From Hyphomicrobium sp. (lineage in GTDB: Bacteria > Pseudomonadota > Alphaproteobacteria > Rhizobiales > Hyphomicrobiaceae): a DNA stretch of 64,000 bases. Under the pieces are notes generated by a model. It did no database searches and was not told the origin of the DNA. It was given only the letters and a program-made list of their open reading frames with translations. This document shows positions 1-64,000 of this stretch, piece by piece; the first letter of the stretch is position 1; every line of letters starts with the position of its first letter. Location of the stretch: positions 385,264 through 449,263 of the forward strand of contig JALHMJ010000001.1 in assembly GCA_022844105.1 (NCBI GenBank), read 5' to 3'. The position numbers and the translations under genes were made by a program.

Positions 1-1325
1 CCGGCGCGCTTGAGGTGTTCGAGAAAGTCGGTTGCCCATGTGGTCGTGTCGCGACGGGAAATAGTGGCATAGAGAGCAGCGTGGCGGCTTTGCCGTTCAG
101 CGAGTGGCATAGCGAGGGCCTGGGCAAGTGCATCACCCAACTCCTCAACGCAATACGGGTTGACGAGAATGGCTTGTTGTAACTCTTCTGCGGCACCTGC
201 GAACCGGGACAATATCAATACGCCAGGATCTGCTGCGTCCTGTGATGCAATGTACTCCTTGGCTGTGAGGTTCATACCGTCGCGAAGGGGTGTGACAAAC
301 CCCACGGCGGCCGAGCGATAGAGCGCGCGCAAGCGCTTGCGCGGAATGGAGCGGTGAATGTAGTGGACGGGCATCCAGTCAACGTCGCCGTATTCGCCGT
401 TGATCGATCCGGATATGCCCTCCAATTCCTGCCGAATGTCCGCATAGACTTCGACGCTATCGCGCGTTGGCGCCGCGATTTGGGTCAACACGGTTTGCCT
501 GCGAAAATGCGGGTACGCTCGCAAAAGATGTGCAAAACCGCGAAACTTCTGCGGTAGCCCTTTGGTGTAGTCGAGGCGATCAACGCCAAGAACGCGCTTA
601 ATTGTGGTGTTGCGCGGCTGGTGGCCTGCCATGGCGAACGTTTGACTGTCGACGCTGATAGGGAAGCTTCCGACGTGGAACGCCTCTCCTGCGATTGATA
701 GTCGGCCGCTGGGCAGAAGCTCTGCGCCAGTGGCCGCGCGCAGGCATGCGAGCATATTGCCGACGTCGTTGGTCGTCTGACACCCTACGAGATCGTACGC
801 GGCCAGCGAAGATGCCAGCTCGCGGAACTCCGGAATTGCTAGAAATGCTTCGGGGGGCGGCATCGGAATATGAAGAAAGAAACCAATCTGATTTTCGATG
901 CCTTGCGCGCGCAGCAGCCGCCCGAGGATCATGAAATGGTAGTCGTGAACCCAGATCTGATCCCCGGGTCGTACGAGGCTGGCAATGACTACTGCAAGTC
1001 TGATGTTGTAAGCGGCGTATGAACCGTAAAAGTTCCGGTCAAACCGCGCCAAGTCGAGCCGATTGTGAAAGACAGGCCAGAGCACGGAATTCGCGTATCC
1101 AAGATAAGCTCCTTCATGCTCTTCAGCCGTCATGTCGAGTGTCACCGCAGAAAAGCGGCCGTGATGAATATCGAATTCTGATCTGTCGGAGATGTTTCCC
1201 GACCAGCCAATCCACAAGCCGGCGCGCTGACATAGAAGTTCGCGTACCGCGACGGCAAGTCCGCCACTCGTCTCCGTGGCGTCCGGCAGTGCGACACGAT
1301 TGGAAACGCAGATCAGGCGCGACAC
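1..1325 (-). CDS. otsA: Trehalose-6-phosphate synthase OtsA, 3' end cut by the window edge
   Basis: Glycosyltransferase family 20 enzyme that joins UDP-glucose and glucose-6-phosphate to make trehalose-6-phosphate, a cytoplasmic step in making a stress protectant. About 441 codons are visible and the frame is open to base 1, so the C-terminus lies outside the window. Family motifs can be read in order: an N-terminal SNR, an SGGLAVAV segment, VHDYH, RLDYTKGL and DGMNLTAKEY. The start is a GTG at 1325, preceded by AAGGA nine bases upstream, and it puts SRLICVSNR at the N-terminus as in OtsA proteins. A perfect EcfG-type promoter lies 33 bases upstream (1358-1382), so induction by the general stress response is likely. 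Family assignment is firm. Confidence 0.96.
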   Translation of the reverse strand, partial: MSRLICVSNRVALPDATETSGGLAVAVRELLCQRAGLWIGWSGNISDRSEFDIHHGRFSAVTLDMTAEEHEGAYLGYANSVLWPVFHNRLDLARFDRNFYGSYAAYNIRLAVVIASLVRPGDQIWVHDYHFMILGRLLRAQGIENQIGFFLHIPMPPPEAFLAIPEFRELASSLAAYDLVGCQTTNDVGNMLACLRAATGAELLPSGRLSIAGEAFHVGSFPISVDSQTFAMAGHQPRNTTIKRVLGVDRLDYTKGLPQKFRGFAHLLRAYPHFRRQTVLTQIAAPTRDSVEVYADIRQELEGISGSINGEYGDVDWMPVHYIHRSIPRKRLRALYRSAAVGFVTPLRDGMNLTAKEYIASQDAADPGVLILSRFAGAAEELQQAILVNPYCVEELGDALAQALAMPLAERQSRHAALYATISRRDTTTWATDFLEHLKRA

Positions 1326-1695
1326 AGCATTGATTCCTTTGGTCGATCACTCAGCACAACGCACGTGCGGCATGAGCGTTCCTTGGAGCCCGGCTTTGCT
1401 GGGAAATCCCTAGCGCGGCAACGCCTCAGTGGTGAAAATCAGCGGCGCCATTCACTGTTGACCGCACCGGAGGTCAAAGCCTCGCCAAGATTGTCTTGCT
1501 TGCGGATAGTAATTCCGGCCTGGGTGCCGTGGAAGCCATCGTGAGAGGGCGAAAGACCCCCATCGTTCCAGAACACGTCAAGGGCGTCATTAGTCAGAGG
1601 CTGTTCTTTAACTGCTGATGTTTCGAGTTTTTTTCGAAACCGAACGTCCTGCGTCGCGTTCTTCCACCTTATGAGACTATTGGAGGCGCTGCCTG
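1326..1695. other. Intergenic region between divergent otsA and a small membrane-protein gene
   Basis: 370 bases with no supported gene. The left part carries the EcfG-type otsA promoter. Near 1619-1643 a GTTTCG...CGAAAC inverted repeat flanks a T-rich loop (6-bp stem). I see no GGAAC-type promoter facing the rightward gene and no recognisable RNA gene. Confidence 0.5.
1358..1382 (-). promoter_or_regulatory. EcfG-type general stress promoter of otsA
   Basis: Read on the minus strand this is GGAAC, 16 bases, CGTT: the consensus for the alphaproteobacterial general stress sigma factor EcfG (GGAAC-N16/17-CGTT). The -10 element ends 33 bases before the otsA GTG. OtsA is a classic member of this regulon in other alphaproteobacteria. 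The match is read directly; activity is inferred. Confidence 0.8.
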
Positions 1696-1923
1696 ATGAT
1701 GCACGATTCCCGACAGGACAAAGAAAAAGTGGCAGCGCGCCAAGGGACGAAGGAGAAAATGAATTTTCGCGTTTTAGCGACGTCTTTGTTTCTCATCGCG
1801 CTCATATTTACAGGACTTTATTTCTTTTTCCTCGCCTCGCCGTCCGGCGAAAACAGCAGCGTGGAAACACCCGCTGGTGCAGGCACATCACAGCCACGCT
1901 CAACGGCCGCGATAGCGCCATAG
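1696..1923 (+). CDS. Small single-span membrane protein, unknown function
   Basis: A 75-residue protein with a charged N-terminus (residues 1-22) and one clear hydrophobic span at about residues 25-46, rich in Leu, Ile and Phe. A short Ser/Thr/Pro/Ala-rich tail follows. The start at 1696 is preceded by GGAGG (1682-1686) at nine bases. An internal ATG at 1759 has a purine-rich AAGGAG only three bases upstream and would leave a 54-residue protein that still holds the span. I do not recognise a family. It sits between otsA and a KGG stress protein, so an envelope role in stress is possible but unproven. Confidence 0.5.
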   Translation: MMHDSRQDKEKVAARQGTKEKMNFRVLATSLFLIALIFTGLYFFFLASPSGENSSVETPAGAGTSQPRSTAAIAP

Positions 1924-1979
1924 TGTGTCGTTTGTAAGCTGCCATACCTGCCAATCTCGCGGCGATTTCACAGCGCGTG

Positions 1980-2294
1980 CTATTGGTCATCGCCGCCGCT
2001 CGCCGGTCTGGCGATCGGCGCTCGATTCAGGCTGCCGCGACCGCCTTCCTGTCCGCCCTTGCGACCGGCCTCGGCCGCAAGTTCACGATCTTTGGAAAAG
2101 CTACGATCTTCAGCCGCGACGCTCTGTCCGCCTTTGCGCCCAGCCTGCACGGCCAGGTCGTGATTGAGAGAAAAGCTGCGCTTTTCGGCTGGTACGCTCT
2201 CGCCACCTTTGCGCGCTATTTCACGCTGCTTGGTCTCGTCCATTCCGGCAAAGCCCCGCCCGGAAGACCCCGAGCGCTGGTTCTTGTCAGCCAT
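1980..2294 (-). CDS. KGG-repeat general stress protein
   Basis: A 104-residue, very hydrophilic protein with three Arg-Lys-Gly-Gly motifs (about residues 28-31, 53-56 and 78-81). The first two repeats share an RKGG-[EQ]SV core followed by an RSFS segment. This is the pattern of KGG-domain, con-10/GsiB-like stress proteins, small desiccation- and starvation-induced proteins whose exact action is not known. A near-consensus EcfG promoter (GGAAC-N17-GGTT) lies about 60 bases upstream. Its neighbours are also stress genes. Family assignment is good; molecular function is open. Confidence 0.85.
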   Translation of the reverse strand: MADKNQRSGSSGRGFAGMDETKQREIARKGGESVPAEKRSFSLNHDLAVQAGRKGGQSVAAEDRSFSKDRELAAEAGRKGGQEGGRGSLNRAPIARPASGGDDQ

Positions 2295-2353
2295 TTCACA
2301 TCTCCCGCGTTCTTATTTTGCATATGATCCCTGAATTGGATTTCGTGCGATTG

Positions 2354-2379
2354 AACCGGTTGATGCACGGGTTGGTTCC
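2354..2379 (-). promoter_or_regulatory. Near-consensus EcfG-type promoter of the KGG gene
   Basis: On the minus strand: GGAAC, 17 bases, GGTT. The -35 element is perfect and the -10 differs from CGTT at one base. It lies 60 bases upstream of the KGG-protein start, with nothing else in between. Weaker than the other three stress promoters in this region. Confidence 0.5.
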
Positions 2380-2447
2380 CCGCTGTCTGGCAATGAGAAT
2401 CGGCGCAGATCTGACCCGTGTCATGCACGCACTGGAGGTTGGTCAAA

Positions 2448-3785
2448 TCATCGAGCGGTGGTTTGCGTTGGTTGCGCGGTGACGCGCCAGACGGCATTAC
2501 CGACATCATCGGTGACAAGAAGCGCGGCTGACTTATCGAATGCGACGCTAACGGGGCGGCCGAGGGCGTCACCATTCGGGCTGAGAAATCCTGTCAAGAC
2601 GTCGCGCATTTCGCCGTTCGGCTTTCCGTTTTCAAACGGGACGAAAACAACCTTGTAGCCTGAGGGCGGATTGCGGTTCCAGGAACCGTGCTGGGCGATG
2701 AAGGCTCCGTTGCTAAATTCTCGCGGCCAGCTGCCTTGCGCCTGGTTGAAGGCGAGACCCAAAGAGGCCGTGTGTGCGCCGAGAGCATAATCCGGGGTTA
2801 CAGCCTTGGCGATTAGATCGGCCCGCTGTGGCGAAACACGTTCATCGACGTGACTTCCAAAATAACTGTAAGGCCAGCCGTAGAATGCGCCCTGTTTTAC
2901 CTCCGTCAAATAGTCGGGGACGAGATCGGAGCCGATTTCGTCGCGTTCATTGACCACCGTCCAAAGCGCTTTCGTGGTCGGCTCCCACGCCATTCCAACC
3001 GGGTTGCGCAAGCCGGTGGCGAACGGCTGATACGTCTTGGCGGCGATATCGACGGAGAGTATTGCAGCGCGATCCTGCTCCATGTTCAAGCCGTTTTCTC
3101 CAACGTTGCTGTTCGAGCCGACACCTACGTAGAGTGTGCGGCCGTCAGCGCTGGCGATCAGGCTCTTGGTCCAATGGTGATTGAGCGGACCGCCGGGGAG
3201 GTCAACGATCTTCTCCGGCTTTGCGGTTATCTTGTCGGCCCCTTCGACATAGGGAAAGGCAACAATGCTGTCGGCGTTCGCCACGTAAAGCGTCGTGCCG
3301 ACAAGCGCCAATCCGAAGGGCGAGAATAGGCCTTCAATATAGTTGGTTTTGATGTCCGCGGCGCCATCGCCATTCGTGTCGCGTAAGAGGACGACACGAT
3401 TTGGGCTTTCCACGCCGGCGCCCGCACGCCACATCACGAACTGCATCACAAGACCTTTAAGGCCGGTGCTCTGTACTTTCGGCGGCGCATTGCTCTCGGC
3501 CACGAGAACGTCACCGTTAGGCAAGATCAGGATTGATCGCGGATGATTGAGATCGCGGGCAAATGCGGTAGCGGTTAATCCGTTGGCGGGTGACGGGCCC
3601 TTATCCGACGGCCAGCCTCTGGCCGGTGCAATATTTACCGTCGGGATGAGGCCTTCAACGGGTTTTGCAATCGCCGGATTTTTTCCAGTATCCGCCCCTT
3701 TTGGCAATATGCTTTCTTCCCCGCAGCCGGTTAGCGATAGCGCAACGATACCGACACATAAGTTCAGCTTTGTTCGATCCGACAT
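2448..3785 (-). CDS. PQQ-dependent sugar dehydrogenase lipoprotein (sorbosone dehydrogenase family)
   Basis: A 445-residue member of the glucose/sorbosone dehydrogenase beta-propeller family, periplasmic quinoprotein oxidoreductases acting on sugars or aldoses. The N-terminus is a lipoprotein signal with a lipobox ending at Cys21 (LTGC), so membrane anchoring is expected. Family segments include GWPYSYFG near the middle and QHGSWNRNPP, followed by a KVVFVPF strand, towards the C-terminus. The natural substrate cannot be read from sequence. It lies 36 bases downstream of the general-stress oxidase-like gene and probably shares its EcfG promoter. The start at 3785 gives a normal signal peptide. 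Confidence 0.85.
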   Translation of the reverse strand: MSDRTKLNLCVGIVALSLTGCGEESILPKGADTGKNPAIAKPVEGLIPTVNIAPARGWPSDKGPSPANGLTATAFARDLNHPRSILILPNGDVLVAESNAPPKVQSTGLKGLVMQFVMWRAGAGVESPNRVVLLRDTNGDGAADIKTNYIEGLFSPFGLALVGTTLYVANADSIVAFPYVEGADKITAKPEKIVDLPGGPLNHHWTKSLIASADGRTLYVGVGSNSNVGENGLNMEQDRAAILSVDIAAKTYQPFATGLRNPVGMAWEPTTKALWTVVNERDEIGSDLVPDYLTEVKQGAFYGWPYSYFGSHVDERVSPQRADLIAKAVTPDYALGAHTASLGLAFNQAQGSWPREFSNGAFIAQHGSWNRNPPSGYKVVFVPFENGKPNGEMRDVLTGFLSPNGDALGRPVSVAFDKSAALLVTDDVGNAVWRVTAQPTQTTAR

Positions 3786-3821
3786 AATGAAGCTCGCTTG
3801 TCTGTGGTCGATGAAAAGGAC

Positions 3822-4313
3822 TTAAAGGCGGACTTCGCCGTGGTCGCCAAGGTCGGGCTGTTTGCCCGTCACGTTCGCGACCAACATCTGCACGACGGCC
3901 GAGATCGAATTGTCTCCGTCCCAGTATTCGCCGATGAGCGGTTGCAGCACGAGCGCGCAAATGTCCGGTTGCGACGGACCTTGCGGCCAGAACGCTTGGG
4001 CTCCCGGATTCCACAAGTCTTCGATCAGCCGGCGATCTTTTGAAATGGTGGCTCGCACTGAGATCGAGACATAGCGCTTTCCATCGGCAAAGGTCAGCAG
4101 GGCCGTTGGATCGTGTTCGATTGCCCTGACACCCTCGGTCGCTTGTTCAGCGAGAACATAAATTACGCCGTCATTCCTGCGCACCAACGGCGTCATCGGA
4201 CGACCACTCAACCGCCCGTCCTGCCCCCGCGTTACCAGGATTGTGGCGTGAAACTTTTCGACTAGGTTCCACAACTTATCGCGTGCAACGTTTACATCCC
4301 GATCTTCGGCCAA
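3822..4313 (-). CDS. General stress protein, pyridoxamine 5'-phosphate oxidase-like fold (GSP26 type)
   Basis: A 163-residue protein of the general stress protein 26 / PNPOx-like flavin-binding split-barrel family. Visible family features are the early LVTRG strand, the GRPMTP segment, and the YVSISVRA strand followed by WNPGAQAFWPQGPSQPDI, where the family has W..wfP.G..dP. Members bind FMN or FAD in some cases, but a catalytic role is usually unproven. A perfect EcfG promoter (4359-4383) lies 46 bases upstream, and the sugar dehydrogenase gene follows after 36 bases, so the two are probably one stress operon. Confidence 0.85.
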   Translation of the reverse strand: MAEDRDVNVARDKLWNLVEKFHATILVTRGQDGRLSGRPMTPLVRRNDGVIYVLAEQATEGVRAIEHDPTALLTFADGKRYVSISVRATISKDRRLIEDLWNPGAQAFWPQGPSQPDICALVLQPLIGEYWDGDNSISAVVQMLVANVTGKQPDLGDHGEVRL

Positions 4314-4358
4314 TTTTCATATCCTTTGCTCTACCTGCGCTGATTACTGCAGAGCGGC

Positions 4359-4383
4359 AACGCGAACCTGATCGTGCGGTTCC
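4359..4383 (-). promoter_or_regulatory. EcfG-type general stress promoter of the GSP26-like gene
   Basis: Minus strand GGAAC, 16 bases, CGTT: an exact consensus match whose -10 element ends 46 bases upstream of the start at 4313. Together with the matches at 1358 and 4563 it argues for a coordinated stress island. Confidence 0.8.
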
Positions 4384-4562
4384 CAGGTGATTGTCGGGTT
4401 CGCCAATGAGCGGGTACGCACCATGTTGAACCAACGGATGATGAGCTGGTTCAATCCACTTTCAACAACAGAGGAATTGAAAGTGCGGATGAGAGTGACT
4501 GCGTCTGTAGGCGATGCACCGGTGTGCAACGCTGTGGCCGTGGCCGCGGTCCCGGACGAATT

Positions 4563-4587
4563 GGAACGCAACGGCCGTTTCGCCGTT
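4563..4587 (+). promoter_or_regulatory. EcfG-type general stress promoter of the DUF883 gene
   Basis: Plus strand GGAAC, 16 bases, CGTT, an exact consensus. The -10 ends 95 bases before the ATG at 4683, leaving a leader of about 85-90 bases. Confidence 0.75.
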
Positions 4588-4682
4588 GAACACCCACCGA
4601 ACGTGAGTGCATCAGGCGGCCGAGCAGCGGGCGTCGCTTAAGTTCGAGTGATTTGCTGTAAAACATGAGAAGGAGAGTGGGC

Positions 4683-4943
4683 ATGGCTACGGGCAATTAT
4701 GGCAGTACGTCCAGCGATATGAGCGAGCGCGCATCGCAGTTCGGCGACGCCGCCGGACGGCAGATGGACCAAGCTTTCGACAGCGCAGAGACATTAGCCC
4801 GCAATGCCGCGGTGCGGGGGCGGCAGGCGCTGACGGCAGTTGATCGCACGATGCGCGATCAACCGATGCTGACACTCGCAGCTGTTGCCGCGGCTGGTCT
4901 TCTCATCGGAGCGTTGTGGAAAATGGACCGGCGGCGCTGGTAG
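4683..4943 (+). CDS. DUF883/ElaB-like membrane-anchored protein
   Basis: An 86-residue protein with an amphipathic, Ala/Arg/Asp-rich helical body (residues about 10-60). A C-terminal hydrophobic segment of about 18 residues ends in a Lys/Arg/Trp tail, the layout of the DUF883 (ElaB/YqjD) family, some of which bind ribosomes at the membrane in stationary phase. The ATG at 4683 is preceded by AAGGAG at seven bases; an in-frame ATG at 4665 lacks this. It has its own exact EcfG promoter, so it is probably a stress-regulon member. The family call rests on layout more than on strict sequence motifs. Confidence 0.72.
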   Translation: MATGNYGSTSSDMSERASQFGDAAGRQMDQAFDSAETLARNAAVRGRQALTAVDRTMRDQPMLTLAAVAAAGLLIGALWKMDRRRW

Positions 4944-4953
4944 TTTAAATTGG

Positions 4954-4983
4954 AAGGCGGCGATGCGAATGCATCGCCGCCTT
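4954..4983. terminator. Perfect 13-bp hairpin between convergent genes
   Basis: Left arm 4954-4966 and right arm 4971-4983 pair without mismatch around a GAAT loop. It lies between the end of the DUF883 gene and the end of actP, where a bidirectional terminator would be placed. There is no good T-run on either side, so intrinsic termination would be inefficient. Confidence 0.55.
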
Positions 4984-4987
4984 CGCG

Positions 4988-6694
4988 TCAATGAGAGGAA
5001 GCACCGGCGGCCCCTATGCCGGTCTCAGACCGGACATACTGGGCATCGAAGGCTGCGCGTTCGGCATCCGCGGTTGGCGAGCGGTCGGTGATTGAAAAGA
5101 TCCAAATGGCAAAGAATGCCAGGCTCATGGAGAAGAGCGCGGGATTGTCGTAGGGAAAGAGTGCGGAGCCCGGCGGGTGACCGAGTGTTTTTTCCCATAC
5201 CGATGGGCTTAGTACAACCAAGGTTGTGGCGCTGAGCAGGCCGAGAAATCCACCGATGGTTGCGCCGCGCGTCGTGGTGCCTTGCCAAAAGATGCTCATG
5301 GCGAGAACCGGGAAATTACAGCTGGCGGCAATGGCGAAGGCCAATCCGACCATGAAAGCGACGTTCTGATTTTCAAAAATGTAGCCGAGAAAGATTGCCA
5401 GAACTCCGATGGCACAAGCAGCGATTTTGGAAATGCGTATCTCTTGGAATTCATTCGCCCGGCCACGCGCAATGATCGATGCGTAGATGTCGTGACTAAC
5501 GGCGGTGGCACCGGCCAATGTCAGGCCTGCGACGACGGCGAGGATGGTCGCGAAGGCAACGGCAGAGATGAAGCCTAAGAAAAGAGAGCCGCCGAGTGCG
5601 TTCGACAGATGTACGGCTGACATGTTGCCCGACCCGATCATGTCCGATGGTGCATAGCTCCCGCCGGGAGCGGGGACCGCACCCAGCTTGAAGTAGTCGG
5701 GATCTTGCAACAGCAGGGTTATGGCGCCAAAGCCAATGATGAAAGTCAGGATATAAAAGTAGCCGATAAAGCCTGTGGCATAGAATACGGATTTGCGGGC
5801 CGCCTTGGCGTCGGCGACGGTGAAAAAGCGCATCAGGATATGGGGCAGGCCGGCGGTGCCGAACATCAGCGCCAATCCGAGTGAGATCGTCGAAATAGGA
5901 TCTTTGACGAGGGAGCCCGGTTGCATGATTGCCAAGCCATCGGGGTGGATTTCAGTCGCCCGCTTGAACATCGCCTCGGGTGAGAAGTTGAAATTGGCGA
6001 GGACGAGCAGGGCCATGACGCTGGCGCCGCCGAGGAGCAGACACGCCTTGATGATTTGCACCCAGGTCGTCGCCACCATGCCGCCGAAGGCCACGTAGAC
6101 GATCATCAAGATACCGACAACGATCACGGCGTAGAGATACTCGAGACCGAAAAGCGTCTGGATGAGTTTGCCGGCGCCGACCATTTGCGCGATGAGATAG
6201 AAAGCCACCACCACCAGCGTGCCGACAGCAGACAGGATGCGAATCGGCGTCGGTTGTAAGCGGAAGGCAGCCACATCGGCAAAAGTGAATTTGCCCAGAT
6301 TACGTAAGCGTTCGGCGATCAGGAACAGAACGATCGGCCATCCGACGAGCCATCCAACCGAATAGATGAGGCCGTCAAAACCGTTGGCGAAGACGAGACC
6401 AGATATGCCCAGGAACGATGCGGCCGACATATAATCGCCGGCGATCGCCAGTCCATTCTGAAAGCCGGTGATGCCGCCTCCGGCCGCGTAAAAATCGGAG
6501 GTCGACTTCGTGCGTCCGGCGGCCCATTTCGTAATGCCGAGGGTTGCCACGACGAAGAGAAGAAACATCGCAATGGCGGCGTAGTTCAGCGTCGATTTAC
6601 CGGCCACCTGGATGCTGTCGGCGAAGGCCGATGTTGTACTGACGGCGACGATGGCCGTGGTCAAAACGGTGATCGCGACGTGCGGGGACCTCAT
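4988..6694 (-). CDS. actP: Cation/acetate symporter ActP
   Basis: A 568-residue sodium:solute symporter of the SSS family, acetate permease subgroup, which imports acetate and other short-chain carboxylates. There is an N-terminal signal-like segment ending at about AFA (residue 25), then many hydrophobic spans. A typical SSS segment is [20 protein letters not shown] near residues 67-86. Its ATG overlaps the stop of the DUF485 gene upstream (6691-6694), the usual yjcH-actP arrangement, so the two are translationally coupled. No acs gene is in the window. Confidence 0.94.
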
Positions 6695-7008
6695 TTCGCT
6701 AGCCCTTCGACAATCTTGCGGGTCAGTTCGTCGAAGGTGGTGTTGGCGCGGGCGACATAGATCCCGGTGAGCGTGAACGCGGCGATGATGACGCCGAGAC
6801 CTAAAACGATGCCGACCGTGGTGACGCCGCCTGCCACCGAAAGGGCTGTGACGCTTTTGAAGTAGGCGATCGTCAGGATGAAGCCGAAATAGACTGTGAC
6901 CATCAGCGCCGTCAGGAGCCAGGCGAAGCGCGATCGGCGCCGAACGAGTTCATGAAAATTGGGATCGGCATGGACGCGGCGTACGACGTCGCTCTGGTCG
7001 AGCGTCAT
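6691..7008 (-). CDS. DUF485 membrane protein, ActP partner (YjcH type)
   Basis: A 105-residue protein with two hydrophobic spans (about residues 30-52 and 60-88) and the family N-terminal pattern of Val-Asp-Pro-like residues followed by [13 protein letters not shown]485 proteins are encoded directly before actP in most proteobacteria and are thought to support the symporter. Here the genes overlap by four bases. An inverted repeat (CTCCCC...GGGGAG, near 7041-7056) lies in the upstream region. Confidence 0.92.
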
Positions 7009-7228
7009 GTCTACTTCCCCTCTTTTTCTGGCCTTGCGACTCCCCTGTCGGGGAGCCGGCGCAATGTTTACCTGCTGGCGGCGTTGCCGATCACAGCACC
7101 TGCTCGCGCCGTTTCAGGTTTTGAAAGACCCTAGCTGGCTCGATGGCGGCTGCCAATTGCTTGGACGGTCGCGACGCCGCCATCGGAGATGTGGGGAGAG
7201 CAAGCCACTTTATTTTAGCGGCAGGCCG

Positions 7229-7471
7229 TCAAAATGGGATTTCGTCATCGAGAACAGAGCGGCGCTTTTCACCAGATGGGGTGACTGGCGGTAGTCCTTT
7301 AGAGGTTAGCATTGGATTGAGAACCTCGATGAGAGCCTTGAAGTCGCTCAAGGCCGGTTGAGCCTGGATGCTATCACGCAGCTTTTCCCAGACCTCTCTC
7401 TGTTCCGGCAATTGAAGCAAACTGGCGTAACCGAAATATAGAAAGTGCGACCTGCGAGCCTGTCGAAACAA
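7229..7471 (-). pseudogene. Displaced C-terminal frame of the TIR-domain gene
   Basis: This frame reads well as protein (for example VWEKLRDSIQ, then LSDFKALIEVLNP and LTSKGLPPV). It lies +1 to the frame of the TIR gene whose 3' part it overlaps. TIR proteins of this type usually carry a C-terminal helical tail after the TIR domain, and this segment has the right position and character. The TIR frame, in contrast, ends in low-complexity residues. In the +1 frame a stop near 7481 bounds the shift to about 7376-7480. A one-base insertion (or two-base deletion) in an ancestral gene of about 340 codons explains the pattern. A sequencing error is the main alternative. Confidence 0.55.
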
Positions 7472-8258
7472 GTTTGATCAAGTTGTCGATTAAGAGCTCT
7501 CTAGTTCTACGGTTGGTGGCTATGGTGTCGAACACCTTTTGCGCTACTTCGCCGATCTTTCGGCTTTGCGTGTTGTACGACTGAAATTTCTCAATGAACC
7601 CGTACGGCTGCGCACCCTTGTTGAGCGGGACAATGAGAACATCTCGGCAAACTGCGAATCCGACCTCCTGATCGGTCCACTTACTCGCGTTGAAGTCGCT
7701 TGATAGAATGACAAGCATTGCGTCCATCGAGTTAAGACATCTTAGAATCTCGTCACGCCATTCGTCGCTCGGGTCAATATCTTCGTGAGCCACGAAGCAG
7801 GATATGCCAAACCTTTGCAGTGAGAATTTTAGGTTTGCCGCCGACACCTTTTCGGTGTGCACGTGACTGATGAATACGCGGAAATGATCCGCAGACCAGT
7901 ACTTGCTTTCCCCTAGCTGAGCGATGCTTGACGAAGTGAGATTCAGCTCCAACCCAAATTGTTCGGCTATGTCGAGCAACTTGGCGTTTTGGCAATGGTC
8001 AACGAAGCTTCGAATAACCTGGCGTTTCGATCCGCCTATTGGGTTACCGAAGTCGTCTGTCTCCGGCGGGACGTCCATAGCATCGAAGAACACTCTTATA
8101 TCTTCGAAGCCCATCGCGGCTTCCATCGTAGCAACGATGGCTTGGATCGCTCGCACCCGGTCTATGGCCCGCACGCTTGCCCCCTCCGTCTCGCTGACCA
8201 GTTGAGGCAAACCGTCGTCGAGCAGCAAGCGCTTAGGACGCTTGTCCACCGGCTTCAC
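7374..8258 (-). CDS. TIR-domain protein with N-terminal helical domain, probable defence effector
   Basis: A 294-residue protein. Residues about 30-115 form a predicted helical N-terminal domain of uncertain family. Residues about 125-245 are a TIR domain starting FRVFISHVH, with FVAHEDIDPSDEW and KWTDQEVGFAV. Glu198 in WTDQE is at the place of the catalytic Glu of TIR NADases, so NAD+ cleavage is plausible. Bacterial TIR proteins of this build often act in abortive-infection immunity. The gene is lower in GC than its neighbours and sits 134 bases from the 3' end of tRNA-Ser, so acquisition is likely. The natural C-terminus appears to continue in another frame (7229-7471). Partner genes of known defence systems are not seen. 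Confidence 0.75.
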   Translation of the reverse strand: MKPVDKRPKRLLLDDGLPQLVSETEGASVRAIDRVRAIQAIVATMEAAMGFEDIRVFFDAMDVPPETDDFGNPIGGSKRQVIRSFVDHCQNAKLLDIAEQFGLELNLTSSSIAQLGESKYWSADHFRVFISHVHTEKVSAANLKFSLQRFGISCFVAHEDIDPSDEWRDEILRCLNSMDAMLVILSSDFNASKWTDQEVGFAVCRDVLIVPLNKGAQPYGFIEKFQSYNTQSRKIGEVAQKVFDTIATNRRTRELLIDNLIKLVSTGSQVALSIFRLRQFASIAGTERGLGKAA

Positions 8259-8392
8259 ACCCCGCTCTTAGCAAAAACCTGGGTATAACACTGAGGCTCT
8301 AGAGCCCATGGGCTTCGTCAGGAAACGGAAGCAAAAAATCCAAAAAAAGTTGGGGTTTTGTGGACTTCCATGGATGGTAACGGACGGGGTCA

Positions 8393-8482
8393 TGGCGGAG
8401 GGAGTGGGATTCGAACCCACGGTGAGCTTGCACCCACGCCGGTTTTCAAGACCGGTGCCTTAAACCACTCGACCATCCCTCC
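8393..8482 (-). tRNA. tRNA-Ser(UGA)
   Basis: A 90-base minus-strand tRNA with an encoded CCA (8395-8393). The 7-bp acceptor stem GGAGGGA/TCCCTCC is perfect and the TΨC loop reads GGTTCGAATCC. The anticodon loop CTTGAAA gives anticodon TGA. A long variable arm, as in class II tRNAs, fits serine. The TIR gene lies just beyond its 3' end, the side where integrating elements insert, but I find no second copy of the tRNA 3' end nearby. Confidence 0.97.
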
Positions 8483-8669
8483 GGTGCGCCCCCTATACGC
8501 GGGGGCGTGCGCGGCCTCAAGGGCTCGCGGCGGTCTGCCGCCGGTCAATTCGGGCCCAAGTTTACCCGATCCTAAGCACATTTCGCCACGATCCGGTCCC
8601 GGGCGGGCCGCGCTTGTCGTCGAGACTAGCCCGTGTTCGGCTGTTGGCTGATCGGCTGCCGGTTATTGG

Positions 8670-9386
8670 GTGTGTGTTGTGCGTAACGAATTCGCGATCC
8701 GTCCGCCGGCAAATGTCGTTCGCACCGGTCTGGTGCTCGTCCTGGCAATCGTCGTGGCGGGCGGCTGTTCGTCGGGAGGACCGGACCCGAAGTTAGGGGT
8801 GAGCGCAAGCCCGCGTGTCTATGGCGCGAATGATCGGATCCCCAAAGGCGGTGGCTTCTACAAGGTAGGCCGCCCTTACTCGGTGGGTGGGCGTTGGTAC
8901 ACCCCGCGCGATCAGCCCGGCCTCGACGAGGTCGGCATTGCGTCCTGGTACGGCGACGATTTTCACGGTCGCAAAACGGCGAACGGCGAAATCTACGACA
9001 TGAACCGGATGTCGGCCGCGCATCCGACGCTGCCGCTGCCGACTTATGCCTATGTGACCAATCTGGACAACGGGCGCACGGTGCTCGTGCGCGTCAACGA
9101 TCGTGGACCCTACGTGGGCAATCGGGTTATCGACCTGTCGCGGGCGGCGGCCCAAGCGCTTGGAACCAAAGGCCAGGGTTTGGGCCGCGTGCGCGTGCGC
9201 CATGCCGGACGGGCGCCGATGAGCGGCGACGATACGCGGGAACGGCAATTTCTTGCACAACGGCCATCGATGGACGGCAGAGTTGCAAATCGTGCCGCGA
9301 CGCCCTGGGCAGCGCAGGTGCCACGGTCGCAAGGGAATTGGGTGATGGATCACCGGCGGTCGAGCCTGGGCGGCGATATTCGCTGA
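8670..9386 (+). CDS. rlpA: RlpA-family septal ring lytic transglycosylase lipoprotein
   Basis: A 238-residue lipoprotein with a signal peptide ending in a GGC lipobox (Cys33). A double-psi beta-barrel domain follows at about residues 85-180, with the RlpA signatures GIASWYG, FHGRKTANGE, AHPTLPLPTY and VRVNDRGPY. RlpA cleaves or binds glycan strands stripped of stem peptides at the division septum. The C-terminal SPOR domain of E. coli RlpA is absent, which is common for short RlpA proteins. The GTG at 8670 is the first start giving a complete signal peptide. A D,D-carboxypeptidase gene follows, so this is a cell-wall pair. Confidence 0.93.
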   Translation: MCVVRNEFAIRPPANVVRTGLVLVLAIVVAGGCSSGGPDPKLGVSASPRVYGANDRIPKGGGFYKVGRPYSVGGRWYTPRDQPGLDEVGIASWYGDDFHGRKTANGEIYDMNRMSAAHPTLPLPTYAYVTNLDNGRTVLVRVNDRGPYVGNRVIDLSRAAAQALGTKGQGLGRVRVRHAGRAPMSGDDTRERQFLAQRPSMDGRVANRAATPWAAQVPRSQGNWVMDHRRSSLGGDIR

Positions 9387-9492
9387 GCGCAAGTCCGCGC
9401 GCGGGGTTGACCCGACCTTCTCGCGCTCGCATAAAGTCGCACTTCTGATGTGCTGACAAAAGCGCCTCAACGACCGCCGAGGAGACGTCCCT

Positions 9493-10719
9493 GTGGTTCT
9501 ACCGGCAGCGCGATCGAGTTTTCGGCTTCTCTGTTTGGCAATATTCGCCGTCTCGCTGGTGGCTGCGGGGGGACCTGCGTGGCTGTGTGGCGGCGGACCC
9601 GCGTTGGCGCAGGCGTCGGGCGAGTTCACGACGCGGGCCAAGCGTGCGATTCTGATGGACGCCGAAACGGGAGCGGTACTGTTCCAGTTCAATGCCGATG
9701 AACTGGCGCCACCGGCGAGCATGAGCAAACTCATGACGCTGGAAGTCCTGTTCCAGGCCATGAAGCAGGGCAAAGTGAAGCCCGAAGACGAATTTCTGAT
9801 GAGTGAATACGCGTGGCGGACGGGCGGAGCTCCGTCGGGCACGTCGGCGATGTTCGTTCCCATCAACACGCGGGCGCGGGTCGATGAACTCGTGCAGGGC
9901 ATTATCGTGCAGTCGGGCAATGACGCGGCGATCGCGGTCGCCGAAGCGTTGGGCGGGACGGAAGAGGGCTTCGCCAAGCTCATGGAGCAAGAGGCGCGGC
10001 GGATCGGGCTCAAGAAATCAACGTTCCGCAATTCCACCGGACTTTATCATCCCGAGCATCTGATGACGGCGCGGGAACTGGCGTTGCTGGCTCAGCACAT
10101 CATCCGCGAGTACCCGGAAGAGTATAAGATCTTCGCCCAGCGCGAATTCGATTATCGCAAACACAAGTTCTACAATCGAAATCCGCTGCTCAGTGCCGAG
10201 GGATTGGGCGTCGACGGGCTCAAGACGGGGCACACGAAGGAGGCCGGTTACGGTATTGTCGTATCGGCGGTTGCCAACGGGCGGCGTCTGATCGGGGTCG
10301 TCATGGGGATGGCTGACGAGAAGGAGCGACGCGAGGAGGCGCGGCGGCTGCTGGAATGGGGACAACGCAGCTTCGCCAAGTTCACGCTGTTTGATGCGAA
10401 CGAGGAGGTCGGCAGCGCGCGCGTTTGGGGTGGAACGCAGTTTTATGTGCCGCTGGCCGCGAAGGGAAACGGGCCGCTGAGCGTCGTGCTGCCGCGTTTT
10501 CCGGCGAACCAGAAGCTGCGCGCGGAACTTGTTTATGATGGGCCGCTGAAGCCGCCGGTCAAAAAGGGCGATCAAGTCGCGCGGCTCAGGGTGACGAGTT
10601 CGTCCAACGCCACAACGGAGGTGCCGCTGGTGGCCGCTGAGGATGTGGAGGCGGCGACCGTGTGGCGGCAAGGCCTGGACAGTCTGGTTTTTCTGGCGTT
10701 GCGCTGGGTCAACCTTTAA
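9493..10719 (+). CDS. dacC: D-alanyl-D-alanine carboxypeptidase (PBP5/6 type)
   Basis: A 408-residue serine peptidase of the S11 family that trims the terminal D-Ala from peptidoglycan pentapeptides in the periplasm. The three active-site motifs are present: SMSK (Ser76-Lys79), SGN (141-143) and KTG (244-246). A long N-terminal signal (cleavage near ALAQA, about residue 41) and the C-terminal PBP5-type beta domain with a final amphipathic anchor (about residues 390-408) fit the family. The start is a GTG with GGAG eight bases upstream. The gene lies between rlpA and tmk. The symbol could equally be dacA. Confidence 0.94.
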   Translation: MVLPAARSSFRLLCLAIFAVSLVAAGGPAWLCGGGPALAQASGEFTTRAKRAILMDAETGAVLFQFNADELAPPASMSKLMTLEVLFQAMKQGKVKPEDEFLMSEYAWRTGGAPSGTSAMFVPINTRARVDELVQGIIVQSGNDAAIAVAEALGGTEEGFAKLMEQEARRIGLKKSTFRNSTGLYHPEHLMTARELALLAQHIIREYPEEYKIFAQREFDYRKHKFYNRNPLLSAEGLGVDGLKTGHTKEAGYGIVVSAVANGRRLIGVVMGMADEKERREEARRLLEWGQRSFAKFTLFDANEEVGSARVWGGTQFYVPLAAKGNGPLSVVLPRFPANQKLRAELVYDGPLKPPVKKGDQVARLRVTSSSNATTEVPLVAAEDVEAATVWRQGLDSLVFLALRWVNL

Positions 10720-10780
10720 AAAAAGGCTTGATGGACCGTGACAAGGGTCCGGGGCCGGGTAAGCCCGACTGAAAGAGTTC

Positions 10781-11476
10781 ATGACGGCCGGTTGGTTCAT
10801 TACTTTCGAGGGCGGCGAGGGATCGGGAAAGTCGACCCAAGCCAAGCGTCTCGCCGAGCGGCTGATGGCGCAAAGCCGGGCCGTGACGCTGACACGCGAA
10901 CCGGGCGGATCGCCCTTCGCTGAACGACTGCGGTTGCTGATCCTCGATCCGGGTCTGGAAAAACATGCGCCCCTTGCCGAAGCGTTGCTGTTTGCTTCGG
11001 CTCGGGCGGATCACCTCGAGCAGGTCATTCGTCCGGCGCTAGGGGAAGGGCGGATCGTCATTTGCGACCGGTTTTCGGATTCGACGCGGATCTATCAAGG
11101 CTTTGCCGGGCACGTGGAACCGCGGCTGCTCGAAGCGCTCGAACTTATCGTCGTGCAGAACACGAAGCCGGATTTGACGATCGTGGTTGATATTCCAGCC
11201 GAGATCGGATTGGCGCGCGCGGCGCTGCGCCTCAGCGTTCCGACGGCAGTGACGCCACCGAGCGAGAAAGTGCCCAAGCAGCCGCGGGGTCTGCTGGCTG
11301 ACCGTTTCGAGGCGCGCGACCTTGGCTTTCATAAGCGGCTGCGTGAAGGTTTTCTGGAGATCGCCCGGCTGGAGCCGCAGCGGTGCGTCATTGTTGATGG
11401 CCAGAAATCGGCCGACGAGGTGGCGCACGAGGTGTGGACGGCGGTGACGACGCGCCTCCTCACCGAGGCATCCTGA
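10781..11476 (+). CDS. tmk: Thymidylate kinase
   Basis: A 231-residue nucleoside monophosphate kinase that phosphorylates dTMP to dTDP. The P-loop EGGEGSGKST is at residues 10-19, followed by the family segments LTREPGGSP and CDRFSDST. The LID region is longer than in E. coli Tmk, with a Pro/Lys-rich insert around residues 145-170. It is followed after three bases by holB, and the tmk-holB-metG-tatD order is conserved in alphaproteobacteria, so these are co-transcribed. Confidence 0.96.
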   Translation: MTAGWFITFEGGEGSGKSTQAKRLAERLMAQSRAVTLTREPGGSPFAERLRLLILDPGLEKHAPLAEALLFASARADHLEQVIRPALGEGRIVICDRFSDSTRIYQGFAGHVEPRLLEALELIVVQNTKPDLTIVVDIPAEIGLARAALRLSVPTAVTPPSEKVPKQPRGLLADRFEARDLGFHKRLREGFLEIARLEPQRCVIVDGQKSADEVAHEVWTAVTTRLLTEAS

Positions 11477-11479
11477 GTC

Positions 11480-12628
11480 ATGGCCCGCTCGCCAGCGCTA
11501 TCGGCCGAAATCGAACTGCTGCCCGAGCCGGACAAGCTCGATCGGTTTCCCTCGCCGCGCTCGACGGAGCGGCTTTACGGGCAGGCGGCGGCCGAACAGG
11601 GATTTCTCGATGCATTCCGGTCGGGCCGCATGCATCATGCCTGGATCGTGGCGGGGCCGACGGGTGTCGGCAAAGCAACACTGTGCTATCGGATTGCGCG
11701 GTTTTTACTCGCAGCCGAGAGCGAGCGCGACATGTTCGGCACTTCGCTCGACATTGATCCGGCGACGCGGGCGGCGCGGCTCGTCGGCAACCTGTCCCAC
11801 CCCGAACTTCTGGTGCTGCGCCGTCCGTACAACTTTCAGACAAAGAAGCTGAAGAGCGAGATCACGGTCGACGAGGTTCGCCGCCTCAAGGGGTTCTTGA
11901 GTATGGGTGCGGGTGAGGGATGGCGCGTCGTCATCATCGATCCCATCGACGAACTGAATACCAACGCCGCCAACGCGCTGCTGAAGTCGCTTGAGGAGCC
12001 GCCGCGGCGGACCGTTTTTCTGCTTGTGGCCTCGGCACCGGATCGGCTGCTGCCGACGATCCGATCGCGGTGCCGGATGCTCGCGGCGGGATCGTTGAGC
12101 GATGACGATTTGCGCAAGGCGGTGGCGCAAGCGCTCAACGCTCTGGAGGATGCGGGCGCGGAAGCGGCTTTGCCATCGGGCGAAGAGTGGCAGACGTTGT
12201 CGCGTTTGGCCGAGGGCAGTGTGCGTCGCCTGCTGATGCTGCAGACGGGCAAAGGCCTCGACCTTTACGGTAAGATTGCCAAGCTCATCGCCGGATTGCC
12301 GCGTCTCGACTGGGTCTTGGTGCACCAGATCGGGGATGAATTGGCGTCGCCGGCGGCCGAGGCGAAATATGAGTTGTTTTTCGATCTGCTGCTTGGCGTG
12401 CTGGCCCGGCTCATACGGGCCGGTGCGACGGGCGAGGGCGAGCGCGGCGACGTCGAATTGGCCGCCCGGCTGATCCCGGAGGAGCGGCTTGCAGCCTGGG
12501 CGCAACTGTGGGAAACCACGGTCGCCGAGAAGGCCAGCACGGAGATCTACAACCTGGATCGCAAATCTCTGATCCTGTTGACGTTCCAAAGGATCGTGCA
12601 GGCCACACGCGGCGCCGCTCCGGCGTGA
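11480..12628 (+). CDS. holB: DNA polymerase III subunit delta'
   Basis: A 382-residue clamp-loader subunit with an AAA+ N-terminal domain. GPTGVGKAT at about residues 58-66 stands at the Walker A position, and the [11 protein letters not shown] and [23 protein letters not shown] segments are typical of delta'/gamma subunits. It opens the beta clamp together with DnaX and HolA. It starts three bases after the tmk stop and is followed by metG after 53 bases. Confidence 0.93.
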
Positions 12629-12681
12629 CCGTTGGCGGTTGTCTGCAACCGCAGCCCCTCTCATCCCCGGCGCGCGAGGCC

Positions 12682-14337
12682 ATGAGCAAACGCTTCTACA
12701 TCACGACGGCGATCTCCTATCCCAACGGCGTGCCGCATGTCGGGCATGCCTACGAGGCCATTGCGACGGATGCGATCGCACGGTTCGAGCGGCTTGACGG
12801 CCGGGACGTGTTCTTTCTCACAGGCACCGACGAGCATGGGCTGAAGATGAAGCAGACGGCGGCAAAGGAGGGCACGAGCCCGCGTCAACTTGCTGATCGC
12901 AACTCCGCCCGCTTCATCGAGATGGCGGCCATACTGGGACTGTCGAACGACGATTTTATCCGCACGACCGAGGCGCGGCATTACGAGGCCTGCGCGGACC
13001 TGTGGCGGCGGATGGAAAAAGCCGGCGACATTTTCCAGAAGGCGTACGGCGGCTGGTATTCGGTTCGTGACGAGCTTTATTACAAGGAAAGCGAGACGGA
13101 GGTCCGCGACGGGGAGCGGGTGGCGGTCGCGACCGGTACGCCTGTCGAATGGACGGAGGAGGAGACGTATTTCTTCCGGCTCTCGGCCTATCAGGAGCGG
13201 CTGCTGGCGTTCTACGAAGCAAACCCTGATTTCATTCTACCGGCGGAGCGGCGCAACGAGGTGGTGAGCTTCGTGCGGATGGGACTTGAGGATCTGTCGA
13301 TCTCGCGCTCCACGCTCGACTGGGGAATTCCGGTTCCCGACGCGCCGGGACATGTCATGTATGTCTGGGTCGACGCGTTGACCAACTATGTCACGGCCAC
13401 GGGGCTACTCAACGCCGGCGACAATCCACGTAAAGCCTATTGGCCGGCCGACGTGCACGTCATCGGCAAGGACATTGTGCGGTTTCATGCCGTCTATTGG
13501 CCGGCGTTCCTGATGAGTGCAGGCTTGCCGCTGCCAAAGCGCGTCTTTTCGCATGGGTTCGTGTTGAACAAGGGCGAGAAGATGTCGAAGTCGGTCGGCA
13601 ATGTCGTCGATCCGTTCGACCTCGTCGGCGCCTACGGGCGCGATCAGGTGCGTTATTTCTTTTTGCGCGAAGTGATTTTCGGGCAGGACGGAAACTATTC
13701 AGCCGAAGCCATTGTCAACCGTATCAACGCGGATCTCGCCAACGGACTGGGCAATCTCGCGCAACGCTGTCTGTCGATGATCTGGAAGGGTTTCGGTGGT
13801 GTGGTGCCGACGCCGCAAGCCTTCACGGACGCCGATGCCGCGCTCCTTGCCAAGGCCGATGCGCTGTACGCCGTTTGCCGCGAGGCCATGGACCGACAAG
13901 CGATCAAGTCTTGGCTCGATGCCGCTTGGGACGTCGTCGGCGAGGGGGATCGATATTTCGCGAGCGAGAAGCCGTTCGACAAGTCTTTGACGAACGAGCG
14001 CAAGGGGACAATCCTTTACGTGACAGCCGAGGTGGTCCGCCAACTCGCTGTTCTCGTGCAGCCGGCTATGCCGGCCGCCGCCGATAAACTTCTCAATCAG
14101 CTCGGTCAGACGGAGACTGCGGCGCGGCAGTTTGCAGCGCTGGGTCCTAGGGGCCGCTTGCAGCCGGGCCTTCAGTTGCCCGAACCGCAAGGCGTGTTTC
14201 CACGCTACGTCGATCCCGAGGCCGAGGCAAAGAAGAGCGGGTCGTCGTCGGCTGACGTGCAGGAGGCGGCACGGCTTGCCAAGAGGGCGCAGAAAGAGGC
14301 CAACCGCCAGAAATCGCAGGGCGGGAACGGCGCCTGA
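12682..14337 (+). CDS. metG: Methionyl-tRNA synthetase
   Basis: A 551-residue class I aminoacyl-tRNA synthetase. The HIGH-type motif HVGH is at residues 19-22 and KMSKS at residues 300-304. The region after TGTDEHG lacks the paired-cysteine zinc knuckle of E. coli MetG, so this is the short MetG2 type. The C-terminal tail (from about residue 520) is charged and Lys/Ala-rich. The open frame extends 58 codons further upstream, inside holB, but MSKRFYITT at 12682 is the typical N-terminus. I see no SAM riboswitch or T-box before it. Confidence 0.95.
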
Positions 14338-14338
14338 C

Positions 14339-15133
14339 ATGCTGCTCGTCGATCACCATTGCCATATCGACCGACCCGAGTTCGCTGATGATCTCGATGG
14401 CGTCGTCGCGCGGGCTCATGCGGCCGGCGTCGGTATTATGGTCAACATCTCGACGCGGGTCGGAAAGTTCGATCATTTGATTTCGGTCGTGGAGCGCTTC
14501 GACACGGTGTACGGCACGGTCGGAACGCACCCGCACTACGCGCACGAGGAATTGGACGTCACCGCGCTCGATCTGGCGCACTACGCGGAACATCCCAAGA
14601 TTGTCGGGATCGGCGAGGCCGGGCTTGATTATTTCTACAAGCACTCGACGCCCGAGGCGCAGGCGCAAGGATTTCGCACGCATATCGCTGCGGCGCGGCT
14701 GACCGGGCTGCCGCTTGAAATTCATACCCGCGATGCGGATGCCGATACGATCCGCATTCTGGAAGAGGAACAGGCAAAGGGCGCTTTTTTAGCGGTTCTG
14801 CATTGCTTCACCGGCGGACTGGAGCTGGCGCGGCGCGCGGTTGAACTGGGGCTTTACGTATCGTTCTCCGGTGTCGTGAGCTTTAAGAAAAATGACGCTT
14901 TGCGCGCGATCGCCAACGCGGTTCCGCTTGACCGTGTTCTGATTGAAACCGATGCGCCCTACCTCGCGCCCGAACCGTATCGGGGAAAGCAGAACGAACC
15001 GTCGTATGTCGTGCACACGGCGCGGGCTCTGGCCGACGCGCGCGGCATGGCTTTTGAAGATTTTGCCCACGCCACGACCGACAATTTCTTCAAGCTGTAT
15101 CAAAAAGTTCCGCGCCCTCGGGCGGCCGCATGA
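14339..15133 (+). CDS. tatD: TatD-family deoxyribonuclease
   Basis: A 264-residue metal-dependent TIM-barrel hydrolase (TatD/YcfH family). Visible ligand motifs are HCHID near the N-terminus, GEAGLDYFY around residue 92, HTRD, and HCFTGG, with a final ETDAPYLAP. Family members are 3'-5' exonucleases linked to DNA repair. The ATG starts one base after the metG stop, and the stop overlaps the next gene by four bases (ATGA), so expression is coupled. Confidence 0.94.
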   Translation: MLLVDHHCHIDRPEFADDLDGVVARAHAAGVGIMVNISTRVGKFDHLISVVERFDTVYGTVGTHPHYAHEELDVTALDLAHYAEHPKIVGIGEAGLDYFYKHSTPEAQAQGFRTHIAAARLTGLPLEIHTRDADADTIRILEEEQAKGAFLAVLHCFTGGLELARRAVELGLYVSFSGVVSFKKNDALRAIANAVPLDRVLIETDAPYLAPEPYRGKQNEPSYVVHTARALADARGMAFEDFAHATTDNFFKLYQKVPRPRAAA

Positions 15134-15930
15134 CGATCCGCCTCACGATCCTTGGCTGCGGCTCGTCTGGCGGTGTGCCGAGGCTTGGGCCGAATTGGGG
15201 CGCGTGCGATGCGGCCAATTCGAAAAACCGGCGCAGGCGGTGTTCGGTGCTCGTGGAAAAGATCGTTGGCGGCGGTTTTGTCAACGTGCTGGTCGATACG
15301 CCGCCCGATATGCGCGAGCAGTTGATCGACGCGCGGGTCACGCATCTGGATGGCGTCCTATTCACCCACGACCATGCCGATCACACGCATGGCATCGACG
15401 ATCTGCGGATGGTGGCCTACGCCATGAAGTCGAAGGTGGTGTGCCACTTCGACGAGGCGACGCGCGACAGCCTGATGTCGAGATTTAACTACTGCTTCGA
15501 AACCAAGCCTGGATCGGGCTACCACTCGATCCTGAAGGCCGTCGACATACCGTCCGACGGCCGGATCCGCATCAACGGCGTCAACACCGCGTTCGACATT
15601 CTGGCAGTGCCGCAGGCGCATGGCGACATTGCCTCGCTCGGCTTCAGGTTCGGCGGATTGGCCTATTCACCCGACATCTCCGCGCTTCCGGAGGCGTCCG
15701 TTCCACTCTTGGAAAACCTCGACGTCTGGATTGTCGATGCCTTGCGTTACACGCCGCATCCAAACCACTTCAACGTGGCGCAGGCGCTGCAATGGATTGC
15801 GCGGCTGAAGCCGAAGCGGGCCATCCTCACGCATATGACGAGCGATCTTGACTATGCGACGCTGGCGGCTGAGTTGCCGGCGGGTGTGGAACCGGCCTAC
15901 GACGGAATGGTCATCGAAGCACCCGGCTGA
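15130..15930 (+). CDS. MBL-fold metallo-hydrolase, PhnP-like
   Basis: A 266-residue metallo-beta-lactamase-fold protein of the PhnP / RNase Z-like group. The zinc motif HDHADH is at residues 80-85, after the N-terminal LGCGSSGGVPR typical of this group, and an AILTHM segment lies near the C-terminus. Members hydrolyse cyclic phosphodiesters. PhnP acts on phosphoribosyl cyclic phosphate, but no phn operon is here. It overlaps tatD by four bases and abuts the SDR gene tail to tail with no spacer. The substrate is unknown. Confidence 0.88.
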   Translation: MTIRLTILGCGSSGGVPRLGPNWGACDAANSKNRRRRCSVLVEKIVGGGFVNVLVDTPPDMREQLIDARVTHLDGVLFTHDHADHTHGIDDLRMVAYAMKSKVVCHFDEATRDSLMSRFNYCFETKPGSGYHSILKAVDIPSDGRIRINGVNTAFDILAVPQAHGDIASLGFRFGGLAYSPDISALPEASVPLLENLDVWIVDALRYTPHPNHFNVAQALQWIARLKPKRAILTHMTSDLDYATLAAELPAGVEPAYDGMVIEAPG

Positions 15931-16698
15931 TCAGCCGCTGGCCGCGAGGGAGCGGGCATCGCGCCAGTCCCGGTAGCGGACGACCTCACCGTGGATCGTG
16001 CTGTGCGGACTTGCGAGCTCTAAAAAGAGTGGGGCGACATCCTGCGGGGTTGGCAGCGTCGCTGGATCTTCGCCGGGGAAGGCCTTGGCCCGCATCGCTG
16101 TGCTGATCGCGCCGGGATTGACGATCGCAACGCGGATGGGTGTGTTGTCGCATTCCACCGCATACATCCGTCCCATGCATTCGACGGCCGCCTTGGAAAT
16201 TGCATACGGACCCCAGTAGGCGTGCTGTCCATCGGCGGCGCCCGACGACACCAGAATGACGCGGCCGGCATCCGCGCGCTTCAACAACGGATCGAGCGTG
16301 CGAATGAGACGCCAGTTTGCGGTTAAATTGACATCAATGACGTGCTGCCAGGCATCCGCCGTGATGTGCGGTAGCGGCGACAAGGGGCCCAGCATCGCGG
16401 CATTGCCGACGAGAATATCAAGTTTGCCCCAACGCTCGAAAATCGTCGGGCCCAGCGCGTCAATCGTGTCGCCCTTGCGCAGATCGAGTGTCAGAAGCGT
16501 TGCAGGTTCGCCAACTTTCTGGATCTCGTCGTCGAGTTCTTCCAGAGCGCCCGTGGTCCGGCCAACGGCGATGACGTGGGCGCCGGCCTTGGCAAAACTG
16601 ACGGCGACCGCACGGCCCAGACCGCGCGTGGCGCCGGTGACGAGGGCGAGGCGCCCTTTCAGGGGAGCAGGATTAGACGTCACGGATGGGGGCCTCAA
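15931..16698 (-). CDS. SDR-family NAD(P)-dependent oxidoreductase
   Basis: A 255-residue short-chain dehydrogenase. The Rossmann motif TGATRGLG is at residues 21-28, with GNAAMLGPL as the NNAG-like motif, a catalytic Ser in VSSGAADG and the YxxxK motif YAISK. The substrate cannot be assigned from sequence. It starts 39 bases after purF ends on the same strand, the usual position of this SDR gene in alphaproteobacteria, so it is probably in the cvpA-purF transcript. Confidence 0.9.
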   Translation of the reverse strand: MRPPSVTSNPAPLKGRLALVTGATRGLGRAVAVSFAKAGAHVIAVGRTTGALEELDDEIQKVGEPATLLTLDLRKGDTIDALGPTIFERWGKLDILVGNAAMLGPLSPLPHITADAWQHVIDVNLTANWRLIRTLDPLLKRADAGRVILVSSGAADGQHAYWGPYAISKAAVECMGRMYAVECDNTPIRVAIVNPGAISTAMRAKAFPGEDPATLPTPQDVAPLFLELASPHSTIHGEVVRYRDWRDARSLAASG

Positions 16699-16737
16699 GA
16701 TTTGGCCGGCGGCGGTCCCGCGGCGTCAGTCAAAGTT

Positions 16738-18225
16738 TCAGACCACTTCGGCAAGGAGCGACAGTTGCCGGAAACCGGTGCCGTTCTGGTCGACGAGTTC
16801 GGTGGGATATTCGCCGGTGAAGCAGTGATCGGTGAACTGAGGCGCGCGCGGGTCGCGGGCGTCAAAGCCGACGGCGCGGTAGATGCCGTCAACCGACAGG
16901 AAGGCGAGGCTGTCGGCACCCATGAACTGGCGCATGGCTTCGATGTCCATATTCGCGGCCAGCAGGTCTTTCTTGCGCGGCGTGTCGATGCCGTAATAGT
17001 CGGGATGGGTGATGGGAGGCGAGGAGATGCGCATGTGCACCTCGCGTGCGCCCGCGTCGTACATGAGTTCCACGATTTTCTTGGATGTGGTGCCACGCAC
17101 CACGCTGTCATCGATCAGGACGATGCTCTTGCCGCGGATGACGCCTGCGTTGGCGGAATGCTTCAGCTTGACGCCGAGGGCGCGGATGCGCTGCTCGGGT
17201 TCGATGAAGGTGCGGCCGACGTAGTGATTACGGATGATGCCCAGTTCGAAGGGAATGCCGGATTGCTGGGAGAAGCCAATGGCGGCGGGCACACCTGAGT
17301 CGGGAATGGGAACGATGACGTCGGCATTCGGTGCCGATTCGATGGCCAGCTGCACGCCCATCTGCTTGCGGATGTCGTAAACGGAACGGCCGCCGATGAC
17401 GCTGTCGGGGCGGGAGAAGTAGATGTATTCGAAGATGCAGGGCCGGGCGGGCCGCCGAGGGAAGGGGCGATGGCTCTCGATCCCGTCTTTTGTCACGACG
17501 ATGACTTCGCCGTTCTCCACTTCGCGCACGAACTGCGCGCCAACCATGTCGAGAGCACAGGTTTCTGAGGCAAGGATCGTTGCGCCATCGAGGCGGCCGA
17601 GCACTAGCGGGCGAATGCCGATCGGATCGCGTGCGGCGATCATCATGTCGTTCGTCAGCGCCACCAGGGCATAGGCGCCTTCGATCTGCCGGATTGCTTC
17701 GATGAAGCGGTCAACCATGCGCCGCTTCTTGGAGCGCGACAGCAAATGAAGAATGACCTCGGTGTCGGAGGTGGAGGGAAAGATCGCGCCGGAGGAAATT
17801 AACTCGCGGCGCAGCGTCAGCGCATTGGTCAGATTGCCGTTATGGCCGACGGCAAAACCGCCCGTATCGATATCCGCATAGAGCGGCTGGACGTTTTTCA
17901 GAGCCGGTTCACCGGTCGTCGAATAGCGATTGTGGCCGACGGCCATGGCGCCCTTGAGGCGGCCGATCACGGCAGCTTCGTTGAAATTGTCGCCGACGAG
18001 GCCAAGATGGCGTTCGGAATGGAACTGCTGGCCGTCGTAAGTCACGATGCCGGCGGCTTCCTGCCCGCGATGCTGCAGGGCGTGCAAGCCGAGTGCCGTC
18101 AGGGCCGCCGCATCCGGATGGCCGAACACGCCGAAGACGCCGCACTCTTCGCGCAGCCGGTCGTCTCCGAACTTAGAGTAACCGAAGTCACCGGCCGTCG
18201 AACCGGCGTCGTGGGACTGCGCCAT
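16738..18225 (-). CDS. purF: Amidophosphoribosyltransferase
   Basis: The first enzyme of purine synthesis: it transfers glutamine amide nitrogen to PRPP. With the start at 18225 it has 495 residues, chosen because GGGAGG lies six bases upstream; an in-frame start at 18246 lacks a ribosome site. The catalytic Cys is in EECGVFGVFG after a propeptide of about 27 residues, as in the Bacillus-type processed enzymes. The PRPP-binding motif VLIDDSVVRGTT and the HMRISSPP segment follow. It is 177 bases downstream of cvpA. Confidence 0.96.
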   Translation of the reverse strand: MAQSHDAGSTAGDFGYSKFGDDRLREECGVFGVFGHPDAAALTALGLHALQHRGQEAAGIVTYDGQQFHSERHLGLVGDNFNEAAVIGRLKGAMAVGHNRYSTTGEPALKNVQPLYADIDTGGFAVGHNGNLTNALTLRRELISSGAIFPSTSDTEVILHLLSRSKKRRMVDRFIEAIRQIEGAYALVALTNDMMIAARDPIGIRPLVLGRLDGATILASETCALDMVGAQFVREVENGEVIVVTKDGIESHRPFPRRPARPCIFEYIYFSRPDSVIGGRSVYDIRKQMGVQLAIESAPNADVIVPIPDSGVPAAIGFSQQSGIPFELGIIRNHYVGRTFIEPEQRIRALGVKLKHSANAGVIRGKSIVLIDDSVVRGTTSKKIVELMYDAGAREVHMRISSPPITHPDYYGIDTPRKKDLLAANMDIEAMRQFMGADSLAFLSVDGIYRAVGFDARDPRAPQFTDHCFTGEYPTELVDQNGTGFRQLSLLAEVV

Positions 18226-18402
18226 GGTTGCCTCCCGCTCAAGCATCCGCTGCGCGAGTCCGGCTCTTGAGAGATGCCGGCCCGTGAACGCCCGTCTTTA
18301 ACACCACTTTCGGGTCGAGCGCCATGGCTCGTCGCCGCACTGTCACATCGGCGACTGTGCGAAAGTGTTTTTCATTTATTAACACGATGGACTCTGCCGA
18401 GA

Positions 18403-18966
18403 TCAGCCGGGCGGAGGTTCGACCGGGGCTGCGGGTGCCGGTTGCGGGTTGGTGAGGCTCGAGGGCATGTGGGTTTCGAGCGTGGACCGGATCGTATTAC
18501 CCGTCGCTTTGATATAGGGCAGAGATGCGGAATCGCGAACCCAGGGTTGCTGATTGGCAGGGTCGGGAATGAATGATTCGTAGAACATGTAAGGAATGAC
18601 CACGAGGATGAAGCCGCGCACGACGCCGAACAGAAACCCCAAGATGCGGTCGATCATGCCGACCGAACTGTCGAGGATGATGTCGGAGATCCGTGACGTG
18701 ATCAGATGCACGATGATCAGCACGATCAGGAAGATAACGGCGCCGATGGCGATTTGCGCAATAGCGACCTGCGTGCCCATCTGTGCCGCCATGTCTTCGG
18801 CGAACTTCTTATAGTTCAACACGAAATACAGCACCGCGAGCGCGGCCACCGCCCAGGAGACGATCGAAAGCAGCTCCCGGGTGAGGCCACGGTACATGGC
18901 CAGCAGCCCGGAAATGAACGCCACGGCGATCAGCGCGGCGTCGAGGTAGGTCAGCGGACCGATCAT
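18403..18966 (-). CDS. cvpA: CvpA-family membrane protein
   Basis: A 187-residue inner-membrane protein with about four hydrophobic spans in the first 130 residues. MIGPLTYLDAALIAV at the N-terminus and RGLTRELLSIVSW are family segments. The tail is Pro/Ala-rich. CvpA is linked to colicin V production in E. coli, and its gene is found next to purF across proteobacteria, as here. The frame is open to 19104, but MIGPL at 18966 matches family N-termini. Confidence 0.9.
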   Translation of the reverse strand: MIGPLTYLDAALIAVAFISGLLAMYRGLTRELLSIVSWAVAALAVLYFVLNYKKFAEDMAAQMGTQVAIAQIAIGAVIFLIVLIIVHLITSRISDIILDSSVGMIDRILGFLFGVVRGFILVVIPYMFYESFIPDPANQQPWVRDSASLPYIKATGNTIRSTLETHMPSSLTNPQPAPAAPVEPPPG

Positions 18967-19036
18967 GTCGAGGCACTCTCCAGGAATGGGCTGGCCGCGA
19001 AAGGGCTGCAGTTCACCATATTTGCACGGGTCAGTC

Positions 19037-20407
19037 TCATGTGCGCAACGGGTCCGCAAGCTCTTTGAGATGGGTGAGGCGTGTGAGTGACATGTTGGCC
19101 GCATCGGCGCCGGTTTCCCCGGCCGCCGGTATGACGGCTTGGGTGAAGCCGAGTTTCTTGGCTTCTTTCAGGCGGAGCGCCGTGTGTGCGCCGGCCCGCA
19201 CGGCACCGGACAGCGAGATTTCGCCGAACGTCACCCGCTGAGGTGGTAGGGCCTTGCCGGAGAACGACGACAAAAGCGCCGCCGCGACGGCGAGATCGGC
19301 TGCCGGCTCGGAGATTTTCAGGCCACCGGCCACGTTGAGGTAGACATCGTGTTGGGCCAGCGAGACGCCACAGCGCGCTTCGAGGACGGCCAGGATCATC
19401 GACAAGCGGTTGCTATCCCAGCCGACAACGGCGCGCCGTGGTGTTCCCAGCGGCGAGGGTGCGACGAGGGCCTGGATTTCAACCAGGATCGGCCGCGTCC
19501 CTTCCATTCCGGCAAAGACCGCGGCGCCGGGTACGGAGGCTTCGCGGTCGCCGAGAAACATTTCGGACGGATTGGCGACTTCCCGTAACCCCTGCTGGAC
19601 CATTTCGAAGACACCGATCTCGTCGGTGGCGCCGAACCGATTTTTGGTGGCGCGCAGGATGCGGAAAGGATGGCCGCGATCGCCTTCAAAAGAGAGAACG
19701 CAATCGACCATGTGCTCGACAACCTTGGGTCCGGCGATTTGACCGTCCTTGGTCACGTGGCCAACGAGCAGGAGGGCGGCGCCTTCGAGCTTGGCGTAGC
19801 GGATCAACGATTGCGTCGCGGCGCGGACCTGGCTGACGGTGCCGGGTGCGGCGTCGAGTTCATCGGACCAGAGGGTCTGGATGCTGTCGACCACGACAAG
19901 GTCGGGTCTGGCGCGGGCATCGAGTGTGGCCAGAATGTTGGCGAGATTGGTCTCGGCGGCCAGCGCTACGGGAGCGGAAGCCAGACCCAGCCGTTCGGCG
20001 CGCAAGCGGACTTGGGCGGTCGCTTCCTCGCCGGAAAAGTAGATCGCGCTGCGACCGGCACGCGCCAGCGAAGCAGAGAGCTGCAGCAGAAGTGTCGATT
20101 TACCGATGCCGGGTTCGCCGCCGATGAGAAGTGCGGAACCGGGAACGATGCCGCCACCGGTGACGCGATCGAGTTCGGCCATGCCTGTGGTGAAGCGGGG
20201 GGCTTCGTCGGCACCGCCTGCAAGGGTTCCGAGCTTGACCGGCTTGCCCTTCGAGTGGCGCGTCATGCCGGACTTGGGTGGCGGGCCGGCGTCGGTTTCT
20301 TCGGCGAGCGTATTCCACTCGCCGCACGATGCGCACTTGCCCGCCCAGCGCGGCGAGGTGGCGCTGCAGGCCTGACAGACGTAGAGCGATTTTGCTGCTT
20401 TGGCCAT
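19037..20407 (-). CDS. radA: DNA repair protein RadA
   Basis: A 456-residue RecA-like ATPase that drives branch migration in recombination. The N-terminal zinc finger has Cys11, Cys14, Cys25 and Cys28. Walker A GGEPGIGKST is at 96-105, the RadA-specific KNRFG motif follows in the middle, and a Lon-like domain with FGEISLSGAVRAG fills the C-terminus. The ATG directly follows the alr stop with no spacer, so the two are coupled. Confidence 0.96.
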   Translation of the reverse strand: MAKAAKSLYVCQACSATSPRWAGKCASCGEWNTLAEETDAGPPPKSGMTRHSKGKPVKLGTLAGGADEAPRFTTGMAELDRVTGGGIVPGSALLIGGEPGIGKSTLLLQLSASLARAGRSAIYFSGEEATAQVRLRAERLGLASAPVALAAETNLANILATLDARARPDLVVVDSIQTLWSDELDAAPGTVSQVRAATQSLIRYAKLEGAALLLVGHVTKDGQIAGPKVVEHMVDCVLSFEGDRGHPFRILRATKNRFGATDEIGVFEMVQQGLREVANPSEMFLGDREASVPGAAVFAGMEGTRPILVEIQALVAPSPLGTPRRAVVGWDSNRLSMILAVLEARCGVSLAQHDVYLNVAGGLKISEPAADLAVAAALLSSFSGKALPPQRVTFGEISLSGAVRAGAHTALRLKEAKKLGFTQAVIPAAGETGADAANMSLTRLTHLKELADPLRT

Positions 20408-21571
20408 TTACGCGCCGTCTCCGGCGTAGACGCGTTCAAAGCGGCGACCGAGCCGAGTGAGGACTTCATAGCCAATGGTGCCAGCCTCCGCGCCGACGGT
20501 TTCGAGCGGCAGGGCCGGCCCGATCAATTCGGCGATGTCACCGCGGGTGACCAGGATAGGGCAGTCCGTGACGTCGACAGTGATCAGATCCATGGAGACG
20601 CGACCGACGATAGGTAACAGCGAACCATGGATCAAAACCGATCCGCCTCTCCTGTCGGTGGTGGCGCTGGCTGTGCGCGCGAACCCGTCGGCATAGCCAG
20701 CGGCGATTGTCGCAATGCGACTTGGTCGCGAGGCCGACCACGCGCCTGAGTAGCCGACCTGCCCGCGGGTGCCGACCTCGCGGACCTGCAGTACGCGCGC
20801 ATAAAGTGAAACGACGGGGACGACAGGGGCTCTTGCCCCGCCCGATGCCTGTCCGCCGTAGAGTGCATAACCGGGGCGCACGAGGTCGAAATGGTAGGGC
20901 TGACCGAGCATGAGTCCGTCGGAGGCAGCGAGCGAGGCGGGGGCCGCCGGCAACATCTCGCGCAGCCTCTCGAAGGTCTGTTGCTGGGCTGCACTGGCGG
21001 GATCGTTGGGATCGTCGGCAGAGGCGAGGTGGCTCATGATCAGAACGACGTCGAGCGGTTCGAGCCATTCCGGCCGGGCTGCCAACCGCGCGACTTCGCC
21101 AGCCGGCAGACCGAGTCGATGCAAGCCGCTATCGACATGAATGGCCGAGGCGAGGCGGGCGCCGATGCGGCGGGCATGCGCGGACCATTCCTCGATTTCG
21201 GCAAGGCTGGCCAAGCACGGGATCGCACCGGCAGCGAGAATCGTGTCGGCGGCGCCGGGAAACAGGCCGTTGAGCACGAACACACGAGCGGTGGAATGAA
21301 GAGCGCGGGCCTCGGCCGCTTCGCGCGGTGTTGCCACGAAAAAGGTTCGGCATCCGGCGGCGGAGAGGGCGGGCAGCACGCGGGCAATCCCCAGACCGTA
21401 GGCATCGGCCTTGACGACGGCGCCACACTCGGCCGGCGCGACGTGATCGGCCAATGCGCGCCAGTTGTGGGCGATGGCCGCAAGATCAACGCGCAGAACG
21501 CCGATTTCCGCCGCGGACATGGCGACGGCGACCTCAGGAGGGGGGGCGGACTTCGGCTCGGGACGGCTCAT
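20408..21571 (-). CDS. alr: Alanine racemase
   Basis: A 387-residue fold-type III PLP enzyme that interconverts L- and D-alanine for peptidoglycan. The PLP lysine is Lys54 in VVKADAYGLG. The C-terminal domain has the GYSGAW and RVSMDLITVDVT segments. The start is uncertain: the frame is open to 21622, and I prefer the ATG at 21571 because the extra residues look non-homologous, although neither start has a strong ribosome site. Confidence 0.93.
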   Translation of the reverse strand: MSRPEPKSAPPPEVAVAMSAAEIGVLRVDLAAIAHNWRALADHVAPAECGAVVKADAYGLGIARVLPALSAAGCRTFFVATPREAAEARALHSTARVFVLNGLFPGAADTILAAGAIPCLASLAEIEEWSAHARRIGARLASAIHVDSGLHRLGLPAGEVARLAARPEWLEPLDVVLIMSHLASADDPNDPASAAQQQTFERLREMLPAAPASLAASDGLMLGQPYHFDLVRPGYALYGGQASGGARAPVVPVVSLYARVLQVREVGTRGQVGYSGAWSASRPSRIATIAAGYADGFARTASATTDRRGGSVLIHGSLLPIVGRVSMDLITVDVTDCPILVTRGDIAELIGPALPLETVGAEAGTIGYEVLTRLGRRFERVYAGDGA

Positions 21572-21692
21572 GGGTGGAGCTTTCGCACACCGCGATGGCC
21601 GTTGCGAGGCCTGAGGCGCCACACGTGGTGCAGGGCTACAATCCTTTCTGGCTTGTGGCCGACAGTGCGTCGGTTGCCGACTTTATCGGCCG

Positions 21693-23210
21693 TTATTCCA
21701 TGCGTTCCGGCATCCAGGCGTCGCGGGCGAGGTTGCCGAAGCGGGTGAACTGGCTTTCGAAGGACAGGGGAACAGTGCCCACGGGACCATGGCGCTGCTT
21801 GCCGATGATGACTTCGGCCTTGCCGGAGACCTGCATCATCTTCTGCTGCCATTCCTGGAATTTTGGATCGCTCTCGTTGGGCTTCAGGCGCTCGACATAG
21901 TATTCCTCGCGGAAGACGAACATGACGACGTCGGCGTCCTGTTCGATCGATCCCGATTCGCGAAGATCGGACAGTTGCGGACGCTTGTCTTCGCGCTGCT
22001 CGACGGCGCGCGAGAGCTGGGACAACGCGATGATGGGAACTTGTAGTTCCTTGGCGAGAGCCTTGAGGCCGGTCGTGATCTCGGTCACTTCCTGCACGCG
22101 CCCGGCGCTCGCCGACTTCGACGAACCTGCAAGCAGCTGCAGGTAGTCGATGATGAGCAGGCCAAGGCCCTTCTGTCGCTTCAGTTTGCGGGCGCGGGCG
22201 GCAAGCTGCGCCACGGTGATGCCGCCGGTCTGGTCGATGTAGAGGGGAACGCGGCTCATTTCCTGCGAGACAAGAACGAGCTTGCTGAACTCGTCCTGAT
22301 TGATCATGCCGCGGCGGATACGCTCCGATGCGATTTCCGACTGCTCCGACAGGATACGTGTGGCGAGCTGTTCGGCTGACATTTCCAGCGAGAAGAAGCC
22401 GACGATCGCGCCGTCGACAGCCTTCTCCTCGCCGTTCGGCTGCATTTCGGAGCGATAGGCCTTGGCGACGTTGTAGGCGATATTGGTGACGAGCGCGGTT
22501 TTGCCCATCGAGGGGCGACCGGCGAGGATGATCAGGTCGGACGATTGCAGGCCACCGAGTTTGCCGTCGAGATCGGTGAGGCCGGTGGATATGCCCGACA
22601 GATGGCCGTCGCGTTCGTAGGCGCTGTTGGCCATGTCGATCGCGTGCGTCAGCGCGGTGCCGAACGAGAGGAAGCCTTGGCCGTATTTGCCCTTCTCCGC
22701 CAGCGCGTAGAGTTTCGATTCCGCGTCGGCGATCTGGTCGTCGGGCGAATGATCGACGGGACTGTCGAAGGCGGTGTTGACCAGGTCCTCACCGATCACG
22801 ATGAGATTGCGCCGGATGGCGAGGTCGTAGACCGTCTGGCCGTAGTCGTGCGCGTTGATGATGGTCGTGGCGCTGGCGGCGAGTTTGCCGAGATACTGCG
22901 GCACCGTCATATTCGGGCCGATCGGCTCGGCGTTTTCAAAGAACGTCTTTAGCGTCACAGGCGTCGCCTGTTTGCCGGCCTGGATCAGCTTCGTGGCGGT
23001 TTCATAGATTTCGGCGTGAAGCGGATCGTAGAAATGCACCGGCTCGAGGAAGTCGGTGACCCGATCGAGCGCTTCGTTGTTGACAAAGATCGCGCCGAGC
23101 AGCGCCTGCTCGGCCTCGATGTTGTGCGGGACATGCCGAAAGTTGACCGGCTCGGTGGCGTTCGCCACGGCGCGCAGCTTTTCGGTGGGGAGGAGGACGG
23201 GTTCAGCCAT
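21693..23210 (-). CDS. dnaB: Replicative DNA helicase DnaB
   Basis: A 505-residue hexameric helicase. The N-terminal helical domain begins with FRHVPHNIEAEQALLGAIFVNNEA, and the RecA-like domain has Walker A GRPSMGKTAL and the IDYLQLL and LKALAKEL segments. No intein is present. It heads the leftward dnaB-alr-radA-cvpA-purF run. The 437 bases upstream hold one DnaA-box-like 9-mer (23291-23299). Confidence 0.97.
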   Translation of the reverse strand: MAEPVLLPTEKLRAVANATEPVNFRHVPHNIEAEQALLGAIFVNNEALDRVTDFLEPVHFYDPLHAEIYETATKLIQAGKQATPVTLKTFFENAEPIGPNMTVPQYLGKLAASATTIINAHDYGQTVYDLAIRRNLIVIGEDLVNTAFDSPVDHSPDDQIADAESKLYALAEKGKYGQGFLSFGTALTHAIDMANSAYERDGHLSGISTGLTDLDGKLGGLQSSDLIILAGRPSMGKTALVTNIAYNVAKAYRSEMQPNGEEKAVDGAIVGFFSLEMSAEQLATRILSEQSEIASERIRRGMINQDEFSKLVLVSQEMSRVPLYIDQTGGITVAQLAARARKLKRQKGLGLLIIDYLQLLAGSSKSASAGRVQEVTEITTGLKALAKELQVPIIALSQLSRAVEQREDKRPQLSDLRESGSIEQDADVVMFVFREEYYVERLKPNESDPKFQEWQQKMMQVSGKAEVIIGKQRHGPVGTVPLSFESQFTRFGNLARDAWMPERME

Positions 23211-23647
23211 GGGTCTGTGTTAGACCGAGTCCGTCCTGGTCGGCAGATGCGAATCGCTGCCGGTAGGGCGTCAAGCGAGAGCTATCCCAGGTATCCACAG
23301 GGGTGGGGCCGTTCGACGGCCAGAGATTTAATTCGATCTGGAGAACACACTGGAAGTGGCACTCCCCGAATCGCTTGGCCACAACCCCACTGCGCGCCCC
23401 TTTCATGTCGGGGCGCTGGAAAGACGGCCGCTCTTACCTGCGCGATGAACGCGCGGGTTTTCAGTCAGCTGCTTCTTTTTGAAATGGATGCTGTCGTTGC
23501 AGGCGGACTGCAGCGCTGCGTGGCAAGCGTGCCGAGGTATTCATTTCGTTGCGATAGTGCCCGGCCTTCCTTGCCAGCTGCATCTTGAAAATCCATTCCG
23601 AACCAAACTGGCCAGATCACAAGGCCCACGACCCCTGCGGCCACGTT
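23211..23647. other. Intergenic region upstream of dnaB
   Basis: 437 bases with no supported gene on either strand. GTATCCACA at 23291-23299 differs from the strong DnaA box TTATCCACA at one base. It stands alone, with no AT-rich unwinding element or further boxes, so it is not an origin by itself. Confidence 0.5.
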
Positions 23648-23851
23648 CTAAGTGACTTTCCAGCCTTCCTCGCGGGCAAGTTCGGTGATGCGATCGTTGT
23701 TGATCTTCGCTTCAGCAACGATCTGATCACAGGTCAGAACAGGATCATTGACCTGCACGATCGGAACCATATCGGGAGCGCGACCGGCGCAGCCGATAAG
23801 AAGCAAACCGGCCGACGCCACACCTAAATTCGTTGAAAATCGAATCATCAA
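23648..23851 (-). CDS. Small lipoprotein, unknown function
   Basis: A 67-residue protein with a lipoprotein signal ending in LLLIGC (Cys21). A short soluble part of about 45 residues contains LTCDQIVAEAKINNDRITELAREEG, which is predicted helical and has one extra cysteine. I do not recognise a family. It lies between purQ and dnaB on the same strand as both, with its own spacers, so it is probably a separate unit. Confidence 0.65.
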   Translation of the reverse strand: MMIRFSTNLGVASAGLLLIGCAGRAPDMVPIVQVNDPVLTCDQIVAEAKINNDRITELAREEGWKVT

Positions 23852-23943
23852 AGGCCTCGCAAATCAATAATCGCGAGGGTAGAAGCTGCATGATCGAGCA
23901 CAAGGTTTGAGCTTAGCTTATCTGTGCATAGTTCGACGTTGGT

Positions 23944-24648
23944 CTAAGCCGCGTCGGCGGTGAGGCTAATGACGGCGCTTTCGAAAATGCGGCGGCCGTC
24001 GGTGCCTCCGAGGGCGGCTTCATAAAGCCGTTCGGGGTGGGGCATCATGCCAAGGATGCGGCCCGTCGGGTCAGTGATGCCGGCGATGTTGCGCTGGGCG
24101 CCATTGGGCGAGGCGGCATCGCTGACGGTGCCCGTCTCATCGCAATAGCGCAACGCAACGCGGCCTTCACCTTCGAGCCGGTCCAGCGTTTCCGTATCGG
24201 CGAAGTAGTTGCCTTCGGCATGGGCGATCGGGACCTTGATGACCTCGCCTTTGCGGTAGCAGCGTGAGAAGAACGTGTCGTCGCGTTCGACGCGCAGGAA
24301 CACATCCTTGCAGATGAACTTGAGCGAGCGGTTGCGCATCAGAACGCCGGGCAGCAGCCCCGATTCGCACAGCACCTGAAAGCCGTTGCAGATGCCGAGT
24401 ACGGGCGTCCCGGCTTTCGCCTTGGCGATGACGTCTTTCATGATCGGCGAATGCGCGGCCATGGCTCCGCAGCGGAGATAATCGCCGTACGAAAAGCCGC
24501 CGGGCAGGACGATGAGATCGGACGACGGGACGCTGGCATCGCCGTGCCAGATCATATTGGGCGCATAACCCGTGATGCGCTCGATCGCGACTTTGACGTC
24601 GCGGTCGCAATTCGATCCGGGGAAGACGATGACGGAAGCTTTGATCAT
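23944..24648 (-). CDS. purQ: Phosphoribosylformylglycinamidine synthase, glutaminase subunit PurQ
   Basis: A 234-residue class I glutamine amidotransferase that feeds ammonia to PurL in the PurLQS complex. The catalytic Cys87 is in GICNGFQ and the His is in MMPHPER near the C-terminus. The N-terminus [13 protein letters not shown] fixes the start at 24648, and the open frame beyond it is not homologous. Its ATG overlaps the stop of an upstream exported-protein gene by four bases. purL is not in the window. Confidence 0.95.
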
Positions 24649-25166
24649 GAACCGACCCTGCAAGTGCCTTCTTCGAGGCTCTCGATCTGTTTGCCGCTGA
24701 ATGTCGTGGCGCGCAAGTCGAGGGTTGCAGCCTTGACGACAGCCAGCAACAGCCATTCACCGTCGGCCAATTTGTCGATCGCCTTGGGAGCCGGCGACCA
24801 AAGTTCCACGTTGCCATCGGCAGCGAGGGTCAACGGACATGTTTCGGCGCAGGTTTTGCCTTCGCGTTGACCGAGCGAGCCGGTATGGGCGGGATCGACG
24901 GCGGCGATCCGCCAGGCACCGGTTGCCGGCTTGGCGGCGGTGTCCTTCAGCACGAGGGTCAACGTCAAATTTCCGTTCGTCGCGTTGGCGGCGTTGGTCG
25001 AGACGACGACCGATTTTGACCGGCACGTCAGTTCGACAGGTTTGGCCGGTTCAAGTTTGAGGGGTGCGGACTGCAGGGGCGCGCTGGGGCTCGGATCGGC
25101 AAAAGCCGGGGCGCTGAGCACGATGAAAGCCGCAGCAACAAGCCCACAGTGTCGGCCGAGCGTCAT
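24645..25166 (-). CDS. Exported protein of unknown function inside the purine operon
   Basis: A 173-residue protein with a clear Sec signal peptide (hydrophobic residues 7-20, cleavage near AFA-DP at 23). The mature part is beta-rich, with four cysteines visible at CRS, CAETC and the near-terminal CRV, so disulfides in the periplasm are likely. I do not recognise a domain. It overlaps purS at its start and purQ at its end, four bases each (ATGA), so all three are translationally coupled although this product leaves the cytoplasm. No purine link is evident from the protein itself. Confidence 0.7.
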
Positions 25167-25405
25167 GGCACCAGGTCGTAGGCGTAGTTTTCAATGACGG
25201 TATTGGCGAGCAGGTCCTTGCACATTTGCTCGACGATCTGTTTGGCCTTGGACTGATCCGTCTCGGTCAACTGGACTTCGATGAATTTGCCCTGCCGGAC
25301 ATCGCCGATGCCGGTGATGCCTAGGCCGCGCACGGCGCCCTCGATGGCCTTGCCCTGCGGGTCGAGAACGCCATTTTTCAAAGTGATGCGGATTAAGGCC
25401 TTCAT
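25163..25405 (-). CDS. purS: Phosphoribosylformylglycinamidine synthase subunit PurS
   Basis: An 80-residue small subunit of the PurLQS complex that bridges PurL and PurQ. It has family features KALIRITLKNGVLDPQGKAIEGA at the N-terminus and the GIGDVRQGKFIEV strand. The ATG at 25405 has GGAG nine bases upstream. It lies 85 bases after purC and overlaps the next gene by four bases. Confidence 0.94.
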   Translation of the reverse strand: MKALIRITLKNGVLDPQGKAIEGAVRGLGITGIGDVRQGKFIEVQLTETDQSKAKQIVEQMCKDLLANTVIENYAYDLVP

Positions 25406-25490
25406 ATCGATCTCCGGCAACCGGTCACCGGCGACCGTCTCCGCTCCGAATGAAGTTTCGGTGGCGGATGCCGGTCGCGCGGTGTGGCCA

Positions 25491-26279
25491 TCAGTTGGGC
25501 TTGCCTGTCGGGTTCGACGCAACGAGGACGGGACCTGAGCCCTTCGGGCGCGGATTTTCAGTCAACACGCCAAGCCGGCGGGCGACTTCCTGGTAGGCTT
25601 CGAGAACGCCGCCGAGGTCGCGACGGAAGCGGTCCTTGTCAAGCTTGTCGCCAGACGTGATGTCCCACAGGCGGCAGCAGTCCGGGCTGATTTCGTCGGC
25701 TAGAACAATCCGCATCTGTTCGTTGTCCCAGAGGCGGCCGAATTCAACCTTGAAGTCGATCAGACGGATGCCGATACCGAGGAAGAGGCCGACAAGGAAA
25801 TCGTTGATCCGCAACGCAAGCTGCATGATCTCGTCGATTTCGGTCGGCGTGGCCCAGCCGAATGCCGTGATGTGTTCTTCGGAGACCATCGGGTCGTTCA
25901 GCGCATCGGCCTTGTAATAGAATTCGATGATCGAGCGCGGCAGGGGCGTGCCTTCTTCAAGGCCGAGTCGCGTTGCGAGCGAACCGGCAGCGACGTTTCG
26001 CACGACAACTTCAAGCGGTACGATTTCGACTTCGCGGATCAGCTGCTCGCGCATGTTGAGCCGCTTGATGAAGTGCGTCGGCACGCCGATCTCGCCGAGG
26101 CGTGAGAAGATATATTCGGAAATGCGATTGTTGAGCACACCCTTGCCTTCGATGAGGGCGTGCTTCTTCGCATTGAACGCGGTCGCGTCATCCTTGAAAT
26201 GCTGGATCAAGGTGCCGGGCTCGGGACCCTCGTAGAGTACCTTCGCCTTGCCCTCGTAGATCCGCCGCCGCCTGTTCAT
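25491..26279 (-). CDS. purC: Phosphoribosylaminoimidazole-succinocarboxamide synthase
   Basis: A 262-residue SAICAR synthetase, the step that adds aspartate to CAIR. Family segments are [15 protein letters not shown] at the N-terminus, FKDDATAFN, a [12 protein letters not shown] strand and VKFE-like IDFKVEFG. The MNRRRR start at 26279 is standard for alphaproteobacterial PurC; the frame is open to 26315. It heads the purC-purS-(exported protein)-purQ transcript. I find no purine riboswitch in the upstream 350 bases. Confidence 0.95.
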
Positions 26280-26629
26280 TGATCCTGGTCCTTTGACGAT
26301 CACGCTCATGCTCACTCAACACGCCGACCACACGCTACCGAGGCCGCTGCCCTTTGACGTTGCAGGTTATTCTGCTTCTTTTGGAGGTAGGGTCAGGAAG
26401 CGCCGTTCGGAAAAAAGCGACTGCTGGACCCTAGCCGAAGCGGGGGGGAGAAACAATCTTAACGACGCCGCACCGATCGCTATCTCAGGGCAATGGTTCA
26501 CGTCATCCACAAGCCGTTGATTTGTCATGGTGGACAGGTTAGGCAGCACCAACAGATGTCTCCACGGAATGATCTACAACCGGAGCGAGACACTGAACAT
26601 TTCAAGAACAATCCCAGCGGAGACGCGAC
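26280..26629. other. Intergenic region between divergent purC and the DUF1476 gene
   Basis: 350 bases that must hold the promoters of both divergent genes. I see no gene, no clear riboswitch fold and no EcfG-type motif in it. Confidence 0.4.
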
Positions 26630-26956
26630 ATGACAACCTTCGACAATCGCGAAAAGGCCTACGAAAACAAGTTCGCTCGCGACAGCGACTTGAAGTTCAA
26701 GGCCGAGTCGCGCCGCAACCGCACTCTTGCGGAATGGGCCGGCGGATTGCTTGGCCTGACGGGTTCTGCGCTCGACGATTACATCAAGGACGTGCGCAAG
26801 GCGGATCTTGCTGAGAAGGGCGACGATGATGTTTTTCGCAAGGTCAAAGGTGATCTGACGGCAAAGGGCTTGTCTGTCACGGACGAAGATATCCGCAAGG
26901 TTATGCACGAAGCGCTGGCTAAGGCCGTGTCAGAATTGGAGAAGCCCGCGTCGTAG
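26630..26956 (+). CDS. DUF1476 protein, F1-ATPase zeta-subunit (inhibitor) homologue
   Basis: A 108-residue, highly charged, all-helical protein beginning MTTFDNREKAYENKFA. This is the hallmark of the alphaproteobacterial DUF1476 family, whose Paracoccus member (zeta) inhibits the ATPase activity of the F1 motor. The inhibitory N-terminal region and four-helix body are of normal length. It is monocistronic and convergent with an alpha/beta-hydrolase gene. The ATP synthase operon is not in the window. Confidence 0.92.
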   Translation: MTTFDNREKAYENKFARDSDLKFKAESRRNRTLAEWAGGLLGLTGSALDDYIKDVRKADLAEKGDDDVFRKVKGDLTAKGLSVTDEDIRKVMHEALAKAVSELEKPAS

Positions 26957-26981
26957 CAGTGGCAGCAGGCGCTGATTGCGC

Positions 26982-27605
26982 TCAGGCGTCCGGTGTGCGT
27001 TTCAACGGCACCGGCGCCGGCGAAAGCCGCTGCAGAAAGATGCCGAAAGCTAGCAGGCCGTCCGGCCATGGGCCGTGACCGCTCGCAATGTTGATATGGC
27101 CCACCGCGCCGCTTTCGATCACGGCAGAACCCCACGTCGTTGCAAGGTGGCGCGCGCGGTCGAGTGAGCAGTACGGGTCATTTGACGACGCGACCAGCAC
27201 TGAGGGAAATGGCAGGATCGACTTTGGCGCCGGCGCGAAGCCGGTTTCCTGGGTGGCGCCAAACATCTCTCCAGCCGTCACCGGCCACGCGTGGGCGTTA
27301 TCGACGTCGGCGGGGGCGACAAGGAAGGCCCCGACAGGGCGCGCGGGCAGGCGGGCAAGCTTTGCACCGGCGTGGGCAACCGCCACTGCACCCAGACTGT
27401 GCGCCACCAGCACGACCGGGCGAACAGATTGCGCCGCGGCTTCGACGATGCGGGCAACCCACGCATCTTTATCCGGTCGCACCCAGTCGTGCTGCTCAAC
27501 GCGGCGCGCGGTCTTGAGGTTGTTTTCCCAGCGCGTCTGCCAGTGATCGGCGCCGGAACTCGACCAGCCCGGAATAATGAGGATGTCGGCTTCGGAAGTT
27601 TTCAT
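26982..27605 (-). CDS. RBBP9/YdeN-type alpha/beta hydrolase
   Basis: A 207-residue serine hydrolase of the RBBP9 (DUF1234-like) family. IIPGWSSSGADHWQ is the N-terminal signature, the nucleophile Ser is in VAHSLGA, and an acidic residue (VASSNDPYC) and His (GHINIASGHGPWP) complete the triad. Natural substrates are unknown. The ATG at 27605 is preferred over a GTG at 27629 because it begins just before the first strand. It lies 45 bases downstream of a GST gene, probably in one unit with purB. Confidence 0.87.
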   Translation of the reverse strand: MKTSEADILIIPGWSSSGADHWQTRWENNLKTARRVEQHDWVRPDKDAWVARIVEAAAQSVRPVVLVAHSLGAVAVAHAGAKLARLPARPVGAFLVAPADVDNAHAWPVTAGEMFGATQETGFAPAPKSILPFPSVLVASSNDPYCSLDRARHLATTWGSAVIESGAVGHINIASGHGPWPDGLLAFGIFLQRLSPAPVPLKRTPDA

Positions 27606-27650
27606 GACGGACCGAATAGCGGAGACCACGGCCGTCGAGCAAGCCCGCGA

Positions 27651-28250
27651 TTAAGCGGCCGCCCGGATTGCAATGGCTTTTTTTTGTGCGGGTCGGGCGC
27701 AAATGCGATCGAAGTAATCGCGGACATTGCCCTCCGGCAGTTCCCATTTGATGGAGCGCGCCCAACCCAGGCAATGGCCGAGCAGCAGGTCGGGCACCGT
27801 AAAGTTTTCTCCCATGACATAGGGCTTGCTGGCGAGCCGCTTTGATAATGTTGCGACGGCGCGGCCGAACTCGAAGGCGCAAGCCCGCTTGACCTCTTTG
27901 ACGCGGTACTCCTCTGGAAGGACAAAGGAGTGCTTAGCGGCCACCCACAGCGGGCCTTCGATGTCATCGACGCTGAACTGCGTGAAGCTGTCCTGCTGCG
28001 CGCGCTCGATGGTTCCGGCTTTGAACGTGAACGTGCCGTGCTTGTCGGCGAGGTACTGGCAGATCGCGACGCTGTCAAAGATGGGAACGCCGCCGTCGAG
28101 GAGAATGGGGACCTTGCCGGATGGGTTGAGAGCAACGACTGCCGGATCGTGCGGGCGCTTGGGGTCAAGGGTGTAGGGTTCGCCCAGTTCTTCCAACATG
28201 GCGACCACGCGAAATGTGCGTGTCGTCGGTGCTCCAATCACGGTGTACAT
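27651..28250 (-). CDS. Glutathione S-transferase family protein
   Basis: A 199-residue GST. The N-terminal thioredoxin-like domain has GAPTTRTFRV in place of the catalytic Ser/Tyr region, then NPSGKVPILLDGG and the glutathione-binding DSVAICQYLAD. An all-helical C-terminal domain follows. It acts in the cytoplasm on an unknown electrophile. The ATG at 28250 has AAAGG upstream; the longer open frame has no homologous residues. It begins 13 bases after purB ends. Confidence 0.9.
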   Translation of the reverse strand: MYTVIGAPTTRTFRVVAMLEELGEPYTLDPKRPHDPAVVALNPSGKVPILLDGGVPIFDSVAICQYLADKHGTFTFKAGTIERAQQDSFTQFSVDDIEGPLWVAAKHSFVLPEEYRVKEVKRACAFEFGRAVATLSKRLASKPYVMGENFTVPDLLLGHCLGWARSIKWELPEGNVRDYFDRICARPAQKKAIAIRAAA

Positions 28251-28263
28251 GGCAAACCTTTCA

Positions 28264-29571
28264 TCAGCCCCGGCCGAAGACGCGATCGAAAATCGTGTCG
28301 ACGTGCTTGAAATGATAGCCAAGGTCGAACATGGCTTCCAAATCCGAGGCCGCAACCTTGGCGGTGACTTCCGCGTCGCTCTTCAGTTCGGTCAGGAAGT
28401 CCTTGCCTTCCTCCCAGGTTTTCATCGCATTGCGCTGGACTATGGCATAGGCATCCTCGCGTGAGACGCCGGCTTGGGTCAGTGCCAGCAGAACACGCTG
28501 GGAGTTATGCAATCCGCCGAGACGGTCCAGATTTTTGCGCATGTTGTCGGGATAGATGACGAGCTTCTCGATCACACCGGCGAGCCTGCTCAGGGCGAAG
28601 TCCAGCGTGACGGTGGCATCGGGGCCGATGATCCGCTCAACCGAGGAGTGAGAGATGTCGCGCTCGTGCCAGAGGGCGACATTCTCCATGGCTGGCATCG
28701 CGTAGCCGCGCACGATGCGGGCAAGACCGGTGAGATTTTCCGCCAGCACGGGGTTGCGCTTGTGCGGCATGGCCGAGGACCCCTTCTGGCCGGGCGCGAA
28801 GTATTCTTCGGCCTCGAGCACTTCCGTCCTCTGGAGATGGCGGATCTCGGTGGCCAGACGCTCGACCGAGGAGGCGACGACGCCGAGCGTGGCAAAGTAC
28901 ATGGCATGACGGTCACGCGGGACGACTTGCGTCGAGACAGGTTCGGGCCGCAGACCCATGCGTTCGGCAACGAACTCTTCGACCCTCGGATCGATGTTGG
29001 CAAACGTGCCGACGGCGCCTGAAATCGCGCACGTGCGCACGTCCTCGCGGGCCGCCGCAAGACGCTCCTTAGCGCGCTCGAATTCGGCATAAGCGCAGGC
29101 GAGCTTCAGCCCGAACGTTGTCGGTTCGGCATGGATGCCGTGACTGCGGCCGATCGTTGGCGTCAAGCGGTGTTCGAAGGCGCGCAGTTTCAACGCTTCA
29201 AGCAGACGCTCGATATCGGCGAGCAAGATATCGGCTGCGCGCACCAATTGCACGTTGAGCGTCGTGTCGAGCACATCGGAGGATGTCATTCCCTGGTGCA
29301 CGAAGCGTGCTTCCGGCCCGACGATTTCCGCAAGGTGGGTCAGGAAGGCGATAACATCGTGTTTGGTGACCTGCTCGATGGCATCAATTCGCGCGACCTC
29401 GAAGCGGGCCTGCGAGCCCTTCTTCCAGATAACGTCGGCGGCTTCCTTGGGAATGATGCCGAGGTTGGCCATCGCGGTTGCGGCGTGGCTTTCGATTTCA
29501 AACCAGATGCGAAAGCGCGTCTCGGGCTCCCAAATGCGAACCATCTCGGGCCGGGAGTAGCGGGGAATCAT
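28264..29571 (-). CDS. purB: Adenylosuccinate lyase
   Basis: A 435-residue member of the fumarase/aspartase superfamily that cleaves SAICAR and adenylosuccinate. The signature GSSAMPHKRNP is near the middle. The N-terminal IPRYSRPEMVRIWE, TSSDVLDT and the catalytic-His segment GRSHGIHAEPTTFG all match PurB. It is followed closely by the GST and hydrolase genes. Confidence 0.96.
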   Translation of the reverse strand: MIPRYSRPEMVRIWEPETRFRIWFEIESHAATAMANLGIIPKEAADVIWKKGSQARFEVARIDAIEQVTKHDVIAFLTHLAEIVGPEARFVHQGMTSSDVLDTTLNVQLVRAADILLADIERLLEALKLRAFEHRLTPTIGRSHGIHAEPTTFGLKLACAYAEFERAKERLAAAREDVRTCAISGAVGTFANIDPRVEEFVAERMGLRPEPVSTQVVPRDRHAMYFATLGVVASSVERLATEIRHLQRTEVLEAEEYFAPGQKGSSAMPHKRNPVLAENLTGLARIVRGYAMPAMENVALWHERDISHSSVERIIGPDATVTLDFALSRLAGVIEKLVIYPDNMRKNLDRLGGLHNSQRVLLALTQAGVSREDAYAIVQRNAMKTWEEGKDFLTELKSDAEVTAKVAASDLEAMFDLGYHFKHVDTIFDRVFGRG

Positions 29572-30254
29572 GGAACCTCTCGTCGGGCTGTGTCTTGCGG
29601 CGGCTTATGATGCCGGTCGGCTCGCGTCGAGGGGGTACCACCCGGCGGCCCAGGCAGCAACGTGGCCCGTCGTTCGAATCAATTCGGCTAGTGACATATT
29701 CAGGGATGAGCGCAAAAATTCACGTTGTGATGCCTGAGGTGCGACCTGCGGCAATTCTTACCAGTCAAAAAGAATTACGTTAAACTGAACGAATATTCAT
29801 CTCGCAGCTGCGAAGCCACTGATGAGCGTTCGCCCGCAAGTGACTTATGTTGCCGTGCAAAATCTCGTGTCGCGCTGCGCATATGGCCGCTTCGTGGCAG
29901 GTCCACAATTGCCAACATTTTTAAGGGTTGTTTCCGCTGCGCCACGGATTGCTGCAGAGCCGAAGCTAGTGCCGCTTTCGAGCCATATTCAGGTGGAGTA
30001 TTACGTCGGAGCCGCGCAGCGAACTGTTCAGGTTTGCTTCAGGTTCGATGTAGGAAAAGGGACACGGTTCTTAACGGAGCGGCGTTCCGGCACTTGCATC
30101 CCAAGGGCGCGACCGCAACTCTGTGTAAACGTCAACCGGCGTACAGTATCCGGAATTGACGGCACGCGATGAGGAAGAGACAGCAGAGCCGGTTGTGAAC
30201 CGATCGCGACGACCCTGGGAACTGTCCCGAGAAAATTGGACGAATGGGCAAACA
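29572..30254. other. Long intergenic region upstream of purB
   Basis: 683 bases, with lower GC around 29680-29830. Open frames here (for example 29822-30172 plus) have no family match, no convincing ribosome site and atypical codon use. I see no RNA gene. It must hold the purB promoter and that of the small gene at 30255. Confidence 0.4.
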
Positions 30255-30452
30255 ATGTCTGAACAGATGCAGTGCGAGATTTCGGAACTCAATCAGCGCT
30301 TCGACGAGCTCGACGATCCCCGCGAACAGTACGCTCTTTTGAAAGAGCGCATCAACGCCTATAGGTCACGCGGCATCGTCGTTCCCGAGCCCCTGCAGCG
30401 CATGGAACGCGTTCTTTTGCAGGAGTGCCTTTCGGAATCGCAAGGCCGTTGA
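30255..30452 (+). CDS. Small acidic helical protein, unknown function
   Basis: A 65-residue protein from the ATG at 30255, rich in Glu, Gln and Leu and predicted to be one helical hairpin (ISELNQRFDEL, then REQYALLKERINAY). A longer frame starts at 30156, but its extra residues look uncoded. I do not recognise a family. A hairpin followed by Ts (30478-30512) ends the transcript, which supports a real small gene. Confidence 0.5.
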   Translation: MSEQMQCEISELNQRFDELDDPREQYALLKERINAYRSRGIVVPEPLQRMERVLLQECLSESQGR

Positions 30453-30477
30453 TTGGGTCTCACCGTTGAGAGTGCGG

Positions 30478-30512
30478 CGCCGGTCCTGTCAGGGGCCGGC
30501 GTTCGCGTTTTT
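30478..30512 (+). terminator. Probable intrinsic terminator of the small gene at 30255
   Basis: CGCCGGTCC pairs with GGGCCGGCG (nine pairs including one G-U) around a six-base loop, followed by TTCGCG and a five-base T-run. It overlaps the last codons of the convergent binding-protein gene. Confidence 0.5.
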
Positions 30513-31550
30513 CGACCATCGCCCGGCCACCAGCGGTACGGCGACAAACGAAGCAATCCGCGCATCGCCGTTGGTATTGAATAACGCTGCGGACCCATCC
30601 GGCCCGGATAAAAGCGCAATGGCATCACCGCTAGCGCCGGCCGTGCGCGAGGCCGTGCGCCAGGCGGCAACGGCCATCTGTGCGGCGGCTGTGAGATCGG
30701 TGGCGGCCAGTCCGCCCGAGTGCGGCGCGCGCAGCATGACCTTGACGCCCGACGCCGATGGATCGAGCGCTGCGGCGGTCGCGGCGAAGTCATCGGTCGC
30801 GTTCGCGTCGGACGCAATGAGTGGCGACGTGATGCCGGCTTTGCGCATGCCGCGCAGCACCACGCTTGCTTCCGGCGGATAGCCGGCAAAGAAAACGACC
30901 TTCAGCGGAGCCGCTTTCAGCTTGGCCAGTTCAACCTCGTAGTCGCGCCGGCCAGCGACGATGGGGATAATGATCGGAGCTGGCTGATTGCGTGCCGTGA
31001 GGGCTGCGGTGATCGACGCGGTAAGCGTTCGAGCGTACGCCGTGCGGTCCTGGATAACGGCTATTGCGCCGGGAGCTTGGGCGATCAATTCGACGGCCGC
31101 TGCTTCGCCTTGGCGATCGTCGCGGCCGGCCAAGCGAAAAATTGTTGGTCCGGCCCGTTTTGACGTCAAGTCGGGATGGCGGACGCCGAGCGCGATAAAA
31201 GCGATGCCGGCGGTGGCGTAAATGCGTGCAGCGGCGATCGCTGCGGCGGCGCAGGGATGACCGATGACCAGAGCAGGGCGCGCGGCCGCGACCAGACGGG
31301 CAGCTGCTTCGGCACGGCCGGCGTCGCAGCCATCGTCGACTTCGGTCACGGTCACGTCAGCATCGGCTTCGATGGCTTTGCCGGCGCCTTCGCGCATGGC
31401 GCGCAGAAGCTCGGCATGGCGGCCAGTAGCGGGCCCGGCGACGACGACGGTGGGCTGAGCGATGGAGGGTGTAGCGCCGAGGCCGCCGAAAGTCGTGGCA
31501 AGGACTTGAGCGATCGCGAGCGATTTAATGAATTTTGAAACTGACCACAT
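30489..31550 (-). CDS. Periplasmic binding protein, branched-chain amino acid/urea type
   Basis: A 353-residue type I periplasmic binding protein (Peripla_BP_6, LivJ-like). A signal peptide (cleavage near SIAQP, about residue 32) is followed by VVVAGPATGRHAELLRAMREGA and the two-lobe repeat, with IGHPCAAAAIAA and AGRDDRQGEAA as family segments. Such proteins either deliver ligands to ABC permeases or act as orphan sensors. No permease or ATPase gene is adjacent, so this one looks like an orphan. It is divergent from an AGCS symporter gene. Confidence 0.82.
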   Translation of the reverse strand: MWSVSKFIKSLAIAQVLATTFGGLGATPSIAQPTVVVAGPATGRHAELLRAMREGAGKAIEADADVTVTEVDDGCDAGRAEAAARLVAAARPALVIGHPCAAAAIAAARIYATAGIAFIALGVRHPDLTSKRAGPTIFRLAGRDDRQGEAAAVELIAQAPGAIAVIQDRTAYARTLTASITAALTARNQPAPIIIPIVAGRRDYEVELAKLKAAPLKVVFFAGYPPEASVVLRGMRKAGITSPLIASDANATDDFAATAAALDPSASGVKVMLRAPHSGGLAATDLTAAAQMAVAAWRTASRTAGASGDAIALLSGPDGSAALFNTNGDARIASFVAVPLVAGRWSKNANAGP

Positions 31551-31698
31551 CCGGAGACTATAGGGGTTGGTGATGCGCCGTGAGTCTCACGGCGAAGCCG
31601 ATCTTGCGTCGCACACTCGGGCTGGCCTAGGATATTTACGCATTATTCCTGATACCCAGGGCATCAGAGTGACGGCGCGACGGCCGGGGGGCTACGAA

Positions 31699-33306
31699 AT
31701 GACGGCACTCAATCCGCGGATCCGGTCCGCGGCTCGTATCGGTTTGGCTGGGCTTGCCGCGTTTACTGTGCCGGTGACGGCATGTGCTGGTGCGGGTCCC
31801 GACACGGCACCCGTCAGCATTGATCTGGTGATCAACGATACGGTCGGGGCTCTTACCGCTCCGTTCGTCAATTTTGTCTTCTCGCCCTTTCCCGGCACTG
31901 CGTTTCCCTGGATCGTGATGTGGCTGATTGCGGCCGCCGTCATCTTTACCGTGTACTTCGGTCTGATCCAGATTCGAGGGTTCGGTCATGCTCTGGCACT
32001 TGTTCGCGGCAAATACGATAATAAAAAAGATCCTGGCGAGGTCAGCCACTTTCAAGCGCTCTCAACGGCATTGTCCGGCACCGTCGGCCTGGGCAACATC
32101 GCAGGCGTGGCGGTCGCCGTTTCGGTTGGCGGGCCAGGCGCCACATTCTGGATGATCCTTGCCGGTTTCCTCGGCATGGCGACCAAATTCACCGAATGCA
32201 CCTTGGGCGTGAAGTACCGCAACGAATTTGCGGACGGGCATGTTTCTGGCGGCCCCATGTATTACCTGTCAAAGGGTCTGGCCGCGCGCGGCTTTGCAGT
32301 CCCCGGCCGGATCATGGCGGCGACGTTTGCCGTGTTTTGCATCCTCGGTTCGTTCGGGGCCGGCAACATGTTTCAGGCCAATCAGGTCCACGCCCAGCTG
32401 GTCAACGTGACGGGCGGTGACGCCAGTATGCTGGCGGGACAGGGGTGGATTACCGGACTTATCCTTGCAGTCATCGTTTTCACCGTGATCGTCGGTGGCA
32501 TCAAATCCATCGCCACCTTTGCTGAGTTCATCGTGCCCATTATGGCGATCATCTACTGCGGAGCTGCGTTGATCATCATCGGCATGAATATTGAAAAGCT
32601 GCCGTGGGCCATCGGTCAGATCGTCAACGGAGCTTTTACCGGAGCCGGTGTGGCTGGCGGCATGCTGGGCGCACTCATCCAGGGCTTCCGACGCGCCTCA
32701 TTTTCCAACGAGGCTGGCATTGGTTCGGCGGCCATTGCACATTCCGCAGTGAAGACCAAACACCCAGTAACGGAAGGTCTTGTGTCGCTGCTCGAACCCT
32801 TCATCGATACCATCGTCATTTGCACGTGCACGGCTCTCGTGATCGTTATGACAGGTGTCCTCCAGATCGACCCGGCAACCGGACTGTATGTTTGGAACGC
32901 GGAAGCAGGGCGGATTGCTACACAAGGCAATCTGACCGGCGTGGAATTGACCTCGGCCGCTTTTGAAAGCGCGTTCTGGTGGTTCCCCTACGTCCTCGCG
33001 GTCGCCGTCATTCTGTTTGCTTTCTCAACCTTGATCTCATGGTCCTATTATGGACTCAAGTCCTGGACCTATCTTTTCGGAGAGGGCCGGGCGCGCGAGA
33101 TAACATTCAATTCGATCTATTGTTCGATGGTCGTGGTGGGCGCAGCGATCAATTTGAACCATGTCATCGACTTCGCTGACGCGGCGATCTTTTCCATGGC
33201 GCTCATCAACATCACGGGGCTCTACATCCTGATGCCCGAGGTGAAGAGGGATCTCGCTGAATATCTAGCCAAACTGAAGAGTGGAGAAATCGCGCCTCAC
33301 ACATGA
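31699..33306 (+). CDS. Sodium:alanine symporter (AGCS family)
   Basis: A 535-residue sodium-coupled amino-acid importer, probably for alanine or glycine. There is an N-terminal signal-like segment, a first span at about residues 65-90, then the family signature GPGATFWMILAGFLGMATKFTECTLG in pieces. FRRASFSNEAGIGSAAIAHS, the AGCS hallmark, lies around residues 330-350. The frame is open to 31567, but the ATG at 31699 gives the usual N-terminus. No close operon partner is seen. Confidence 0.92.
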   Translation: MTALNPRIRSAARIGLAGLAAFTVPVTACAGAGPDTAPVSIDLVINDTVGALTAPFVNFVFSPFPGTAFPWIVMWLIAAAVIFTVYFGLIQIRGFGHALALVRGKYDNKKDPGEVSHFQALSTALSGTVGLGNIAGVAVAVSVGGPGATFWMILAGFLGMATKFTECTLGVKYRNEFADGHVSGGPMYYLSKGLAARGFAVPGRIMAATFAVFCILGSFGAGNMFQANQVHAQLVNVTGGDASMLAGQGWITGLILAVIVFTVIVGGIKSIATFAEFIVPIMAIIYCGAALIIIGMNIEKLPWAIGQIVNGAFTGAGVAGGMLGALIQGFRRASFSNEAGIGSAAIAHSAVKTKHPVTEGLVSLLEPFIDTIVICTCTALVIVMTGVLQIDPATGLYVWNAEAGRIATQGNLTGVELTSAAFESAFWWFPYVLAVAVILFAFSTLISWSYYGLKSWTYLFGEGRAREITFNSIYCSMVVVGAAINLNHVIDFADAAIFSMALINITGLYILMPEVKRDLAEYLAKLKSGEIAPHT

Positions 33307-33324
33307 AGCGCACCGACGGCAAAC

Positions 33325-36015
33325 TCAAGCGATCTTGGCATCCCTGAGTTTCATCGTCGCGATCCGGATGCTGCAATCGGCGGGGTCTGCGCTGATCTTG
33401 AACCCGAGCCGCTGACAGAAATCCAGCATCGTTTTATTCTCCGCCAGAACGGTGCCCGAAAGTTCGCTTAAGCCCTCCGCCTGGGCGTAAGCGACGAGGT
33501 GCTCCATCAGGCGTCGGCCCAAGCCTCGGCCCTTGAGGTCGGAGGCAACGAGGATCGCGAACTCGGCCTGTTGGTAGTCCGATCCGGCCATCATCCGGGC
33601 GACGCCGTGCAGCGCGCCGGTGTCCTTTTCAATCGCCACGAATGCCATTTCACGCCCGTAGTCGATCTGCGTCAGGCGCGCGATGGTGGCGTGCGTCAAG
33701 GTCTTGGCCGCCATGAAGAACCGCATGCGCATGTCGTGCGGTGTGACTTGCCGGAAAAAGGCCTCGTAGCGATGTTCATCGTCGGGCCGGATCGGCCGGA
33801 TCAGCAACTGCTGTCCGGTCGACATCGTGAATTCGGCCTCCCAGCGCGTGGGGTAGGGGCGGATGCTCATGGGCGTTCTTGGATTGGCGACAGGGTCGGC
33901 GATGACAATACGGGCATCGAGCGCCAGCACGTCGCGATCGTCGGCAATCAGCGGATTGATATCGATCTCGCGAATCTCTGGGTGGCCCGCCACGAGGTAG
34001 CTCAAGCGCACGAGCACCATGGCGATCCGGTCGAGATCGGCCGCCAGATGATCGCGATAGCCGGCGAGGAGCCGCGAGACCCGCGTCTGCGCGATCAAAT
34101 CGTGGGCGAGGCCAAGATCGAGCGGGGGCAGCGCCTCGGCTGTATCGCGCATGATTTCCACACCCGTGCCGCCGGCTCCGAACACGATCAGCGGTCCGAA
34201 TGTGGCGTCCGTGCTCACGCCGGCAAAGAGTTCTTGGGCATCGCGCTTCCGGATCATGGGCTGGACCGTAAACCCGTCGATGCGCGCCTCAGGGCGCAAG
34301 CGTTGGATGCGCGCCAGCATCGCTTCGGCTGCGTCGGCACAATCTTCCGGAGTGCTCAGGTCGAGGCGCACGCCGCCGACGTCGGATTTATGCGTGATGT
34401 CAGGGGAGCGGATCTTGATGGCCACGGACTTGTTGGACGAAAGCAATTCCGCCGCGATCGTTCGGACGTCTTCGGGCGTGGACGCAATCCGGGTTGTCAC
34501 CGTTTCAATGCCGTAGGCCGTCAGAATATCCTTGGAGAGGGATTCGCCAAGTACGGTCTCGCCACGATTGAGGGCCTCCTTCAATGCCGTGCTGACCTTG
34601 GCCGGATCGAGCCGCATATCGTCGGGCAGCGACGGCGGCGTGCGCATGAGAAGATCCTGCGCGCGGCGGTGCCGGACGAGCTGCATGAAGCCGTTGATGG
34701 CATCGTCGGGACTTGCGAATGCGGGATGACCCGCGGCGCGGAAGGCAGCGCGGCCGGGTTCTGCCGTGCCGTCACCCAGCCATACGGCGAGCAGCGGCCG
34801 CTTATGGCCGTCCGACTTATGAGCCTTGACGGTCTCGATGATCGTTTCGGCGGCGAGCGTGCTGTCGGACAGCGCGGTCGGACAGTTCATCACCAGAATG
34901 GCATCCGTGCCGCTATCGTCGAGGACGGCGGCGACGGTCTGCCCGTATCGTTCGGGATTGGCGTCGCCGATGATGTCGATTGGGTTGGCGCGCGACCACG
35001 TGGATGGCAGGACGGCATCCAGTCTGGCGATTGTCTGCGGGTCGGGCCGGGCGAGCATTCCACCCCAGTCGGCAAGGCGATCGACAGCAAGGACACCGGC
35101 GCCGCCGCCGTTGGTGATGATGGTCAACCGCTCGCCGCTGAGTCGGCCGACGCGAGAGAGCGTTTCGGCCGCATCGAAAAGCTGTTCGATTTCGCGCACG
35201 CGCAGGACGCCGGCGCGGCGGAAGGCTGCCTCATAGGCCTTGTCGGAGCCGGCGAGAGCGCCGGTGTGCGACAGCGCGGCCTTGGCGCCAGCGGCGTGGC
35301 GGCCAGATTTTATGACGATGACCGGCTTGGCGCGGGCGGCGCGGCGGGCCGCGGACATGAACTTCGGCGCGTTGGTAATGTTCTCGATGTAGAGCAGGAT
35401 GGCGCGGCTCGACACGTCGACGGCGAGGTAGTCGAGCAGATCGCCGAAATCGACGTCGAGCATATCGCCGAGGGAGACGACGTGGCTAAAACCGATGCCA
35501 CGCGAGCTCGCCCAATCGACGATGCTCGTGACCAAGGCTCCGGACTGAGACAGGAAGGCGAGGTCGCCGCTCAAAGGAGCGCGATGGGAAAAGCTTGCAT
35601 CGAGTGCGATTTGCGGCAGCATCAGTCCGAGGCAGTTCGGACCTTGCACGCGCAGGCAGGTTGGTTGCGCGGCCTTGAGGACGGCTGTCTTTTGTGCCGC
35701 GGACAGGCCGGCTGTGATGATGACGGCCGCGCGGACGCCTTTTACGCCAAGTTCGGCGATGATGCCTGGAATTGTTTCGGGCGGAGTCGCAATCACGGCG
35801 AGATCAGGGACGCCCTCCAACTCACGCACGGAGGTTGCGCAAACGCGATCATCGACGTGACGGTGGCGCGGGTTGACGAATTGGATCGGTCCGGCAAACC
35901 CGGCGCGCAACAGATTGCGCGCGACGATGTTGCCGACGGATTGCGGCCTCGGGCTGGCGCCAATGAGGGCGACAGATCGGGGAGTGAGCAGCGCTTCTAG
36001 GTTACGGATTGTCAT
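33325..36015 (-). CDS. NDP-forming acyl-CoA synthetase/GNAT acetyltransferase fusion (Pat-like)
   Basis: An 896-residue protein. Domains in order are: CoA-binding Rossmann domain (about 5-130), succinyl-CoA ligase-like domains (about 145-450), ATP-grasp (about 475-700) and a C-terminal GNAT domain (about 735-890) with the acetyl-CoA loop LKGRGLGRRLM. This is the architecture of Pat/PatZ protein lysine acetyltransferases, which silence acetyl-CoA synthetase. His250 in SHTGAL, the phospho-His position of active NDP-forming synthetases, is kept, so ligase activity cannot be excluded. Its start overlaps the APH/AAA kinase gene by four bases. An acetate permease (actP) lies elsewhere in the window. 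Confidence 0.9.
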   Translation of the reverse strand: MTIRNLEALLTPRSVALIGASPRPQSVGNIVARNLLRAGFAGPIQFVNPRHRHVDDRVCATSVRELEGVPDLAVIATPPETIPGIIAELGVKGVRAAVIITAGLSAAQKTAVLKAAQPTCLRVQGPNCLGLMLPQIALDASFSHRAPLSGDLAFLSQSGALVTSIVDWASSRGIGFSHVVSLGDMLDVDFGDLLDYLAVDVSSRAILLYIENITNAPKFMSAARRAARAKPVIVIKSGRHAAGAKAALSHTGALAGSDKAYEAAFRRAGVLRVREIEQLFDAAETLSRVGRLSGERLTIITNGGGAGVLAVDRLADWGGMLARPDPQTIARLDAVLPSTWSRANPIDIIGDANPERYGQTVAAVLDDSGTDAILVMNCPTALSDSTLAAETIIETVKAHKSDGHKRPLLAVWLGDGTAEPGRAAFRAAGHPAFASPDDAINGFMQLVRHRRAQDLLMRTPPSLPDDMRLDPAKVSTALKEALNRGETVLGESLSKDILTAYGIETVTTRIASTPEDVRTIAAELLSSNKSVAIKIRSPDITHKSDVGGVRLDLSTPEDCADAAEAMLARIQRLRPEARIDGFTVQPMIRKRDAQELFAGVSTDATFGPLIVFGAGGTGVEIMRDTAEALPPLDLGLAHDLIAQTRVSRLLAGYRDHLAADLDRIAMVLVRLSYLVAGHPEIREIDINPLIADDRDVLALDARIVIADPVANPRTPMSIRPYPTRWEAEFTMSTGQQLLIRPIRPDDEHRYEAFFRQVTPHDMRMRFFMAAKTLTHATIARLTQIDYGREMAFVAIEKDTGALHGVARMMAGSDYQQAEFAILVASDLKGRGLGRRLMEHLVAYAQAEGLSELSGTVLAENKTMLDFCQRLGFKISADPADCSIRIATMKLRDAKIA

Positions 36016-37562
36016 CGCGTGTCGAAGTTCGCATGCAAATGTGACATCGCCATGCGCAGCGTTTCCTCAAATGGCCCGCTGGCGTCTAGGCGCGTCCAGT
36101 CGAGCGGCCCCAGACCGTAGGCCAGTTGCTGCTCGACCACCTGCGGCGTGGCGTCCGAAGCGTCATTTTTACGCTGTGCGACGCGCTCCATGAGAATGTT
36201 CGCGGGGACGTCGAGCCACAGTGACGCGAGGCGCGCACCCGTCGCGCCGGCCAGTGCTGCAATCGCCGTTCGCTCTCCGGGATCGGCGTGAACGGCATCA
36301 GCAATGACAGAATGTCCGGCACGCAAGGCCGCTTGCGTTTTGACGAGCATGCGATCGTAAACGGCGGCGGTGGCCGCTGCGGTGTAGGCCGACGCGGGCA
36401 GGCGTTCGAACTCATCGGCGTTGAAGAGGGCTTTGCGCTCCAGATCGCTGCGCAGATGCAAGGCGCCCGGCGCCCGTCCGAACGATGGTGCCAGCGCCGA
36501 AGCGAGGGTCGATTTTCCCGAGCCCGATAATCCGCCGATAAGAACGAGGGCTGGTACTTCCTCATGCAAGTAGGACAGGGCTCGCTGCAGATAGCCGCGC
36601 GGCTCGGAGGACGGATGCGCTGAAAGCACTGCTTTCTGAGCACCGACCATGGCGCGGATCGCGGCGCGAAGTGCCAGAAACACAGGAAGCGCCGCAAGCG
36701 CTTCGATGTTGCTCAGCGGCTGCGAGCGCCACAGATAGCGGTTGAGCACGGCGTTGGCGGTTGCGCGGTGATCGCGATGGTCGAGATCCATCAGTAGGAA
36801 CGCCAAATCGTAGAGGGTGTCGATGGTCGCCAGCGTCTCGTCAAACTCGATGGCGTCAAAAAGCGTCGCGTGCCCGTCGATGAATACGATATTGCCTAAA
36901 TGAAGATCGCCATGGCAGCGACGCACATGGCCGTCGCGAGCGCGGCGAAGGAGGAGGTCGGACAAGTCAGTGGCGCCCGATGTCAACCGGGCCCGCAGTC
37001 CTGCGACTATTGTCTGATCCTCAGGTCCGAACAGTGACGTCAACGCGGCGAGGACATCGGTGGCGACGCGGGAGATCTGGGCCGCGGGCGGGGGCTGCTG
37101 GATCACGACCGCGGCGGCGTGGGCGGCATAGACGGCGTCGGCCAGGCCCTTGGCCTCTTTGTCGCTGATCGGCTCAGAGACGATGCGATTTGCAAGAACG
37201 TCACGTTCTTGGAAACGCGTCATGTGGACGGCCCACTCGACGGGATCGCCGTCACCGGCGAAGGCCATGCGGCCATCGTAGGCGCGCGTGATTGCGACCA
37301 GCGACTTATAGATCATGGGTGCGTTGGGGGCATTGACTTCGAGTTCGCGCACGCAGGCGGCATGCCTTTTTTCAAGCGTCGAGAAATCCATGTAGGGATA
37401 GCGAATGGCGCGCTTGATCTTGAAGACATCGCTACCGCACAAAAAGACATGCGCGCCGTGCGTATCGATGCGTTCGACGGGTGGCATGGATGGATAGGAT
37501 GCGGGGTTGGTGAGAAACGCGATTGCATCGCGCTGCTGGGGGGCAATCTGTGCTGTGGTCAT
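36012..37562 (-). CDS. Aminoglycoside phosphotransferase-like/AAA kinase fusion
   Basis: A 516-residue two-domain protein. Residues about 25-310 resemble an APH-fold kinase with the catalytic HGDLHLGNI (217-225) and a DAIEFDE metal segment. Residues about 335-510 are a P-loop kinase (AAA_33) with GGLSGSGKST at 343-352. Such fusions are common in proteobacteria but their substrate is unknown, and aminoglycoside resistance should not be assumed. The ATG at 37562 follows non-homologous upstream frame. It is coupled by overlap to the Pat-like gene and lies downstream of the FNR-type regulator gene. Confidence 0.88.
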   Translation of the reverse strand: MTTAQIAPQQRDAIAFLTNPASYPSMPPVERIDTHGAHVFLCGSDVFKIKRAIRYPYMDFSTLEKRHAACVRELEVNAPNAPMIYKSLVAITRAYDGRMAFAGDGDPVEWAVHMTRFQERDVLANRIVSEPISDKEAKGLADAVYAAHAAAVVIQQPPPAAQISRVATDVLAALTSLFGPEDQTIVAGLRARLTSGATDLSDLLLRRARDGHVRRCHGDLHLGNIVFIDGHATLFDAIEFDETLATIDTLYDLAFLLMDLDHRDHRATANAVLNRYLWRSQPLSNIEALAALPVFLALRAAIRAMVGAQKAVLSAHPSSEPRGYLQRALSYLHEEVPALVLIGGLSGSGKSTLASALAPSFGRAPGALHLRSDLERKALFNADEFERLPASAYTAAATAAVYDRMLVKTQAALRAGHSVIADAVHADPGERTAIAALAGATGARLASLWLDVPANILMERVAQRKNDASDATPQVVEQQLAYGLGPLDWTRLDASGPFEETLRMAMSHLHANFDTR

Positions 37563-37666
37563 TGGGCGTGCGATCCGGCTCGGTTTCCCGCAAGGTGCGC
37601 GGCGCGGCGGGCCACGGCCAACCCAGCATGGCATGCGGGCAGTCCGTGCCTTAATCAACGGTAAAT

Positions 37667-38368
37667 TTAGACCTGCGCGCGGGCCTTCAATCCCGCCAGA
37701 TCGCAAACCTGCAGCGCGCGCCGCCGATTGGTCTTGATGATGCCTTCCGCCTTCAAGGCGGCGAATTGGCGGCTGACGGTCTCAAGGCGCAGATTGAGGC
37801 ATTCGGCGAATTCCGTGCGCGACAGGGGCAGGTCGAACGCGACGGCATTGGACGGTTCGGCATCGTCGGCTTGCAACTTGCCGGCAATGAAGAGCAACAG
37901 GCCGGCAACACGTTCCTCCGCGGTCTTGCGGGCGATCAGCGACATCCACTGCCGCGCCTGATCGAGATCGTTGAGGGTGCGCTTCAGGATGTTGAGTTCC
38001 AGGTCGGGATGCACGCGCATGAGGTTTTCGAAAGCCGGCCCTGCGAAGGAGCAGACTTCGAGATCGGTTGCGGCTTCGGCCAAATATCTGGCGCTTTCGG
38101 CGTAGGGCCTGCCGACGAATTCGGAGGGGAACTGCAACCCGACGATCTGCGCATGGCCATCGGTGTGTTCGTCGACGATTTTCACCACCCCTTTGACGAT
38201 AATAGAGAAGGTCTGCGCTTGGTTGGCGGTATTGTTGAGGATCTGGCCGGCAGCGATACGTCGGCGATGGACAATGCGGGCTAGCTCGTTGGCCGTCTCG
38301 TGTGAAACGGCGCCACATGGCGCGATGAGCCGAACGGCACACTGCAAGCATTTGATGCGGACAGTCAC
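37667..38368 (-). CDS. FNR-type oxygen-responsive regulator (FnrL/FnrN-like)
   Basis: A 233-residue Crp/Fnr regulator. Cys7, Cys10 and Cys18 (C-x2-C-x7-C, as in FnrL) plus Cys106 can ligate an oxygen-labile [4Fe-4S] cluster. The C-terminal helix-turn-helix carries ETVSRQF, the ExxSR that reads TTGAT half-sites. The start is a GTG at 38368 with AAGG eight bases upstream, which places the cysteines at the N-terminus as in the family. A perfect TTGAT-N4-ATCAA box lies 91 bases upstream, suggesting autoregulation. Downstream kinase and Pat-like genes may be partly co-transcribed. Confidence 0.9.
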   Translation of the reverse strand: MTVRIKCLQCAVRLIAPCGAVSHETANELARIVHRRRIAAGQILNNTANQAQTFSIIVKGVVKIVDEHTDGHAQIVGLQFPSEFVGRPYAESARYLAEAATDLEVCSFAGPAFENLMRVHPDLELNILKRTLNDLDQARQWMSLIARKTAEERVAGLLLFIAGKLQADDAEPSNAVAFDLPLSRTEFAECLNLRLETVSRQFAALKAEGIIKTNRRRALQVCDLAGLKARAQV

Positions 38369-38458
38369 AATCGCACCTTGGTTGAACCTCAAGACGCGAC
38401 CGCTCGTGGTTCGTTCTTGATTTACGCCGCAGCTTAGGCTCGTCGAACGATGATTTGA

Positions 38459-38472
38459 TTGATGGAAATCAA
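38459..38472. promoter_or_regulatory. FNR/FixK box
   Basis: TTGAT-GGAA-ATCAA, a perfect palindrome matching the FNR/FixK consensus TTGAT-N4-ATCAA. It sits in the 225-base divergent region, 91 bases from the fnr-type start and 122 bases from the dusA start, so it could control either gene. Confidence 0.85.
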
Positions 38473-38593
38473 TTGAGAACGCAGCCAGGACTGAAAAAGG
38501 AAGATTGCCCCGCATTACGCTTTTTCGCGCGTAAAGAGCCTAAAGGGGGCATCAGCGGCTTGCGATTGGGGCGGCGGATCGCTACCAGACGGC

Positions 38594-39598
38594 ATGAGCC
38601 CAGCGAGCCACAGATTTTGCGTTGCCCCGATGATGGATTGGACGGACCGGCATTGCCGGCTGTTCCATCGCGGGTTGACGCGGCATGGGCTGCTGTACAC
38701 GGAGATGGTGACGGCGGAAGCGATCCTGCATGGCGATCGCGGCCGTCTTCTCGGCTTTGATGCCGCCGAGCAGCCCTTGGCTTTGCAACTCGGCGGCTCT
38801 GATCCGGCGAAGCTCGCAACCGCGGCTCGCATCGGCGCCGACTTTGGCTATCGCGAGATCAACCTGAATGTGGGTTGTCCGTCGGACCGGGTGCAAGAAG
38901 GCCGCTTTGGCGCGTGCCTGATGGCGGAACCCAGCCTCGTTGCGAGCTGTGTTGCGGCGATGGTGGAGGCGGTGCCGATCCCGGTCACCGTTAAGTGCCG
39001 CATCGGCATCGATGACCAAGACGCCGAGGCCGATCTGCAAAATTTCGTTGATACCGTCGCCGGCGCCGGCTGCCGCATCTTCATCGTCCATGCCCGCAAG
39101 GCGTGGCTGAAGGGGTTGTCGCCGAAGGAGAACCGAGAGATTCCGCCGCTGGATTACAGTCGCGTCTATCGTCTCAAGGCGGCCCGACCCGACCTCACGA
39201 TCATACTCAATGGTGGCATCGAGGATCTCGACGCGGCCGACGGGCATCTCGCGCACGTGGACGGGGTCATGCTGGGACGGGCCGCTTATCAGAATCCGTT
39301 TCTTCTGGCCGACGTCGACCGGCGCTTTTTCGGTGCAAGCGAACCAGCGGTCACGCGGTGCGCGGCGCTCGAACGGCTTGTTCCGGCGATCGAACGGCAT
39401 ATGGCTTCCGGCGGACGGCTTAGCAATATCACCCGTCATGTGCTTGGCCTTTATCATGGCCGGCCGCGTGGCCGGCTATTCAGACGTATCCTCAGCGAAG
39501 ACGGACAGCGGCCCGGTGCGGATGCCGGGGTGCTCATCAAGGCGATTGCTGCGGCAGAAGGCGGCAACGGCATCGCTTTGGCCGCGGCGGCCGAGTAG
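38594..39598 (+). CDS. dusA: tRNA-dihydrouridine(20/20a) synthase DusA
   Basis: A 334-residue FMN enzyme that reduces uridine 20/20a in tRNA D-loops. The N-terminus APMMDWTDRHCR, the catalytic Cys region NLNVGCPSDRVQ, the VHARKAWLKGLSPKENR segment and the DGVMLGRAAYQNP loop are DusA hallmarks. It is divergent from the FNR-type gene with an FNR box between, so oxygen control is possible. A TauE-family gene follows after 12 bases. Confidence 0.95.
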   Translation: MSPASHRFCVAPMMDWTDRHCRLFHRGLTRHGLLYTEMVTAEAILHGDRGRLLGFDAAEQPLALQLGGSDPAKLATAARIGADFGYREINLNVGCPSDRVQEGRFGACLMAEPSLVASCVAAMVEAVPIPVTVKCRIGIDDQDAEADLQNFVDTVAGAGCRIFIVHARKAWLKGLSPKENREIPPLDYSRVYRLKAARPDLTIILNGGIEDLDAADGHLAHVDGVMLGRAAYQNPFLLADVDRRFFGASEPAVTRCAALERLVPAIERHMASGGRLSNITRHVLGLYHGRPRGRLFRRILSEDGQRPGADAGVLIKAIAAAEGGNGIALAAAAE

Positions 39599-39610
39599 TT
39601 TGCGGTTGGC

Positions 39611-40444
39611 ATGTCCGACGCAATCGCCTCCCTCATCGACCACGCACCCATGATCGCGGCTCTTGCGGGAGCTGGAATCGTGGCCGGCTTCCTATCGGGA
39701 CTGTTCGGCATCGGCGGGGGATCGGTGCTCGTGCCGGTGCTGTACACGGCGATGGGCGCGGCCGGCGTGCCGGAAGATGTCCGCATGCAAGTGACGCTCG
39801 GGACCTCGTTTGGCGTCATAGGTCCGACGGGTTATCGATCCTATCTCGCCCAGCGCGCCCGCAACGCTGTCGACATGGCTGCGTTGAAGCGATTGGCGCC
39901 GGCGGTCTTTCTCGGCGTCATCGCGGGCGTCGGTATCGCGAGCAATCTAACTGGTGCCAGCTTGCGCTGGGTCTGGGTCATAGCGGCCATCGTGATGAGC
40001 GCCAAACTGGCGCTGGGCCGTGACGACTGGCGGCTCGGTGATGCGCTGCCGCCGTCGCGCGCGATCGAAATTGCCGCGTTTCTCATCGGCGTGCTGTCGG
40101 CTCTCATGAGCATCGGCGGCGGTCTATTCATGGTGTCGTTGCTCATGGTGTTCGGATTTCCGGTGCTGGCGGCTGTCGCCACATCGTCCGGATTCGGCCC
40201 GATCATCGCGGTTACGGGGCTTGCTGGATTTATATGGGCCGGCTGGGGCGCAGCGGGGTTGCCGCCGGGGTCGCTTGGCTATGTCAATATTCCGGCCGCG
40301 CTTCTCATGCTGCCAACGAGTATCGCATTTGCTCCGTTGGGTGTTCGTGTCGGGCACGGGCTGCCGAAACGGTCTCTGGAACTGGCGTTCGCTGCGTTCC
40401 TGGCCCTGGTTGCGGTGAAATTTCTTTGGACGCTTTTCGGCTGA
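39611..40444 (+). CDS. TauE/SafE-family membrane transporter
   Basis: A 277-residue integral membrane protein with about eight spans. The family signature is AGFLSGLFGIGGGSVLVPVL near the N-terminus, and a second repeat carries LMSIGGGLFMV. The family includes sulfite, taurine and sulfoacetate exporters, but the substrate here is unknown. It is 12 bases after dusA and convergent with a DUF599 gene seven bases away. Confidence 0.9.
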   Translation: MSDAIASLIDHAPMIAALAGAGIVAGFLSGLFGIGGGSVLVPVLYTAMGAAGVPEDVRMQVTLGTSFGVIGPTGYRSYLAQRARNAVDMAALKRLAPAVFLGVIAGVGIASNLTGASLRWVWVIAAIVMSAKLALGRDDWRLGDALPPSRAIEIAAFLIGVLSALMSIGGGLFMVSLLMVFGFPVLAAVATSSGFGPIIAVTGLAGFIWAGWGAAGLPPGSLGYVNIPAALLMLPTSIAFAPLGVRVGHGLPKRSLELAFAAFLALVAVKFLWTLFG

Positions 40445-40450
40445 GCAGTG

Positions 40451-41155
40451 TCATGACTGAGCAGCATTTGGGCCTTTGAGAATGGCGCGCGAGTGGGAAA
40501 AGAAATCGCGCCGCGTTAGAATGAGAACAACCCACGACGTCGCAATGATGAACGCGATCGGGTGGAAGAACCACGTCAGACCGGCGATCGTGTAGTAGAA
40601 CGAGCGCAGGCCGAGGTTGGCATGCCAGCCGACAAGACCCAAGAGTTCAGCGGTGCGCTTGGCGTGATCGAGGCGGTCCTTGGCGTGCGGATCATCGTGG
40701 GCCGGGGTCGCGCCCATCATCATCACGGTGTAGTGCGAGAGCCGGAACGCCCAGGCGAATTTGAAAAAGGCGTAGATCATGATCATCATCAGGAAAATGA
40801 CCTTGATCTCCCACAGCGTCGCGGTCGAGTTTTCGGCGTAGGGCAGGGCGGCGACGATCTCGCGAGCTTTTTCCCCGTATGACAGCAGCGCTGCTAGTCC
40901 GCCATTGACGATGACCGTTGTGGAAGCAAAGAACGCATTGGCGTTGACGAGCCAGCCGAGCAATTGACCATCGACGATGCGATTGTCGCGGCGGCTCATT
41001 TCAATCATCCAATCGCGGCGATGATTTTGGACGTAGGCCGCGATGGATTTCTCATAGATGCCGGGGCGCGTGGATATGAACTCGTACAGGGCAATGAGAC
41101 CGGTGAACCAACCGAGCGCGAAGAGGTCGAGAATTGGGATCGTATCAAAGGTCAA
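40451..41155 (-). CDS. DUF599 membrane protein
   Basis: A 234-residue membrane protein with about four spans and the family segments DLFALGWFTGLIALYEF at the N-terminus, RDNRIVDGQLLGWLVNANAFFASTT (in two parts) and KFAWAFRLSHYTVMMMGATP. The function of DUF599 is not known. It is a single gene with a 105-base gap to the upstream gene on the same strand. Confidence 0.88.
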   Translation of the reverse strand: MTFDTIPILDLFALGWFTGLIALYEFISTRPGIYEKSIAAYVQNHRRDWMIEMSRRDNRIVDGQLLGWLVNANAFFASTTVIVNGGLAALLSYGEKAREIVAALPYAENSTATLWEIKVIFLMMIMIYAFFKFAWAFRLSHYTVMMMGATPAHDDPHAKDRLDHAKRTAELLGLVGWHANLGLRSFYYTIAGLTWFFHPIAFIIATSWVVLILTRRDFFSHSRAILKGPNAAQS

Positions 41156-41260
41156 GTTGAGCTCGCATAATGAAATCGCGGCGGACCATAGCGGAGCTGG
41201 CCGGGACTGAGTAGCAGCAAAAGGAGGCGTGGCCGGAGCCGCCTGTCAGGATTGGCCGTG

Positions 41261-41836
41261 TCATTGGCAGTTGGGCCAGCCGTAGCCCCATCGCCAGGAC
41301 AGGCCGGTGCACGGCGCGCCACCCAGCCGGACAGCGCGGTACATGAAGCTCGCGATTCCGTCGTAGATCGTGCGGACTTCGCTTTCGCTCAGGTCATATT
41401 CCGTCGAAAGGGCCGCGAGCCGTTCGGTCCCGGTGCGGCGCACGCATTGGCGCAAATCTGTATCGGCCTGGAGGCGGGCATCGTAGCTGGCCTGGGCATC
41501 GGCATCCGGTGGCGCGGCCGCATGATAAAGCCGGTCGTGCGCGACGCAACAGGCTTCCCACGGCGGATGGGCACCATGTCGCCGGGCAATAGCGGATATT
41601 GCGCCGGTCGTCGTCAGCCAGACAGAGGAGAGACCACCGCTACAGCCGTCGGTCGTGAACGGGGATAGCGACGCGCCTTGGGCCGACCGCGTGTGCACGA
41701 GCTTTGCGTGCTGCGCCAATTCAAGATCGCGCACGGCGGTGTCGATCACGCCTTCGGGCTGGCTGCCTGTTTGCGCGGCCGCGACAGCTGACACTGCCGT
41801 GAAGGTGATTGAGAGGAGTAGTTTTCGCAGGCTCAT
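41261..41836 (-). CDS. Exported phospholipase A2-like protein
   Basis: A 191-residue exported protein (signal peptide about 1-21). DGCSGG (63-68) and PWEACCVAHDRLYH (92-105) match the layout of secreted phospholipase A2: a DGC loop, paired cysteines and the His-Asp catalytic dyad (His100-Asp101). Six cysteines (65, 96, 97, 131, 176, 190) could form three disulfides. The resemblance is limited to the active-site region, so lipase activity is inference. The ATG overlaps the end of the P1-peptidase gene by four bases, suggesting joint expression. Confidence 0.65.
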   Translation of the reverse strand: MSLRKLLLSITFTAVSAVAAAQTGSQPEGVIDTAVRDLELAQHAKLVHTRSAQGASLSPFTTDGCSGGLSSVWLTTTGAISAIARRHGAHPPWEACCVAHDRLYHAAAPPDADAQASYDARLQADTDLRQCVRRTGTERLAALSTEYDLSESEVRTIYDGIASFMYRAVRLGGAPCTGLSWRWGYGWPNCQ

Positions 41837-42825
41837 TGGCTGAACATTTCGCGATAGCTTGGGAGGGCGCCCGGGAAAGGCAGGGCGGCGGCTTCAAAGA
41901 CCGCGCGGGCAATTGCGCGGGCGAGACAATGGGCGGCGATGTGGCCGATGTCGGCGCGTTGGCGCAAATCGGGGCTGCGACCGCTTTGACCGGTGGCCGC
42001 GGCGAAGACGAGATCGCCGTCGAGCGGCGCGTGGGAGGGACGGATCGCGCGGGCCATGCCGTCGTGGGCCATGATGGCCGTGCGGCGCAGGTACGCCTTC
42101 GGCATGATGGCATCGGTGGCAACGAGAGCGATCGTGGTGTTGGCGCGCGGATTGGCATCGCCCTTGATGGCCGGTGAGCGGGCGCCGTCAGGCACCTTCT
42201 GGAGTGCGCCCAGCCCACCGAATTCATGGCCGATTTCTTCGTGGGCGGCCCAGAAGTGTGGCGTATCGCCGATCGTGACCGTTCCGACCGCGTTGACAAC
42301 CACGATGGCCCCGACTGTAAATCCCGCCGCCGTGACTGCGCTGGCCGAACCCAGTCCGCCCTTCAGCGTTGCGGTCGTCGCTCCATATCCGCCGCCGACG
42401 CTTCCGAGTGCGAAGATGCGCTGGGCGGAGGCGGCAGCCGCAAAGCCCATTTCCCACCAGGGCGGGGATGGCCCCCAGGCGCTACCTCCGACAGCCAGAT
42501 CGAAAACGCTGGCGGCGGGAACGATGGGAACGCGCACATTACCGACCTCAAAACCGCGACCGATTTTGGCCAACTGAGCCATCACGCCGCCGGCGGCATC
42601 AAGCCCGAACGCGGAGCCGCCGGATAGCACCACGGCATCGATTGTTTCGACGGTTGCCTCCGGCACGAGGAGTGCGGTGTCGCGAACGGCCGGTCCGCCG
42701 CCGTGGATGGCGATGGATGCATTTGCCGGCTGATCGAAGACGATTGCCGTCACGCCGGATGCGACAGCTGGATCGTGGGCGTTGCCGACGCTGAGGCCGG
42801 CAACATCGGTAATGAGGTTCAACAT
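41833..42825 (-). CDS. P1-family peptidase (DmpA/L-aminopeptidase type)
   Basis: A 330-residue N-terminal-nucleophile hydrolase of peptidase family S58 (DmpA, BapA). Family features are the N-terminal LITDVAGLSVGNA, the VVLSGGSAFGLDAAGGVM segment and the self-cleavage region RANTTIALVATDA, where Thr stands in place of the usual Ser nucleophile. The family hydrolyses N-terminal D- or beta-residues from small peptides. The start at 42825 is chosen by homology; the frame is open to 42876. It is coupled to the phospholipase-like gene. Confidence 0.88.
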   Translation of the reverse strand: MLNLITDVAGLSVGNAHDPAVASGVTAIVFDQPANASIAIHGGGPAVRDTALLVPEATVETIDAVVLSGGSAFGLDAAGGVMAQLAKIGRGFEVGNVRVPIVPAASVFDLAVGGSAWGPSPPWWEMGFAAAASAQRIFALGSVGGGYGATTATLKGGLGSASAVTAAGFTVGAIVVVNAVGTVTIGDTPHFWAAHEEIGHEFGGLGALQKVPDGARSPAIKGDANPRANTTIALVATDAIMPKAYLRRTAIMAHDGMARAIRPSHAPLDGDLVFAAATGQSGRSPDLRQRADIGHIAAHCLARAIARAVFEAAALPFPGALPSYREMFSQ

Positions 42826-43002
42826 CAGAAACCAAATAGCAGCGGTAGGGTGGCGTGGCGAGCGGCGGTATGACATTGGTGTGACGCGATCGAGGCTTTG
42901 CCGCCAGGCTTTGGTTCAGGCTCAATACCGGAGAGCAGTCATGCCTCGTCCTGTTACACGCCTAGCGCGGACGACAGCCGTGTGCGCGGTCGGTTTGCCG
43001 AC

Positions 43003-43695
43003 GTGACGCGGACCACCGTCGTTGCGATCATCGTTGCGTGTTTGGCCGCCTGGGCCGCCGTTGCCTATGTCGGGATGCCGCTGTGGTGGAAGCGGTATGC
43101 CCATCGACATCCCTCGCTCGATGGGGTGCCCGGCGTCACGCAAACCGCGAGCGGCATTCCTGGCGATCCGGTCAATGTCGCGCTGGCTGGAGTGGAAGCT
43201 CAAATCCGCGCTGCTTTTGCCGCCGCCAAGTGGAGCCCGGCTGATGCCCTGTCGCTTGAAAGCGACGTCAGGATTGTCGCGGATGCGGTCCTTGACCGGC
43301 CCTATGCCGACGCTCCGGTCAGCAATCTTTATCTGTTCGGCCGCAAAGAGGACCTCGCATTTGAAATGGCGGCTGGCGCGTCGCCGCGGGAACGTCATCA
43401 CGTGCGCTTCTGGCGGGCGCCGGCCGATCACACGTCGGGGATGGCGTTGTGGGTCGGGTCAGCCTCGTTCGATCGCAGTGTCGGGTTGAGTCATACGACC
43501 GGACAGATCACGCACCATATTGCCCCCGATGTCGATGCCGAGCGCGACCACGTCATGAACAGCCTTCATTCCGCAGGCCGGCTTTCAGAAGTGATCCCGG
43601 TCGCCGACTTTCATGCCGTGCGCGAAGGCCGCAACGGCGGCGGCGATCCGTGGCGCACGGACGGTACATTGCTGCTTGGCGTGATTTCGAATTAA
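43003..43695 (+). CDS. LssY C-terminal-domain membrane-anchored protein
   Basis: A 230-residue protein with one N-terminal span (about residues 5-25). The rest resembles the C-terminal domain of LssY (PF14067 type), with NLYLFGRKEDLAFE, RHHVRFWRAP, WVGSASFD and HIAPDVDAERDH. In LssY this domain follows a PAP2 phosphatase part, which is missing here. Function is unknown. The start is uncertain (GTG at 43003 without a strong ribosome site; the open frame begins at 42898). Confidence 0.75.
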   Translation: MTRTTVVAIIVACLAAWAAVAYVGMPLWWKRYAHRHPSLDGVPGVTQTASGIPGDPVNVALAGVEAQIRAAFAAAKWSPADALSLESDVRIVADAVLDRPYADAPVSNLYLFGRKEDLAFEMAAGASPRERHHVRFWRAPADHTSGMALWVGSASFDRSVGLSHTTGQITHHIAPDVDAERDHVMNSLHSAGRLSEVIPVADFHAVREGRNGGGDPWRTDGTLLLGVISN

Positions 43696-43773
43696 GGATG
43701 GCAGAAGCGAAACGTAAACTTGGCCTCAGCCGGCATGCTATTGGACTTTTCGAGCCCGAATAGGAATTCGATT

Positions 43774-44046
43774 GTGTCGCGTTTATGTATGATCGGCTTG
43801 GTCTTGTGTGTGCCGTTGCCAGCCTTCGCTGATCGTGGTGCGGGTGATGCGTGTGCCGCCGGATTGTCCGCCCCCTCGCAACAGATTTATCAGCGAACGC
43901 TGGCCAACAAGCCGACGCCTGAAACCGCACGTGGCATCGTGGCGGCTCAGACAAAGCAGCTTATTGCGGAAGGCCAATTGCGGTTGTTCGAAGCGCGCGC
44001 GGCCGCTCAGCAAGCCGGAAAATGTCTGGCGCTGATCGAAAAGTAA
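43774..44046 (+). CDS. Small exported protein, unknown function
   Basis: A 90-residue protein with a signal peptide ending at AFA (about residue 20) and a mature helical part of about 70 residues that has two cysteines. The GTG at 43774 has AGGA eight bases upstream; a later ATG at 43789 is also possible. I do not recognise a family. Confidence 0.55.
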   Translation: MSRLCMIGLVLCVPLPAFADRGAGDACAAGLSAPSQQIYQRTLANKPTPETARGIVAAQTKQLIAEGQLRLFEARAAAQQAGKCLALIEK

Positions 44047-44076
44047 AAGGCCGTACGCGGAAAGCGCTCCCGAGGG

Positions 44077-44721
44077 TCAGGGCAAATTGAATAAAATCGG
44101 CAGCGATCCGCCGGCCTGCAAAGCGTCAATCATCTCCGCGAGCGGTATCGCGATGAGGAAAAGCGACGTATCGGCGAAAGTTCTTATGACCGGCCGAGGC
44201 GCGACAACAAACATGTCGGTATCGACCCACAAGGATAACTTCGGCCACAACCGGGGTACGCGTGCCGCGTAAATCGGAAACGCCTCAGGGAATGCTCCCG
44301 CGAGAAAAGCTTCCTCGCGCACGACGACCCGGCGAAAGATAACGTATGTGGCGAAGGCGCAAATCGCGCCAACGATGAGACTGCCGGTTTGGAAGCCGAC
44401 CCCGACCGCGCCAATGAGTGTGAAGACGTAGAGAGGGTTGCGAACGATCGAGTACGGTCCCAGTTCGACCAGTTCTGCCTTTTTACGACCGCCGATATAG
44501 AGGCTGCACCAAGTTCGCCCAGCGACGCAGATCAGGATGAGGATCATTCCGATCCACTCGATGGACTCATAAATCAGCGACGAGCCAACATCCCACGACG
44601 ACGATGTTACTGCGAGAAACGCGACCGCAAGGACGATGGAGGACAATAGCGCCCATTTTCGCCGCCTCTGGACGCCACCAAGTCCACCGTCTGGGGAGTT
44701 TCCCGCCAGCGCCAATGCCAT
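44077..44721 (-). CDS. Isoprenylcysteine carboxyl methyltransferase-family membrane protein
   Basis: A 214-residue membrane protein with about five spans. ELGPYSIVRNPLYVFTLIGAVG and the VREEAFL segment are the SAM-binding hallmarks of the ICMT/PEMT-like family. The bacterial members methylate lipids or other small targets; the substrate is not known here. It is a single gene, 115 bases from the phosphomannomutase. Confidence 0.85.
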   Translation of the reverse strand: MALALAGNSPDGGLGGVQRRRKWALLSSIVLAVAFLAVTSSSWDVGSSLIYESIEWIGMILILICVAGRTWCSLYIGGRKKAELVELGPYSIVRNPLYVFTLIGAVGVGFQTGSLIVGAICAFATYVIFRRVVVREEAFLAGAFPEAFPIYAARVPRLWPKLSLWVDTDMFVVAPRPVIRTFADTSLFLIAIPLAEMIDALQAGGSLPILFNLP

Positions 44722-44836
44722 CGTGCGTCTCCGAATACAATCTTACCCGCCTTGGAGCTCATTTGTGTCGCTTCTGTGACTCTATGAGAAGGTGGGAGCG
44801 GAGACGCAGCATTGACGGCCAAAACACTGCTGTCGG

Positions 44837-46336
44837 TCAAATTTTTTGATTGTAGGCGCCAACCTCAGGGTGCTTGGCCAATCGCGCCTCGATGTCGCGG
44901 AACATCGCAATCTTGTTTTCTTCCGAGACGGGGCTCTCGACCACGATCACAAGCTCGGGTTTGTTGGAGGACGCGCGGACGAGACCCCACGTGCCGTCGG
45001 CCAGGGTGACGCGAACACCGTTGACGGTGACCAGATCGCGCACGCTTTGGCCCGCAATTGAACCGCCGGCTTTTGCGATGCCCTCGTATTCCTTCACGAT
45101 CTGATCAACGATGCCGTACTTTTGTTCGTCGTCACAGTGCGGCGACATGGTCGGCGACTGATAGGTTTTCGGCAAAGCCCGCTTCAGATCCGCCATGGTC
45201 TTGTCCGGCGCGCGATCAAGCATGTCGCACACCGCGAGGGCCGCGACGAGGCCATCGTCGTAACCGCGTCCGAGCGGCGGCTGGAAGAAGAAGTGGCCCG
45301 ACTTCTCGAAGCCCACCAGCGCCTTTTGTTCGAACGTGTAGCGCTTCATGTAGGAATGGCCAGTTTTCCAGTAGAGCGCCTTGGCACCATTGGCCTGCAG
45401 GACGGGATCGGTCATGAACAGGCCTGTCGATTTCACGTCTGCAACAAATGTCGCGTTCGGATAGCGGGCGGAGATATCGCGGGCGAGCATCACGCCGACA
45501 GTATCGGCAAAGATTTCATGCCCCTCGTTGTCGACAACGCCGCAGCGGTCGCCGTCGCCATCGAAGCCGAGGCCGACATCGGCTTTGTGCTCCAGCACGG
45601 CCTCAGAAATCGCGTGCAACATCTGCATGTCTTCGGGATTTGGATTGTAGCGTGGGAAGGAATGATCGAGATCGCAGTCGAGGGGGACGACCTCGCAGCC
45701 GATCGCCTCCAGCACGTGCGGGGCGAACGCGCCGGCCGTGCCATTGCCGCACGCCGCGACCACCTTCAATTTGCGCTTGAGTTTCGTCCGGTTCGAAAGC
45801 GCCGCCATATAGCGCTCGGCCATGTCGGGGACAAATATGTAGCGCCCGCCTTCGGCGGTTTTGCAGCCGCCATTCAGTACGATTTCCTTCAGCCGGCTCA
45901 TTTCATCGGGGCCAAAGGTCAAAGGGCGGGCGAGGCCCATCTTGATGCCAGTCCAGCCGTTGTCATTGTGCGAGGCGGTGACCATTGCCACGCCTTCGAC
46001 ATCGAGATCGAATTGGGCAAAGTAGGCCATTGGCGAGAGCGCGAGGCCGATGTCATGCACTTCGCAACCACCGGCAAGGAGGCCCGTGATCAGCGCCTGC
46101 TTCACGCTCGCTGAATACCAGCGATAATCATGGCCGACGACGAGGCGCTTGGGCACGCCGCGTTCGGCAAACAATGTCGCCATCCCGAGACCGACGGCGT
46201 TGAGCCCCATCAGGTTGATTTCTTGAGGGAAGAGCCAGCGCGCATCGTACTCGCGAAATCCCGTCGGCTTGACGAGAGGATATCGTTCGAAGTCAGCGGT
46301 GTTGGGCTTGAGATCGGCGCGCGGGCGGGGGAGCAT
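44837..46336 (-). CDS. Phosphomannomutase/phosphoglucomutase
   Basis: A 499-residue alpha-D-phosphohexomutase (AlgC/ManB type) that interconverts hexose 1- and 6-phosphates for polysaccharide precursors. The catalytic Ser is in TASHNDNGWTG, the metal loop is GFDGDGDRCGVVD, and the sugar-binding segment GFEKSGHFFF is present. The final domain holds VRASSNKPEL, the phosphate-binding loop. The start at 46336 fits homologues; the frame is open to 46429. Confidence 0.92.
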   Translation of the reverse strand: MLPRPRADLKPNTADFERYPLVKPTGFREYDARWLFPQEINLMGLNAVGLGMATLFAERGVPKRLVVGHDYRWYSASVKQALITGLLAGGCEVHDIGLALSPMAYFAQFDLDVEGVAMVTASHNDNGWTGIKMGLARPLTFGPDEMSRLKEIVLNGGCKTAEGGRYIFVPDMAERYMAALSNRTKLKRKLKVVAACGNGTAGAFAPHVLEAIGCEVVPLDCDLDHSFPRYNPNPEDMQMLHAISEAVLEHKADVGLGFDGDGDRCGVVDNEGHEIFADTVGVMLARDISARYPNATFVADVKSTGLFMTDPVLQANGAKALYWKTGHSYMKRYTFEQKALVGFEKSGHFFFQPPLGRGYDDGLVAALAVCDMLDRAPDKTMADLKRALPKTYQSPTMSPHCDDEQKYGIVDQIVKEYEGIAKAGGSIAGQSVRDLVTVNGVRVTLADGTWGLVRASSNKPELVIVVESPVSEENKIAMFRDIEARLAKHPEVGAYNQKI

Positions 46337-46441
46337 GAGCAACCTATATGTCGGCTTGAATGACAGTGTCAGCGCGAAAGCGCGCCGGCCGGCTTTGCCC
46401 GTCGAATGTGGCGGAGCGCGGGCTGGCACTGCCGCAGAACG

Positions 46442-47026
46442 TCAGTCCTGCAGAATAAGTTTCCCGGAGCGCATGTCGACACGGTCGAGTTGTCCAAGAA
46501 AGGTCATGCCGAGCAGGGAAACCGTCATCGCACCTGGTTCGCAGACCACCGCACGAACGTCGCGCAGAGTGATGTCACCGATGGCGACCTTGTCGAGTGT
46601 GACGGGGGCGACGCGGGCAGTGCCGTTGGCGGTTTGGATTATGGCGGTGAAGTCTTTGTCGCTCACGTAGATTCCCGCCGCCTCCGCGTCTTCAGCGGTC
46701 AAGGCGACAACCGATGCGCCGGTGTCGACAAGGGCAGTAATCGAGCGTCCGTTTATCTCGGCCTCGGCGTGGTAGTGGCCGTCGGAGGACACCGGGAGTT
46801 CGATCGTGTAGCCGTCGTCGGCTACCGATCCTGAATGGGGAGCCGGTGCTTCGGTTCGCGCTGCGGCAAGGCGTGCCATGTCGGTTCCCGCCACGCGGTG
46901 TGCCATTGCTTTCAGAGTATCGAAATGAGTGACGCCCACGACCGAGACGGCCGCGAGAAATACCCATGTCGCGACCTCAGAGAATAGGGTGCGATGTCCG
47001 GATGAAAACATATGGTGGGCATCCAA
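46442..47026 (-). CDS. TIGR02281-type retropepsin-like aspartic protease, copy 2
   Basis: A 194-residue protein with one N-terminal span (about residues 18-38) and a C-terminal clan AA aspartic protease domain. LVDTGASVVALT carries the single DTG motif, and an ILGMTFL-like LLGMTFLGQL turn ends the domain. Such proteins work as dimers, so one DTG per chain is normal. Targets are unknown. It is the downstream member of a tandem pair; the two differ much outside the core, suggesting an old duplication. Confidence 0.85.
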   Translation of the reverse strand: MDAHHMFSSGHRTLFSEVATWVFLAAVSVVGVTHFDTLKAMAHRVAGTDMARLAAARTEAPAPHSGSVADDGYTIELPVSSDGHYHAEAEINGRSITALVDTGASVVALTAEDAEAAGIYVSDKDFTAIIQTANGTARVAPVTLDKVAIGDITLRDVRAVVCEPGAMTVSLLGMTFLGQLDRVDMRSGKLILQD

Positions 47027-47066
47027 ATGGCGATTGCCGGCGCAGGATACCGGTCGCGGGCCCTGC

Positions 47067-47774
47067 TCAGCCCCTGAGCGTCAGGAAGTCACCGCTGAAT
47101 TCATAGGATCGCAAACGCCTTAAGAAACTCATACCGAGGAGGCTTTCGTTAAGAGTTCCAGGCTTTGACACCAGTGCTTCGACGTCATCGAGGACGATGT
47201 CGCCGATCGCGAGGGTGCGCAGGCGGACGGGCGCAGCGAACGCCATTCCATTGGCCGTATTGACGGGGGTTGAGAAGTTCAAGGCGCCAAGGTCGATGCC
47301 AGCGCGTTCGGCGTCGGCGGGCTTCAGGACGACGGTCGAAGCGCCGGTATCGACGAGCAGAGACATGGGCGCGCCGTTGACTGTTCCGCGAGCCAGAAAA
47401 TGGCCGCTGGGATGTTTTCTGAGGCGGACAGCGCGTTCGCCTAGTTCGCCGGAGGCTTCCGGCAGCGGTGCGCCGGGGGGCAGCAATTCACCGCCGACAC
47501 GCTGGGCGACGTGTCCGAGATCCTGGCGAAAGGCATAGCCGGCGATCACGATGAAAAACAAGACGATCCAGATGGCGGCGTGCCGGAAGGCGAGGAGTGC
47601 GCGGCCGCGATAGTCACCGGCAAGTGACACGAGATAAACCAGCGCCAGAGCGCCGAAAACGACGAGAACCGCTATTTCGCCGCCTTCCATTTGCGATAAG
47701 TCGCCGAGATGTCCCGACATCAAATAGAAAAGTGCCGAGAGGGCGGCGAGCAGAACCATCAGCCAGACGAGCAT
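47067..47774 (-). CDS. TIGR02281-type retropepsin-like aspartic protease, copy 1
   Basis: A 235-residue protein with three N-terminal spans (about residues 1-20, 30-50, 60-82). Its C-terminal retropepsin-like domain has LLVDTGASTVVLK and LLGMSFLRRL. It begins four bases after the DUF1289 gene and is followed after 40 bases by its paralogue, so the three are probably one operon. This copy has a larger membrane part than its neighbour. Confidence 0.86.
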   Translation of the reverse strand: MLVWLMVLLAALSALFYLMSGHLGDLSQMEGGEIAVLVVFGALALVYLVSLAGDYRGRALLAFRHAAIWIVLFFIVIAGYAFRQDLGHVAQRVGGELLPPGAPLPEASGELGERAVRLRKHPSGHFLARGTVNGAPMSLLVDTGASTVVLKPADAERAGIDLGALNFSTPVNTANGMAFAAPVRLRTLAIGDIVLDDVEALVSKPGTLNESLLGMSFLRRLRSYEFSGDFLTLRG

Positions 47775-47778
47775 GCGC

Positions 47779-47964
47779 TCACGCCTTGATTGGACGCCTC
47801 ATCCGGCTCGGCAAGTCGGCCATGATGCGGCGGCGATCGTCGTTGGTATAGGTCGACCAGACGGCGATTTCGTCGATGGTGCGTCCGCAACCGTCGCAAA
47901 GCCGCGTCGCTGGGTCGATCACGCAGGTCTTGATGCACGGCGATTCAATGCGCGGCATTTCCAT
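47779..47964 (-). CDS. DUF1289 cysteine-rich protein
   Basis: A 61-residue protein with the four-cysteine pattern C-x3-C-x8-C-x2-C (CIKTC then CDGC) of the DUF1289 family, probably a zinc- or iron-binding knuckle of unknown function. It is four bases upstream of the first retropepsin-like gene. Confidence 0.88.
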   Translation of the reverse strand: MEMPRIESPCIKTCVIDPATRLCDGCGRTIDEIAVWSTYTNDDRRRIMADLPSRMRRPIKA

Positions 47965-48095
47965 GGCGAGGTTCTCAACATTGCGGCGGGCCCGCGAAGC
48001 GCTGAGCCTACCCGATCCGGACCTCTTGACTTAAGGCGGGGGGCGATGACCCGCAAGGGCCGGGGCGCCACAGGGCATGTTAAGACGTGCAAATC

Positions 48096-49679
48096 TCAGG
48101 AGGCGATGGCGCGGAGGCGGCCATGGCGCGACTGGCGGGCATGGCCTCCGCGATGGCGTTCCTGGCCGAGCGGCTGCAGGGGAGGCACGGCCGCCAAGAT
48201 ACGCTGCTTGGGCAGCGTGATGATGGCTTCGGTGCCCTTACGCAGTTCCGAAAGCAATTCGAAGGCGCCGCCATGAAGTTCAATAAGGTTTTGCACGATC
48301 GGCAGGCCGAGGCCGGTGCCGCCTTCGGCATTCTCGTGCGCCAGTGAGCCTTGCCCGAAGACCTGGAGGACCTTGGGAATTTCATCCGCCGGGATGCCGG
48401 GGCCGGTATCGAGGACGGAGAGGTATTGGCCGCCGTCGGTGGTGGCGCCGACAGTCAGCGTGATGCGGCCACCCTTGGGCGTGAACTTCAAGGCGTTTGA
48501 GAGAAGGTTGAGGCAGATTTGACGCAGCGCGCGCTGGTCGGCCCAAACTTGCGAAAGACCAGTGTCGTAATCTTCTACGATTTCGACGGTCTTGGACTGC
48601 GCGCGCAGGCGCAAGAGACGGACGCAGTCTTCGGCGATGTCGGCGATGCGGAGGGGTTCTTCGTGCAGTTCGTAGCGCCCGGCTTCGATGCGCGACAGAT
48701 CGAGAATTTCATTGATCAGGTTGAGCAGATGCTTGCCGCTGTCGTGGATATTGCCGGCATACTCCTTGTAGAGCGGCGATCCGATCGGGCCCATGACCTC
48801 GTTCTGCATAACTTCAGAAAAGCCCATGATCGCGTTGAGCGGCGTGCGCAGTTCATGGCTCATGGTGGCCAGAAAACGCGATTTCGCCTTGTTGGCGGCT
48901 TCGGCACGGCGGCGTGCTTCGTCGGAGAGAAGCTGGGCCTCCTCCAGTTCAGAAATCAGAGCGTCCTTCTGCGCCCGAAATTCCAACATCGACATGGCGG
49001 TGGCGTGCAAGCCTTTGGCGAGGAAGATGAAATACACGTTGACGCCGGCGGCCATCGAAGCCAGCGCCAGATAGAAAGGATCGCCCAGAATCAGCAGGCG
49101 CACCACAACGACGAGCGTCATCGGAATCGTGCCAGCGTAGAGGATGCCCATCACGGTCGAGCCGAAACTCATGCGAATGGCGAGGACGACGATGAGCGTC
49201 GCAAAGAGAAAGACGTGCGAGGTAAACATCGCGCCGGGCTGCATGGTCAGGGCATCGTCGAGGCCGACCAGGGCGAAGCCAGCCCAGGTGGTGCCATTCA
49301 GCAGTTCGGAAATCATGAGGCGACGGCGCCACGTGGCCAGAATGATCTGATCACGGGGTTGGGCTAGAAAGCGGCGGCAATTTTCGATGAGAACGACTTT
49401 GGCCGTGATGACGAGGCCGAGCCAGACCACGGCTTCGGCGACAGGGGCCCAGAACATGGCGGCTAGAGCGAATATGACAGACAACGCTGGCATCGTTACG
49501 GCCGCGCCGACTTCATTGCGCGCGAACATCGCCAAAAGTTCGTATTCGAATTCGGGTTTGATGGCGGTGGTGCCACTCAGCCGTTCGCGCGCGGCGCGAA
49601 TATCGTCCGAGCTCCGCTTGCGCGTTTCACGACGCTGGCGCTGACGTTCGAGCTGTTCGACTGTTGCGTTTCTGGTCAT
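48096..49679 (-). CDS. Membrane sensor histidine kinase
   Basis: A 527-residue kinase. The N-terminal region (about 45-190) holds five or six hydrophobic spans; a short coiled coil and then the H-box FLATMSHELRTPLNAIMGF follow. The catalytic domain has the N-box NLLSNALKFTP, G1 DTGPGIP and G2 GTGLGLPIV. The H-box sequence and the NIHDSGKHLLNLINEILDLSRIEAG stretch resemble the PleC/DivJ group of alphaproteobacteria, which feed cell-cycle regulators. No response regulator gene is adjacent. The start at 49679 is preferred over 49757. Confidence 0.9.
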   Translation of the reverse strand: MTRNATVEQLERQRQRRETRKRSSDDIRAARERLSGTTAIKPEFEYELLAMFARNEVGAAVTMPALSVIFALAAMFWAPVAEAVVWLGLVITAKVVLIENCRRFLAQPRDQIILATWRRRLMISELLNGTTWAGFALVGLDDALTMQPGAMFTSHVFLFATLIVVLAIRMSFGSTVMGILYAGTIPMTLVVVVRLLILGDPFYLALASMAAGVNVYFIFLAKGLHATAMSMLEFRAQKDALISELEEAQLLSDEARRRAEAANKAKSRFLATMSHELRTPLNAIMGFSEVMQNEVMGPIGSPLYKEYAGNIHDSGKHLLNLINEILDLSRIEAGRYELHEEPLRIADIAEDCVRLLRLRAQSKTVEIVEDYDTGLSQVWADQRALRQICLNLLSNALKFTPKGGRITLTVGATTDGGQYLSVLDTGPGIPADEIPKVLQVFGQGSLAHENAEGGTGLGLPIVQNLIELHGGAFELLSELRKGTEAIITLPKQRILAAVPPLQPLGQERHRGGHARQSRHGRLRAIAS

Positions 49680-49838
49680 TCTCGCCGCCACCGGGCGCCC
49701 AGGCGTCGGCCGGGCCGCACAATCGCGCGAGGGCGCAAAGGGTCGGACCGGCGGCAATCACCTTGGTGCCAACCATCGTTAATCTCGCAGTCAATCGCTA
49801 ATGTTGTGTTTATCGAGACTGCCGGAGAGGTTCAGGTT

Positions 49839-50411
49839 ATGGGGTTTCAGCCGCAATTGCGGAAGGCAAGGCCAGGTTCGCGGGCAGATAACGCACGCGG
49901 TCCCTTCGGCCTCAGTCAACGGGGCATGCGCAGTATCGGCCTACTCGCGCTAGGGGTTGTGGCGGCCCTTGCGGCTCGCTTCGCACCGCAGAACGTCCAG
50001 AGTTCGGTGGACGGGCGGCCACGTTTGGTGGACGGCGACAGCTTTTTCATCGGTCAAACGGAAGTGCGCATGCAAGGCATCGACGCTCCGGAAGGACGGC
50101 AGTCTTGCCTCAGGGACGGACGGCCCTGGCGATGCGGGGAGGATGCCAAGCGCACGCTCCAACGGCTCATGGCCGGCGCGCCGATCCGATGTGACATTCA
50201 TTCCAGAGATCAGCATGGCCGGGGGCTCGCCACCTGTTACGCGGCGACGGGCGAGAATTTGAATGCCCGCATGGTTGCGGAGGGCTTTGCCGTGGCTTTT
50301 GGCAGTTACGAACGGGAGGAGCGAAACGCAAAGGCCGAGCGGCGCGGGATCTGGGCGTCGGAGTTCGAGCGCCCGCAGACGTGGCGCCGCCGCGACGGAG
50401 GTGGCTCATGA
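49839..50411 (+). CDS. Thermonuclease (SNase)-family protein
   Basis: A 190-residue protein with one N-terminal hydrophobic segment (about residues 32-50) and a staphylococcal-nuclease domain. VDGDSFFIG, VRMQGIDAPEG and the later GRGLATCY and MVAEGFAVAF segments match the family, and the Asp/Arg/Glu active-site positions are kept. It is probably secreted or periplasmic and degrades DNA or RNA. The ATG at 49839 is chosen; an in-frame ATG at 49806 is possible. Confidence 0.86.
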   Translation: MGFQPQLRKARPGSRADNARGPFGLSQRGMRSIGLLALGVVAALAARFAPQNVQSSVDGRPRLVDGDSFFIGQTEVRMQGIDAPEGRQSCLRDGRPWRCGEDAKRTLQRLMAGAPIRCDIHSRDQHGRGLATCYAATGENLNARMVAEGFAVAFGSYEREERNAKAERRGIWASEFERPQTWRRRDGGGS

Positions 50412-50597
50412 TCGCGTGTCGCCGGAACGATTGTGACCTGTTGGCCGCGGCGGCTTCGGGAAACGTTTGCATTCCCGGTGTGAGACAGATTTTGCTCCAG
50501 GAGCGGTTGCCGCCTTTCGGGTGTGCTGTTACGTGCGGAACAGTGGGGGCCGCTGGGCAGGTGTAATTTTGCAGCCCAGCGAGCCAAAAGGGGTGAC

Positions 50598-51341
50598 ATG
50601 CAACTGACTGTCATTGGCTGCAGTGACGCGTTCGGAAGCGGTGGGCGGCTTCAGACCTGTTTCCACGTTGCCCATTCCGGCGCTTCGTTCCTCATCGATT
50701 GTGGTGCTACGTCCCTCATCGGCCTCGAACGCGAAGGCATCGATCCCAACAGCATCGGCACTATTTTTATTACGCATCTGCACGGCGACCATTTTTCGGG
50801 GCTCGTCTGGTGGCTGATTTACTCCAATTACATAGGCAAGCGCACCGCTCCCCTGGTGGTGGCGGGCCCGGCGGGGCTTGAGGAGCGATTTATCGCGGCT
50901 GCTGAGGTCTTGTTTCCCGGCGCGTCAACGACGCATCGGACTTTCACACTGACGTTTCGCGCCTACCGCGATCGCGAACCGCTTGAAGCAGGCGGTGTGA
51001 CGGTCACGCCCTATGAAGTCTCGCATCCTTCGGGCGCTCCACCGTACGCCTTGCGCTTCAAAATCGACGACAAGGTGCTCGCGTTCTCGGGCGATACGGA
51101 GTGGGTCGAAAGCCTTGTCGAAGCCGCCCGGGGCGCCGATCTTTTTATCACCGAATGCTCCGGGTTCGAGAAGCCGGCGCGACACCACCTCAATTGGCGG
51201 ACAATAGAGGCTGCTCTACCAGCGATCCGCGCGCGCAAGGTTTTGTTGACTCACATGGGGCGGGACATGCTGGCCAATCAGCACGCCGTTCGTGAGCCAA
51301 GCGTGACTTTTGCTTTCGACGGTTTGAAGCTGTCGATCTGA
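50598..51341 (+). CDS. MBL-fold metallo-hydrolase
   Basis: A 247-residue metallo-beta-lactamase-fold protein resembling the RNase Z/ElaC group. VIGCSDAFGSGGR is the N-terminal signature and HLHGDHFSGL the zinc motif, with LTHMGRDM near the end. It is shorter than RNase Z and has no exosite arm, so tRNA processing is unlikely. Substrate unknown. AAAAGGGG lies just upstream of the ATG at 50598; the open frame begins at 50523. Confidence 0.86.
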   Translation: MQLTVIGCSDAFGSGGRLQTCFHVAHSGASFLIDCGATSLIGLEREGIDPNSIGTIFITHLHGDHFSGLVWWLIYSNYIGKRTAPLVVAGPAGLEERFIAAAEVLFPGASTTHRTFTLTFRAYRDREPLEAGGVTVTPYEVSHPSGAPPYALRFKIDDKVLAFSGDTEWVESLVEAARGADLFITECSGFEKPARHHLNWRTIEAALPAIRARKVLLTHMGRDMLANQHAVREPSVTFAFDGLKLSI

Positions 51342-51505
51342 CCGCGCCAATTCCATCGCGGCATGGAATGGTCGGCGCAGAACCCGCATTGCGGGTCTGA
51401 CGCAGTATCCGGTTCTCGATTTTGCACTTTATTCGAGGATAACTTTCCAAAACACTGCGCTTGAGCAATAGTAGGTGGAATGATTTTGCTCGCGCAGGAG
51501 GACGC

Positions 51506-51994
51506 ATGCTTGACGAAATGGATGTAAAAATCCTGTCGATCCTGCAGGAAGACTGTACGCGGCCGGTGGCGGACATCGGCAAAGAGGTTGGCCTCTCGAC
51601 GACGCCGTGCTGGCGACGGATACAGAAACTGGAAGAGACCGGCGTCATTCGCAAACGGGTTGCGGTGCTAGAACCTGAACGCGTGAACGCGGGCGTCACC
51701 GTTTTTGTTTCCATCAAGACGGATCAGCACTCAACCGCCTGGCTCGACAGATTTCACAAGGCGGTCGATGACTTTCCCGAAGTCATCGAGTTTTATCGCA
51801 TGTCGGGCGAGGTGGATTACCTGTTGCGCGTCGTCGTGCCTGACATTCGCGCCTATGACGAGTTCTACAAAAAGATGATCTCGCGGATCGAAATCGCCAA
51901 GGTGTCGTCGGCATTCGCCATGGAGCAGATGAAATACACGACGGCGCTGCCCCTGCAATTCGCCCGCTCCAACCGTTCGGGCGATGCCGTTTGA
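51506..51994 (+). CDS. Lrp/AsnC-family transcriptional regulator
   Basis: A 162-residue regulator with an N-terminal helix-turn-helix (ADIGKEVGLSTTPCWRRIQKL) and a C-terminal RAM ligand-binding domain (SGEVDYLLRVVVPD). Lrp-type proteins sense amino acids. AGGAGG lies six bases before the ATG at 51506; the open frame begins at 51461. A strong terminator follows at 52028-52068. Confidence 0.93.
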   Translation: MLDEMDVKILSILQEDCTRPVADIGKEVGLSTTPCWRRIQKLEETGVIRKRVAVLEPERVNAGVTVFVSIKTDQHSTAWLDRFHKAVDDFPEVIEFYRMSGEVDYLLRVVVPDIRAYDEFYKKMISRIEIAKVSSAFAMEQMKYTTALPLQFARSNRSGDAV

Positions 51995-52027
51995 GCGGGG
52001 GGACAGATCGCTCCGCGGTTGAAACAA

Positions 52028-52068
52028 AAAGGGCGCGCCTTCAGAAGGACGCGCCCTTTGATTTTTTT
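52028..52068 (+). terminator. Intrinsic terminator of the Lrp-type gene
   Basis: AAAGGGCGCG pairs perfectly with CGCGCCCTTT (10 bp) around a 12-base loop, followed by GA and seven Ts. It lies 34 bases after the stop and also faces the convergent small gene at 52081. Confidence 0.92.
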
Positions 52069-52080
52069 CGCGGCAATCGT

Positions 52081-52278
52081 TTAAGCGACGGCGATCCAGC
52101 GTCCGGCAACATAACCGTAGGCTACGGCGTCGTTGTCGTTCTTGACTGAGCGTTCCAGCTGTCGCTCGTCGAGGATCACCAGGAATGGCTTCTTCGCGTT
52201 CGTTCCTGTCGCAACCGTTTCGAAACCGCTGACAAGGATGATTTCCCGGTTGTCGATCGATATCGTCGGCAAGGCCAT
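52081..52278 (-). CDS. Small protein, unknown function
   Basis: A 65-residue soluble protein predicted to be beta-rich (ISIDNREIILVSG, then PFLVILDE) with a final AGRWIAVA. AAGGAG at six bases before the ATG supports the start. I do not recognise a family. It is convergent with the Lrp-type gene across a strong terminator. Confidence 0.65.
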   Translation of the reverse strand: MALPTISIDNREIILVSGFETVATGTNAKKPFLVILDERQLERSVKNDNDAVAYGYVAGRWIAVA

Positions 52279-52447
52279 GGCTGTCTCCTTCGTTGCCCCG
52301 CAGACCCCAACTGCAGCGCGGATTTCAAGCGCCTCCCCGTATCCCTAGTAGAGCGATACTCTGGCGGATTGTCGAGAGTATGACGACCAAGATTTATTGC
52401 TAAACATTGCACTTCTGCTGTTTGTTCATGGTGCAGTGCAGTCGTGG

Positions 52448-52517
52448 GGAATGAGTGCAGCGCACTCACCTGGAATGATTGCAGCGCACTCACCTGGAAT
52501 GAGTGCAGCGCACTCAC
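52448..52517. repeat. Three tandem 24-bp repeats with internal inverted repeats
   Basis: The unit GGAATGAGTGCAGCGCACTC plus ACCT occurs at 52448-52471 and, with one change, at 52472-52495. A third copy from 52496 is cut after about 22 bases. Each unit contains GAGTGC-AGC-GCACTC, a small stem-loop (one mismatch in the middle copy). The stop codon of the leftward dehydrogenase gene lies inside the third copy, so the array forms its 3' untranslated region. Confidence 0.85.
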
Positions 52518-53395
52518 GGCATTGGGTCGGCGAGGCGCACGATGAGGCTCGACGTGTCGTAACGTGCGCCGCCTTGGGCCTGAATGTCGGCATAATAGCG
52601 ATCGACCAGAGCCGTGACCGGGAGTGCTGCACCGCAACGTTCCGCTTCACGGAGACAAATGCCAAGATCCTTGCGCATCCAGTCGACGGCAAATCCGAAA
52701 TCAAATTTGCGGGCATGCATCGACTTCCAACGGTTCTCCATCTGCCAGGATTGTGCAGCACCTTTGGAAATGACGCCGATGACACTCTCGACGTCGAGGC
52801 CCGCGTGCTCGGCAAAGGCGATGGCTTCGGAAAGACCCTGAACAAGCCCGGCGATGGCGATCTGGTTGACCATTTTGGTCAGTTGGCCTGAACCCGGCGG
52901 GCCGATCAACCGTGCGAGCTTGGCGTACGTTTCAATGAGCGGCAGGGCGCGGGCAAATGCCTCGGCTTCACCGCCGCACATGACGGCAAGCTGCCCGTTT
53001 TCGGCCCCGGCCTGTCCGCCCGACACGGGCGCATCGATGAAACTCAACCCGCTGGATTTGGCGGCAAGGCTCAACTCCCGCGCGACCTCGGCGGACGCTG
53101 TCGTGTGATCAATGAAAATCGCGCCGCGTCGCATGGTGCGGAAGGCGCCGTCGGGGCCGATCGTGACCGCGCGCAGGTCGTCGTCGTTGCCGACGCAGGC
53201 GAAGACGAAATCGGCACCCTCGGCGGCGGCCGCTGGCGTCGATGCCGATCTGCCGCCTGAATAGGCTTCGAGCCAGGAGATGGCCTTGGCCGGCGTGCGG
53301 TTGTAGACCGTGACGTCGTGCCCGCCGCGGACCTTGAGGTGGCCCGCCATCGGGAACCCCATCACACCGAGCCCGATCCATGCCACATTCGCCAT
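52514..53395 (-). CDS. NAD(P)-dependent beta-hydroxyacid dehydrogenase (3-hydroxyisobutyrate type)
   Basis: A 293-residue dehydrogenase with an N-terminal Rossmann domain (IGLGVMGFPMAGHL), the substrate loop DAPVSGGQAGAENG and the catalytic Lys in GSGQLTKMVNQ. The helical C-terminal domain contains DWMRKDLGICLREAE. Members act on 3-hydroxyisobutyrate, tartronate semialdehyde or similar acids; which one cannot be told. It is divergent from threonine dehydratase. Confidence 0.9.
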   Translation of the reverse strand: MANVAWIGLGVMGFPMAGHLKVRGGHDVTVYNRTPAKAISWLEAYSGGRSASTPAAAAEGADFVFACVGNDDDLRAVTIGPDGAFRTMRRGAIFIDHTTASAEVARELSLAAKSSGLSFIDAPVSGGQAGAENGQLAVMCGGEAEAFARALPLIETYAKLARLIGPPGSGQLTKMVNQIAIAGLVQGLSEAIAFAEHAGLDVESVIGVISKGAAQSWQMENRWKSMHARKFDFGFAVDWMRKDLGICLREAERCGAALPVTALVDRYYADIQAQGGARYDTSSLIVRLADPMP

Positions 53396-53556
53396 TGTTT
53401 GGTCTCCGCCCTTGCTGCGTTGCTGCCCAGGTGGGGCGATATAGCCGATGAGAGACAGCCCGTCTCGTGTCGGGCCAGGGCGGCATCTTTTAGAATCGGT
53501 TCGGCCGGGTCATGGTCGGCCCCGTTTTGCCGGTTAGCCCGGAATGGAGAGCAGCG

Positions 53557-54804
53557 ATGACGGTATCCGTCGACGAAACCTCGACGGCCATCGACCTCAA
53601 TGCCATTAAGTCGGCGGCCCGAACGCTTGACGGCGCGATCGTTGCCACGCCCTTTGCGCACAGCCGGACACTGTCAGGCATGCTCGGGTGCGAGATCTGG
53701 CTCAAATTCGAGAACCTGCAGTTCACCGCCTCCTACAAGGAGCGTGGCGCACTGAATCGACTGGCGAGCCTCAGCGAAGCGGAGCGTCAGGCCGGCGTCA
53801 TCGCCATGTCTGCTGGCAACCATGCGCAGGGCGTCGCCTACCATGCGCGGCGGCTCGGCATTCCGGCGACGATCGTGATGCCGGAAGGCACGCCGGCGGT
53901 GAAGGTCGAGAACACGCGAGCGCTGGGTGCACGCGTCATCCTGGAGGGCGCCACGTTGGAGGACAGCGCGCGTATGACACGCGTGATGGCTCGCGAGCAC
54001 GGTCTTACGTTCATTCATCCATTCGACGATCCCAAGGTGATCGCAGGGCAGGGAACCGTTGCACTCGAGATGCTGGGCGTCATGCCGGATCTCGACGATT
54101 TCATCGTGCCGATCGGCGGCGGTGGATTGATCTCCGGTATGGGGATCGTGGCGCGAGCGTTGAAGCCGGGGCTGCGTGTGATCGGCGTCGAGGCCGGTCT
54201 GTACCCATCGATGTACAACCTGGTGAAGCACGCAAGTCTGCCGATCGGCGGCGACACGCTGGCTGAGGGCATTGCGGTCAAGGAACCGGGAGCCCTGACG
54301 CGCTCCATCATCGCCAACGTCGTCGATGACATCATGCTGGTCAGCGAGGCTGAAATCGAACGGGCCGTCGCGCTGTTGATCGGCGTCGAAAAGACGGTCG
54401 TGGAGGGAGCGGGCGCGGCCGGCCTGGCGGCGATCATTGCCGACCGGCACCGGTTCCGCGACCGCCGCGTCGGCCTCGTGTTGTGCGGGGGCAATATCGA
54501 TGCGCGGCTGCTGGCCAGCGTTTTGACACGGGAATTGGCGCGCGATGGCCGGCTGGCACGGCTGGCGATCGACATCCCCGACAGGCCGGGACAACTCGCC
54601 AAAGTGGCCGGCGTAATTGGCGGAGCCGGCGCCAACATCGTCGAGGTCTATCATCAGCGCGTGTTCACCGATCTGCCCGCGAAGGGAACCGAACTCAACC
54701 TTGTTGTCGAAACCCGCGATGCGGGACATCTGACCGAGACCGTGACAGCGCTGGAAAGGGCGGGTTACCGCGTGCTGCTTAAGCGCTCCGCGGCCGAACT
54801 CTGA
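53557..54804 (+). CDS. ilvA: Threonine ammonia-lyase with C-terminal ACT domain
   Basis: A 415-residue PLP enzyme that deaminates threonine to 2-oxobutyrate. The PLP Lys is in FTASYKERGA, the phosphate loop is PIGGGGLISG, and the second half carries one ACT domain (IPDRPGQLAKVAGVIGGAGANIVEVYHQR, read in parts). This is the single-ACT form seen in many alphaproteobacteria, intermediate between TdcB and two-ACT IlvA. GGAG lies seven bases before the ATG at 53557. Confidence 0.92.
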   Translation: MTVSVDETSTAIDLNAIKSAARTLDGAIVATPFAHSRTLSGMLGCEIWLKFENLQFTASYKERGALNRLASLSEAERQAGVIAMSAGNHAQGVAYHARRLGIPATIVMPEGTPAVKVENTRALGARVILEGATLEDSARMTRVMAREHGLTFIHPFDDPKVIAGQGTVALEMLGVMPDLDDFIVPIGGGGLISGMGIVARALKPGLRVIGVEAGLYPSMYNLVKHASLPIGGDTLAEGIAVKEPGALTRSIIANVVDDIMLVSEAEIERAVALLIGVEKTVVEGAGAAGLAAIIADRHRFRDRRVGLVLCGGNIDARLLASVLTRELARDGRLARLAIDIPDRPGQLAKVAGVIGGAGANIVEVYHQRVFTDLPAKGTELNLVVETRDAGHLTETVTALERAGYRVLLKRSAAEL

Positions 54805-54936
54805 CGCCTGGGCTATCCTCTTCACGGTGCAACTTACCGCGCGCCTGTGCCGCCGCAGACACGGCCCGCTCAGGCTGCAGCCGTTAGTCTCGGCATAGTC
54901 TCGTTTGAGTCGATGGACCACGCGGGGAGGCGGGAC

Positions 54937-55488
54937 ATGCAGGCAAGCGCAGCGTCAGGTGATCGCGACGAGCGCGGTCTACTGGTTCTTCTGGCAAGCG
55001 CGCAAGCGCGGGGCGACGATCTGCTGATCGCGGCAGCGCGGCGGCGATACGCCGGCGATACGCGACTCGAATTTCCGGCTCGGCTGCAAACGAGGGACTC
55101 GGAACTGGATAGCGCGCATATCGGGGTGCCGCGGCGGGTGTTTCGGGACATCGAACGCAATCAGGGCTTCGCGGTCTCGTGGCAAAACGCCGATGCACGT
55201 CACGGCTTGACCAACGGTGCTCTGGAGGCGCTGGAGGCAGGGCGCATCGTCGTGGTCGCCGTGCCGCCCGGGGCGATAGACACGTTCAAGGCGTTGTGGC
55301 CGAATGTGGAAGTCGTGCCCTTCGGGTCGGAAATCGATGCGATGCGGCCTTCCGGCCGGACCACCCATCCGCCCGCACTTGGTCAAGTCTCGGTTCGCCA
55401 TGCGGGCGATATCGCCGAGGCAGTGCGGCGGTTTCACCGGGTACTCGACCAGATCGCGCTGCGCCAGTTTGGCCAGACGCACGTCTGA
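54937..55488 (+). CDS. PhnN/guanylate-kinase-like protein lacking the P-loop
   Basis: A 183-residue protein whose order of segments follows ribose 1,5-bisphosphokinase PhnN: an opening strand, a helix, RYAGDTRLEFPARLQTR, FRDIERNQGFAVSWQNADARHGL, and EAGRIVVVAVPPGAID. In PhnN the first strand leads to GPSGAGKD; here the equivalent is ASAQARGDD, without the Gly-rich loop or its Lys. ATP binding by this loop is therefore unlikely and the product may be a pseudoenzyme. GGAGG seven bases before the ATG at 54937 sets the start. No phn genes are nearby. The homology is my reading and needs a profile search. Confidence 0.6.
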   Translation: MQASAASGDRDERGLLVLLASAQARGDDLLIAAARRRYAGDTRLEFPARLQTRDSELDSAHIGVPRRVFRDIERNQGFAVSWQNADARHGLTNGALEALEAGRIVVVAVPPGAIDTFKALWPNVEVVPFGSEIDAMRPSGRTTHPPALGQVSVRHAGDIAEAVRRFHRVLDQIALRQFGQTHV

Positions 55489-55502
55489 GTGCCGGATCGA
55501 AA

Positions 55503-55544
55503 AAGCGAAAGCCTCCACCCTTGCAGGTGGAGGCTTTGCTTTTG
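55503..55544 (+). terminator. Intrinsic terminator of the PhnN-like gene
   Basis: AAAGCCTCCACC pairs perfectly with GGTGGAGGCTTT (12 bp) around a short CTTGCA loop, followed by GCTTTT. It is close to the stop at 55488. Confidence 0.85.
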
Positions 55545-55575
55545 GACCGAACCGGTGGGTGGGGGACGTGGTGGA

Positions 55576-55752
55576 TCAGGTTATGGCACTGCCAGAAAGC
55601 GCGGCGGTGGGAGCGGCCACCGCGCTGACTGGGTGCGCTTTGCTGAGCGAACTGAGAAGAAAACCGCTGGCCATTGCGAAGCAGACAACGGCGAGAATCA
55701 TAGCCCAGCGCGAGGCCGGGGGATTGATCAAGGATTGGGCGTCAAGATCCAT
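55576..55752 (-). CDS. Small single-span membrane protein
   Basis: A 58-residue frame with an ordered layout: a short polar N-terminus (MDLDAQSLINPP), a hydrophobic span at about residues 16-35 with one Cys, and an Ala/Ser-rich tail. No family recognised. Its ribosome site is weak (AAGAG at nine bases). It lies between two convergent units, so it would need its own promoter. Confidence 0.4.
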   Translation of the reverse strand: MDLDAQSLINPPASRWAMILAVVCFAMASGFLLSSLSKAHPVSAVAAPTAALSGSAIT

Positions 55753-55953
55753 GTCCGTGAACTCTTTGTTGCCGTCGGTGCCGTCAGGGGTCGAAGAGGT
55801 CGAGAGCGGTTTGTGGTCGACCGCGTTGAGGATTTGTTTAGGCCAAAAACGTCGATCCGTCCACGAATGGGCTCAGACATCCCTAACCCACTTTTTGGGA
55901 AATTTACGTCTCGTTAGCACCTTGCGGCACACGCCGAAACAAATCCGTAACGA

Positions 55954-57618
55954 TTACGCCTTGGGCGTGTGGGCCTGCGCGCGCAGGGCGCTCAATGTCG
56001 TTGTCGGCGTGATGGCTTCGGGGTCCAGACGGAGTGCGATCAGTGCGGGGCGACCACACGTGAGCGCTGCCTCGAATGCGCTGTCAAATTGCGTCGTGTC
56101 GGTCACCGTTTCCGCGTAGGCACCGAAACTGCGTGCCAATTCGGCAAAGTCCGGATTGACGAGGCTCGTGCCGCTGACGCGCCCCGGGTAGGATTTTTCC
56201 TGATGCATGCGAATGGTGCCGTACATGCCGTTATCGGCAACGATGATGATGATCGGTAGGCCGTACTGAACGGCGGTGGCGAGTTCTTGCGCAGTCATCA
56301 AGAAACAGCCGTCGCCGGCGTAGGCGACAACATGACGATCGGGGTGTTCGAACTTTGCGGCGATGGCTGCGGGCAATCCGTAGCCCATGGAGCCGGAGGC
56401 GGGAGCAAGGCTCGACGGATAGGATGTGTATGTCGTGTAGCGGTGGACGAACTGGCTGTAGTTGCCCGCGCCGCTGGCAATAATGGCCGTCTCCGGTAGT
56501 CGCTCGCTGACCCGACGAACGATCTCGGCGAATTGCACCGCCCCTGGCGTCGGTACCGGCCGCTGCGACCGCTCGAACACCGCGCGCATGTCGCGCCGGA
56601 ATGTGCTCCAGCGCTTTTGGTTCGGCGGTTCCAATTGATGCAGCGCGTTGGCGAAGCTTTCAGCCGTGGCAACGATTTGCTGCTGGGTGCGCACACCATC
56701 ACGCGGGTCGGTCCCGGCCGGGTGGACATGGATGATGCGCTGGGTGGGTTCGGGCGAGGCAATGATCGACCAGCCGCCGGTTTGAATTTCGTCGAGCGGC
56801 GCCCCGATGACCACGAGCAGATCGGCCGCACGAAGGGCCGTGGCCAGTCGCTCGTCCATGTTGATGCCGATATGGCCGCAATAGGACGGGTGGCGGTTGT
56901 CGATATAATCCTGGGCCCGAAACGCTACGGCGATCGGCAGATCGAAACGCTGGGCGAAAGATTGCACGGCGTCCTTGATGTGGGATGACCAGCGCGGGCC
57001 GCCGACGATGACGACAGGCTGTTCGGCCTGGAGAAGTGCTTTTTGGACGGCCGCCATGGCGTGAGAGGACGGTTCGGCGGCCGCGGCGTCGATGAAGGGT
57101 GCATCGGGGACATGCGCCGTCTCGGTCAGGACGTCCTCCGGCAATCCGATGACGACGGCGCCGGGGCGACCGTTGAGTGCATAGGCGTAAGCGCGCGAAA
57201 TTGTTTCGGGAAGGTTGGCTGCCCCTGACGCAATCTCCACATGCTTGGCCATGTTGGCAAAGAGGCCGTGCAGATCGAAGTCTTGAAACGTGTTCAGGTG
57301 GGCGCGGGCACGTGGCGGAAGGCCGACGAAAAGGATCATCGGGGTCTGACCTTGAGCGGCCACATAGACGCCCGAGGTTGCGTTGGTCGCGCCCGGAGCG
57401 CGGGTCACGAAGGCGATGCCCGGCCGGCCCGTCAGCCGCCCCGTCGCCTCGGCCATCATAGCGGCTCCGCCTTCATGGCGGCAGATGACGGTACGAACGG
57501 CTGTCGTATCGAACAACGCGTCGAGAACGGCAAGGAAGCTCTCACCGGGCACCAAAAACGCCGTGCCCGCACCTTGCAGGGCGAGTTGATCGACGAGTAT
57601 GCGGCCTCCGCTGCGCAT
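55954..57618 (-). CDS. Thiamine-pyrophosphate enzyme, acetolactate-synthase-like
   Basis: A 554-residue TPP enzyme of the POX/ALS superfamily. The N-terminal PYR domain holds the activating Glu in CRHEGGAAMMAEA and the APGATN loop, and the C-terminal PP domain has GSMGYGLPAAIAAKF with GDGCFLMTAQELATAV and NGMYGTIRMHQE. It probably cleaves or joins 2-oxo acids, but the reaction is not fixed by sequence; no small regulatory subunit (ilvH) is adjacent. The start at 57618 is chosen because the longer frame (to 57822) reads through three 11-base repeats and lacks homology. Confidence 0.88.
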   Translation of the reverse strand: MRSGGRILVDQLALQGAGTAFLVPGESFLAVLDALFDTTAVRTVICRHEGGAAMMAEATGRLTGRPGIAFVTRAPGATNATSGVYVAAQGQTPMILFVGLPPRARAHLNTFQDFDLHGLFANMAKHVEIASGAANLPETISRAYAYALNGRPGAVVIGLPEDVLTETAHVPDAPFIDAAAAEPSSHAMAAVQKALLQAEQPVVIVGGPRWSSHIKDAVQSFAQRFDLPIAVAFRAQDYIDNRHPSYCGHIGINMDERLATALRAADLLVVIGAPLDEIQTGGWSIIASPEPTQRIIHVHPAGTDPRDGVRTQQQIVATAESFANALHQLEPPNQKRWSTFRRDMRAVFERSQRPVPTPGAVQFAEIVRRVSERLPETAIIASGAGNYSQFVHRYTTYTSYPSSLAPASGSMGYGLPAAIAAKFEHPDRHVVAYAGDGCFLMTAQELATAVQYGLPIIIIVADNGMYGTIRMHQEKSYPGRVSGTSLVNPDFAELARSFGAYAETVTDTTQFDSAFEAALTCGRPALIALRLDPEAITPTTTLSALRAQAHTPKA

Positions 57619-57649
57619 CGCTATGCGACCCCTAGATGGCGTCGGCGGC

Positions 57650-57682
57650 GCCAACGTCCTGCCAATGTCCTGCCAATGTCCT
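57650..57682. repeat. Three tandem 11-bp direct repeats upstream of the TPP-enzyme gene
   Basis: GCCAACGTCCT, GCCAATGTCCT, GCCAATGTCCT lie head to tail, one base differing. The array is 31-64 bases upstream of the TPP-enzyme start. The 11-base period places each copy on nearly the same DNA face, as expected for cooperative protein binding. Confidence 0.8.
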
Positions 57683-57746
57683 GGAGGTCTTGTAAGCGAG
57701 CGTCCGGCGCCCCCGTTAAGGAAAAGTGCGAACTCAGTTGACGGCT

Positions 57747-58346
57747 TCAGGCGAGGCCCAACGCCAGCCCCATGCGGACCAGTTCGGCCATGGATTTGGC
57801 CTGCATGCGGGTCATGACCCACGTCCGGTGGATTTCAACCGTGCGCGGACTGATACCCAGTTCCAGTCCAATCTCCTTGTTCGACATGCCACGGATCAGG
57901 AGGTGCATGGTATCGCGCTGACGCTCGGACAGGGAGCCGTAGCGACCCTTCAATTCCTGCAACTCGAGGGTCGTCTTCAGTGATGTGACCGATGTCTTGA
58001 TTGCCGAGGCGACGGAGGAGAGCAAACGGTCGAGTTCGAACGGCTTTTCGATGAAGTCATAAGCCCCGAGCTTTAAGGCTTGCACCGCCATTTCAATATC
58101 GCCGTGCCCGGTCAACAGGATCACAGGACGGGGGTCGTCCTTGCTTTTTAAGCGCTGCACCAGATCGAGGCCCGTCGTCTCAGGCATCCGGACGTCGCTG
58201 ACGATGACGCCAGGGGCGAAGGGGGCGTTCAAAAACTCCGTGGCGCTCGCGTAGGCGGCGACGGTGTACCCGTTGGTCTCAAGTAGCATGCTGACGGCGT
58301 CGCGCACGGAGGCTTCGTCGTCGATGATAGCAACGGTGTCGCTCAT
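57747..58346 (-). CDS. FixJ/NarL-type response regulator
   Basis: A 199-residue two-domain regulator. The receiver has DD (residues 9-10), the phosphoacceptor Asp51 in VSDVRMPETTG and LLTGHGD. The C-terminal LuxR-type helix-turn-helix contains LSERQRDTMHLL and GMSNKEIGLELGISPRTVEIHR. It overlaps the kinase gene by four bases and is its partner. The three 11-bp repeats just downstream are candidate binding sites, which would link this pair to the TPP enzyme. Confidence 0.93.
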   Translation of the reverse strand: MSDTVAIIDDEASVRDAVSMLLETNGYTVAAYASATEFLNAPFAPGVIVSDVRMPETTGLDLVQRLKSKDDPRPVILLTGHGDIEMAVQALKLGAYDFIEKPFELDRLLSSVASAIKTSVTSLKTTLELQELKGRYGSLSERQRDTMHLLIRGMSNKEIGLELGISPRTVEIHRTWVMTRMQAKSMAELVRMGLALGLA

Positions 58347-59923
58347 GCGAGATCTCCTGTCGCGGGGATTTCAAGGCTGACGGTGGCGCCGCGAGCCGAT
58401 GACTGGATATGGAAGCTTCCGGAGTGGGCTTCGGCGATCGAGCGCACAACGGTCAAGCCGATGCCCGACCCCTCAGCCTTGGTCGATGTGAAAGGGGGCG
58501 GATCGGAGATGTCGTAGGCCGGCGGAAAGCCAGGTCCGCTATCGCTGACTTCAATGCGGACGCGGCCGTTGCCGACGGTCATGGCCCGCACAATCACCCG
58601 CCCTTTGCCGCCGGCGCTTTCGATGGATTCGGCACCATTGATAATGAGATTGTGGAGTGCCTGCTGCAATTGTACCGGATCGGCACTGATGGGCGGCACG
58701 TGTTCGCTGGGTTCGATCGAGAGGGTGACGCTGCGTTTGGCAAGGTCTGCGCGCAAAAGATCCGAAATCTGCGCGAACGCTTTGGCCAGATCGACCACGG
58801 ACTTGTTCAACGCACCCTGGCGCAGCAGATCGCGGATGCCGGTCAACACGGTTGCGGCCCGCTGGCTCTCGCTTTCCACTTTGCCGATGGCCTTGGCCGC
58901 CAGTTGTGTATCGCCGTCGCGCAGCGCTTTGGATGCAATGCCGCTATACGTTGCGAGGGCCGTCAGTGGCTGCTTCATTTCATGTGCGATGGTGGCGGCG
59001 ATCTCGCCCGCAGAGCGGATCCGCAGCGTGCGGTTCAAAGCCGTCTGTTGATCGCGCAAACGGGCCGCCGCGTCTTCGCGTTCAGCAACAATGGCACCGA
59101 CAATGAGCCCCGTGATGGCCAACGCAATCATCAAAACTTGCAGGGCGCTGAAACCGGGGTCGGCGCCAAAGCGGATTTCGGCGCCGATCACGATGCCGAT
59201 CTGAACCGCGACCAAGGCCGTGGCCGCGCCCGGCGGGCCATAGCTCAACGACACCCAGAGGACCGGCAGGAAAAGAAGATAGAAAAGTTGGAATGCGCTG
59301 GCATCCTGATAGCCGAAAATAATGACGAGTGCGCACAGCAGAGCCAGCAGCTGCAAAGGCATCCAGGGACCGAGCGCCGGCCAGGGCCGATAGGTGCGCC
59401 ACAACAGGACGAGCGGCACAACCGTCAAAATCCCAATGATGTCGCCAACCGCCGAGCTCCATATCACGATGCCGATTTCGTCGCGCAGCAGCAAACCAGC
59501 GAGGAAGAAGATGGTCACAAGAATGCTGGCCGCCGTCAGCGCTGTCACAACCGCAACGGCGGCGAGCGCCAACACATCACGTAGGGATCTGAAGCGGGGA
59601 TCGAATTGCTTGATGCGCTGCAGTCCGAGGCCAGCGGCGGCGAACGTTCCGCCGACCAGAACCGAACTCAGCACATCAAGTGGAAAAGGGATTTGCGCAT
59701 TGCGCACGACAAGATCGGCGACAAACGGTGCCACCAGCACAAATGGGACCAGCGGCAGACCCTCGAGAAAGATGAGGGCGATAGCAATACCCGCCGGCGG
59801 GTTCCACGGCGTAATGCCGATATCGCGATAGGGTTTCACGTAGCTGACGTAATCGAGCGCCACGTAGGCCGCGAGGAAGCCCAAGCCGATCAGCCATTGC
59901 CGTGTCGTCGATTTAGCGGACAT
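58343..59923 (-). CDS. Sensor histidine kinase with MASE1-like membrane domain
   Basis: A 526-residue kinase. The N-terminal half (about residues 10-285) has about eight hydrophobic spans with NPPAGIAIALIFLEG near residue 41, as in MASE1 sensor domains. The H-box is EIAATIAHEMKQPLTALATYSG, FixL/DctB-like, and the ATPase motifs are NLIINGAES, DSGPGFP and GSGIGLTVV. No PAS or heme domain is visible, so oxygen sensing as in FixL is not implied. It is translationally coupled to the FixJ-type regulator. Confidence 0.9.
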   Translation of the reverse strand: MSAKSTTRQWLIGLGFLAAYVALDYVSYVKPYRDIGITPWNPPAGIAIALIFLEGLPLVPFVLVAPFVADLVVRNAQIPFPLDVLSSVLVGGTFAAAGLGLQRIKQFDPRFRSLRDVLALAAVAVVTALTAASILVTIFFLAGLLLRDEIGIVIWSSAVGDIIGILTVVPLVLLWRTYRPWPALGPWMPLQLLALLCALVIIFGYQDASAFQLFYLLFLPVLWVSLSYGPPGAATALVAVQIGIVIGAEIRFGADPGFSALQVLMIALAITGLIVGAIVAEREDAAARLRDQQTALNRTLRIRSAGEIAATIAHEMKQPLTALATYSGIASKALRDGDTQLAAKAIGKVESESQRAATVLTGIRDLLRQGALNKSVVDLAKAFAQISDLLRADLAKRSVTLSIEPSEHVPPISADPVQLQQALHNLIINGAESIESAGGKGRVIVRAMTVGNGRVRIEVSDSGPGFPPAYDISDPPPFTSTKAEGSGIGLTVVRSIAEAHSGSFHIQSSARGATVSLEIPATGDLA

Positions 59924-60172
59924 CGTTCAGTGATGCTTTCTTGGGAGGATCGATCAGTCTAACTGGCCTCCCCTGCGGTCGTGACAGGAGACGATGCCCG
60001 GTTCGATAGGTAACGCTACGTAGGCGGGTGGGCGGCCAAATGGCAGTGCTTGGAACGTAGGGTCCAGATGCCTATCGACAAGGCCCTGTGACGGAGGAGC
60101 CATTGGCCTGCCGCGGCTGCGCCGGTATGGTACCCGATGCGGGTGGGGGCGCCGGCCGCCGGCGACGGTTGA

Positions 60173-61801
60173 GTGCGGGGGGCACGGTTGGCAAGCAAGC
60201 GATTGTCATTCAGGGCCGGGATCCATTGGATCGCAGCCGGATTCGTGTTGGGCGCAATGGCGGCGGGGGGCGCGCATGCGGAGGACATTGCAGTCCGGAC
60301 GCGGGCCATATTTGATTCACATTGCGCGCGCTGCCATCAGGCCGGCCGACTGGAAAATCCGCCGGCCAAGGGTCACCTCGGCAACATCCTCAACCTGGAT
60401 CGTCTCCTAGAACGCGACGATCTGATTGTCGCTTCCGATCCGGATGCATCGCGCATGTACCAGGTTTTACTCGCTCGCCACCGGCCGCTAACGGCGTTTT
60501 TTGGACCCATCCCGGGGCCGACCACGGCCGAGATCGACGTAGTGCGCGCGTGGATCGCCGGGCTGGCCCCGTGGACGCTGCCATGCCGGGAAAAGCCGCC
60601 GGTGACACAGGCCGATCTCAGACGCGATATTGCGGCCTGGCGCGAAGCTTTCGAACCTGATGCCAGTACGCCGCTGCGGTTCGTTTCATTGGCCAACTTG
60701 CATAACCTTTGCCGCAGCGATGCGACGATCGCGGCTTATCGGGACGGCGTCGCGGCGCTGCTGTCCCGGTTGACCCTCAAACCAAATGTCTCTCTCGATA
60801 CGGTTGGGGAAGCCAGCGTGTTGCTGGCCTTTCGGCCTTCGGACTTCGGCCTGACGGCGGACGCGTGGGATTTGCGCGCGGGCGCAGGTCTCGAGATCGC
60901 GGGGGTCGTGGATGCCGACGCACTGGCGGCACGAGCCATTGCCGCGACGTCCTCATTGCCGGTCGTGGGGGAAAGCAGGGCGATCGGGCAGGCCGTGGCA
61001 GCTCCAGCGCCTGTCGCCGCAGCGAGCGGTCTCATCGACGGCATCGACGCCGTCGAGGCGCTGGCTCTCGAATATACGCGACCCGTTTCCATTCGCCGAG
61101 CCGCCGTCGAAATGGCCATCGACGAGGCCTCATTGCGCGTGCGCTTAGCCGCTGTTACGGGCAGCCATGCAGAGCTTGCGCTCCAACTTGCTGCGCGTGA
61201 GCTTAGCCGAACCGAATGGCAGGGGTTGCGGGCGACCTTGGAGGGACGGGAAGTGGGCAAGGATACCGCGGCCATGCCTAACGTCGTCGCGGAGAAGCTT
61301 CGGATCGCTTTATGGACAGATGCGCCGGCCTATCGGACGGGCGATCTATTGACCGTGCGGGCGCGGCCGAACGGTGACTGCAACTTGACGCTGATCGCTG
61401 TGGAGTCGGATGGCTTGGCAACGGTGCTTTATCCCAACGACACCAGCGTTGACAATCGGGTCGGCAAAGGAATGATGGTGTTGCTCCCACCCCCATCGGC
61501 GCCGTTTCAGATCCGTCTCGATAAGCCGGGGCGGCAATCCGTGGTTGCGATCTGCAATGCCACGGCAAAGCGGCCGGAAGGCATCGGTCACGATTTTGAG
61601 CGGCAGCGGTTTACGGTGCTCGGCGACTGGCGCACGTTTCTTGCCGAAACGGCCGTGCGGGAGGCTGCCTACCAGAAGACGCAGGACGACTTGCGGAAAT
61701 TCCGCACCGGTGCCGGGAATGCCGAAATGCTCGATGATCAGCTGCCGATCGGCAGCGAGGAAGAGGCTCGCGCCGCCGTGTCATTCAGCGTCCAGCCTTG
61801 A
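60173..61801 (+). CDS. Exported cytochrome-c-motif/DUF4384 fusion protein
   Basis: A 542-residue exported protein. After a signal segment (about residues 12-36) a heme-c motif CARCH (51-55) is followed by a helical domain in which no clear distal Met ligand can be fixed. Residues about 155-370 have no recognised domain. A DUF4384 domain fills about 395-480, with LLTVRARPNGDCNLTLIAVESDG and VLYPNDTSVDNRV in parts. DUF4384 often sits with caspase-like or FHA domains; joining to a heme domain is unusual. The start (GTG at 60173) has no strong ribosome site. It is convergent with a pentapeptide-repeat gene, nine bases apart. Confidence 0.75.
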   Translation: MRGARLASKRLSFRAGIHWIAAGFVLGAMAAGGAHAEDIAVRTRAIFDSHCARCHQAGRLENPPAKGHLGNILNLDRLLERDDLIVASDPDASRMYQVLLARHRPLTAFFGPIPGPTTAEIDVVRAWIAGLAPWTLPCREKPPVTQADLRRDIAAWREAFEPDASTPLRFVSLANLHNLCRSDATIAAYRDGVAALLSRLTLKPNVSLDTVGEASVLLAFRPSDFGLTADAWDLRAGAGLEIAGVVDADALAARAIAATSSLPVVGESRAIGQAVAAPAPVAAASGLIDGIDAVEALALEYTRPVSIRRAAVEMAIDEASLRVRLAAVTGSHAELALQLAARELSRTEWQGLRATLEGREVGKDTAAMPNVVAEKLRIALWTDAPAYRTGDLLTVRARPNGDCNLTLIAVESDGLATVLYPNDTSVDNRVGKGMMVLLPPPSAPFQIRLDKPGRQSVVAICNATAKRPEGIGHDFERQRFTVLGDWRTFLAETAVREAAYQKTQDDLRKFRTGAGNAEMLDDQLPIGSEEEARAAVSFSVQP

Positions 61802-61810
61802 GCCCACGGA

Positions 61811-62587
61811 TCAGTTTGGCAGATTGCGCGCGGTGTCGCGGCTCGCCATCCGGTCAAGTCCTTTGACATTTGCCAGGATGGCGCCATCGAAATCGGCGTT
61901 GCGCACATCCGCGCCGGTCAGATCAGCACCGGTCAGGTCGGCCTTGGAAAAATCCGCGTTGTGCAGCTTTGCCCCTTTGAGGCTGGCTCCTCTCAAGCTT
62001 GCAAAGCGGAACGAAACGTACGTGAGATCGCTGCCGCCGAGGTTGGCGCCCGCGAGATTGGCGCCTTCCATTTCGGTGCGAAAAAGATTTTCGATGAACC
62101 CGGTCTTGCCAAATGGCGCGAGTGTCGCGCCCTCAAGATTGGCACCGGAGAGATCGACGCGTCCAAATTGTCCGAACACCTTCGCGCCCTTGAGATCCGC
62201 GCCGATGAACGTGGGCGGCGGCTCGGCCCCGGGCTGACGGCCGGCCGACGTTGCAGGCCGCAGCAAGCTTGCGCCCGAGAGATTGGCGCCGTCGAAGCGG
62301 GTTCCGATTATGACGGCGCGATCGAGGTTTGCGGACGATAGATCGGCGCCGGACAAGTTGGAGCCTGAGAGATTGACGCCGAACATCTTTGCATTCACGA
62401 ACCGGGTCTTCTTGAAATCGATGAGCGACAGATCGAGACCTTCGAGATCCTTGCCCGACAGATCCGCCGGTCCAGAGCCCCGGAACAGTTGCTCGGTCAC
62501 ATCGCGGGCGGTGATGTCGGCAGCATCGACTGTCGCTGAGGCCACGCCTGCCAGTGACAAAGCAGCGACGAGACTAATCCGAAACAT
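61811..62587 (-). CDS. Exported pentapeptide-repeat protein
   Basis: A 258-residue protein with a signal peptide (cleavage near VDAAD, about residue 22). Two blocks of A(D/N)LSG-type pentapeptide repeats follow (about residues 42-95 and 125-245), each folding as a right-handed quadrilateral helix. A break at about 95-120 separates the blocks. GGAG lies seven bases before the ATG at 62587. The family has no single function. It is convergent with the heme/DUF4384 gene. Confidence 0.9.
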   Translation of the reverse strand: MFRISLVAALSLAGVASATVDAADITARDVTEQLFRGSGPADLSGKDLEGLDLSLIDFKKTRFVNAKMFGVNLSGSNLSGADLSSANLDRAVIIGTRFDGANLSGASLLRPATSAGRQPGAEPPPTFIGADLKGAKVFGQFGRVDLSGANLEGATLAPFGKTGFIENLFRTEMEGANLAGANLGGSDLTYVSFRFASLRGASLKGAKLHNADFSKADLTGADLTGADVRNADFDGAILANVKGLDRMASRDTARNLPN

Positions 62588-62609
62588 GCGGTTCTCCGGA
62601 ACCAGAAGA

Positions 62610-63101
62610 TCAAACACAAGCGTTGCTCAGCATTGCCAGGGCCTTGCGAACGGCGGCCACGCGGACCTGCCGGCGGCCGATATCACCGAAACGGCATGTT
62701 TCGTCTACGGTCGGATAACCCTTCCGGGCCACCGCCAAATGCACGAGTCCGACTGGCTTTGTTGCCGTTGCCCCACCGGGACCGGCGATGCCGGTGACCG
62801 AGACCGCGATGTCGGCAACGGAATGGCTGAGGGCGCCTTCGGCCATGGCCACGGCCACGGCGCGGCTGACCGCGCCTTCGGCTTCGATGAGGCCACGGTC
62901 GACGCCGAGTGAAGCGGCTTTGGCTGCATTCGAGTAGGTTATGAAGCCGCGATCGAGAACCGCAGAGGAACCGGCCACGTCCGTGATTGCGGCGGCGACG
63001 AGACCACCGGTACAACTCTCGGCGGTGGCCAATTTCAGCCCCGCGGCGCGCATCACCGACACCAGTTCCGCGGCGCTGTTGAGCACATCATCGGGGAGCA
63101 T
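62610..63101 (-). CDS. CinA-family protein (nicotinamide-nucleotide amidohydrolase)
   Basis: A 163-residue CinA C-terminal domain protein (PncC/YgaD type), which deamidates nicotinamide mononucleotide to recycle NAD. TAESCTGGLVAAAITDVAGSS holds the catalytic Ser and ITYSNAAKAASLGV follows; the GIAGPGGAT loop ends the active site. No N-terminal molybdopterin-like domain is present, as in the short form. It lies near the ispDF end, the usual order in alphaproteobacteria. Confidence 0.93.
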   Translation of the reverse strand: MLPDDVLNSAAELVSVMRAAGLKLATAESCTGGLVAAAITDVAGSSAVLDRGFITYSNAAKAASLGVDRGLIEAEGAVSRAVAVAMAEGALSHSVADIAVSVTGIAGPGGATATKPVGLVHLAVARKGYPTVDETCRFGDIGRRQVRVAAVRKALAMLSNACV

Positions 63102-63113
63102 CGAGGCCGCACT

Positions 63114-63153
63114 CCAAAAACAAAAGGCCGGCGCCCAAGGAAGGCACCGGCCA
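63114..63153 (-). terminator. Intrinsic terminator of the MarR-type gene
   Basis: On the minus strand GGCCGGTGCC pairs with GGCGCCGGCC (10 pairs, one G-U) around a short TTCCTTG loop, followed by TTTTGTTTTT. It lies 34 bases past the MarR stop and 12 bases before the cinA start, so cinA needs its own promoter or readthrough. Confidence 0.8.
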
Positions 63154-63186
63154 GAGTGTAGTCCCGGCCTAGGGCGCGAGCAAAAC

Positions 63187-63675
63187 TTACGAGGCCACCA
63201 ATTTTTCAGCGTGCTTCAAAAGCACGTCGAGTGTGGCGCGAGAATCTGTACCCATAACCGCTATGGCGTGGCTCTGCGCGTTCTGCCAGACCGGAAAGGC
63301 ATCCCGCAGAACGCCTTGGCCCTTCGGTGTCAGGTGAAGTCCGCGACCCCGACGACCTGCCGGCGGATCCATAATGATGAGGCCCAGCGCGAGTAGCCGC
63401 TTCAGGTTGCGCGAGAGGGTCGATTTTTCTATGTCGAGCTCGTGTCCGATCTCGACGGCGGTGATGCCATCGCGGGCCGCAAGCTGAGCCAACAGCGTAT
63501 ACTGGCTCGCCGTTATACCAAGCGGGCGCATCGCGTCGTCATAAACGCGCGTGATAATCCGAGATAACTGGCGCACACGGGTGGCCAAACAGGACGACGC
63601 CGTAGTCTCGGCAATATCGGCCATGTTGGCGGGCTCTTTGGCCGCGCGATCGACGGGCTGGGTCATAATATTCAT
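63187..63675 (-). CDS. MarR-family transcriptional regulator
   Basis: A 162-residue winged-helix regulator. The recognition region is GITAVEIGHELDIEKSTLSRNLKRL and the wing is PPAGRRGRGLHLTPKG. MarR proteins repress efflux or catabolic genes and are released by small ligands. The ligand is not known. It sits between cinA and the ispDF end, and a TGATCA-centred palindrome near 63721 could be its operator. Confidence 0.9.
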   Translation of the reverse strand: MNIMTQPVDRAAKEPANMADIAETTASSCLATRVRQLSRIITRVYDDAMRPLGITASQYTLLAQLAARDGITAVEIGHELDIEKSTLSRNLKRLLALGLIIMDPPAGRRGRGLHLTPKGQGVLRDAFPVWQNAQSHAIAVMGTDSRATLDVLLKHAEKLVAS

Positions 63676-63789
63676 TGCATCGCCTCTAAGCGGGTCGGTC
63701 TGATGATCTGGACGTCTTTTTGATCATACAACTGCTATGGCGGGTGTGCCGCGATTCTGCCAGGGGGGTCAATGTCGCGGGGGGTTGGG

Positions 63790-64000
63790 TTAGGTGGACC
63801 CGGCTGTGAACGGAAGGAGAACAAGAGCGCTCGCCATGGCCACGATGCCCTCTCGCCGGCCGACGGCGCCGAGTTCCTCCGTTGTCGTTGCCTTGACCCC
63901 GACCCTGTCCGGGGCGATCCCCAGAATGGCGGCGACGCGGGCCTGCATCGCCGTACGATGGGGGCCGATGCGCGGCGCTTCAGCCAGGATGGTCACGTCG
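63790..64000 (-). CDS. 2-C-methyl-D-erythritol 2,4-cyclodiphosphate synthase end (IspF or IspDF), cut by the window edge
   Basis: The last 69 or so residues of an IspF domain, which makes MEcPP in the non-mevalonate isoprenoid pathway. [18 protein letters not shown] is the family signature and the [13 protein letters not shown]-like segment precedes it. Most alphaproteobacteria fuse IspD to IspF; whether this is such a fusion cannot be seen because the gene continues past base 64000. Confidence 0.93.

What the first reader, a model, noticed from the sequence alone, without database searches (positions are those of the whole stretch)
1323..4943. Compact general-stress island with four EcfG-type promoters
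Seen: exact GGAAC-N16-CGTT at 1358-1382, 4359-4383 and 4563-4587, and GGAAC-N17-GGTT at 2354-2379. Each sits 33-95 bases upstream of a gene: otsA, the GSP26-like gene (with the sugar dehydrogenase downstream), the DUF883 gene and the KGG gene. Known: this is the promoter of the alphaproteobacterial PhyR-EcfG system, and OtsA is a common target. Inference: the island gathers trehalose synthesis, a hydrophilic KGG protein, a PQQ sugar dehydrogenase and a membrane-anchored DUF883 protein into one stress unit, giving the poorly known members a likely role.
Basis: partly seen in the sequence, partly recalled or inferred. Interest (0 to 1): 0.6.

Follow-up and report, generated by a model that had tools for sequence, protein, structure and literature searches.

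The report
Stress-response gene island with EcfG promoters
A short stretch of a Hyphomicrobium-like genome carries several genes, including those for the protective sugar trehalose, that each sit behind the same kind of stress-activated promoter; the system is well known, but a probably membrane-anchored sugar-oxidising enzyme that recurs behind it in related bacteria looks like a neglected part of it.

Summary
Three exact GGAAC-N16-CGTT sites and one GGAAC-N17-GGTT site lie at the stated places, 32-95 nt upstream of otsA, GSP26, a DUF883-like gene and KGG. The genome has phyR, nepR, ecfG and an HWE kinase at C2:282-286 kb, amid more such sites. Motif counts alone prove nothing (70 against 85 for the reversed control), but position and conservation do: 22/70 sites against 1/30 examined control sites are in promoter position; the GSP26 site is strict in 5/5 genus genomes and the otsA site in 3/3 readable. 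In the family 23/30 GSP26 loci examined carry a site, control 0/30. The sugar dehydrogenase, a predicted lipoprotein of the PQQ type, often has its own site outside the genus: 25 of 99 distinct alphaproteobacterial upstream regions examined, control 0; 0 of 65 beta/gammaproteobacterial rows. The 'island' is several transcription units, reaches otsB beyond the window, and KGG is accessory (2/6 genus genomes). Verdict: a satellite cluster of the known EcfG regulon; the recurring dehydrogenase is the part worth follow-up.

The parts
1358..1382 (-). EcfG-type promoter GGAAC-N16-CGTT of otsA
   Evidence: strict also in G023 and G040, at 33 nt
2..1325 (-). otsA, trehalose-6-phosphate synthase (GTG start; runs about 15 aa past the window start; otsB follows at G000:C1:384426-385217)
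   Evidence: PF00982 377 bits; otsB PF02358 88 bits
2354..2379 (-). weaker EcfG-type site GGAAC-N17-GGTT of the KGG gene
   Evidence: G052 has GGAAC-N16-GGTT 60 nt before its KGG gene, with a shared CCGGTTCAA block
1980..2294 (-). KGG-repeat hydrophilic protein (104 aa)
   Evidence: PF10685 70 bits; found in 2 of 6 genus genomes
4359..4383 (-). EcfG-type promoter GGAAC-N16-CGTT of GSP26-GSDH
   Evidence: strict in 5/5 genus genomes that have the gene
3822..4313 (-). GSP26-like protein (Pyrid_ox_like), TTG start
   Evidence: PF16242 111 bits; start aligned with ATG of relatives
2448..3785 (-). GSDH: predicted lipoprotein of the PQQ-dependent sugar dehydrogenase type, 36 nt after GSP26, probably on the same transcript
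   Evidence: PF07995 and PF22807 over cut-off; AF2 model pLDDT 86, best PDB matches AA12 and soluble PQQ dehydrogenases; Cys21 nearly invariant, H204/R260/N261 invariant
4563..4587 (+). EcfG-type promoter GGAAC-N16-CGTT of the DUF883-like gene
   Evidence: each of 4 relatives has a site upstream, but shifted in position, strict only in G052 and GGTT in the other three
4683..4943 (+). DUF883-like (ElaB/YqjD-type) small protein with a C-terminal hydrophobic segment, 86 aa
   Evidence: DUF883_C in 6/6 aligned members at E up to 1, window protein sub-threshold; 49% identical paralogue beside ecfG, also behind an EcfG-type site

Best explanation
The stretch is a satellite cluster of the alphaproteobacterial general stress response. 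Under stress an HWE kinase phosphorylates PhyR, PhyR pulls NepR off EcfG, and EcfG-RNA polymerase starts transcription at GGAAC-N16-CGTT promoters in front of otsA(-otsB), GSP26-GSDH and the DUF883-like gene, and probably at the weaker site of KGG. Products: trehalose as protectant, a hydrophilic KGG protein, a GSP26-type protein, a periplasmic lipoprotein that oxidises a sugar with PQQ, and a membrane-anchored DUF883-like protein. Shown here: the sites, their position and conservation, and the presence of phyR, nepR, ecfG and a kinase. Inferred: activation by EcfG in vivo (from homologous systems), operon structure and all protein functions.
For: Sites at exact coordinates. phyR, nepR, ecfG present, with the same motif before nepR-ecfG and phyR. 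Promoter position 22/70 against 1/30 control sites examined of 85. GSP26 site strict in 5/5 genus genomes; otsA 3/3 readable; a site of some form before the DUF883-like gene in 5/5, strict in 2/5. GSP26 loci in the family: 23/30 with a site, 18 strict, control 0/30. GSDH: 25/99 distinct alphaproteobacterial upstream regions examined, control 0/99; 0/65 beta/gamma rows; background 17/1644 300-nt single-strand stretches. Published EcfG regulons hold a GSP26 gene (PMC6599016, passages) and a gsp gene (PMC7083833, passages); otsA/otsB are under GSR control in B. diazoefficiens (PMC8092242, passages).
Against: No excess of the motif genome-wide (70 against 85). The KGG site deviates in the -10 and differs in spacing between the two genomes that have the gene. 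The DUF883 site moves between relatives and is GGTT in three of five. 7 of 30 GSP26 loci and 74 of 99 GSDH upstream regions have no site within 300 nt. No expression data.
Confidence: 0.9

Rival explanations
1. The sites are chance matches; the genes are only neighbours with stress-like names.
For: The motif is not over-represented in the genome (70 against 85 reversed); three within 3.2 kb has probability 0.03-0.12.
Against: GGAAC and CGTT kept with diverged spacers in 5/5 (GSP26) and 3/3 readable (otsA) genomes; 23/30 GSP26 loci in the family against 0/30 control; promoter position.
Confidence: 0.03
2. The sites belong to another ECF sigma factor with a GGAAC -35, for example the ECF-type gene on C5, rather than EcfG, or are shared.
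For: The genome has 13 Sigma70_r4_2 matches, ecfG and phyR among them; GGAAC-type -35 boxes are common to many ECF factors (recalled).
Against: The strict motif lies before nepR-ecfG and phyR but within 1 kb upstream of none of the other 11 loci (compared by hand); the consensus is the published EcfG one (PMC7083833, PMC3892343, passages).
Confidence: 0.06
3. The genes are EcfG targets, but their adjacency has no functional meaning: independent targets that happen to be neighbours. (Compatible with the best explanation; it concerns only the word 'island'.)
For: In G019 (same family) GSP26 and GSDH lie on different contigs, each behind its own strict site; KGG was found in only two genus genomes; in G052 otsA is not in the 18-kb piece fetched.
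Against: DUF883-GSP26-GSDH order is kept in 5/5 genus genomes and otsA beside it in 4/5, and GSP26-GSDH look like one transcription unit.
Confidence: 0.35

Closest known systems
EcfG (sigma-T, RpoE2) general stress regulon of Alphaproteobacteria, e.g. Sphingomonas melonis, Sphingopyxis granuli, Bradyrhizobium diazoefficiens
   Same: Same promoter consensus, same PhyR-NepR-EcfG regulators, shared targets for trehalose synthesis and GSP26
   Different: Here several targets are packed in one stretch of about 6 kb away from the ecfG locus, and a PQQ-type sugar dehydrogenase lipoprotein is joined to GSP26
Soluble PQQ sugar dehydrogenases / CAZy AA12 (TrAA12, CcPDH, E. coli Asd)
   Same: Predicted fold best matches 6h7t/6i1q/6i1t/6jt5, TM 0.66-0.67 by query; equivalents of His153 and Arg220/Asx221 of TrAA12 are H204, R260, N261, invariant in 20/20
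   Different: Only about 20% identical to the solved structures; predicted lipoprotein; substrate unknown
ElaB/YqjD/DUF883 membrane-anchored stress proteins
   Same: Short protein with a C-terminal glycine-containing hydrophobic segment; DUF883_C match in 6/6 aligned members at E up to 1
   Different: Window protein scores below the Pfam cut-off (16.7 against 27)

Membership tests
EcfG-dependent promoters / general stress regulon | GGAAC -35, 16-17 nt spacer, CGTT -10 | tested here: met
   Met for the otsA, GSP26 and DUF883-like sites; the KGG site has GGTT, see its own row
EcfG-dependent promoters / general stress regulon | ecfG, nepR, phyR in the genome | tested here: met
   NepR 48 bits; EcfG and NepR domains; PhyR with PhyR_sigma2, PhyR_sigma-like and Response_reg over cut-off
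EcfG-dependent promoters / general stress regulon | sites in promoter position and kept in relatives | tested here: met
   for the DUF883-like gene a site is kept but not its position or exact -10
EcfG-dependent promoters / general stress regulon | transcription lost in ecfG or phyR mutant; start sites match | not testable with these tools
   needs RNA work
KGG promoter as an EcfG promoter | consensus -10 and spacing | tested here: inconclusive
   N17-GGTT in G000, N16-GGTT in G052; -10 flexibility is reported for S. granuli (PMC7083833, passages)
PQQ-dependent soluble sugar dehydrogenase (AA12/sGDH type) | fold and catalytic His and Arg/Asx | tested here: met
   residues from PMC6881810, passages; mapped by hand on the alignment
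PQQ-dependent soluble sugar dehydrogenase (AA12/sGDH type) | host makes PQQ | tested here: inconclusive
   PqqB 380 bits, over cut-off, on C20; other pqq genes not sought
PQQ-dependent soluble sugar dehydrogenase (AA12/sGDH type) | PQQ binding and sugar oxidation | not testable with these tools
   needs purified protein
DUF883 (ElaB/YqjD) | Pfam DUF883_C above gathering score | tested here: not met
   16.7 against 27 bits for the window protein; 6/6 aligned members match at E up to 1; therefore called DUF883-like only
GSP26 (Pyrid_ox_like) | PF16242 above cut-off | tested here: met
   110.9 against 28.8 bits
KGG / Con-10 type | PF10685 repeats above cut-off | tested here: met
   70.1 against 20.4 bits, two stretches
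OtsA trehalose-6-phosphate synthase | TIGR02400 equivalog cut-off | tested here: inconclusive
   490 against 565 bits with the C-terminus cut by the window end; PF00982 met; otsB adjacent

The most novel reading that the evidence does not exclude
A lipoprotein PQQ sugar dehydrogenase is a recurrent, overlooked output of the alphaproteobacterial general stress response: in many lineages it has its own EcfG promoter, and in this genus it was joined to GSP26 in one operon. Stressed cells would then oxidise a sugar in the periplasm with PQQ, feeding electrons to respiration without uptake, while the cytoplasm fills with trehalose.
Probability: 0.35. Interest if true: 0.5.

Novelty: new member of a known kind. 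Interest (0 to 1): 0.35.

Why it matters
It extends a known regulon to a Hyphomicrobium-like lineage by sequence evidence and gives several small or poorly known proteins a likely condition of expression. The comparative part turns one gene, the PQQ-type sugar dehydrogenase, into a testable general-stress output across Alphaproteobacteria.

Tried and rejected
Motif count as evidence: rejected, since the genome holds no excess and clustering alone reaches only p 0.03-0.12. Another ECF factor as the user of the sites: disfavoured. KGG as a core island member: rejected, found in 2 of 6 genus genomes. A site in front of the conserved small gene orf75 (1696-1923): none by exact pattern; a single-mismatch match at 1636 was not pursued. 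GSDH neighbours in six alphaproteobacterial loci: no shared stress neighbours seen by eye from ORF starts; not scanned against families. Plasmid search with GSP26: 148 records, all below 60% identity, not used further.

Claims about print. (EcfG with sorbosone dehydrogenase): 0 papers; 178 papers held three of six terms, 20 listed, none of the 20 with 'sorbosone dehydrogenase'. (PQQ-dependent sugar dehydrogenase with general stress response): 1 paper, on Curtobacterium, listing only; 1 paper, without EcfG, listing only. Term finds in main texts: no sugar dehydrogenase in the passages of PMC6599016 (other dehydrogenases are listed there), and no 'dehydrogenase' in PMC7083833, PMC3892343 and PMC4814048 or 'sugar/glucose dehydrogenase' in PMC6180224. 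That is no support in print for the dehydrogenase reading; but the full regulon tables of these papers are in supplements that were not read, and the library lacks most subscription papers, so neither novelty nor absence is claimed.

Rows and limits. Gene calls come from a simple codon scorer of my own, which missed the DUF883-like gene, so that site is not among the 22. Controls are the first 30 of 85. Of the rows listed I examined the 29 best non-self loci and the next 40; lower-ranked rows, less similar to the query, were not examined. The one search set has 34 alphaproteobacterial rows, 4 of them from this genus, where GSDH follows GSP26. Class membership was assigned by me from record titles (L090 uncertain) or from the class-level search. 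The 65 other rows are mostly Pseudomonas, Acinetobacter and Massilia, so not independent. In one search, 30 of the loci were examined, and the low-identity GSP26 rows may not be orthologues. G072, a sixth genus genome, gave no GSP26 match. Sites were not tested against presence of ecfG in the other genomes.
Full report
Observation. Gene models: otsA 2-1325(-, GTG), KGG 1980-2294(-), GSDH 2448-3785(-), GSP26 3822-4313(-, TTG), DUF883-like 4683-4943(+). Gaps from site to start codon are 32 (otsA), 59 (KGG), 45 (GSP26) and 95 nt (DUF883-like); GSDH follows GSP26 after 36 nt. Domain scans support otsA, KGG, GSDH and GSP26 over Pfam cut-offs; the DUF883 label is sub-threshold.

Where it is. The window is C1:385264-449263 of a 3.4-Mb genome in 23 contigs. 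Three genomes of the same genus have contigs whose lengths equal those of 'Hyphomicrobium sp.' MAG records (262,543, 86,906 and 19,311 bases), so it is a Hyphomicrobium-like alphaproteobacterium. otsB lies just left of the window at C1:384426-385217, so the trehalose unit is otsA-otsB.

Regulators. NepR, EcfG and PhyR are adjacent at C2:284484-286184 with an HWE histidine kinase at 282174-284408; PhyR has both sigma-like domains and a receiver domain. C2:285-297 kb holds seven strict sites, before phyR, nepR-ecfG, a DUF883-like gene, CsbD and DUF2383 among others. That DUF883-like protein is 49% identical to the one in the window. The window island is thus a satellite of a larger core stress locus.

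Chance. The strict motif occurs 70 times in the genome, the reversed control 85 times: no overall excess. Three places in 3.2 kb arise somewhere with probability 0.12 (N16 and N17 pooled) or 0.03 (N16 only); seven in 11 kb, as in the core locus, in 0 of 20,000 simulations. Position is informative: 22 of 70 sites lie outside called genes and 5-200 nt before one, against 1 of 30 control sites examined (of 85) (Fisher p 0.0016).

Conservation. In G052, G023, G040 and G064 (proteins 56-75% identical at this locus) the order DUF883-GSP26-GSDH is kept. The GSP26 promoter is strict GGAAC-N16-CGTT in 5/5 with the window genome, at 30-45 nt. The otsA promoter is strict at 32-33 nt in the 3 genomes where it can be read (masked in G064; otsA not in the piece fetched from G052). 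The DUF883-like gene has a site in each genome, but at shifting positions, strict in G000 and G052 and with GGTT in the other three. KGG was found only in G000 and G052, with GGTT in both. In the wider family 23 of 30 GSP26 loci have a site within 300 nt, 18 strict, control 0. A GSP26 gene is in the EcfG regulon of S. melonis (PMC6599016) and a gsp gene in that of S. granuli (PMC7083833); otsA and otsB are GSR-controlled in B. diazoefficiens (PMC8092242) (passages seen).

The sugar dehydrogenase. Its N-terminus has a lipobox-like LTGC (Cys21 nearly invariant; lipobox rule recalled). An AlphaFold model (pLDDT 86) best matches AA12 and soluble PQQ sugar dehydrogenases, with moderate TM-scores of 0.66-0.67 by query length. 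Equivalents of His153 and Arg220/Asx221 of TrAA12 (PMC6881810, passages), read by hand from the alignment, are H204, R260 and N261, invariant in 20/20 homologues. PqqB is in the genome. Outside this genus the gene often has its own site: 10/34, 8/29 and 9/40 rows, together 25 of 99 distinct upstream regions, 15 strict, all but one 2-76 nt from the inferred start; reversed control 0; 0 of 65 beta/gammaproteobacterial rows. Of 1644 300-nt single-strand stretches of 12 alphaproteobacterial loci, 17 hold the loose pattern. In G019 GSP26 and GSDH lie on separate contigs, each with its own strict site: two independent targets there, apparently one transcription unit here. Against: 74 of 99 regions have no site directly upstream, and I did not test whether those genes lie in operons or whether each genome has ecfG.

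Reading. The finding is right in observation and, in the main, in interpretation. It is an ordinary kind of thing, a group of EcfG targets, in an unstudied organism. 'One stress unit' should read 'several EcfG-type units side by side'. The part worth follow-up is the recurrence of the PQQ-type lipoprotein behind EcfG-type sites, for which a limited search of an open-licence library gave no report and term finds in the main texts of five papers on EcfG or ECF regulons gave no mention.

Noticed in passing
window 1696-1923 (+): Small predicted membrane protein (75 aa) between otsA and KGG, opposite strand, conserved at 44-65% in 3 of the 4 genus relatives examined, with no exact EcfG site; no Pfam or NCBIfam hit.
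   Followed up: partly
G000 C2:282-298 kb (L038, L039): Core general-stress locus: HWE kinase, PhyR, EcfG, NepR, DUF883-like paralogue, CsbD, DUF2383, DUF892, with the densest run of strict EcfG-type sites among the 70 in the genome.
   Followed up: yes
L074:9004-9345 (-): In a relative, an extra small gene (113 aa) with a signal-peptide-like start lies between GSP26 and the DUF883-like gene, divergent from GSP26 and behind its own GGAAC-N16-GGTT site; tblastn finds no significant match in the window (best E 0.44).
   Followed up: partly
L076:8515-9833: In Azospirillum what looks by eye like an ECF sigma and anti-sigma gene pair sits directly upstream of the GSDH gene, which has its own EcfG-type site.
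   Followed up: no
G000 C2:259622-259649: A palindromic stretch matches the strict EcfG motif on both strands, between a gene that looks patatin-like and one that looks like an ABC-transporter ATPase (both by eye).
   Followed up: no
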